Source: Cochliopodium minus
Taxonomy: Eukaryota; Discosea; Himatismenida; Cochliopodiidae
Length of the DNA: 41,597 nt
Assembly (NCBI GenBank): GCA_024220525.1
Contig: JAMYWO010000059.1
Coordinates: 24,058 to 65,654 of the forward strand
Direction of reading: 5' to 3'
The translations under genes were made by a program, and so were the position numbers. Positions 1-41,597 of the stretch are shown here, one piece after another (the first letter of the stretch is position 1; each line of letters opens with the position of its first letter). The notes under the pieces are model-generated. The model searched no databases. It saw only the letters and a program-made list of their open reading frames with translations, and was not told where the DNA came from.

Positions 1-16
1 AAATTATTAGTTTCAG

Positions 17-639
17 TTCTTCATCTATTTACATGTATGTTTCCCAGAACAATGATTTCGATCCAACTGTTGTTTGGTTACCTATTGTTGTTGGATTAGT
101 CACTTTCATCGTCGTCTATCTCTTTATTCGCCGTGTCGTTTTGAGAAGAAGATCTGTACTTCCAAGAAAAGACAATCAAACTGTGATTTCCCCATCAGAA
201 ACTCTAGTAAAATCTTTTATTTCTCTTTTTCTTTAAAAATTTTTTTTATTTTTAAAACTTTTTTCCTTTTGAAAAACAGATTTTTCAACCAATAGAGAAC
301 GAAACATTTGTTAGTTACCAACAACCTTCTTCTCAAAACAACCGTACTTATTATCCAGTCCAACAAACGGCAATCTCAGGAAATTCCCAACCTCTTATAA
401 ACACCAACCCAAATCAATCACAAGGGTACGTTCATCAAAACCCTATTCAACCGAATGGAAATAATCCTCCTCAATTCCAAGTTCAACAATATCCAATCCA
501 AAATGTTTTTGCTCCTTCTTCACAAAATTTCGTTCCTCAACAACCTCCTTCTTATCAAGGTTATGTGATTCCTCAACAACAACCTCTTTCCCAAACTTTC
601 CTTTTGAAAGATGAACAAAAAAACAACCAAAACAAATAA
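17..639 (+). CDS. 3' part of a single-pass membrane protein with a Gln/Pro-rich tail
   Basis: Two exons are visible. The first probably starts at 17 after an acceptor (tttcag) and ends at 206; the second runs 280-639 in the same phase and stops at TAA. A hydrophobic stretch (about positions 75-130, WLPIVVGLVTFIVVYLFI) is followed by a basic stop-transfer cluster (RRVVLRRR), which suggests one transmembrane helix with the C-terminus in the cytosol. The remaining 120 or so residues are rich in Gln, Pro, Asn, Ser and Tyr, with repeated PQQ/YQ-type motifs and no recognisable domain. The ATG at 33 is in frame but is probably internal, because open frame continues back to the acceptor. The 5' part lies outside the window. 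No function can be assigned. Confidence 0.6.
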
Positions 640-1096
640 AACCTAATTTTATTTTACAAACCCAAACCTATCATTTTTTAAATTCAATTAAAAAGATCTC
701 AAACAAAAAAATTTGTTTTTTTTTTAATTTTATTACAAAATGAGTTCTTTCAATTATTTCTTGGGTGGTTATTTTACCATCAATAAAACCAATCTCCTAG
801 TCTACATATCTTCAATCTCAATGAAAACAAGTGTTTAAGTTGTAAATTTCAATAATATTACTTTTTTTCACATTTCTTCTTTTTAAGTGAGAAAGAGGGG
901 ATCTCAAAAATTAATAATTTTTTATTCTTAAAAAACATTAATCTAATTCTAATTACTTCAAAAGGAAGTGTAATTGTAAGTTTGTAGTCTAGTTCTGAAA
1001 TTTATTAAACCTGTTTCCTTTAATAATATTTTAATTTTAAAAATTTAAAACCGTAAAAATGAGAAAAAGATTTGAATATTCCAAAAATAAATAAAA
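640..1096. other. Intergenic, no gene seen
   Basis: AT-rich spacer of 457 nt between the TAA at 639 and the MATE start at 1097. It contains homopolymer T and A runs and only short ORFs on both strands. It must hold the polyadenylation region of the left gene and the promoter of the MATE gene, but I see no motif that defines either. Confidence 0.6.
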
Positions 1097-4000
1097 ATGG
1101 ATGATGAAATAGAAAGCAGGCTGGATAGAGATCACATGAAGAAGATGTTTTCATTTGAATTAAAAAATATAAGCATCATCGCATTTGGTAAACGAATGAA
1201 TATCATAATATCAACAAATATCATTAATGTCAATATTTGAAATGTAAAAAGGTGTGATAGTCTCCAATATATTATCATTCCTCACTATGTAAACTTATAA
1301 AAAAAAATTTTTCATTATTTTTTTTTTTTACCTTTTATAAATATCCTCCTTCAATCCTTTCTCTCATAGAACCACAGATGTAATCTTCATAGGGTATATA
1401 TATTTCTGACCCTCCATCATGATTTTAATTTAATTTTTAATTTTTTGCACAGACATTATTTTGGACCGACAGAATTAGCTGCTGCTTCATTGGCAACATC
1501 ATATTCATGGATCACCGGATATATCTGCTATGGTCAAAAAAAAAAAATTTATTTCTGCGAAAAATAAAATAATAAAATTTAATTTCAAAATAATTTTTTA
1601 AAATAATAGGATTGCAAACTGGTATCAAAAATTATTGAAATTAATTAAACAAAAAAAAATATTGAACAAAATTTTTTTTTTTAAGCGATGGATACATTAG
1701 TAAAAAAAAAAATTTATTTTTTATTTGATTTTAATTTATTTTTATTTTTAAAATTTATCTTTTATTTATTTCAATATTTTGATTATTTCAAGATTCCTCA
1801 AGCAGAAGGTGCCAACAATAAAAAACTGATCGGCTCTGTTGTTATCACATCAACTCTTATCACTTCTATTGCCACTTTGCCTGTAGCTTTGTTATGGTGG
1901 TACGGAGGTAAAAAATAAATGAAATAAATAAAAAAATAAAATAAAATAAAATAAAATAAATAAAATAAAATAAAATAAAATAATAAATTAATAAATTAAT
2001 AAATTAATAAATAAATTAATAAATAAATATAATTTTAGACAAAATAATGGGTTTGTGGATTGATGATGACCCCGAAATGCTTAATTTGGTTGCTAGATAC
2101 TTGAAATTTTTGATACCTGGTTAGTTATTTATTTATTTTAATTTTAAATTTATTTTTCATTTCATTATAAATTTTTTGAAATAGGTATTTTACCTTTGAC
2201 ATGGTTTAATGTTTTGAGAGGTTATTGTGAAAATTTACAAATCGTAAAACCAGGAATGGTAAATAATAATCTTTTTAATTTTATTTTATATTTTATTTTA
2301 TATTTATTTTTATTTTTAAATTTATTTATTTTTAAAATATATTTATGTTTTTATTTTTATTTATTTTTTAAATATTAATTTTTTTTTTAAAGGTAGTTTC
2401 AGTTATAGGAGTAGCATTGAATGTGGGATTTAATTTTGGGTTTATTGCTTGGCTAGGATTTGATGGAGCTCCTCTCGCCACCTCTTTGACTCGTTTCGTC
2501 TTGTTCATTTCTTTTTTGATATACATTCTGATATCAAAACTCTACACTCCTCACTTTGTATAAAAAAAAATTTTATTTGAATTTTTATTTTTACTTTTAT
2601 TTCAATTTTTATTTTTACTTTAAATTTTATTGAATATTTTTTTCATTTCTTTATTTAAATTTTAAAATTTAGTTTTATTAATTTTTTTTATAATTTATTT
2701 TTTTAAAACTATTTTTTCAATTTATTAAATTTTGATTTTTTTGTTGAAATTTATTAAATATGATATAAATAAAATATCATATTTTATTTTGATTTACTTC
2801 TTTAATTTTTTAGGATAAATTTTCAACAGAACCATTTAAATGGAAAAATGTTTGGCCTTTTTTAAAGCTGTAATGTTTTGGTTATATTAGTTGTTATACT
2901 TTTTGTTTAATTCAATTTTTTTTCTTTTTTTTAGAGGAATTCCTGGGATGTTTGCTGTAGTTTTTGAAGTTGGTGGATTTGAAGTCATCACTTTAATGAC
3001 AGGTAGATTGGGTAAATTTTTTATTTCTTTTTTATTTTTTTATTATTGATTTTTTTAAATTTTTTTTTTTAATTTTAATTTTTTATTTTTTTTATTTTTT
3101 TATTTTTTGTTTTTTATTATTCATCTGATTTAGGAGAAATCACCGTTTCAGCGAATACAATTTGTTTTCAGCTGCTAATTATTGCATACATGTTCAGCGC
3201 TGGATTCGGCAGAGGAACTTCAACGAGAGTGGGGATGTATATGGGTGAAGGAAACATCAAAGCTTCCAAATTTTCTGCTTTTTTAGGAACTGCATGTACT
3301 ATAGTTTGTGTAAATCTTAAAAAAAAAAAATTGTTAATATTTTTATTTTAATTTATTAATATTATTTTTAATTTTTAATATTTATTTTTAGTTTTATTTT
3401 TAATTTTTTATTTATTTTTTTTTGTTTTATTTAGTCTCTTTTTAATGCAATGCTTATTGTAATCTTGAGAAAATGGTTGGGATACATTTTTACAAATGAC
3501 AAAGAAGTAGTTGAATTGGCAGCAAGATTATTTTTGATGGCTGCGTAAAAAAATAATTGTTTCAAAGAATAATTTATTTTTCATTATTTTATTTTTTCAG
3601 ATTTATTTTTTTGTTTTTGTTTTTATTTTTTTTTTTTAATATTAAATTTTTATTTTATTTTTTTATTTTTATTTTATTTTTTATTTTATTTTTTATTTTA
3701 TTAAACTTTTATTAATATTAAATTTTTTTTATTATTAAACATGTCCAAATAATACAACATATAAAATTTTTACTAACAAATTTAAACTGTATTATTTTTG
3801 GACATCCCTGTATTATTTTATTAATTATAAAATTTTTTTCATTTTTTAATTTTTTTATTTTTTAAAAGACTTGTCACTACATTTGATGGTCTTAACTGTA
3901 GTTTTCAAGGAATTTTGAGAGGAGTTGGAAGACCAACTTTTTCTTCAATAATGAATTTCGTTGGGTTTTGGCCAGTTGCCCTTTCTCTTTCTCTCCTGCT

Positions 4001-4196
4001 TGGGTTCAAGTTGGACAAAGGAGTTTTTGGATTTTGGTGGGGTTTGCTTGCTGGTTTAGTAGTTATTGATGTCTCTCAATTCTTTTATTGTTTTTCTTTG
4101 AATTGGATCAATCTTTCTTTTGAAGCAAGGCAAAGAACTCAATTACAAAAAATGGAAGATGAAGAGAATGTTCCTTTGTACGAAGGAGAAAAATAG
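1097..4196 (+). CDS. MATE-family multidrug/organic cation antiporter, 15 exons
   Basis: Proposed exons: 1097-1187, 1252-1288, 1370-1393, 1453-1532, 1610-1621, 1686-1699, 1793-1907, 2039-2119, 2185-2258, 2393-2557, 2814-2869, 2935-3011, 3134-3309, 3435-3544, 3869-4196. They total 1440 nt and stay in frame at every junction, giving 479 residues, a normal MATE length. Family signatures are ELAAASLATS in the first lobe, then GLQTAMDTL followed by QAEGA, which matches the usual LDTLCGQAxGA. The second lobe has GEITVSANTIC, the GxGxxxRVGxxMGEGN segment and FQGILRGVGRP. The hydrophobicity fits 12 membrane helices. MATE proteins export cationic drugs or metabolites in exchange for H+ or Na+; substrate and membrane cannot be read from sequence. 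Two exons are only 12 and 14 nt long and encode the start of the DTL motif. Confidence 0.9.
1921..2036. repeat. (AAAAT)n / (AATTAATA)n microsatellite in a MATE intron
   Basis: Simple A-rich repeat with period 4-5 that drifts to AATTAATA-like units just before the acceptor at 2037-2038. It lies wholly within the intron 1908-2038. Confidence 0.8.
3741..3805. repeat. Imperfect inverted repeat in MATE intron 14, MITE-like
   Basis: The left arm ATGTCCAAATAATAC (3741-3755) is complementary to the right arm GTATTATTTTTGGACAT (3789-3805), with two extra bases in the right arm and a 33-nt AT loop between them. The right arm is followed by CCCTGTATTAT. Arms carrying TGTCCAAAAATAATAC resemble the ends of Tc1/mariner-type elements, which is family knowledge rather than a match I could run. 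It could be a tiny non-autonomous remnant or a hairpin in the intron. No target-site duplication is clear. Confidence 0.45.
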
Positions 4197-4526
4197 TTTT
4201 TTCCATTTCAACAAAAAACAAATTTTGTAAAAAAAAAATAAATTATTTAATCTTTAAATTTCATTTATTTTTATTTATTTGGAAATTTTGATTTTTGAAA
4301 CAACTCCCTTTAAATGAATACAAAATTCTTTTATGAAGACTTTTTATTTCAAGAAAAAGAAAAAATTTAAAACTTTAAAAACAAAATTAAAAAAATTTGA
4401 TACTTAAACATCAAATTTTTGTTAAAAGAAATTCAAAGACAAGTTTTTGAATAAATTTTTAAAAGATTTAAGATTTATTTTTTAATAAAAAAAATAAATA
4501 AAAAAAAAAGGAAAAATCAAAAACTC
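4197..4526. other. Intergenic, no gene seen
   Basis: 330 nt of AT-rich spacer between the MATE stop and the start of the E2-like gene, with no ORF or RNA signal that I can support. Confidence 0.6.
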
Positions 4527-6119
4527 ATGAGTGAAATAGAGAAAAGAGTCAAAAAATTCCTCAATTCCAAAAGATTTGATATCAAATTGGAAATTGATAA
4601 TTGTGATGCAAAAGAATTAGACTTGATAGTAGATGGTAATATTAAAAAAAATTAATATATATATCCAAAGAAAAAGTTGATTTCAACCATTTTATAAGAT
4701 AAAGAGTTTTATAAGAGATAAAGAAAGAAAGTTTTTATATTTTTGAAATATAAATTTATAATTTTACAAAACTAAATTTCATAAACTCAATATCTTTGAT
4801 AGACTATTGATTAAGTGTTAAATTGTTCAAATATTGTATTTCATTCTCATTTTGAATAAAATTTGTCTTTTTTTTTTTAAATAAAAATTATTAATTTTTC
4901 CTTCGAGAATAAACAAGATCAAAGCTTAAAAATATCAAAAGCATAATGAGATTCTTTTCCATTCATCAAAATTTTTTTTTTTCATAAACTCATTATACCC
5001 TCATATGTTCTATCAATGAAATAAAATATAAAATATTGTTTATAATTAAACCCTCATTCAATCATAATAAAAAAAAATGTAGGATCTCATAATGTCACCA
5101 TAAAAATTCCTAAAGAAGGAAGCTCATTCGAAGTGGTAGCAGATGAGGATGATCTGAAAGAGGTGGTGAAAGAGCTCAACAAATACATCAAATCAGTGCC
5201 TCGCAAGCTCGAAGAGATCTTGCAACAGATGATCGACATCTGGAGAAAGCATGTCGAAGAAGATGAAGAAGATGAAAGTGGTGGTAGTGGTGGTGGAAGT
5301 GATGACGATGATGATGATGAGGTATTGAATAAAAAACTTTTTTAAAAATGATCTTTGAATTAATTAATTATTTTTTCTTTTTTTAAATTTTTTTTTTAAA
5401 TTAATTTTTTCTTTTTGTTGTTTCCTTTAAATGTACAAAATTATTTTTTTAAACTGTTTATTCGACATTATTTTTTGAAATGATCCTTAATTTATTCTGC
5501 TATATTTTTTTTTATCTAAATTATTTTTTTTTTTTAATATATTCAATTTATTTCTGAATTTATTCAACATTTTTTTAAAAAAGTTTTTTTTGATTTTTTG
5601 ATCCATTAACTAATTAGTTTATTCTTATCAAAAAAGTTGAAAACAAAGAAATAGAAGACATTAATATTTATCAATATTTCTTAATATTTTTCATCTCAAA
5701 AAATTCCTTTGACATTTATATTTAAATTATTTATTTAATCTAATCACATTTTTTCCTTGATCTTTTATTTCCCCAAAAAATTTTTATTAATCAAAATTTT
5801 TTAAAATTTTTTATTTGAATAGGATGATGAATTATCTTCCATCGAAATTTCCAATCCTATTTCCAAAGAAGATCAAGTAGATAGAAAACAATTCGTTTAT
5901 CCTTCAATTGCAACTCCAAGGTATGTTCTTCTCAATTTTTTAATTTTTTAATATTTTATTATTTTAATTTTAATTTTATAATTTTTTTTGTAATAATTTT
6001 TGTTTGATTTTAGTGCAACACAACGTCTCATTGCAGATTATGTCTTGATGAGAGATTCAGACTTCAAAGAGTTAGGTTTCACCGCTTCTCCAAAAAACAA
6101 AAATCTCTACATATGGGAG
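4527..6119 (+). CDS. UBE2Q-like ubiquitin-conjugating enzyme, N-terminal part only
   Basis: Exons 4527-4635, 5083-5321, 5823-5920 and 6014-6119 join in frame to 184 residues and reach a donor at 6120 with no stop. The N-terminal third ends in a helix-rich segment (about residues 60-90) and is followed by an acidic Asp/Glu and Gly/Ser linker. The last exon reads ATQRLIADYVLM...ELGFTASP...NLYIWE. That is the opening of the UBC fold as seen in UBE2Q proteins and in fungal PARP-UBC fusions: a helix with xxRL, then GFxxxP and NLYxWxV. The catalytic Cys region and C-terminus are absent, because sequence after 6119 is only T-rich repeat and then the convergent antiporter. The start is the first ATG, in A-rich context. 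Identity as UBE2Q rather than another UBC subfamily is moderate. Confidence 0.6.
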
Positions 6120-6136
6120 GTAAAAGAACTTTTTAT

Positions 6137-6300
6137 TTTTTCAATTTGTTCATTTATTTTTTTATTTTTTTATTTTTTTATTTTTTTATTTTTTTATTTT
6201 TTTATTTTTTTATTTTTTTATTTTTTTANTTTATTTTTTATTTTTTATTTTTTATTTTTTATTTTTTATTTTTTATTTTTTATTTTTTATTTTTTTTTCA
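6137..6300. repeat. Two T-rich tandem repeats joined at an N; probable assembly junction
   Basis: To the left of the ambiguous base at 6229 the repeat unit is A plus seven T (period 8). To the right it is A plus six T (period 7). The change of period at the N, and the truncation of a gene on each side, indicate collapsed or wrongly joined sequence. Confidence 0.75.
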
Positions 6301-6308
6301 TTTTTTAC

Positions 6309-9300
6309 AGTTGCATTCAACCCACCCAAACAATTACCACAATCGAGACCATAGTGACCATAAGATTGGTGGAAGATGGTAGGAGTGAAAGCTCCAATGA
6401 TGGAAGTGATCAACAACACGCTTGATACTCCCGCTGTTACTGGATTGAATCTCTGTTCTTTGTATTTCAACCCTCCTGCAATCTTTTAGTTCAAAAGATA
6501 AATATTAAAATTAAATATCAAAAAATAAAAATGAAAATTTTTAAAATAAAAAATAAAAAAAATCAAAAAATTCTTTCATTTCTGATTTTTTAAATTTATT
6601 TTTTATTTTTTAATTGATTTTATTAATTTTTAAAATAAATAAAAAAATCAAAAATCAAAAATCAAAAAAGAGATAATAAAATTAAAAAATAAATACAAAC
6701 AAAAAAAAATAAAAATAAAAATATAATATTAAAAATAAAAATATAAAATAAAAAATAAAAAATTAAAAATAAAAAAATGATTTTAAAAATTTCAATTAAT
6801 AATACCATAGCCAAACCAGGTAAGAGCAAGAGATCTGCCAGAAGACTTCCTATGATAGCAGCTTGTACAATTCTTTCTAAACCCCCTTTCAAAATCGCAG
6901 AGCCGTAGAGAATTAACTCTATGATACTTCCGAAGCCCGCTGTCAAAACTGCTCCAACTGAAATCTTTAACAAAAAAATAAAGTAATCAAATGAAAATCT
7001 GATTTAAAATATAAGATTAAAAAAAAATGTAACGAACAGAAAATAATATAAATTGATACATTCAAAAATAAAATTAAAACAAGATAACAAACAAATAAAT
7101 CAATTTAAAAAATTGATTAAAATAAATATATTTACAAATTGATAAAAATCAGATATTATAAAAATAACAAAAATATATGAATATAATAAAAATATCAAAA
7201 AAATATTAACATTTTAGTAAAAATAAAAGATAAATAAAATATAAAATAATATTAACATTATAATAAAAATAAAATAAAATAAAAATTAAAATCATAGAAA
7301 TCAAAGTAAAAATAATAAAAAAATTTTGAATATTAAAAATATAACTTTAAAAATAAAAATAAAAAATAAATGAAATAAAAATGAAATAGTTTTGATGAAT
7401 AATAAAAGAAAATAATGAAGGAAAAAAAAGGGAATACACTAGTTTGAGAGAGAAGCCAAAGCAGTACCTAAATAATAAGTGAGAGGGATGGTGGAGACAA
7501 GAGCAACTGAACAAGATTACATCAGGAGGTCTGTGTTTCTCTGGAACGATGTAGTTCAAAATGAGGGTGAAGAACACAAAGGGAGCAAGTTGACAAGAAT
7601 CACGTTCATTCTCCCACTGAATATTTCAAGTAATGTACACTTGATGCTTTGTAAGTTACCTAAAATCAAAATTAATCAAAAAAAAAAAAATAAAAAAACA
7701 TTTAAAAATAAAAATAACATTAAAAATTTAAAATTAAAAAATTAAAAAATTAATTAAAAGAAACACAACTTATAAAATTAATATAAAATACAAAAATAAA
7801 TAAAATAAAAACAAAACAAAATTTTAATAATAAAAATAAATTTTAATTACCATCAACAATTCTGACCCCGCACCTTTATTTATTTTTGTTTAATTTAAAT
7901 TTTAAAAAAAAAAATTCTTATTTTAATCATACCTGGATATTCTCTGGATACTTCCAAACTCAAAGGTTGTTGAAAAGATATTTGATCATGTTCTTATTAA
8001 ATTTGGCCATAGGGATGGTACTACATTAACAAAAATTGAATCATTTTTTTTTTAATATTTTTTATTTTTTTTAAATATTTTATTGACATTTTTAAATATT
8101 TTATTTATTTTTTTTTAAATATTTTGTTTTTTTTTTTTCATTAATTTTTTTTCATTAATTTTTTTTCAATTAATTTACCCAACAAAAAACCAACATATAG
8201 TAGTTGCAATGGCATGAGGAACCACCAAAAATATGGAGATAACAATGGAATATATTACAAAAGGAAGTTTGGATTTCTTTTTCTCTGCAACCTGCAAGTT
8301 ATTTCCCAATAGTGGCTTTGTCTCGTTACTTTTACCCTAAAATCAAAAATAAATTTTTTTTCAGGGATCAGATTAAAAATTTTCAAATTGAAAAAATTAA
8401 AAAAAAATATACAGCAAATTAAAAAATTTTTTTTTATTTTTGATTTTTTAATTAAATTTTTATTGTGATTTTATTTTTAAACTAATTTTTATGTTTTTAT
8501 TTTTCTTGATTTTTAATTTAATTTTTTTATTATTTTTTTTATTTTGATTATTTTTATTAATATTTTTGAATTATTTATTTTTATTTATTGTTTATTATTT
8601 TATTTTTTTATGATTTTATTTTTATTTATTACTTATTATTTATTTTTATTTTTATTTTATTTTTAAATTATTTTTTATTTTTAAATTATTTTTTATTTTT
8701 AAATTATTTTTTATTTTTAAATTATTTTTTATTGTTTATTGTTTATTATTTTTTTATTTTATGATTTTATTTTATTTTTATTTTTATTTTCTATTTTTTT
8801 GCTGTTTTCTTTACCCTGTTCAAAAACTTTGCGAATGGCCACAAAATAAAAGTTGATAATTTGATCAACAATTTGGAGTATGGAAATCCAACAACAGTGA
8901 TTGCGAGTACCAATGCAGCCAATAAATACACCAAACTCATCCACCACCCGAAAAATATAACCCAAACGAAATTTACCAAATGGAAATTTGAAGGTTCTTA
9001 TAATAAAAATAATTAATGAAATAATGACAAAAAATAAATTAATAAAATGGAAAAAATAATTTATTAAAAATATTATTTTCTAATAAATCCATGCTTCACA
9101 AGTAAGATCATTTTTTAGTTTATTTTCTTTCTTGAATAATTTTATGATTTGATCATTTATTTCTTTTTATTTCTATCTTAAAAATTAAAATTCAAAGGAA
9201 AAGGTAATAAAAATGAAAAATTAATATTGAATATTTAAAAAATGATCCTTTTGAATATAATAAGATATGATCAAGATATTCATCAAAAATAATAAAATAT

Positions 9301-9621
9301 ATTTCAGATATTTATATCCAACAATTTCAAATCTTTTTCAATTATTTTACCTTCATCTGTCAAATTGGGTGATTCCTGATATAAATTTCTTACTTGTTCA
9401 CTTCTACTTTCCAATGGTCTTTGTGCCACTGATGATTTCCAAGGGATGAATCCAAATAAAGAATTATTTTGATTATGTCTTGCTTCTAATCTGGATACAT
9501 AGTGCTCTTCTATCTCATCTTGATTTTCCTCACTGGTAGATTCCTCTTCCTCCTTTATTTCGAAATTAAAGGGTATATTCTCTTGTTTCTTTTTTTTGAT
9601 CTCATTTTCCATTTCTATCAT
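6309..9621 (-). CDS. Vacuolar cation/H+ antiporter (VNX1/CAX type), 3'-truncated and frameshifted
   Basis: Exon 1 (9621-9351) encodes an acidic, Lys-rich cytosolic N-terminus. Exon 2 (8996-8815) encodes a YccF-type membrane domain (VIFFGWWMSLVYLL...ITVVGFPYSKLLIKL). Exon 3 (8336-8191) starts the Na/Ca-exchanger-type region. Later exons give SGRMNVILV, the motif GAVLTAGFGSIIELI (6957-6806) and QRFNPVTAGVSSVLL...GAFTPTIF (exon ending 6309). The YccF plus CAX order is known from fungal VNX1, a vacuolar monovalent cation/H+ antiporter. Frame is lost about four times (near 7970, 7597, 7513 and 7445), each explained by one or two missing bases. A possible 23-nt exon lies at 7850-7872. Beyond 6309 only repeat follows, so the second half of the exchanger is missing. 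Consensus errors or a pseudogene are both possible. Confidence 0.7.
8652..8733. repeat. 18-bp tandem repeat, about four copies, in an antiporter intron
   Basis: Unit AAATTATTTTTTATTTTT is repeated head to tail at 8665, 8683 and 8701, with a partial copy at 8719. It lies in the intron 8814-8337 of the antiporter gene. Confidence 0.75.
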
Positions 9622-10143
9622 CAACCCAATCTAATTTGCTCTCTTCAATATATTTTACTTTGATTAAAAAGATCAAAAGAATAGAAAAATCAAAAGAAAT
9701 TTTTTTTGATATTTTTATTAAAGAGCATTTGAGATGTTCATTGTATTTTAATTCATAATATTTACTTTCTATCTGAATTCTTTGTTGATCACTCAGATTA
9801 AAAAGGAATGAAAAAGTCCATCCCTATAAGAATATTGAATTTTGGATTATTTTTGGAATGTACAGATCATATTTGTTATATATACAATCCATTTGTCATT
9901 GAACATTTAATATTTTATGTGTTGCATATTTCAAAAAATCTTGATCTTTAAATTTTCATTGACCATTAATCAAAGAGATACATTTTCAAATCAAAAAAAA
10001 AAAATAACATATTCTTAAAAAATAGAATGATTATAGTCATAGGATCAATAATGCCTTGTTGAATCTTGATCTTCATTTTATTTTGAAATTAAAAATAAAA
10101 AAAAAGAGGAAAAGGAAGTTTAAAAAGAATTTTCATACACCAT
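9622..10143. other. Intergenic between divergent genes, no gene seen
   Basis: 522 nt separating the start of the antiporter gene (minus strand, 9621) from the start of the first cystinosin-like gene (plus strand, 10144). It presumably holds both promoters. I see no conserved box or ORF worth calling. Confidence 0.55.
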
Positions 10144-11437
10144 ATGCACCCTCTAAATTCAGAAGGATTAAAGATTGCATCAATAGTATGTGGCTGGATA
10201 AATTTTGTAGCATGGTGAGAAAAATAAAATTATCTCCACAACAAATAAAATTAATTTTTAAATTATATAACCCTTTCCATAATCCATTTTAAAAATTAAC
10301 AGGTCAGTTGCATTTTATCCTCAAGTTAAAAAAATTTATAAAATATTATATTTTTTATTATTTCAATTAAATTTGATGGCTTTTAAAAATTAGATAGTGG
10401 AAAATTTTTTAAGAAAGAGTGTGAAGGGAATATCATTCGATTATTTGTTGTATAACTTGACTGGGTTTTTTTGTTACTCGATTTTTAATTGTTTTCTATT
10501 TTTCATTCCGTTAGTAAAATTTCATCTGTTTAATAAAAAAAAAATTATTTTTTTTGGTAGTTTCAAATCGAATACATCAATAAATATGGTATTAAAAAAA
10601 ACATTTTAAATTTCTCAAAATAAACTTTTAAAATTCTTAGGACCTCCATTACCTATTCATGTGAATGATGTTGTATTTTCATTACACGCCCTTTTGTTTT
10701 CTTCAATAACAGGAATTCAATGTTTTATTTATGAAGTAAGAAAAAGAAATTTTTTTATTTTTTTTTGTTAATAAACTTATAATATTTTTTTAAAAAAAAA
10801 AAAAGAAAGGACATAATAAACTATCTAAATTTGCTATGATATTTATGATAATAGTTTATTTATTCATGATCGCAATAACCATTGTAAAAAAAAAAAAATT
10901 TTTAATTTAAAATCAATTTATACAACATAAAAATTAAAAAAAAATAATTTTCATAAAGGTTTGTGCTACACATGCGATGCAATGGATATTTTTTATTCAA
11001 GTGTTTAGTTACATCAAACTTACAATGAATGTTGTCAAGTTTCTCCCTCAAGTCTACATGAATTACAGAAGGAGAAGTACCGTGGGATGGAGCATAGGAT
11101 TGACTTTCCTTGAAATGACTGGCGGTGTATTTAATTTCTTACAAATGTTTTTACAATCAATAAATGTCGGAAATTTCAGTGTTTTTAGTAACAAAAAAAA
11201 AAAAATTTTGAAAAAAGTTTTTAATTTTTATTTTAAAAAACCTAATTAGAAGGAGACATTGCCAAAGTAGGTCTTAGTGGCGTTTCCATTTTATTTGGCA
11301 TTATTATTTGTGTTCAACATTTTGTTCTTTATAGGGACGCTGCAAACAAGGAACCTCTTTCCAAGAAAATTTTTGAGTATCAAAAAATAGGAAGCGAAAA
11401 GGACATGAAGAACATGTCAAATGATTTAATCAATTAA
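10144..11437 (+). CDS. Cystinosin-like PQ-loop lysosomal transporter, copy 1
   Basis: Exons 10144-10214, 10303-10324, 10394-10513, 10561-10588, 10641-10735, 10806-10883, 10959-11187 and 11250-11437 give 276 residues in frame. Features of the cystinosin family: SVAFYPQ (first PQ loop), KSVKGISFDYLLYNLTGF, then KFLPQVYMNYRRRSTVGWSIG (second PQ loop), EMTGG and FLQMFLQSIN. Seven membrane helices fit. Cystinosin exports cystine with H+ from lysosomes. Compared with animal cystinosin, the long glycosylated luminal N-terminus is absent; the protein starts MHPL only about 10 residues before the first helix. The ATG is preceded by A-rich sequence, and copy 2 also begins MHPL, which supports the start. 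No classic GYDQL-type tail motif is visible. Confidence 0.85.
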
Positions 11438-11482
11438 AAATAACTTTTAATATTTAATCAAAAAATAACTAAAAAATAAAAA

Positions 11483-12351
11483 ATGAAGTTCAAATTGATA
11501 CCAAAATTCTTGAGATATTTTCTATTTGATTTTCTTGATTTTTTATCATTAGAAAGATTGATGAAGACAAATAAGGAGAATAAAGAAATTGTTTTGGAGT
11601 TTCTCTCGCACAAATATAGCTTCTATTTTAAAGATGATTTTCTTGAATCATTGAAAAATGTGGATAATAAAACGATTCCATTGCATCCTGATAATCCAAA
11701 TTTAGATGTAATTGCTATGAAGGGATGGTATGGACTCCATATAAATATTCCAGATGGAAATAATCAAGATTTGAATTTAATTTTTGATGGATTCGAAAAA
11801 GGTATTTCAATCAATATCTCAAATATTAAATCTTAACAAAAATTATTTTTGTTTGAAAGATAAAAGTATAGCAACAAAAAGTAAAAAAAAATTTCCTTCA
11901 CCATAAAATGATCTAAAATAAAAATTTGGAAAAGATTAAAAGAGTCATTTACTTTTAAAATTATTTTTTGGAATTAGCTAAACAAAATTTATTCAACTAA
12001 ATCCATATTTTTGTTTCGAAAGTTGGTAATGCAGAAGACCACTTCTTTGCAATCAACTTGAAGAAAAATAGATTCATTTGCTTTTCTGTCATACTCGAAA
12101 ATGCTTATGGACCTGATTGTGTAACATTTGAAGGATCTCACAATGGAAAAGATTGGATAAACTTGGGGCGTCGAGATTTAGTTTGTTCACAAGATTCCCA
12201 CGAAAAGATTGTGTTATATGACAGAAACGCTTTTAAGTATTTTAGGATTAAAGGGAGGCATCAATTTTGCTTGTCTACTTGGAAAATGTATGGAATATTG
12301 TTGAATCAATCTTTTGATGAAGTTGCTTGGAGTGGAATTGATTATAAGTAA
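11483..12351 (+). CDS. F-box protein with discoidin-like C-terminal domain, copy A
   Basis: Exons 11483-11801, 11860-11880 and 12023-12351 give 222 residues. Residues 5-45 (LIPKFLRYFLFDFLDFLSLE...) fit an F-box, the Skp1-binding helix bundle of SCF ubiquitin ligases. The last 105 residues resemble a galactose-binding/F5-8C fold, with VTFEGSHNGKDWINLG, a YFRIK strand and a conserved final W. This is the substrate-recognition side by analogy with sugar-binding F-box proteins, which is inference. The middle exon is only 21 nt. The start lies 45 nt after the cystinosin stop. It is the first of three tandem copies. The first 190 nt nearly match copies B and C, then exon 1 diverges sharply around residue 65-75. 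Confidence 0.7.
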
Positions 12352-12455
12352 AATTTCTTAGAATAAAAGATAACACTTCTTTAAGTTTTATCAGTTTTTC
12401 ATTGAGTTACTTTTTCAAATCAAAAAAAAAAAAAAAAAAGTAAAAAAATAAAAAA

Positions 12456-13280
12456 ATGAAGTTCAAATTGATACCAAAATTCTTGAGATATTTTCTATTT
12501 GATTTTCTTGATTTTTTATCATTGGAAAGATTGATGAAGACAAATAAGGAGAATAAAGAAATTGTTTTGGAGTTTCTCTCGCACAAATATAGCTTATATT
12601 TTAAAGATGATTTTCTTGAATCATTGAAAAATGTGGATAATAAAACGATTCCATTGCATCCTGAAAATCCAAATTTGGATCTAATTGCTAAAGAAGGATG
12701 GTATGTTCTCAAAAATCAAGGATGTGAACCATCTAAAAAGGATATCAATTTGATCTTTGATGGATTTGAATCAGGTATCAAAATGAAATAGAAAATGAAA
12801 TTTAAAATTTTAATATTTTTTCAACCATTTTCAATTAATAGAAATGAGTGTTGCAACTAAAGGTAAAAAAAAAATTTCCCTCCCAATTCAAATAAATTAC
12901 AATAGAATGATTTTTTTATTCAATTCAATTGATTATTTTTGTTTCGAATAGAAGGTGAACCTGAAGACCACTTCTTTGCGATCAACTTGAAGAAAAAAAG
13001 ATTCATCTGCTTTTCTGTCATACTCGAAAATGCTTATGGACCTGATTATATAACATTTGAAGGATCTCATAATGGAAAAGATTGGATAAACTTGGGTGGT
13101 CGAAATTTTGTTTGTTCACAGAAAAGCCACGAAAAGATTGTGTTTAATGATAGAAAACCTTTCCAGTATTTTAGGGTGAAAAGTCAAAATCAATTTTGCT
13201 TGTCTACTTGGAAAATGTATGGAACATTATTGAATCAATCTTTTGATGAAGTTGCTTGGAGTGGAATTGATTATAAGTAA
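12456..13280 (+). CDS. F-box protein with discoidin-like C-terminal domain, copy B
   Basis: Exons 12456-12774, 12842-12862 and 12952-13280 have the same lengths as copy A (319, 21 and 329 nt) and give 222 residues. The F-box is at residues 5-45 and the discoidin-like region fills the last exon (ITFEGSHNGKDWINLG, YFRVK, WKMYG, SGIDYK). Exon 1 differs from copy C at only three of 319 bases. The second intron and the start of exon 3 (EGEPEDHFF) differ from A and C, which share IGxAEDHFF and near-identical intron sequence. So copy B supplied or received the 5' half of C but not its 3' half. Likely function: substrate adaptor of an SCF ligase; substrate unknown. Confidence 0.7.
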
Positions 13281-13412
13281 AATCATAGAAAAGATAACAC
13301 TTTCTTTGAGTTTTATCAGTTTTTCTATATTTTACAAAATCACCCCTATCTTCGTTAAGAGTTTCTTTTTCATAATATTTAATTATATAATTAAAATAAA
13401 AAAAATAAAAAA

Positions 13413-14293
13413 ATGACGTTCAAATTGATACCGAAATTCTTGAGATATTTTCTTTTTGATTTTCTTGATTTTTTATCATTGGAAAGATTGATGAAGACAA
13501 ATAAGGAGAATAAAGAAATTGTTTTGGAGTTTCTCTCGCACAAATATAGCTTATATTTTAAAGATGATTTTCTTGAATCATTGAAAAATGTGGATAATAA
13601 AACGATTCCATTGCATCCTGAAAATCCAAATTTGGATCTAATTGCTAAAGAAGGATGGTATGTTCTCAAAAATCAAGGATGTGAACCATCTAAAAAGGAT
13701 ATCAATTTGATCTTTGATGGATTTGAATCAGGTATCAAAATGAAATTAGAAAATGAAATTTTAATTTATAAAATTTTTTTTTTCAACCATTTTCAATTGA
13801 TAGAAATGAGTGTTGCAACAACCAGTAAACTATTTTCTTCAAAAAAAGTTTAATTTAAAATTCATAACCTTAAACTTTGGGAAATCTTAAAATTATTTTT
13901 TGGAATTGGCTAAACAAAATTTATTCAACTAAATCCATATTTTTATTTCGAAAAGTTGGTAGTGCAGAAGACCACTTCTTTGCAATCAACTTGAAGAAAA
14001 AAAGATTCATTTGCTTTTCTGTCATACTCGAAAACGCATATGGACCTGATTGTGTAACATTTGAAGGATCTCATAATGGAAAAGATTGGATTAATTTGGG
14101 GGGTCGAAATTTAGTTTGTTCACAAGATTCCCACCATAATTTTGTGTTGTTTGATAGAAACCCTTTTCAATATTTTAGGGTTAAAGGTCAAGATCAGTTT
14201 TGCTTGTCTACTTGGAAAATGTATGGATTTTTGTTGAATCAATCATTTGATGAAGTTGCTTGGAGTGGAATTGATTTTAATTTACCCATTTGA
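13413..14293 (+). CDS. F-box protein with discoidin-like C-terminal domain, copy C (mosaic)
   Basis: Exons 13413-13731, 13804-13824 and 13956-14293 give 225 residues. The F-box half is almost identical to copy B, including much of the first intron. The 3' half of intron 2 (about 13890-13955) and the first codons of exon 3 match copy A. The C-terminus differs from both, ending FNLPI rather than YK. Variable sites cluster in the loop after SQ(D/K)SH, which is where a ligand-binding loop of a discoidin fold would lie; that is inference. All splice sites are canonical, so the gene looks intact. Confidence 0.7.
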
Positions 14294-14451
14294 TAAAGAA
14301 GAAAAAAAAAATTCAAACTGCAAAAACAAATGTTTCTTCTCATTTTAATAAATCTTTTTTCAATTATATTTTATTTATTTTATTTTTGTTTTTTCATAAA
14401 AATAAAATTGAAAGAGAATTCATTAAATCTCATCTTTGACAAATTTATAAA

Positions 14452-16064
14452 ATGCATCCACTTGATTCTCATTTTTTAACTGTACTATCCAAAATTGTTG
14501 GGGTATAAATCAAATTTTAACATTATTTTGAGTATTTTCAAATTTAAATATCAAATATAATCAATTTCAGTGGGGATATTTCGTTGCATGGAGTGTCAGT
14601 TTTTATCCACAGGTAAAAATGCAGTATATTTTTGAATATTTTTATTTTTCTCTGAAAATGAAAAGATTGTTGAAAATTATATGAGGAAACATGTCAAAGG
14701 ATTATCATTCGATTATGTATTATACAATTTCACTGGATTCCTATGCTATTCAATCTATAATTGCTTCTTATATTGGATCCCTGTCTTCCAACAAGTAAAA
14801 AAAAGAAAAAATTAATCAAATAAATTCATCTCAATTTTATAAAATTTGATTAAAAGGAATATATAAAGGCACATGGACCTCCAATACCTGTAAGAATAAA
14901 TTTATATTTAATAATGTGCATTTATCTGAAAAAATTGAAATGATTTTGAAATAATAAGGTACATCTGAACGATTGTGTTTTTGCATTACATGCATTGTTC
15001 TTCACATTGATAACAATTGCACAGATATTTATTTATCCGGTAAAAAAAATTTAATTTAATTTAAATTTTAAAATTAAAATTAATTAAACGAATAATCATG
15101 TTAATACAATTTTTATGAAAAAGCATGGAGACAATAAACTTTCTATTGTTTCTATTATTTTGTCAATCGCAGGATGGATTTCTATCATTGTAATTACTAT
15201 CGTTTGTGCAAAACATAAACTTACTTGGTTGTTCTATATCGAATATTTATCCTACGTTAAACTTGCAATCACTCTAATTAAATATATTCCTCAAGTAAAC
15301 TTTTTTTAAAAGTAAAATTTTAAAGTAAAATTTTATATTATTACAATTAATTTTATTTTTTAAAAAAAAAGGTTTATTTGAATTACAGAAGGTTAATTCT
15401 AATTAATTATTTTTATTTTTATTTTATATTTAATTTTTTAAAAAAATTTTTGAACAGAAAAAGTACAGTTGGTTGGTCTATTGGTAAATATTACTCACTT
15501 TCTTGTTTCTTTAAACTAATTAATTGCTTTTCTATTATTTTTTTAATCATTAGGAAATACTTTGTTAGATTTTACTGGAGGTATTTTAAGTTTCTTCCAA
15601 ATGTTCATTGGTATAAAATTTTGATTTAAACAAACTTTATTTTATTTTTTCAAATGAAAAGATTCTATTAATGCTGGAAATTGGAGAGAATTCTATGGAG
15701 ACCCTGGTAAAAACTTTATTTGAGAAATGTTATTAATTTTAATCTTTTTGAAAAATAAATAATATTATTAGCAAAACTTGGACTCGCTTTATTGTCAATC
15801 TTTTTTGATGTTGTAATTGGTATTCAACATTATATTTGCTACAGGTAATTCAATTTTTATTTTTATCATTTTTTTCTGGTTTTTTATTTCAAATATTTTC
15901 TAAAAATTATTCAGATTTTGATTTTTATTTTATAATTTATTTGTTCAAAAATATTTAACAGGGAAGCAAGAGTTTTGGATCCACTGTTCAAGTCTCAAGA
16001 AAAAGGATACACTCCAATAAACAGTATGGACGATTACAATAAATCTATGACGAAAATAAATTAA
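14452..16064 (+). CDS. Cystinosin-like PQ-loop lysosomal transporter, copy 2
   Basis: Twelve exons: 14452-14502, 14571-14612, 14666-14794, 14857-14889, 14959-15039, 15124-15294, 15372-15391, 15458-15483, 15554-15610, 15662-15715, about 15772-15844 and about 15961-16064. The protein starts MHPLDSHF, has SVSFYPQIVENYMRK (first PQ loop), LSFDYVLYNFTGFLCYS, then IPQVYLNYRRKSTVGWSIG (second PQ loop) and LLDFTGGILSFFQMF. It is clearly paralogous to copy 1 along its length but has 12 exons against 8, with extra introns inside the second PQ loop. The C-terminal tail after the last helix is short and polar. Expected role: H+-coupled export of cystine or a related compound from lysosomes. Confidence 0.85.
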
Positions 16065-16147
16065 AATAACAGTTTGTTTTTTTCTTTCAACCAACAAACT
16101 ATTCTTTTTAATTCTTTTTTTTTATTTTTTCAAAAAATATTTTTTTG

Positions 16148-16972
16148 TTATATGACAGTATCGTTTTCAAGAAATAACTCCAAGTATTTAGCAACATTGG
16201 GAGGGAAATGAGTCTTCAAATCTTCTTCAGATTTGTTAAAACTGGATAACTTTTCGAAACAAGATTCCTTTTAAAAAAATTAAATTTAATTGTTGTTTTT
16301 TTTAAATTTAAATTTAACCAAATTTTCTAGATATTTTTCCCCTATTTCTGGAAAACAAGATTTAAGGTATTCTCTTTTTGTATCTTTTGAAGACAAGTAC
16401 TTGTTGATCATTTCTTCGTTTATTTTTTGGTTCTCTTCCATCCTTTCTTTTGAATAAAGCTCTACATGCTCCATAATTTTCTCCGAATGGTTGTCGTATA
16501 TCAATAACACTTCTCCTTTCTCCTTTTCTATACAAATCAATTGTAATCTTTGTAATATTTCAGCGCAAGGATTCAAAAGAATAGCAACAGGATCTTCGTA
16601 AAAAAAAAATTTACAATTTCAAAATTTTTCAAAGAATAAAATAAATTATTTTTCATTTTGATAAATACATTGTGAGAATTCCATCATACATTTGAATCTT
16701 TTTTCTATCTCTTCAATTTGTATAAACAAAGGGATGTTTTTTTGCTTTTCTACCAACTGGAAACAAATTCCATTGTATGTTGGAAAAAGAAAATCTGCCT
16801 TGATGTTATCTGATACCTTTTTTCTGGTGATGTTCGACAATCTGTGGATAATTGGATGTGAAATACATTTTGGATTCACCAACATCAATGGAACATTTCC
16901 TTTCTTCAAATTTATTTTTGTATTTCTTACCACATATTTCCTGAAATTATTCTCTTCAAAAAAAGGATTCAT
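16148..16972 (-). CDS. Unrecognised 232-residue protein
   Basis: Exons 16972-16669, 16593-16319 and 16267-16148 join in frame and end at TAA. I chose the ATG at 16972 because it follows an A-rich leader; the open frame upstream encodes an unlikely hydrophobic leader. The N-terminal half is basic with beta-type segments (NTKINLKKGNVPLMLVNP). The C-terminal half is helical and acidic. It contains two similar blocks, YLKSCFPEIGEKYLE and LKTHFPPNVAKYLELF, which may be an internal repeat of a small helical motif. No signal peptide or membrane helix is seen. It is transcribed divergently from the Hsp70 gene. I do not recognise a family. Confidence 0.6.
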
Positions 16973-17337
16973 TTTTTTATTTATTGATTTGATTTGGCGG
17001 CATAGAATGATAAAAACATTTCCATAATTTAACCATTTCACAATGTGAAAAAAACATGAAAAATAAAAGATTGTTCCTTTCACCAAAAAAATCAAAAGGG
17101 ATATTGGAAAGGTATAAACTCAATTTCATAAAATAATCAAATTTTTAGAGAAAAAAAAAAGTAGATCTCACTTAGATTTCGATTTTATTTTTGTTTTCCT
17201 GAAAATTTATATTCAAATTTCATCTTCTCACAAAGATAAATAAAAAATTAAAAAAGAAAAAAAATAAAGAATTAAATAAATTAAATAAAAAAAAAAAACT
17301 AATTTTCACTTTAACAACGAAGAAGAAAAAACTAAAA
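16973..17337. promoter_or_regulatory. Divergent promoter region between unknown gene and Hsp70
   Basis: 365 nt separate the two start codons. The stretch just before the Hsp70 ATG is an A-rich leader. It has no ORF worth calling apart from the upstream extension of the minus-strand gene. Confidence 0.5.
17196..17203 (+). promoter_or_regulatory. Candidate heat-shock element
   Basis: TTCCTGAA at 17196-17203 is a two-unit TTCnnGAA element, 135 nt before the Hsp70 start. A third unit (aaTTtat) is degenerate. In such AT-rich DNA an 8-base match is weak evidence. Confidence 0.3.
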
Positions 17338-19272
17338 ATGTCAAACAAAACAATAGCGATAGGAATAGATCTAGGAACTACTTACTCTTGTGTAGGAGTA
17401 TGGCAAAATGATAGAATAGAAATCATTGCAAATGATCAAGGAAACAGAACTACCCCATCTTATGTTGCGTTCACAGATCAAGAAAGATTGATTGGAGATT
17501 CTGCAAAAGGACAAGCATCTTTGAATCCACATAACACCGTATTTGATGCAAAGAGATTGATCGGGAGGGAATTTAATGATCAAACTGTCCAAGAAGATAT
17601 GAAACATTGGCCATTCAAAGTGATCAACGATGGAGGAAAACCAAAGATTCAGGTTGAATTCAAAGGAGAAACAAAAACATTCTTGCCTGAAGAGATCTCT
17701 GCGATGGTGTTGACCAAAATGAAGGATGTTGCAGAGACATATCTTGGCCATGAAGTAACTGAAGCAGTGATCACTGTTCCTGCATATTTCAACGATCAAC
17801 AAAGACAAGCAACAAAAGATGCAGGGACCATTGCTGGATTGATCGTGAAAAGAATCATTAGTGAACCCACTGCTGCGGCCATTGCTTATGGTCTTGGAGA
17901 TGAATCGTTGAAAGAGGATGAGAAGAAGGTGTTGATCTTTGATTTGGGTGGAGGTACTTTTGATGTCTCCCTCTTGGCAATTGAAGATGGAATGTTTGAA
18001 GTAAAGGCAACTGCTGGAGATACCCACTTGGGAGGAGAAGATTTTGATAACAGGTTGGTTGATCATTTTGTACAAGAGTTCAAAAGAAAACACAAGGGAG
18101 ATTTGACAAGCAATCCCCGCGCAATCAGAAGATTGAGAACTGCTTGTGAAAGAGCAAAAAGAACTCTTTCTAGTCAAACTCAAGCTTGCATCGAAGTGGA
18201 TGCTCTCTTTGAAGGTATTGATTTCTACACCAGCATCAACAGAGCAAGATTTGAAGAACTTTGTGCAGATCTCTTCCGTTCCACTTTGGCTCCTGTAGAA
18301 AAAGTGTTGAGAGATTCCAACATTGACAAGAAACAAATAGATGAAGTGGTATTGGTGGGAGGATCCACTCGTATTCCCAAAGTTCAAGCTCTCTTGTCCA
18401 ACTTTTTCAATGGAAAGAAACTGAACAACTCTATCAACCCTGATGAGGCAGTTGCTTATGGAGCAGCAGTTCAAGGAGCAGTACTTTCTGGTGTTAAAAA
18501 AGGAGAGTTAGGAAACATGGTCATTTTGGACGTTGCTCCTCTTTCTCTTGGCATAGAAACTTCTGGACAAGTCATGACTGTTTTGATTCCAAGGAACACC
18601 AAGATTCCAGTAGAAAAAGAAGAGACTTTCACCACTTATACTGACAACCAAACTCGTGTTTTGATTCAAGTTTTCGAAGGAGAACGTACTTTGACCAAGG
18701 ACAACAACTTGCTCGGAAAGTTTGAGTTGGGAGACATACCTCCTGCTCGTCGTGGTGAACCAAAGATCAAAGTCAAGTATGCCATTGATGAAAATGGCAT
18801 TTTGAATGTCACTGCTACTGAGGAGTCTACTGGAAAGAAAAACAGTATCACTATTACCAACCCTGGAAGACTTTCAGTAGAGGAAATAAAGAGAATGGTC
18901 AATGATGCTCAAACTCATCAAAAAGATGATAAACTTGTCAAAGAAAAGATCGAAGCTAGAAACAACTTGGATTCTTACACTTACCAAATCAAAAGATCCA
19001 TCAGCGATGAAAAGATCAAAGATAAGATCAACGAAGAAGACAGAAAGACCATCGAAAATGCAGTTCAAGAGACCATTTCTTGGATGGAAAAGAATCAGAC
19101 TGCAGAGATTGATGAGATCGAACATCAAAGAAAGGATCTTGAATCAAAAGTTGGTCCTCTCATGGCTAAACTCTACCAAGGTGGTCAAAGTGGTATTCCA
19201 AGTGATGATACTGGTTTCACTGGTGGCAACTTTGCTCAAAATGATCAACCTGTCATTGAAGATGTTGACTAA
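17338..19272 (+). CDS. HSP70: Cytosolic Hsp70 chaperone, intronless
   Basis: One uninterrupted frame of 644 residues, the usual cytosolic length. The three Hsp70 signatures are present: IDLGTTYS (residues 9-16), the phosphate-loop motif [14 protein letters not shown] (about 200-213) and [14 protein letters not shown] (about 338-351). The nucleotide-binding domain covers roughly 1-385, the linker reads [14 protein letters not shown], and the substrate-binding domain and lid follow. The protein has no signal peptide and no HDEL-type tail, so it acts in the cytosol or nucleus. The C-terminus reads IEDVD, where EEVD is standard for binding TPR co-chaperones such as Hop and CHIP; the change is a conservative Glu to Asp. 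It has no introns while most neighbours have several, as is common for heat-inducible genes. Confidence 0.97.
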
Positions 19273-19719
19273 TCTAATTTTACTTTACATTTTTGAAAGA
19301 AAATTTTTCAATTTCATCTTTTTTAAAACTTAAATATGCTTCTTTTTTTGAAGTATAAATGTTTTTTATTAGGTATATATTAAAATTTTTTCTATCTTTA
19401 ACATATTTTATATCATTTTTTTGAATTCATTTGTTTTACCAAATTGATTCAAAATCCGAAGGGATCTAAGACAAGAAATTTAAATAAAAGTTAAAATTTT
19501 AAATTTACCCTTCATCAACTTAAATTCTCTTCTTATTAAATGATTGCCATCATCTATCAATCAGTGATTGCTTTTTCAGCAGATTTTTTTGATTTCCTAT
19601 CTACTTATAATTCTCATCAAAAAAAAAAATCAAAACAAAAAAAAAAAGATTTTATAAAAAATTAAATAAAAAAAAAAAGTAAAAGACCTTCTTTTTAAAA
19701 ATCAAAAATTATCAAAACA
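19273..19719. other. Intergenic, no gene seen
   Basis: 447 nt between the Hsp70 stop and the next start. It has runs of T after the stop, which suit a polyadenylation region, and an A-rich stretch before 19720. Nothing else can be supported. Confidence 0.55.
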
Positions 19720-19935
19720 ATGAGCTCTAACTCACAATGCCCACACAAGAATCCTACTTGCAAACATAAACAATATGCTATATATGGAGCTATCACTGCA
19801 GGAGTTTTGTTGGTAGTATCTGCAGGATATTACTTCAGAAAAAACCTTCCATTCATCAACAGAAACAATAACCAACAAAATAACGAAAATAATAATCAAC
19901 AAAATGTAGTCAACAATAATGAACAAAAGAATTAA
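19720..19935 (+). CDS. Small single-pass membrane protein, 71 residues
   Basis: The ATG lies in A-rich context and the frame is single-exon. A short Cys/His-rich head (CPHKNPTCKHK) is followed by one helix of about 20 hydrophobic residues (AIYGAITAGVLLVVSAGYYF), then RK and an Asn/Gln-rich tail. The order head, helix, basic residues suggests a type III or tail-proximal anchor with the Asn-rich part in the cytosol. No family is recognised. Coding status rests on the clear domain-like layout and the start context. Confidence 0.55.
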   Translation: MSSNSQCPHKNPTCKHKQYAIYGAITAGVLLVVSAGYYFRKNLPFINRNNNQQNNENNNQQNVVNNNEQKN

Positions 19936-20482
19936 ATCATAAAAGTCTTAATAATCCTATTTAAATCCATTTTGAAAAGAATGTTCAATAAAATCAAACT
20001 AAAAAAATAAATAATCACTTTTTCTTTTATTGTTCTCAAAAATTATAAAAATAAAATTAAAAAAATTGAGAATAAACAAAGATTTAAGTGTTTTACTTAT
20101 CATAACATCTAAAAATGAAGAAGAATGTAGTTCAAGGAAAAAAAGGTACATATTTTTTTATTGTTATAGACTTTTTTTATTGTATTGGGGGATGTCTTAT
20201 GATTCCAAAATTCAATCATCAATACTCCCATACGTTCATAAATCGATGAAGATTTCAATCCACAAAACATAAATTAATCCTCCTCCTTTATAAGAAAATT
20301 ATTAAGAAAAGATCGAGAATGAATCAACAAAAAAGATTGAAAATAACCTTTTATCAACTAAACCCTATCCAATATACCTCAAAAAAATTTAAAAAAAAAT
20401 TAAAAACCCTTATCTTTATCAAAAAAAAATTTATTTTTTAAAAACTTTTAATATTTAAAAAGGGGAGAGCAGAAAAGGAAAA
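19936..20482. other. Intergenic with one doubtful short ORF
   Basis: 547 nt between two plus-strand genes. The only ORF that reads like protein is at 20115-20249 (44 residues, listed separately). The rest is AT-rich spacer. Confidence 0.5.
20115..20249 (+). CDS. Doubtful 44-residue ORF with a hydrophobic centre
   Basis: ATG in A-rich context (MKKNVVQGKKG), a hydrophobic centre (TYFFIVIDFFYCIGGCL) and a short polar tail to TGA. It could be a tiny membrane peptide or chance. A GT...AG span inside it is only 24 nt, shorter than any intron seen here, so I read it as unspliced. Confidence 0.2.
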   Translation: MKKNVVQGKKGTYFFIVIDFFYCIGGCLMIPKFNHQYSHTFINR

Positions 20483-21195
20483 ATGCCAAAGTATATAAAT
20501 TCATATAAATTCAAACATAATCCCAACAGTAAAAAAACGAAAATGATATTGAAGCTTCCCAATGAAGGACTATGTAAAAAATGTCACGATATTATTGAGT
20601 GGAAAAAACAGTATAGAAAATATAAACCTTTAACTGTGCCCGGAAGATGGTAACAAATTATTTTAATTTTTAATCTAAAATTTCCATTTTAAATTATTTA
20701 TTTTAAATTTTTTATTTTTATATTTTTTATTTTAAATTTTTAATCTTTATATTTTTAATTATTTTGATTTTAAAATTTTTATTTTGATTTTAAAATTTTT
20801 ATTAATTTTAAAATTTTTGTAATAGTACTGGCTGCCAAGAAAAAAAAATTACAAGAGCTTACCATCTACTCTGCGACGAGTGCGCCACCAACCTCAAAGT
20901 ATGCGCCAAATGCAAACTTCCTCACGAAATCGTCAAGGTATATAACCAAGACAAACTTGAAGAGAAAGAACTCGAATTGATGCATCAAAACTTGGATGAA
21001 AATTTTAAATTAAGAGAAAAAAGAACGATTTTAAGAAGGATTGAAAAGGGGGAGCTTACTACTCAGGAGGTTATCGCTTTGGAGCCTCAAAATCCTAAGG
21101 AGGATTTCGATTTGGACGATTTTGGTGATGGGGATGGGGATTTTGATGAGGATGAAAATGATTTCGAAGATGAAATTGGAGATGATGATAAATAA
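20483..21195 (+). CDS. C9orf85 / DUF2039-family zinc-binding protein
   Basis: Exons 20483-20649 and 20826-21195 give 178 residues. The protein follows the human C9orf85 pattern: a basic N-terminus with KHNPNSKK, then LCKKCHDIIEWKKQYRKYKPL, CTGCQEKKITRAYHLLC and CATNLKVCAKC. The four CxxC pairs should bind zinc. The intron splits the codon for the first Cys of the second pair, and the joined frame restores it. Compared with the human protein there is an added C-terminal helix and a very acidic Asp/Glu-rich tail. The family is conserved in eukaryotes but has no firmly assigned biochemical role that I know of. Confidence 0.85.
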
Positions 21196-21289
21196 TAAAA
21201 AATATTTAAAAAAAAATAAAAAGTTTTTTGTTTTTAAATTTAATTTATTCATTTTAAATTTTTTAATTTTTTTTAATTTTTTATTTTTT

Positions 21290-22332
21290 TTATTTAGAAA
21301 GTATTAATATGGATAATATTGAGAAGAGAAAAAAGAAAGAAAGATAATAACCAAATACAGGCATTTCATAAGATTCAAGAGGTGCAAAGAATCTTTTTTC
21401 TTCAAAAAAAATTTTGAAAATCCCAATACCAATTTGAAGCATGAAACTTTAAAGAAATAAAAATTATTAAAATCAAAAAATTGAATTAAAATAAAACAAA
21501 TTCACCTTAAAGATAGGGAGAATAATAATTTGACAAAAAATTCTTCTAAGGAGGTGTTAAAAAAGAAAATTCTAAACAAGAAAATAGTGACAGTAGCTAC
21601 CGTTATAACCTTCCCAATGAAAAACGTTGATATCCAATCTATTTCGGTGATAAAAGAAATTGCTAACAAAATGATGAAAAGAAAAGTGTTTAGATGCATG
21701 TCAGTCAAATTCCAGCCCACTAAAGCAACAGAAAACTTTACAATACTCCCAAAGAAAAAATTGTCAAAAGATATATTTGTAAAGCTTATTCCGAATGAAA
21801 GAATAACCTTGACTCTATAAAATGATCCTTCATTTAAAATTAAAAAATAAATTTTTTTTTTTCGAAAAAAAGATGTTACCACAATGAAAGGAAACAAAAA
21901 GAAATAAAAAGAAATAAACTAAAGACAAAGTTATCTCGCTTTTTATTTTCGTATTTATTGAAATAGAAATAAAAGCTCCGCTCAATAATTGACCAATCAA
22001 AATTGTATAGGTCATTGCATTATCCACATCCCTTAAAATAGAATTGAATTAAATTGAAGGCCTCCTTATATTAATTCAATATGAAATATTTACGTTGTCC
22101 TATATTTTTGTTTGTGTTGAAATAGATTCGTTATGAAAGAAAGCAAGCTGAAAAATATTGAAATCGCGCAGTACATTGATTTATCTCCCTTTATAGCAAA
22201 TAATGTCAAATATAGAAGAGATTGTATGAGATAATATGTGAGTAGGATATATACAGTGAATGTTCTGTCAAATCTAATGAATCTTAAAACAGATTCTTCA
22301 GGCCTCAATATATAAATCATTTTCAACAACAT
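21290..22332 (-). CDS. Multipass membrane protein, about 289 residues, family unclear
   Basis: Exons 22332-22094, 22031-21880, 21827-21506 and 21446-21290 join in frame to a TAA. About seven or eight hydrophobic segments are spaced along the protein, with short charged loops (RFIRFDRTF, HKQKYRTTD, EEKRFFAPLESYEMP). The spacing and the segment RTFTVYILLTYYLIQSLLYL faintly resemble XK-related scramblase-type proteins, but I would not assign it on this. The first exon starts at the first in-frame ATG; the frame stays open about 65 codons further up without another ATG, so an upstream exon is possible. The minimal F-box ORF lies just upstream on the same strand. Confidence 0.55.
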
Positions 22333-22417
22333 ATTTGCTTTCTTGAATCCCTTTATATTTGCCACGTTTTCTCTTTTACTTATATGAAATAAAGAAGGAT
22401 GTGATCCTTTCGTTTGA

Positions 22418-22588
22418 TTATTTTATATCACGTTTTTGAACAAAATTTTGCATACCCAATTCATACCATCCTTTATTCACCAATAATGTATTCTTGAATG
22501 ATTCTTTATCCAAATAATTCAAAAGTTGAAACCATAATAATTTAGGTATATGTTTTGTGGGTTCATTCAAATCAAAATCATCAATCAT
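22418..22588 (-). CDS. Minimal F-box ORF, 56 residues
   Basis: The frame from ATG at 22588 to TAA at 22420-22418 encodes KHIPKLLWFQLLNYLDKE and LLVNKGWYELG, which fit the F-box consensus (IPxxLxxxIxxxLxxxxLxxxxxVNKxWYxLxxx). Nothing follows the F-box, so either this is a stand-alone F-box peptide, an exon of a larger gene with a donor at GTATGA inside the GWYELG codons, or a remnant. The exon structure cannot be settled from sequence alone. Confidence 0.45.
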   Translation of the reverse strand: MIDDFDLNEPTKHIPKLLWFQLLNYLDKESFKNTLLVNKGWYELGMQNFVQKRDIK

Positions 22589-22957
22589 TTCTTTATAATT
22601 TTTAATTTTCTTAAACTATGATTAGACCAAAAGATATTTTATTTTTATAATTTGAAAATATACAAAAATTCAACAAAATTATCAAGAATTAGATTGCATT
22701 TATTGAAATGCAAAAGAAATGAAGAATCAATTTTGGATTATAGAATCAGATTTTAAAATTTTTTAATAATTTATAAAATTATCCTCCCAATTAAAAAAAT
22801 ATAAAAAAAAATTAAGAAAAACTAAACACTATATCACAAAAAATCCAATTATTGTATTCCTATAATACAATATCCCAAATTAAAACATACATTTTCAATC
22901 AAATAAAAATATAAAAGGAATTTCAGAAATAAAATTTCAAAAAAAAAAAGATTTTGA
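22589..22957. other. Intergenic between divergent genes, no gene seen
   Basis: 369 nt of AT-rich spacer between the F-box ORF (minus) and the scaffold-like gene (plus). No motif is evident. Confidence 0.5.
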
Positions 22958-25900
22958 ATGAGTAATAATAAAGCAACAGGGATCTCTGGGAATGTATATT
23001 TTCAATCACCTGAATTATCCAAATCATTCATACTGGAGATGGAGAAGATATTGGAATTATCCTCCAATATCTTGAATAAAGCGGATATATCGATATTGAA
23101 GATGTTGGAGAGGATAATAGAAATCTGTGCAAATTTTAATACAGTTGCAACAACTAATATTCAAATAAATGACAATAATGTTTTAATAAATCATCTCAAA
23201 GTCTATAAACAATCATTGCATGAGATCTTCAAGAAGAACAGTCATGATAATGAAGAGGGAAGGAATATATTGAAGAGCACATTGATAAAAATTTGCCATT
23301 CTATCGAGCAATTGATGGAAGGGAACGATAATATTGTTGTTCAAAGCATCTCCCTTCAAATCAAAAACTGTATAAATCAGCTGAAATTATTTTATGGAGA
23401 GATCACGGTCCCTAAAACCCAATTCATCGAAAATGCTAAACAAATGATTGCATATGCAGACAAATTGATCAATTTTGTTAAAACAAGGGCATATATCTTA
23501 CCTGATAAGAGTCTATCTTTGAAATTAACAAATATCTCTGAAACTTTGGAGTTGAATATCAAAAATCTCATCAAAATCTCAAGCTCTTATTTGCAGAGAT
23601 CTTCCAATGTAACTATGGGAAACAATGAAACTAATGTAAACAAAAATAATATGAAATTTATCCATTTATATATGTTATAATTTTGAATACTCCTCATCTA
23701 TAAACTCTTCATCTACAAAGCAAGATACACTTTTTAACTCATTTCAATTTTTAACACTAATTTGTTATCTGAAAAAATTTTTTTTTAAATTATACCAAAT
23801 CTTACATCTTTCTCAATCAAAGTCGACATAATATAATTAATTTTTAGATCATTTAATCAAAGCCCACATATTCACATCTTTTGAATTATTATAAACAATT
23901 AATTAAATTATATATACAAAAATACCAACCAAATGTTTTCGAAAAAAAACAGGAGAAAGAACAACTCATAAAAACAGTTAGTATGAATCTTAAAGATTTG
24001 ATAAATCTCACGAAAATAANNNNNNNNNNNNNNNNNNNNNNNNNNNNNNNNNNNNNNNNNNNNNNNNNNNNNNNNNNNNNNNNNNNNNNNNNNNNNNNNN
24101 NNNNNNNNNNNNNNNNNNNAAAAAAACAGGAGAAAGAACAACTCATAAAAACAGTTAGTATGAATCTTAAAGATTTGATAAATCTCACGAAAATAAAGTC
24201 AGGACCGAGAATAGAACTTATCTTCTCAGACAGGGTTGTAATAGAAAAACAACCACCAGTTAGACCTCTTCCTCAACCCAAACAACCCCAAGATAAAAAT
24301 GGAATAACTAATTCTCCTTTAAAAAATGGAAACTTTCATTCACTTAGGGAGAGTGGCTCTGAAGTGATAAAAAAATTTAATAACACTTCTTCTGTGAGAG
24401 GATCTTCTTCTCCTAAAGTTGAAAAAGAAAATTTTAGGTAATCATATATTTTAAAATATTTTAATTGTTTATTACAAATAAAATTTTAATGTTATTTCTT
24501 GAGTATAAGAAATTTTATAATAATGATAATAAAATGTTCTTTTCATTTAATTTTAAAATTTAAAAGTTAATTGTAAAATATTACTTTTTAACTTTTTTTT
24601 TTTTAAAACAAAGACTTTTTTTTAAATATTTCTAAATTTTTTTTTCAAAAAATTTCCAAATAAAAGTTGTTTTAATTATCTATTTTTAATAGTGTATCTA
24701 TGGATAACCTATTCAGAAAAAGCGAGGACAATAACGTACTTAACAACACAAACAATACCGTCAACAAAAATCTCAACATACACAACCCGACACAGAATAA
24801 CAACAAGGGAACTCCTGTTCCAGGCAGCAAGGTCAATCTCTTCAACAACCCTTACTCCAAGCCTAACAATCCCAATAACAATGTCAATAAAGTTAATTTA
24901 AATAACACAAGCAATACAAATACAAATTCAAATCTAAATCAAAGTCCAAACACTACAAGTAACACAAGTCCTAATACCAGTAAAAATTTTAAAAATTAAG
25001 ATTTGTTTTCATTGTTTTTAAATTTATTTTTTTCATTTTTTTTTCTTTTTAAAAACTCTTTAATAAAATATGACTTTTAGATCCCATTTTTGTATATCAT
25101 TTTATTTTTAATTTGTATTTATTTTTTAAAAAGTTACTCATAAATAATTTTTTTTTTTGAATTTTTTGTCCTAATAATAATTTTTTTTTGAAGACAACAT
25201 AAATCATACAAGAAAAGTCAGCAGTGACAGTGATAGTCTTGACGGAATTAACACAAGCACCAAAAATGAGAGCTATATTTTCAAGGAAGAGAGTTTGAAG
25301 ATTGCCAATCAGTTCAACGAAGTGGAGGACCAACACAACAAGTCTTATTCCAACTTGTCTCGCCTTTCTACCGAAACCAACATTTCTTCTGGGGACATGG
25401 ATTCCGATGAAAACGAAATATTTCAATTTTTGATGGACATTTCTTCAGGAAGGTAAAATATTTTCATCTTTTTTTTTTGATATTTTTTATTGTTTATTTT
25501 CACTTTATTTTTTCAAATTTTTTTATTATTATTTTTTTTGTTTTCAATTTTTATTTTTATTTTTTAATATTATTTTGTTTTCATTTTTATTTTATTTTAT
25601 TAAATCAAAATTTCTTATTTTAGTGTGAAAGAACCAAAGAAAAAAAACAGAATATCCATCATGGAATACGCAGGCAAACTCTCGAAAAAGACTCACGAAT
25701 TCACAAGCAGCGGGAACAGCAATAGAAACAGCATCAACAACAATAACAGCAACATCAACACCTTCAATACCAGTCTCAGTGGTTCCTCCACCTTGGAAAT
25801 CCCTTCCATCACCCAAAACAGCCTTTTGACCATCCTTTCTCTCATTGACTCCACCATTATTTCTCAGAGCATCACTGGTGAGCTTCTTGTTGTTGAGATC

Positions 25901-26551
25901 GAATATGAAAATGAGAGGATTCTCATCCAAAAACAAAATAACCTCTTGAAATTAGGAGGTAAAAGAAAAATTGTTTTTTGTTTTCATTTCATTTCTTTTA
26001 ATTTTGATTTATTTGTTTTTTGTTATCATTATGTTATTTTATTTTTATTTTTTGTTTTTAATTTTAAAATCAATCTTTTTAATTATTTATTTGTTTTTTG
26101 TTATTTTGTGATTTTTTTATTTTTTTTTTTTTAAAATCAATCTTTTTTAATTTTGAATTTAAATTATTTTTTTTTTGAAAAAGCAAACCCAGTGGTAGTA
26201 TCATCTTTCAAAGAAAAATTTTGCAAAGCGATAGAAATATTTGACTTGGGACTCAAAGACGGCAACACCAACACTAAAGAGTCCGTGGAAAAAATCATCG
26301 AGCCTCTCGTCAAACAAATCTCCGAGCTCAACAAACAAGTTTTCTCTTTGACTGAAAATATGAAATCTTTCCAAGAAAACACTGACATTAAATTTCGGAA
26401 ATTACAAGAGGGTCCCGTTGAAAAATTTCCTCTCTTCGTTCCAAAAGATCCTCCTTTTTCTCAACAAATTAGCAACCCCAACAACAAAGATATTCCTCAG
26501 AAGAAATACTCTCTTCCTCAGGTCAGCCCTCCCAAGAACAAGAACAAGTGA
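22958..26551 (+). CDS. Asn/Ser-rich scaffold-like protein with helical bundle, about 735 residues
   Basis: Exons 22958-23608, 24130-24437, 24693-24979, 25194-25452, 25624-25958 and 26184-26551 join in frame when only one copy of the 77-bp duplicated contig end is used. The first 217 residues are almost entirely amphipathic helix (for example SIEQLMEGNDN, LKLTNISETLELNIKNLIK), like a four-helix or talin/vinculin-type bundle. The middle is disordered: Pro-rich (PPVRPLPQPKQPQ) and then Asn/Thr/Ser-rich. The last exons are helical again (IIEPLVKQISELNKQV, a likely coiled coil) and end in a Pro/Lys tail. I see no catalytic motif. A cytoskeletal or signalling scaffold is a guess. Confidence 0.65.
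23943..24019 (+). repeat. Contig-end duplicate, left copy (77 bp)
   Basis: Bases 23943-24019 are identical to 24120-24196 on the other side of the N run. It runs from a short A tract through the exon-2 acceptor into coding sequence (EKEQLIKTVSMNLKDL). Confidence 0.9.
24020..24119. other. Assembly gap of exactly 100 N
   Basis: A round 100-N spacer is the usual placeholder for a gap of unknown size. Its two flanks are identical for 77 bp, so the contigs probably overlap and the real gap is zero. Confidence 0.9.
24120..24196 (+). repeat. Contig-end duplicate, right copy (77 bp)
   Basis: Same 77 bases as 23943-24019. The gene model keeps frame with this copy and continues into KSGPRIELIFSDR. 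Confidence 0.9.
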
Positions 26552-26750
26552 TCTAAAATATAACACTTCTTTTTTAAATGTGGAAGTTTTTTTTTTTTTC
26601 GAGAGTTTCGAAATTTATTTAAGTTATATGTAGAAAGAAAGACAAAAAGAAAAAAAAAAAAAGTCATTTTTTCTATTTGTTTTTTAGTTTTGAATTTAAT
26701 TTATTTTTCATTAAAAAAAAATATTTTTTAAAATTTTTATTGAATTTTAA

Positions 26751-27961
26751 TTATTGAGCAGTGTAAGATATTCTGATTGTATTTTTCTTCACAGTAATTT
26801 TTTTGATCAAAATTTTAGAAATTCTAGAGAGGTTATCGACATGTGTCCCACTGCATGGACAAATGAATCCCTCATAAATGGTGACTAATCTTGCATCTTT
26901 GTCTTTAGGCAAGTAATCAAAACTCTCTCCACATATTTTCTCTACCTCGTTATATCCAACAATCTGTGTTTTGACATCAGTTCCCTCTCTAAAATATTAT
27001 TTTTTTTGTTTTATTTTTATTTTAAAATTTTTATTATTTCCTTTTTTTTTGTTTTTTTAAAATATATTTTTTACTTCAAAATTGAATCTGTGATCTCTTG
27101 AATATTCTTTAGAATGACATCTTTATTCTCATTTAAAGTCCCGGTATATTCCACATAACTTCCGGCAGGATAATGATAACCTTTTCCAGGAACTAAATCC
27201 AATTTGAGTTTTCCAACTGCAACATCCATAACATGTCCAGCACTATTTTTTTTTTTATTATTTTTTTTATTTTCTTTTTTGTTGAAAAATTTTTTACCTA
27301 TGTATTTTTGCGTTAACTTCTCTTTTATTTTGGTCTATTTTGAGGTGTATTGGTTTTTCTTTATCAAACGATTCACCTTTTTGAAAAATTCCGATATGTT
27401 CAGATACATCACCGTTTAACTTCATTGATTTCACTTCGAAAACTGTTTCTCCTTTTGAAAGACAAAAAAAAATGTAAAGAAAAAAAAAAATGAAGAATAT
27501 TAAAAGAAATCTAAAATACCTTGGGTCAAAAAACCTCTATAAAAGTTTTAATTTTTTTTTTTTTTCATTTTTTTCTTTACGTGTCTTAAAAAAATTCGAA
27601 GATGATATTATTTTTAATTTAAAAGATTGATAAAATATCGATTATCATACCACATGGTTGTCCTCCTCCACCTTTATGATGATTTTGTGTATCTTCAGAA
27701 GAATATTCTTTTCTTAATTATTTATTATTTTTACCTGGATAAAATATAGTTTGATCCAACTACATTAAATGGACAATTATGAGATATAAATCTATTTCAT
27801 GAAGATATTTTCTCCATAAAATTTTTCTCTTTCATATTTATGTTTGTCTATTTTATTATTTTTACAATGCATACGAATTGATCGTCTCTTTGAATCAATT
27901 CAACAAGATTTGAATCAGTTTCAAATAAATAAGTGTTATCAAAATATAGTTTTGTTGTCAT
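26751..27961 (-). CDS. Alanyl-tRNA editing protein (AlaX type, AlaRS/ThrRS second additional domain)
   Basis: Exons 27961-27866, 27759-27735, 27671-27651, 27451-27298, 27243-27076 and 26988-26751 give 233 residues in frame. The motif LDQTIFYPGGGGQP is formed across two micro-exons (25 and 21 nt). IHSAGHVMDVAV is formed across the exon 4/5 junction and supplies the HxxxH metal site. LVPGKGYHYPAGSYVEY follows, and CPCSGTHV supplies the CxxxH half of the site. These are the hallmarks of free-standing AlaX proteins, which hydrolyse Ser or Gly wrongly attached to tRNA-Ala in the cytosol. No catalytic synthetase domain is attached. Splicing restores both metal motifs, which supports the model. Confidence 0.88.
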
Positions 27962-28440
27962 CTTTATTTTTATTTTAATATTTAAAAATATAGAAAAATA
28001 AAGATTTTTGAATTTCTATTAAAACTTATTGACATCCTATATGGTATATTGAGATTTATTCATATCTTGATCTCTTTGATTGGATAAATAAAAAAAAATT
28101 TGAAATTCTAAATTCAAGGAAATCAGCTATTATGGTAAAATTCTTTGATCACCAACAAATGATAAAGTATTCCATGTTTGGATATTTAAATAAATACCAA
28201 TATTAAATCCATAGATTTTTCATTTAACATTATCTTTAAATTCACCAAAATTTATCACCATTTTCTCAAATAATTACGAGGATTATGAGACCAATCATAC
28301 TACTCACTCCATATAAATTTTTTCAACAATCAAGAATTTCATCCCAATATATCAAAATCTAATAAAATTTATTTCATCAAAAAAAACTAAAATAGGAAGG
28401 AGGTAAAGAATATAGATTAAAAAATAAAGATGGAAAAGAG
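27962..28440. other. Intergenic between divergent genes, no gene seen
   Basis: 479 nt separate the AlaX start (minus) from the RING-Sel1 start (plus). It contains AT-rich spacer with an A/G-rich leader before 28441. I see no ORF or defined motif. Confidence 0.55.
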
Positions 28441-29715
28441 ATGTTCTTGGTGATAGATCCAATCAATGAAAATATGATCTGTTCGTGCCAAAAATTGTTG
28501 ATAAATCCAAAGATATGTCTTGTATGTTCGAAATCATTTTGTGTTGAATGTCACAAAGGAGAAAATAAATGTCCGAGATGTGATGATGAAATAGACGAAA
28601 ATAAAAAATTAGGTATAATTGTGGGAAAACTAAAAATAAATTGTGAAATATGTGGAGAAGAAATGATGATAAGTGAAATCGAAAAACATGCTAAAAACGA
28701 AGAAGAACATGTTTTTGAATGTAAAGGATGCGGAATTAAAAAAACGAAAAAGTTGTTAAAGTTGCATCAACAACAATGTTCTTCTTTTCTTTCCGTGAAT
28801 ACTTTAAGTGAGATCAAATTGTCCAAGTTAGAGGAGAAGATACAGTGTTTGAATCAAGAAATAAATAATTTGAAAAAAGAAAACGAAGAATTGAAAAGGA
28901 TAAAGGAGGAAAAGAAAATAAGGAAAAAGGAAAAGAGAAAAAAGAAATATGCTTGTAAAAAAATCTGATTAATTTTTTTTTTAAAAAATAATTTTTTATT
29001 TTTAGTTAAAGCAATAAAGAGTTTTAATTTGTTCTTCGGAATAGGATTCCCTTTTAATGAAGAAAAAGCAATCAAATTGTGCGTCGAGAGCAGTAAAAAT
29101 GGGAACAAGTTTGCGGAGGGGATGAATCTTTTTTATGGATGGCAAACCTACCAAGACACTCGCAAATCAATCGAAATATTTCTGGAAGTGGTAGAAAATG
29201 ATAAACTTTTCGAAAATGAAGAGACGGTTTATTGTTTGTTTTTTGCGGGGTTTCAATACGAAAATGGGGTTGGGGTTGACAAAAATATCGAAAAAACCAT
29301 CGAAAATTACAAAAAGGGAGTTGAATTGAACCATTCTCCTTCAATTCATCAACTTGCGTATATTTATGAGCATGGTAAAGATGGAATCAAATTAGATATC
29401 AAATCTGCCATACAACTTTATGAGAGATCTTTGAAAATGAATCATTCCATTTCAATGAACAATCTCGCTTTCATTTATCAGCACGGAAAGGGAATCAAAA
29501 AGGATATTCAAAAAGCAATTTTGATTTATCGAAAATCTATAAAGTTAAACAATCCTTTTGCGATGTACAACCTCGCCTTTCTTTATGAGATTGGAAAGGG
29601 TGGTGTTGAAAAAAACCTCAACAAAGCAATCCTACTTTATTTGAGAGCTTATGAGTTGGGACATAAAGAATCAAAAGAAAGATATGATCTGATAATTAAA
29701 ACCAAAAACAAATAA
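28441..29715 (+). CDS. RING / TRAF-type zinc finger / coiled-coil / Sel1-repeat protein
   Basis: Exons 28441-28954 and 29006-29715 give 407 residues. Residues 12-50 hold a RING-like set of Cys/His (CSC, CLVC, FCVECH, CPRC). Residues 66-112 hold a TRAF-type finger (CEICGEEM, H, H, CKGCG, H, C). Residues 118-165 form a Lys/Glu coiled coil. The second exon encodes Sel1-like repeats: GIGFPFNEEKAIKLCVESS, NGVGVDKNIEKTIENYKKGVELN, then three more ending in LYLRAYELGHKES. RING-TRAF modules usually act as E3 ubiquitin ligases, and Sel1 repeats bind partner proteins. The first 98 bases of the gene recur in degraded form just after its stop. Confidence 0.85.
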
Positions 29716-29723
29716 TTTTTTTT

Positions 29724-29825
29724 AAAAGAGTTGTTCTTGGTGATAAAGGTCCAATCAATGAAAATAGATTGTTCTTCTTCTCAAAAATTGATAAATCCAA
29801 AAATATGTCTTGTTTGTGAAAAATA
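29724..29825 (+). pseudogene. Decayed copy of the 5' end of the RING-Sel1 gene
   Basis: Starting at AAAAGAG, this stretch aligns with 28434-28535 over roughly 100 bases. Shared pieces include GTTCTTGGTGATA, CCAATCAATGAAAATA, TTGATAAATCCAAA and ATATGTCTTGT. The start ATG is TTG, small insertions and deletions shift the frame, and an in-frame stop follows. It begins 8 nt after the parent gene's stop, so it is a tandem duplicate remnant. Confidence 0.7.
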
Positions 29826-29864
29826 TAAAATAAAGTAGAAATAATAAGATACAAAAAAAGTAAT

Positions 29865-30930
29865 TTAATTGGTTTCAGATTCAGAAGCGGTATCATTTTG
29901 ATATCTACTTAAGGCAATAAGCTTTCTCTTCTCAGAAGGGAGTCGAGAATAAGAAATGTTGTTTTTCTCGGCATAATACCTTGATAAACGAGTAACTGAT
30001 ACGTTTTAAAAAATTGAAGAATTAATCGATTAATTTATTTTCCAAGAATATATTTTTTTTTTACCAATATAAACCAATAGTAACAAACTAAATGATCCTA
30101 AAATTACAATTAGTGCTTGCTGCCTATCATTTTTAACGGGAAAGTCAATTAAAAGAAATTTTTTTCTTTTTTTGATTACCATACTCTCATTCCAATAAAA
30201 GGGCAAGTGACTGTATTAAATAAATTTTTTGCACAATAATTTGAAACTGTTGAATTTCCTTCCTATAAATTTGTTAATAAGTTCAATATTAAATTAATTT
30301 TATTTTATTCTATTTTTACTGTGCAATAGCCAGATGAAAATGCTTTTTGGTAATTACACCATCCACAATGTAGATCATTTTCATCTATTGATTTCAAACA
30401 GATGTCACAATCAGTTATGCAGCTAAAAAAAAATTGAATAAAATTAATAAATATTAAATCAAAATGACACCCTTTCAATCTCATAAATATCACAGATATC
30501 TTTTTTGATTTTTTTTTTTTACTTGCATGAAGAATTGCTGGTGAGACATGTCGATCCAATTTTCGATGTTTTGGTATAACATGCATTTTTTTCAAGGCAC
30601 CATACACAATTACTTTCCTAAATCCATCCATAGATATATATGGTTAATAATTTGAATTAGCATCTATATGTCAGTATAGTGATATTTTTACCTCTTTTTT
30701 TTATGTGAAATTTTATTTTTGAAAAAATGGGAATCTCTTTATCTATAATCTATTGATACTTACTTATACATTCTTTGCAAAATAATAAATCACAATCATC
30801 TCCTATAAATCGGTTTATATATTAAATCATGAAAATTTGATTTCATTGAGGTTAATTATAATTTGATTTTTTTACCCAAAACTATTTTCAAGCAAATCAG
30901 TAGATAAAAAAACTTTGAAATGATTTTCAT
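29865..30930 (-). CDS. Type I membrane protein with PSI (plexin-type) cysteine repeats
   Basis: The start exon 30930-30876 encodes a clear signal peptide (MKIISKFFYLLICLKIVLG). Next come Cys-rich exons: GDDCDLLFCKECI (from 30802), SNCVWCLEKNACYTK (from 30617) and DCDICLKSIDENDLHCGWCN (to 30320). The CxWC and HCGWC patterns are those of PSI domains. An exon with NYCAKN and CPF follows, then one helix (ALIVILGSFSLLLLVYIV) and a basic Arg/Lys cytosolic tail ending at TAA 29867-29865. NSS and NST are potential N-glycosylation sites. The junction after the second exon is out of phase as I read it, so an exon in 30640-30780 or a different donor is likely. A small surface or endolysosomal protein is the best guess. 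Confidence 0.65.
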
Positions 30931-31076
30931 TTTTTTTTATTTTATTATAATTCCTTTCACCATAATAAAATATTTAAAAAAATATTTCAAAAGAACTTTT
31001 TTTTTACAAAAACAAATTTTTAATAATTAATTTCATTTTCTCTGAATCCAAATTGATTTTCTCTTTTTCAAAAAGA

Positions 31077-34000
31077 TCAATAATCCAAAGAATGTTGAGT
31101 TGCCAAAGTAGGAGCGTCCAAGTTAGAAGAAAGATCCAAGTAATAAGGCTTCTTGTCCAAGATCTCATACTTACTAATACAATCCAAAATGAACTGAAAG
31201 TTGATAGGATCCCGACCAGTCTGCTTATAAAGTTCACTGAAACTTTTTTCGTTGAAAGATGGATCACAAATGAGATAATCATCATCCAACTTTGATAACT
31301 GTTTGATTGACTGAGGTTTCTTAGGGATGTCTTCCAAGACTTTACCGTGTCCAACTTGGATCAAAAGTTCGAGTTCATCCTTGCTAGGAGCTTTAAATTC
31401 TCCGTAAAAATAGAATTTCTTGCCTTGGAAGAGTCTCCTCTGAATGTTGGCGGACCTGATCTTCATACGGCTTTTAGTGGGTGTGCCTGCTTCTCCAAAG
31501 TTGTCTCCCTTCACCTCAAACTTGCTTTCGCTTGACCATTTTTGTTGAGAAAGACAATTTTCAACCCAATCAAAAGAAACAACCCAATTACCAGAAAGAA
31601 TCTTTTGAAAAAAAAAAAAAAGATTAATAAAAAAATAATTTACAAGAAAAAAAATTTTAAAGTAATTTTTTTTTTTTTTTACACTTAATAAGTATTTAAC
31701 TGTCCTCTTTGTTGTTTTGGTTTCTGGATCTACATTGGTTACGAGATGAGTGACTTCGTCAGACCACTGCTTGACCAATCTCCCTCCCAACTTGACACAG
31801 AGAAGTTTGGTCTGTTTGAGTTCTTCACTTTTCAATCCAGAACAAAGAATTATCTTTTCATTCTTGTCTTCATTTGTTTTATTTTCTATTTTGTTATTGT
31901 TATTATTAGAAGTTTTTTGATGAAGATTGTTGTTGTTGTTGTTATTGTTATTTTTATTTCTATTCTCATTTTCTTCAATATCTTGATTGTCTTCTTCATA
32001 AATTTTGTCTACTTTGTTAAAAGACTTTAACAATTCTCGGTTTGTTTCAGGTGGAGTACGATCTCTATTTGGGGGAGTAACATTTCTTTGACTAATCTCT
32101 TTCTGTTTGGGGGGAGTTATCAGTTTTTCTTTGGGAGGAGTTATCAATTTTTCTTTGGGTGGGGTGACAATCTTTTCTTTTGGAGGTGTTTGATCTTTCT
32201 TTGGAGGTGTCACTATTTTTTGACTGATCTCTTTGGGTGGAGCGATGTCCTTTTCTTTTGGAGGAGTTGTTTTGTTCTTTTGAGGAATTTCTTTCTCCTT
32301 TTCTTTCTCCCTTGGACGTTGTGAAACTTTTTGAGGAACTGAAAAATTGTCTTCTTTTTGAGAGTGTTTTTCTTTTTGAGAGGGTTTTTCTTTTTGTGAG
32401 GACTTTTCACTTTCGTTGATAGAAGATGGAATCTCTGCTATTTCATCGTTGTTACCATCATTGTCATAACCAACATCAGGAAAAGAATAATGAGCCTCTA
32501 TTTCTTCGTTTTGGGTAAGATTAGGATCAACCAATAGGGAAGAAGTTCTAAGAGATAAATTGTTCTCTTTGTTTGTCTTTTTGTTTGAAGAAGAAGTTGT
32601 GTTCTGTTGTTCAGATGGAAGAAGATTGTTGTTTTTGAGATCTTTTTTGTTGGGAGTTTTAAGTTTCTTTCTCTCCCGGAGATATTCATTTACATCGATA
32701 TCCCTCAGTTGTTTCTTTTCTTGAACAGTGATGATATCTTCATTTTGAAGCTCCAACTCCTTTCTTTTGCTTCCTTTGTCTTTTGGGTCTTTTTCTTTTT
32801 GAGAAGATTCTCCTTTGTTCTTGTTTTTCTTATTTTTAGACCATTCAAGATACTTGTTTGCCTCATTCAAAATTTCTTTCTCTTTGGCACTTTCCATTAC
32901 TTCGATAGAGTTATTGTGATCATCATTCAAAACTCCCTCATAAGAATCTGGAAGTTGAGTGACAGAAGTCTCAGAACTGGACATAGATTTCTTTATTTCA
33001 TTTGGTTCTTCTTGTTGTATTCCCACAGAAAGAGATTGTGTGATAGGAATCTGCCAATTTGTCAAAGAAGTTTTGGTAGTTGAAGAAGTAGATTTCAAAG
33101 GAATGCTTTCAGGTGTGGCAGTTTGTTTGATTTCCAAAACTTTTTCTCTCACAGAATTTTCTTTTTCATTATTTTTGTTTTTATTATTTACAATATTTTT
33201 TATGATGGGATTGGCTTGTGTTTTCAATTTTTTGTCATCTTTTTCCGAGTTCTCAGATTGAGAATCCAACTTTCTCTTCCTGGTGTTCCCACTGTAGTTC
33301 TCGTCAGACATTTCGCCAAACTCAGGAGAATTGCTCAAATGAGGATCAGGAAGCTCATCAGAAGAATCCACAGGAGTTTCTTCCTTCTCTTTGTTACGTT
33401 TAACACGAGAATTTTTATAGCTAGGAGCTTCGGAAATAGATTTACTGAAAGATCCCCCACTGCTATCCAAAGTTAAAGGTGTTTCTCCGTAGAGAAAACT
33501 GTGCCTTAAAGCATCTAAACTCAAATTTGTTCCTTTCTTGCTTTTTCTAATGACAAAAATGTTCTTCCAATCTTCTGGATCTATCTTTTTGATGAATGTT
33601 CTCGGTTTTCTTTTCCTTATGTTGTCAAACCATGTTTCTATACTTGGTGTTGAATCACCATTATATTCTAGCCATGCATCTCTCATCACTGTGCAAGTTT
33701 CACTAACATATTTTCTTTAAAAGAACAAGATTAAAATGATTTAAATAATTCAAATTGGATTATATGTTGGTTTGGGATATTTTTTTAACATATCTTAATT
33801 TGATGATAATAATTCAATAATTCTTGTATTTATATGCATATCATGATAATTTACAAAAAAGATTTAGTTTCTTACAATCTATCTCCCAAAGATAATAATC
33901 CTTCATTCACCAAATCTAATAAACTCACTCTCTTATTTGATGTATCATTAGATCTGGTTGGAGATCTAGATGGAGATTTTTGATTCCTCTTTGGAGATTT

Positions 34001-34375
34001 CTTGGTGGGTGTTTTTTCTTTATTTCTTATCGATGATCTTTTGGGTGTCAAATTTCTTTGTGGAGAATTTTCCCTTTCTTTATTATTGTTACTGGAAGGA
34101 GATATCAATTCTTCTTTCTTCTTCATCAATTTCTTTTTTGGAGTTTCCCTCATTTTCTGTTTTTTCTCTTTAAAATTCTTTGATTCCAATCTCTCCTGAG
34201 TATTGGGCTTAAATTGAGTATTATCAAAGATTTCCACTCCTGAATTTTGTGTATTGGATTCATTATTTGATTTGTATGTTGGAATATTTTCCATAGCTAC
34301 AGATGATTCTACAACATTTAATGTATCTTTCAATTCTGGATCAATCAATAATGATAATGTGCTACTATATGACAT
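31077..34375 (-). CDS. Tandem BRCT protein (BRCA1/BARD1-like C-terminus), 1018 residues
   Basis: Exons 34375-33876, 33714-31683 and 31601-31077 join in frame. The start is the second ATG of the frame (MSYSSTL), placed in A-rich context. The first 165 residues are Lys/Ser-rich and disordered (TPKKSPKRNQKSPSRSP). The middle 600 residues are charged and disordered, with about ten (T/V)PPK-type repeats around residues 540-640. Two BRCT domains end the protein: the first near 785-870 (GGRLVKQWSDEVTHLV, GNWVVSFDWVENCL) and the second near 895-1000 (LFQGKKFYFYGEF, LIQVGHGKV). The sequence FEVKGDNFGEAGTPTKSR between them matches the linker typical of BRCA1 and BARD1. No RING is found. The likely role is phosphopeptide binding in the DNA-damage response. 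Confidence 0.85.
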
Positions 34376-34672
34376 CTTTTTTATCGAATAATCCAAATTA
34401 TATCCTATATAATTCAAATATTGGTTAAAATATATTTTTTCAACGATTTTATTTAATTCACCTTTTTCGATTTTTTTTTTTTTTTAAATTTTTTTTATAT
34501 TTCTCTGATAAATTTCAAAATTTTAAAAAATTTCCAATAAAAAATATTTTAATTTTATCAAAAAAAAAAAAAAAAAAAAAAGAAGAGAAAATCTTTATAA
34601 ATATCAATCAATTTGAACAAAAATAAAAATAAAGTTCAACAAAAAATTTTTATTTTATTTTATTTAGATAGG
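34376..34672. other. Intergenic, T- and A-run spacer
   Basis: 297 nt between the BRCT gene start and the downstream end of the Tudor-PH gene, both on the minus strand. It contains a run of about 21 A near 34561-34581. No gene is seen. Confidence 0.6.
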
Positions 34673-37600
34673 TTATTTGTTTCTTTTTAATGAAACATTG
34701 TTACGGATACATTTGATCCAGTCGTTCATGTCCTGAGCACTTTGAGCGCAAATGGGAAGAACACGATCAGAAGAAATAATCTCAAAAATAAATTCCTTCT
34801 TGTATTTCTGCATAGAATCTTTACAAATGGTGACATCCTTTATTCTTTGAAGATGGATGGTACCTTTAGGCTTCTCTGTGGTACTTTTGGAATAATAATT
34901 AAGATTATTCTCGTTTAGAAGAAAAATACGAGATTTCCAAGATTTCCTTCCAAAGATAGAAGTACCACCTCCTTGTTTTGAGAGCTTACCAGTTTTGGAA
35001 GAGTGTTGGTTTGGCATATCGTTTTCGATCAAAGTTTTGGTATGTTGAGAATTTTTGATGAGATCTTTCATTTCGTTTTGTAATGTGTTTTTGAAGTTTG
35101 AAGAAGAAGAATTGAGTTGATTAGTATTATTGGACTTTGTTGCAGTAGTATTATTTCCAGAAGTGTTGTTGGTTCCAGAAATACCATTGTTGTTACCAGA
35201 AGTAAGAGGAGAACTATTGTTTTGGAGGGTATTTGTTTGTGGAAGTTTGTTTGTAACTTCAGGATTAGGTTTAGGATCTTCTTCGAGCTCTTCTATCTCC
35301 TCAAGGATTTCCTCAGGTCCATTTAACTTCTCTTCCATTACTTTTTGGATGTGCTCAATGATCTTTTGATTATTTTTGGAATTGTTTTTTTTGGCATCTT
35401 CCTCATAGACCGAAATAGCTTTGTTGTAAAGTTGTTGTTGGGTTTCAGAATCAGTTTGAACTTCCGCTTTTTTCATGTAAGCCTCTCCCAACTTTAACAT
35501 CACAAGATGATCATTAGGTTTGATCTGCAAAAAGTCTTCGAATTTTTTAATAGCTTTGTCCAAAAGAATCTGGTTCGTTAAATCGTTCTTTGTTTCGAAA
35601 TATACAATGTATGATTCTCCCCAATGAAACAAAGTCTCCAACTCCAAAAGAGTTGCTTCTTTGAAATCTCCTTCTACTTTGTATTCACTAATCCCGATGC
35701 TTGGAAACTTTATATCAGGAACACGAACTTCACCACTCTCATCTGACGAATCCAAATCATCGTCATCGCTAGTTCTTTGTTTACTTGTGAAAGTGGTATA
35801 TCTCTTTCTCATTACAGTACCTAAAAATAAAAATTAAACATTTCAAAAAATGAAATTAAAAAATTTTTTTTTTTATTACCAGATCTTTCTTTTTCTCCTA
35901 CATTGTTTTTTGGAACAGCAGACAATTTTTGTCCTACTTTCTCGAAAGATTGAAAAGCTTTCTTGATAATATCGTCCATAGAATCCTTGCTCTTCTTGCA
36001 GATCTCCAACTCTACAATTCCTCCAATCTTGAACAATGAAGCAAAAGCAAGTTTAAACTTTGGACTTTCTGGGCAAATCTTCTCTGCTTTTTCGATGAAA
36101 GACATTGCTCTTGAAATGTACTCTGATTTCTCCTCCAATTTAGCTTCTTCTCCTTCTGTCATTGCTTGATAAGCTACCGTGATATAGGAAGTGACAAGAA
36201 ATTCGAGTGCTTCTTTGTTTTTAGGATCGATCTTGAGCAACTCACCCAAAATCTTCTCGGACTCTTCCACTTTCTTCTTTTGTTCTTTGAAGTCTCCCTT
36301 CGTCTCCATAAGTTTCTTTGCTTTGAAAATGACTGCTTCCACTTTTTGTGGGATGCTCATCTTTGGGACAAAATTTTCGTCCAATCTAAAAAAAATGATT
36401 TAAAAAGTTTAAAACTAAAAATGAAAAAAATTGTACAAGCTCATTGCATCACTCAATTCCTTTAATAATTCATTAAGTTCATTTTCGTTTAACTCTGGTC
36501 TCAATCTTCTCAAACATTGCTCCAATGCCTCCCCTGCTTTGATGTTGTATAACTTTTGGAGGATTGAAAAAGAGATTTCTTTCATTGCTCCTGTTTCGTT
36601 CAATAAATTATCAAACAAAGTGTTGGACAACAATCTCTCGTATTTTGTCATCACTTTGTTTACTTTCACTTTTTAAAAGAAAAAAATTAGATTGGATTGA
36701 TTTAAAACTTTAACAAACTCTTACAATTATGTACAACTGAAAGTAAGGAATAAGAAGCATTCAATTGAATTTGAGTTTTTTGGTGGTGCAATAAGTAGAT
36801 AACTGCCTCTATAACTCCCGAATCAGCAAAATTAGAAATATTCTTTGTATCTATTTTTTATTGAAAGAGAAAAAATTAAATTTAAAATAAAAATGAAATT
36901 AAGGAATTACTTTGAAAAAAAGATAAGAGAGCTCTTGAAGCTGAAAGTGCAATTTCATAGCTTTCATTAACACATAAATGAGAAATTAATCTGATAGAGT
37001 TTTCGTCTTCAGAAATGACTCTGGTAGATTCGGCAATTTGTTCATTTTCTTTTGCATCTATTAAAAAAAAAGAATTAATAAAAAAAAGAAAAAAAAGAGG
37101 CAAGAAAAAGATTACTTCCCACAAGTAAACATTCATAACAACTTGATGCAAGAAGTTGACTTAAATTATAGCTTGACGAAGCTGCATTTGACAATTCCTT
37201 TATATCTAATTATTTTTTAAAAAAATGATTAAAATAAATATGAAACAAGAATAAAATTTTTATTATGCAAACCTATATCGGAAATGTTTACATTGGCAGT
37301 GTTCTGAACGACTCTTTCAAATTCTTCTTCACTGATTTCAACGTGTATCCCTTGTACGATACCACAAAGTCCATCGTTACTGTACATAATCTCAGAAAGT
37401 TCCCTGTTTATTCTGTCATCAAGATCTGATTTATTGATTTTGACAACAGTGTTGTTTTTTCTACTTTTTTCGTTTATTTCTCTAACATAAGAAGCTCTAA
37501 TATCTTTTTTTAAGGTATCAACAGCATTTAAAAGAGATGAAATGCGAAAAACTTCTGACACTTTCAAAATCCATAAAGCTATTGTGTTTGCTTCATTTAC

Positions 37601-39311
37601 TTTTCCTAATTTGTTAAGGTTTCCATACATCCACAACAAGAGTTCTGCAGGAGGTACGGTTTCATCGTCAGAATCCACCAAAACATCCTCAATCCCTGAA
37701 ACCTTTTAAAGAATAAAAAAAAAAATGAAAGTTTAAATTTAAAAAAAAATTAATTTAAAAATTATTTTAAACGAATAAAAAAAAAAAAAAAGTTTAAATT
37801 TAAAAAAAATAAAAAAAAATTAAGAAAAATTATTTTACCAAAGATCTTAATGCCTCAAAACAGTGATAACGAAAAATGGGATGCAAAGATGTCACCTCTA
37901 CTCCCTTGTTGTTGGAATCTCCCCAATTCAAAACTTTGTTCCAATGATACTCTAGCCTACTATTTAATGTCTCTTGACTTTTAAGTCTCAGATAAAGCTC
38001 ACTGTATCCGTTATCGTAGAGACCAAGGAAGTGAGTAGAATTAAGAGTGGGTGCTTCACATTTGGAGTAGATGATCAACTTTAGATTTTCTATCTTAGGA
38101 GAGAATTTGAAAGTATCATTGTATTTGAGAAAAGACTTTTGGAACAACTCTTGAGATTGGGAATTGTAATTGTTTTCTTTTAAAAAAACTGCATTTCTTA
38201 ACAAACAATGGGAATATTTGAGTAGCACTACAGCATTGTTCTTTTCCAAGTTCTCAGCAATGTCGAAAAACTTGAATGATTCATCAAACAGGTTGTTGGC
38301 GTTGTTTACAGTATTTAATGGGATCACAGCAGTCTCAGCCAACAAATTTGCAAGAGAGGAATAGCCCAAAGGGGAAGGTTTACTCTTCAAAGTTACTTCT
38401 ACTTTCTGTCTTGCATTTTTCAAAAAATCATTTGTTTTCTCGATCAATTCCATCAACTCCGGATCATTGAATATCTCCGATTTATGAACGGTTTTCACCG
38501 GTGTTGTATTTTTGGTTGGCTGTTTCACAGGCATAGATGGTGTCGGTACTTTTGTTTTATTATTTTCTTGTTTGGATGGCGTAGTGCTAGTTTTGTTTTG
38601 GGTATCATTGGTTTCCAATTCCATGAATTTGCTATTTAATTTACCTATGCGCTTGGGCTCTTGAGATGGTGGAGATTGTTTGACTGGATTTTGATTGGAT
38701 TGATCCATTTGTTTGAAATTATTGATCAGATTTGTTTTGGATGTATTCCCCTCGGGTGTTGCCTTTGGCTTTACATTCTCTTTTGGTTTTGTCTCGAATT
38801 TTTGTATATTTACCTTTGGTTTGGGTGTGGGTGTTGGTTTTTCGATAATTTGAGGCTTTACTTCTATTCTTTGAATATCTTTCTCTTCTGTCAATTGTTC
38901 ATTTCCATATTCAGTAAATACCAAATTATAACAATTATTTTCCTCCAATGACAACAATTTCGCATTATAAAAGAGATTATCTTCATACCATTTGGCTTCT
39001 ACCAAATCTCCAACTATATATTTATATACGCTTTTATTTTCTTCATTATTATTTCTCGTGCTCCCATTACTCGAAGTATTATTATCTTTTGTTGGGGTAT
39101 TTATATTATTATTACTCGTTTTCAACCATGATAAATTTGAATCTGATTTTTTTTCAGTATTCCATAATATAGATGATTTTCTCACTTGGGTTGGTGTTTC
39201 TTTTTTTGGAGGATCATCAAGAGATGGAACACTACTTTCCAATTCATCAAAATATTTTGAAAATTCCATTTCAAATTCATTGATTTCATCATTTATATCG
39301 TCATTATCCAT
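34673..39311 (-). CDS. Tudor - ARM - TPR - PH domain protein, 1383 residues
   Basis: Eight exons (39311-37839, 37702-37273, 37205-37116, 37057-36911, 36850-36725, 36668-36437, 36385-35880, 35820-34673) keep frame at every junction. Residues 96-150 form an SMN-like Tudor domain (VGDLVEAKWYEDNLFYNAKL, EYGNEQL), which reads methylated Arg or Lys. About 280-640 is helical, TPR-like repeat. About 660-830 is armadillo-like (FADSGVIEAVIYLLHHQKTQ). About 845-1000 and 1055-1145 are TPR-like (KAIKKFEDFLQIKPNDH). A PH domain closes the protein at about 1280-1378 (GKLSKQGG, SWKSRIFLL, FIFEIISS, DMNDWIKCI), with the conserved Trp of its last helix. Between the TPR and PH parts is an Asn/Thr-rich linker. 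The start shares a 242-nt spacer with Rab11. I know no named protein with this layout. Confidence 0.82.
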
Positions 39312-39553
39312 TTGATAGAGGATTTATAAACTGAACAACTCTTCTTTTACAAATAATATTGAAATATTTTTTTTATTTTTATTTTTTAATTTTGAAAGCA
39401 AAAAACTTTCAAAAAAAAATCCCTCAATTCATTCTCCAATACTCTAAGTTGAGCCACAAATAACAATATAAAGGTTAATTATTTTTAATTTTTTGAATGA
39501 AAGAGAATTTGATTGAATTTCAAATAAAAAAAAATAAAAAAAAATTGAATAAC
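39312..39553. promoter_or_regulatory. Bidirectional promoter region, Tudor-PH gene and Rab11
   Basis: Only 242 nt lie between the two divergent start codons, so both promoters must overlap or abut here. I see no defined box beyond T- and A-tracts. Confidence 0.5.
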
Positions 39554-40882
39554 ATGCTCGATTCAAAAGAATATAATTTTCTATTTAAGATAGTATTGAT
39601 AGGTTTTCCATTTTCCAACAAATATTTTTGCTTTTTTCTATAACAAAAATATACTTGATTTGATAAAAATTTTAGGTGATTCTGGGTAAAATAATGCAAA
39701 AATATAAAAAATTTTACTTAACCAATTAAAATAAAGGGTCTAAAAACAACAAATTTTTTTAATTCTCTTTTAATTTTTAAAAACATAAAATATAAAATAA
39801 ATTACAACTTTTATCTCAACAAATAATACAGGTAGGGAAAACAAATTTATTGTCGAGATTCACAAGTAATCATCAAATGAGCATATAATTGAATATATTA
39901 CTAACAAAAAGAATAATAATAGGGAATGAATTGTAAAATTTTTATCAAAATATTAAAATTCAATTTTCTTCCTATTCATATTATTTCTTCAATTTTTTTC
40001 ATAATATATTCTTAAAGTTCAAATGACACAAAACCAACAATAGGGGTGGAATTTGCAACGAGGTAAAAAGTTTTTTGATCAGGATATAATATCATTATTA
40101 ACACTAGTTTCTTTAAACAGAACAATAATGAATGAAGATAAAATAATCAAAGCACAAGTAAATAAAAGGTATTTAATAAGTTTAAGTGATAATAGTTTTT
40201 TTTTGTTTAGATTTGGGACACAGCAGGACAAGAAAGGTACATAGATAGAGCATCCCACTTTGTTTATTAACTCAGTCTTTTTTGAAATTTAAATAGATAT
40301 AGAGCAATTACAAATGCTTATTATAGGTATCCTTTTTAACTTTATCTGACTGCCTAAACTTTGAAAAAATGTAGAGGCGCGAAAGGAGGTATGTTAGTCT
40401 ATGATGTAACAAAAAACCAGTCGGTAATCCATTTTTCGTTTAATAATTGCAGATTATTTATTTGAGATATCATTAGTTTGAACATGCTAAAAGTTGGTTA
40501 AAAGAATTAAGAGAACATACTTCTGGTGAGATTGTAATAATGTTAGTCGGAAATAAATGGTAAAAAGAATACAAACTTATTTGTTAAAACTATTCATTCC
40601 TTTTTTTTCAAAAAAAAACCTAGTGATTTAAATAATTTAAGAGAAGTTCCCACAGAACAAGCGAAACAGTTTGCATCTGAAAACCAATTATTTTTTATCG
40701 AAACATCTGCTCTTGATTCTACTAATGTCGATCTTGCTTTCCAAAATATTTTGGTAGAGATTTACAAGCATAATCTTAACGACAGAAATGTGGATGAAGA
40801 TTATGAAGAAATAAGCACAGGAAATTCTGCCCCGTTGGAAATTCCAAGTGATGTGGTAACCAAGAAGCAATGTGGATGTTAA
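39554..40882 (+). CDS. RAB11: Rab11-family small GTPase
   Basis: Exons: 39554-39602, 39676-39685 (10 nt), 39832-about 39865, 40018-40062, 40121-40157, 40211-40236, 40297-40326, 40375-40423, 40477-40559, 40624-40882. Signatures: the P-loop GDSG/VGKT split over exons 2 and 3, switch [47 protein letters not shown] and a C-terminal CGC for double geranylgeranylation. Together they match Rab11 rather than other Rabs. Rab11 controls recycling endosomes, exocytosis and contractile-vacuole traffic. Phase fails by one base on each side of exon 3, so one or two bases are missing there or a splice site is unusual. From exon 4 to the stop all junctions keep frame. Confidence 0.88.
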
Positions 40883-41041
40883 AAAAAAAACTTAATTATT
40901 ATCCTTATTCTACGAGGAGCAAAAAAAAATAAAAAAATGTTCAAATTTGGCCACTAATTTCATAATAAATTGAATTTAAAGCCTTTTATATACACTATTA
41001 GTTTTTTTCTTTGAAATTTTTAATTCATTCATAAAATATTC

Positions 41042-41597
41042 TCATTTATTTTCAGACATCTTTGATGGGGTTGATCCTCCATAAAATGATACGTTCTTTT
41101 TGTATTCATCATTTTTTAATTGTTCGTGGCTTGATTTTACATCTTTGGACACTATAACAGTATTATAAATTATAAAATTATTTTTTTATACCGTCAATGT
41201 ATAATAAAATATTATATTTTTTTTTTTACATTCGAGGGTATTAATTTTGGTGAGATATTCTTTGTTTTCAACTTGGCCTTCACTTCAAATTTTAAATATT
41301 TTAATATTTATAATAAATATTAAAGACATTTTTTTTTTTACTATAAATCTTTTCTTCCACCCCAACGTTGTTCTTCTTCAGTTACTTCATTTACATAATC
41401 ACCTATTTAGTATTATAATCGTGATTATAATCCTAAAATTGAAAGGTATTTAATTTTTTTTTACCATCAGTTTCCCAATCTAAGATATTTGTATATATTA
41501 GCAAAATTTTATCATTATAATCATTTTAAAGTGTATGATATTTTTCAACCATAAATGTTTTTATTTATGATATTTTACCATCATCATCATTTGGATT
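41042..41597 (-). CDS. 3' part of a gene with a cortactin/HS1-type acidic Arp2/3-binding motif
   Basis: Exons, reading leftward from the window edge: 41597-41579 (partial), 41479-41465 (15 nt), 41402-41342, 41282-41230 and 41151-41042, in frame to TGA. The joined protein reads DDWETDGDYVNEV then TEEEQRWGGRKDL, followed by a Lys-rich helix (NKEYLTKINTLEL) and a short tail with FYGGSTPSK. DDWETDxDxVNxxxExEQRWG is the N-terminal acidic region of cortactin and HS1, whose DDW binds Arp3 and supports branched actin. The cortactin tandem repeats and SH3 domain are absent: the protein ends about 70 residues later. The N-terminus is outside the window, so the full domain content is unknown. Confidence 0.7.

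Follow-up and report, generated by a model that had tools for sequence, protein, structure and literature searches.

A predicted Tudor–armadillo–TPR–PH protein in Cochliopodium minus and its possible role as an adaptor between arginine-methylated proteins and the membrane

Readers of methyl-arginine are known mainly from work on splicing, piRNA, and transcription. A predicted gene of Cochliopodium minus, in which an SMN-like Tudor domain appears to be joined to helical repeats and a C-terminal PH domain, raises the question of whether such different modules belong to one protein and what this protein might do. The gene lies in the window (the whole stretch of DNA analyzed here, 41,597 nucleotides) on contig C59, and the genome searched comprises 44.65 Mb in 598 contigs. 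Our preferred reading, to which we assign a probability of roughly 0.45, is that the protein is a two-ended adaptor which would link arginine-methylated clients to a phosphoinositide-rich membrane, both ligands being predicted from the domains and their key residues. The spliced gene (39311-34673, minus strand) consists of eight exons totaling 4152 nt and encodes 1383 amino acids followed by a single terminal stop. The features of the gene and of the predicted protein are as follows.

34673..39311, minus strand: whole gene, eight exons, 1383 residues (spliced model; codon and intron-stop test)
39311-37839, minus strand: exon 1 (spliced model)
37703..37838, minus strand: intron 1, GT-AG, 136 bp, the longest of seven, with five in-frame stops if retained
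37702-37273, minus strand: exon 2 (spliced model)
37205-37116, minus strand: exon 3, 30 residues (spliced model)
37057-36911, minus strand: exon 4 (spliced model)
36850-36725, minus strand: exon 5 (spliced model)
36668-36437, minus strand: exon 6 (spliced model)
36385-35880, minus strand: exon 7 (spliced model)
35820-34673, minus strand: exon 8 (spliced model)
38862..39032, minus strand: predicted SMN-type Tudor domain, residues 94-150 (Pfam, genome Tudor profile, cage residues)
37839..38468, minus strand: exon 1 part of a region without an assigned family, residues 282-491 (Pfam and PDB scan)
37295..37702, minus strand: exon 2 part of the same region, residues 492-627 (Pfam and PDB scan)
36490..37007, minus strand: likely armadillo-like repeats, residues ~682-815, exons 4-6 (PDB sequence matches; Pfam Arm below cut-off)
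36037..36288, minus strand: first TPR block, residues ~866-949 (TPR_14 above cut-off, best stretch 914-949; weaker TPR models from 866)
35363..35647, minus strand: second TPR block, residues 1060-1154 (TOM20_plant above cut-off)
34697..34996, minus strand: PH domain, residues 1277-1376 (Pfam E 4.6e-17; PDB matches)

Taken as a single sequence, the N-terminal domain is a borderline Tudor call. In the Pfam scan of the whole protein (ten families listed), LBR_tudor (E 0.013) and TUDOR (E 0.05) both scored below their cut-offs. On the isolated piece, LBR_tudor was the best model and passed narrowly (22.5 bits against a cut-off of 22), SMN_Tudor (18.7 bits against 22.7) and likewise TUDOR failed, and a search of the genome with SMN_Tudor matched C135 only, the Tudor-PH locus not being among its matches. 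The class of the domain leans on its kinship with six other Tudor domains of the same genome, which were combined with it into a profile of seven members. Among the best 60 of the 107 PDB chains matched by this profile, SPF30 (3.9e-10), TDRD3 (2.3e-9), and SMN (2.5e-8) ranked first, with the methyl-lysine reader KDM4A (2.6e-5) behind them, and the nearest solved Tudor relative by sequence, among the matches listed, is SPF30. Positions W108, Y115, F132, Y135, and N137 carry the same letters as the SPF30 row, the positions other than the asparagine being those that we take to form the cage. As far as can be read from these letters, the aromatic cage and its asparagine are complete in the C59 domain, which agrees with the original prediction of an SMN-like Tudor. 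The asparagine is named as N132 of SMN and N113 of SPF30 in a study in which SPF30 is reported to be the weakest of three methyl-arginine binders (PMC3281842). Methyl-arginine would be a candidate ligand of the C59 domain, although the weak binding of SPF30 and the failure of the SMN_Tudor model count against the adaptor reading. Its closest counterpart compared within the genome, the C20 Tudor, is ~68-69% identical (68% over 53 codons), and the third base is kept in 17 of the 36 conserved codons of the pair, a pattern suggestive of selection at the protein level; identity to the C332 Tudor is 40%.

The original prediction treated this protein as a lone oddity, a view that did not hold when Tudor loci were searched with the whole protein, with the Pfam TUDOR and SMN_Tudor models, and with four single Tudor sequences. 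At least five SMN-type Tudor loci were found (C20, C23, C59, C135, and C332), a count from which intron-split domains may escape. Four of the five (C59, C135, C332, and C20) are multidomain, the C59 protein being one of them, and PH, myosin, or SH3 modules occur in three of these four. The fifth locus, C23 (C23:89469), is probably the genome's own ordinary SPF30, a name that we assigned by eye from features which we presume to be typical of that protein. A further candidate on C249 (E 0.05) was judged by eye to be a chance match.

At C135, an uninterrupted frame of 743 residues spans the last part of a myosin head together with IQ motifs and three Tudor domains, and the next long frame contains most of a fourth Tudor domain, followed by MyTH4, FERM, SH3, and a second MyTH4. 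By eye, the first part of the fourth Tudor lies across a short intron. The PDB chains nearest to the C135 tail are 5ejy and 5ejq ('Myosin-I heavy chain'), which we take to be Dictyostelium MyoI/Myo7, a filopodial myosin. At C332, one SH3 piece scored just above and one just below the cut-off, MYND scored just below, and a Tudor domain above the cut-off follows; the C332 frames were joined as one gene by eye, and an additional SH3 as well as ankyrin repeats were identified by visual inspection alone. At C20, a proline-rich stretch precedes a Tudor domain and Sel1 repeats, joined over introns by eye. When the Tudor domains were aligned by eye, the full set of cage letters was present in those of C59 and C20, the cage tryptophan was replaced by tyrosine in the C332 Tudor and in C135 Tudors 3 and 4, C135 Tudor 2 had no asparagine, and in C135 Tudor 1 little of the cage was left (R, H, F, D, and T at the five positions).

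These data bear on a different reading of the N-terminus, in which the Tudor domain recognizes methyl-lysine or, as an SH3 barrel would, an unmodified peptide, and the protein serves at membranes as a general cytoskeletal or signaling scaffold with no RNP link. Such a scaffold would be in keeping with LBR_tudor as the best Pfam model of the isolated domain, with the myosin, MyTH4-FERM, SH3, and Sel1 modules beside the other Tudor domains of the genome, and with the eroded cages of C135 Tudors 1 and 2; however, the precedence of SPF30, TDRD3, and SMN over KDM4A in the profile search and the complete cage and asparagine of the C59 domain argue against it, and we regard it as possible but somewhat unlikely.

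At the opposite end of the protein, the identity of the PH domain, also part of the original prediction, is certain on sequence grounds: Pfam PH matched residues 1277-1376 with E 4.6e-17 (62.9 bits; cut-off 25.1), and the best PDB relatives were Myosin X (8.6e-12) and TAPP1 (7e-10), with pleckstrin and DAPP1 also found. The PH domains of these four proteins bind phosphoinositide, and a basic K-xn-K/R-x-R-xn-Y pattern is typical of PIP3-binding PH domains. The C59 domain holds K1283-x13-K1297-x-R1299-x10-Y1310, a match to a loose search string that has one further match outside the PH domain, and it may thus be a lipid-binding module. It could instead bind a protein, in which case the C59 product would be a soluble hub joined by its helical repeats. 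PH domains without affinity for phosphoinositides are numerous, and the genome is rich in PH domains, with at least 145 matches at the exon level (150 of 238 candidates scored), an abundance that also makes a PH fusion less surprising here than in most genomes; however, both the basic pattern and the phosphoinositide-binding nearest kin speak against a purely protein-binding PH domain, which we hold to be distinctly unlikely.

The PH domain of a PH-bearing myosin on C104 is 41% identical to that of C59. A TPR-PH cassette common to both genes was considered and rejected, as the sequence preceding the C104 PH domain had nothing convincing in common with the second TPR block, where the best alignment covered 10 residues at E 0.024, or with part of the 282-627 region (E 0.071).

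The adaptor reading presupposes that the Tudor and PH ends are parts of one coding unit, for which, as a prediction from DNA, there is good evidence. The eight exons had been proposed to join in phase into one protein of 1383 residues, and the open spliced frame, the codon scores, and the intron stops agree with this. All seven introns are bounded by GT-AG, measure 51-136 bp, and have a GC content of 7-20% compared with 30-38% in the exons (21-32% along the window in 4-kb steps), and retention of any one of them would bring one or more stops into the reading frame. When alternative splice sites at three junctions were combined, the frame was open in two of 27 combinations, with a two-residue difference at one donor. 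According to a codon model trained on the HSP70 gene in the window and on the other exons, the frame of the spliced model scored highest among the three sense frames in all eight exons and among all six frames in seven of them; the weak exon is exon 3 (30 residues), whose in-frame codon score is negative and in which one antisense frame scores higher. A scan of the window with Rfam at the gathering threshold and with a tRNA search found no match. That the model fuses two adjoining genes, exon 1 with the Tudor domain and exons 2-8 with the remainder, is very improbable, since, although the exon 1/2 junction is in phase 0 and holds the longest intron and exon 1 by itself stays open over 493 residues (read unspliced, it continues V-K-stop at 37838-37830), 136 bp would leave little room for two gene ends, the intron has GT-AG, the first in-frame ATG lies ~25 codons into exon 2, a longer intron seems by eye to be present in L014, and AATAAA is absent from intron 1 (a weak sign, since introns 2, 4, and 7 each hold one).

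Between the two ends, the predicted TPR repeats were supported by two models above their Pfam cut-offs: TPR_14 (23.8 bits in the whole protein and 31.0 in the piece scan; cut-off 23.5) and TOM20_plant, a TPR family (29.3 bits in the whole protein and 41.6 on residues 841-1168; cut-off 20.6). For the armadillo repeats of the original prediction, the outcome was mixed. Sequence matches in the PDB favor them at residues ~682-815, namely, designed ARM proteins with E 3e-9 when summed over the repeats (single stretches giving E of 0.27 or higher), RAP1GDS1 (E 0.005), and Vac8 (E 0.027), whereas Pfam Arm reached 16.7 bits against a cut-off of 20.6 and ranked behind the unrelated Ribosomal_S25, itself below its own cut-off. 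On balance, we consider armadillo repeats likely at this position. Residues 282-627, a quarter of the protein whose lack of an assigned family went unmentioned in the original prediction, gave no Pfam match at E≤10 when scanned as one piece, and the PDB yielded two matches only (E 0.58 and 0.76).

In the proposed adaptor, the C-terminal PH domain would dock the protein on a membrane rich in 3-phosphoinositides, while the N-terminal Tudor domain would catch proteins or RNPs carrying symmetric dimethylarginine (sDMA) set by PRMT5. The armadillo-like and TPR blocks could hold further clients or form an arm that spans the two ends. The genome contains PRMT5, and RG-rich frames occur at four of the 16 LSM-family matches fetched as loci, although this count is crude. 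In two cases, a PPGMMGRG-type frame at L047 and an RGG-type frame at L057, the frame follows the LSM match downstream on the same strand and resembles an Sm tail, a typical sDMA substrate; those at L046 and L058 were judged by eye to be unrelated. PI3K_rbd matches were found at three loci, and two PH-kinase genes like PKB were named by eye. A writer, likely substrates, a lipid pathway, and, given the cage and the basic PH residues, the means for binding at both ends would thus exist in this organism. The single Fe-hydrogenase-like gene found in the genome is presumably the universal Nar1/IOP1 and gives no sign of an anaerobe; an Anaeramoeba origin, considered because of the A+T richness, was for this reason rejected, and the tail of the C135 myosin makes an amoebozoan likelier.

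The location of the protein at a cytoplasmic membrane and the simultaneous use of its two ends are further assumptions of the adaptor reading, and the occurrence of other Tudor domains of the genome beside myosin and SH3 modules makes a cytoplasmic role plausible. The earlier idea of a membrane tether for methylated cargo is reasonable and partly supported, as it fits the complete aromatic cage and the basic pattern of the PH domain; its 'RNP cargo' would be one kind of sDMA protein only. A broader possibility, which we find doubtful, is that in this lineage SMN-type Tudor domains as a class left RNP assembly and were redeployed at the cortex of actin and membrane, so that PRMT5 marks would act as a localization code for the cortex, with the four-Tudor filopodial-type myosin and the SH3/MYND, Sel1, and PH scaffolds reading symmetric arginine methylation. 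If only the architecture of the C59 protein is new, it merely adds a further scaffold built by domain shuffling to a genome rich in PH domains. The presence of motor, PH, SH3, or repeat modules at four of the five detected SMN-type Tudor loci would offer a direct test of whether arginine methylation also places proteins at membranes and on actin.

Among known systems, SMNDC1/SPF30 and SMN share with the C59 protein the Tudor family, including the W-Y-F-Y-N cage as in SPF30. No other part of them was matched among the ten Pfam families listed, and their PDB chains match the Tudor domain only; with a probable SPF30 at C23, the C59 protein does not appear to be the orthologue of either. Similarly, Myosin X, TAPP1, and pleckstrin resemble it only in the PH domain. 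UNC-45 combines TPR and armadillo-type repeats in one protein, with the TPR first, unlike the order seen here; both kinds of repeat are predicted in the C59 protein as well, but UCS is not among the ten Pfam families listed for it. TDRKH works through KH domains and a membrane anchor, and no KH domain is among those ten families. The likeness of the C59 protein to TDRKH/PAPI is one of function, a Tudor domain at a membrane: on the mitochondrial outer membrane, this Tudor protein encounters PIWI proteins that carry sDMA marks (PMC9775270). Arl13 GTPases of Phytophthora sojae and Aurantiochytrium have gained Tudor domains, according to a paper on ARF GTPases that describes Tudor and PH domains on separate proteins (PMC8358228). 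In light of PAPI/TDRKH and the Tudor-Arl13 GTPases, there is precedent in principle for membrane-located Tudor domains.

As for the combination itself, the original prediction could name no described family with the order Tudor-armadillo-TPR-PH, and the accessible portions of the openly licensed literature likewise contained no recognized description of such a protein or of a Tudor-bearing myosin. By word counts, a recent survey of Tudor proteins in Holozoa (PMC12147562) has no occurrence of pleckstrin, PH domain, or myosin, and the word Tudor is absent from three myosin surveys and from a Dictyostelium myosin paper. The architecture is therefore new to the literature searched, while its component domains are known. 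A parallel comes from the same genome: the C135 myosin, like the C59 protein, has SMN-type Tudor domains fused to actin or membrane modules, but it is a motor protein, and a scan of three of its frames gave no match to PH, ARM, or TPR. In our opinion, the more promising lead is the group of four multidomain Tudor proteins to which both belong and, above all, the four-Tudor myosin.

Beside the main gene, which encodes the Tudor–armadillo–TPR–PH protein, several other genes and frames were located in the window, and further genes were found on other contigs of the same genome:

window 17338-19272, HSP70 gene, single open frame, identified by eye
window 28396-29715, cysteine-rich finger and Sel1-like repeats, identified by eye
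window 31077-33716, minus strand, BRCT frame, neighbour of the main gene
window 33872-34483, minus strand, short basic frame adjoining the main gene
contig C104, 41474-45796, PH myosin
contig C135, 50607-58795, Tudor myosin
contig C145, 33044, and contig C155, 64281, PH-kinase genes, identified by eye

The BRCT frame carries two BRCT stretches close to its end, and the short basic frame, which gave only a weak, below-cut-off RAMA-like match, may be part of the same gene. The HSP70 gene served as the codon reference for the main-gene frame test. In the adjoining frames at 28396-29715, the finger precedes the Sel1-like repeats, as judged by eye. At about 23860-24440 of the window, one coding stretch recurs on either side of an N run, perhaps an assembly duplication at the gap.

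The C135 myosin comprises IQ motifs, four Tudor domains, a proline-rich stretch, and a MyTH4-FERM-SH3-MyTH4 tail; one open frame holds the end of the motor and three of the four Tudor domains. At the C104 locus, a myosin with a coiled-coil-like stretch is followed by a frame encoding a PH domain, the two being taken by eye as a single gene; this PH domain shares 41% identity with that of the main gene. The two PH-kinase genes are near-identical and, by eye, resemble PKB/Akt.
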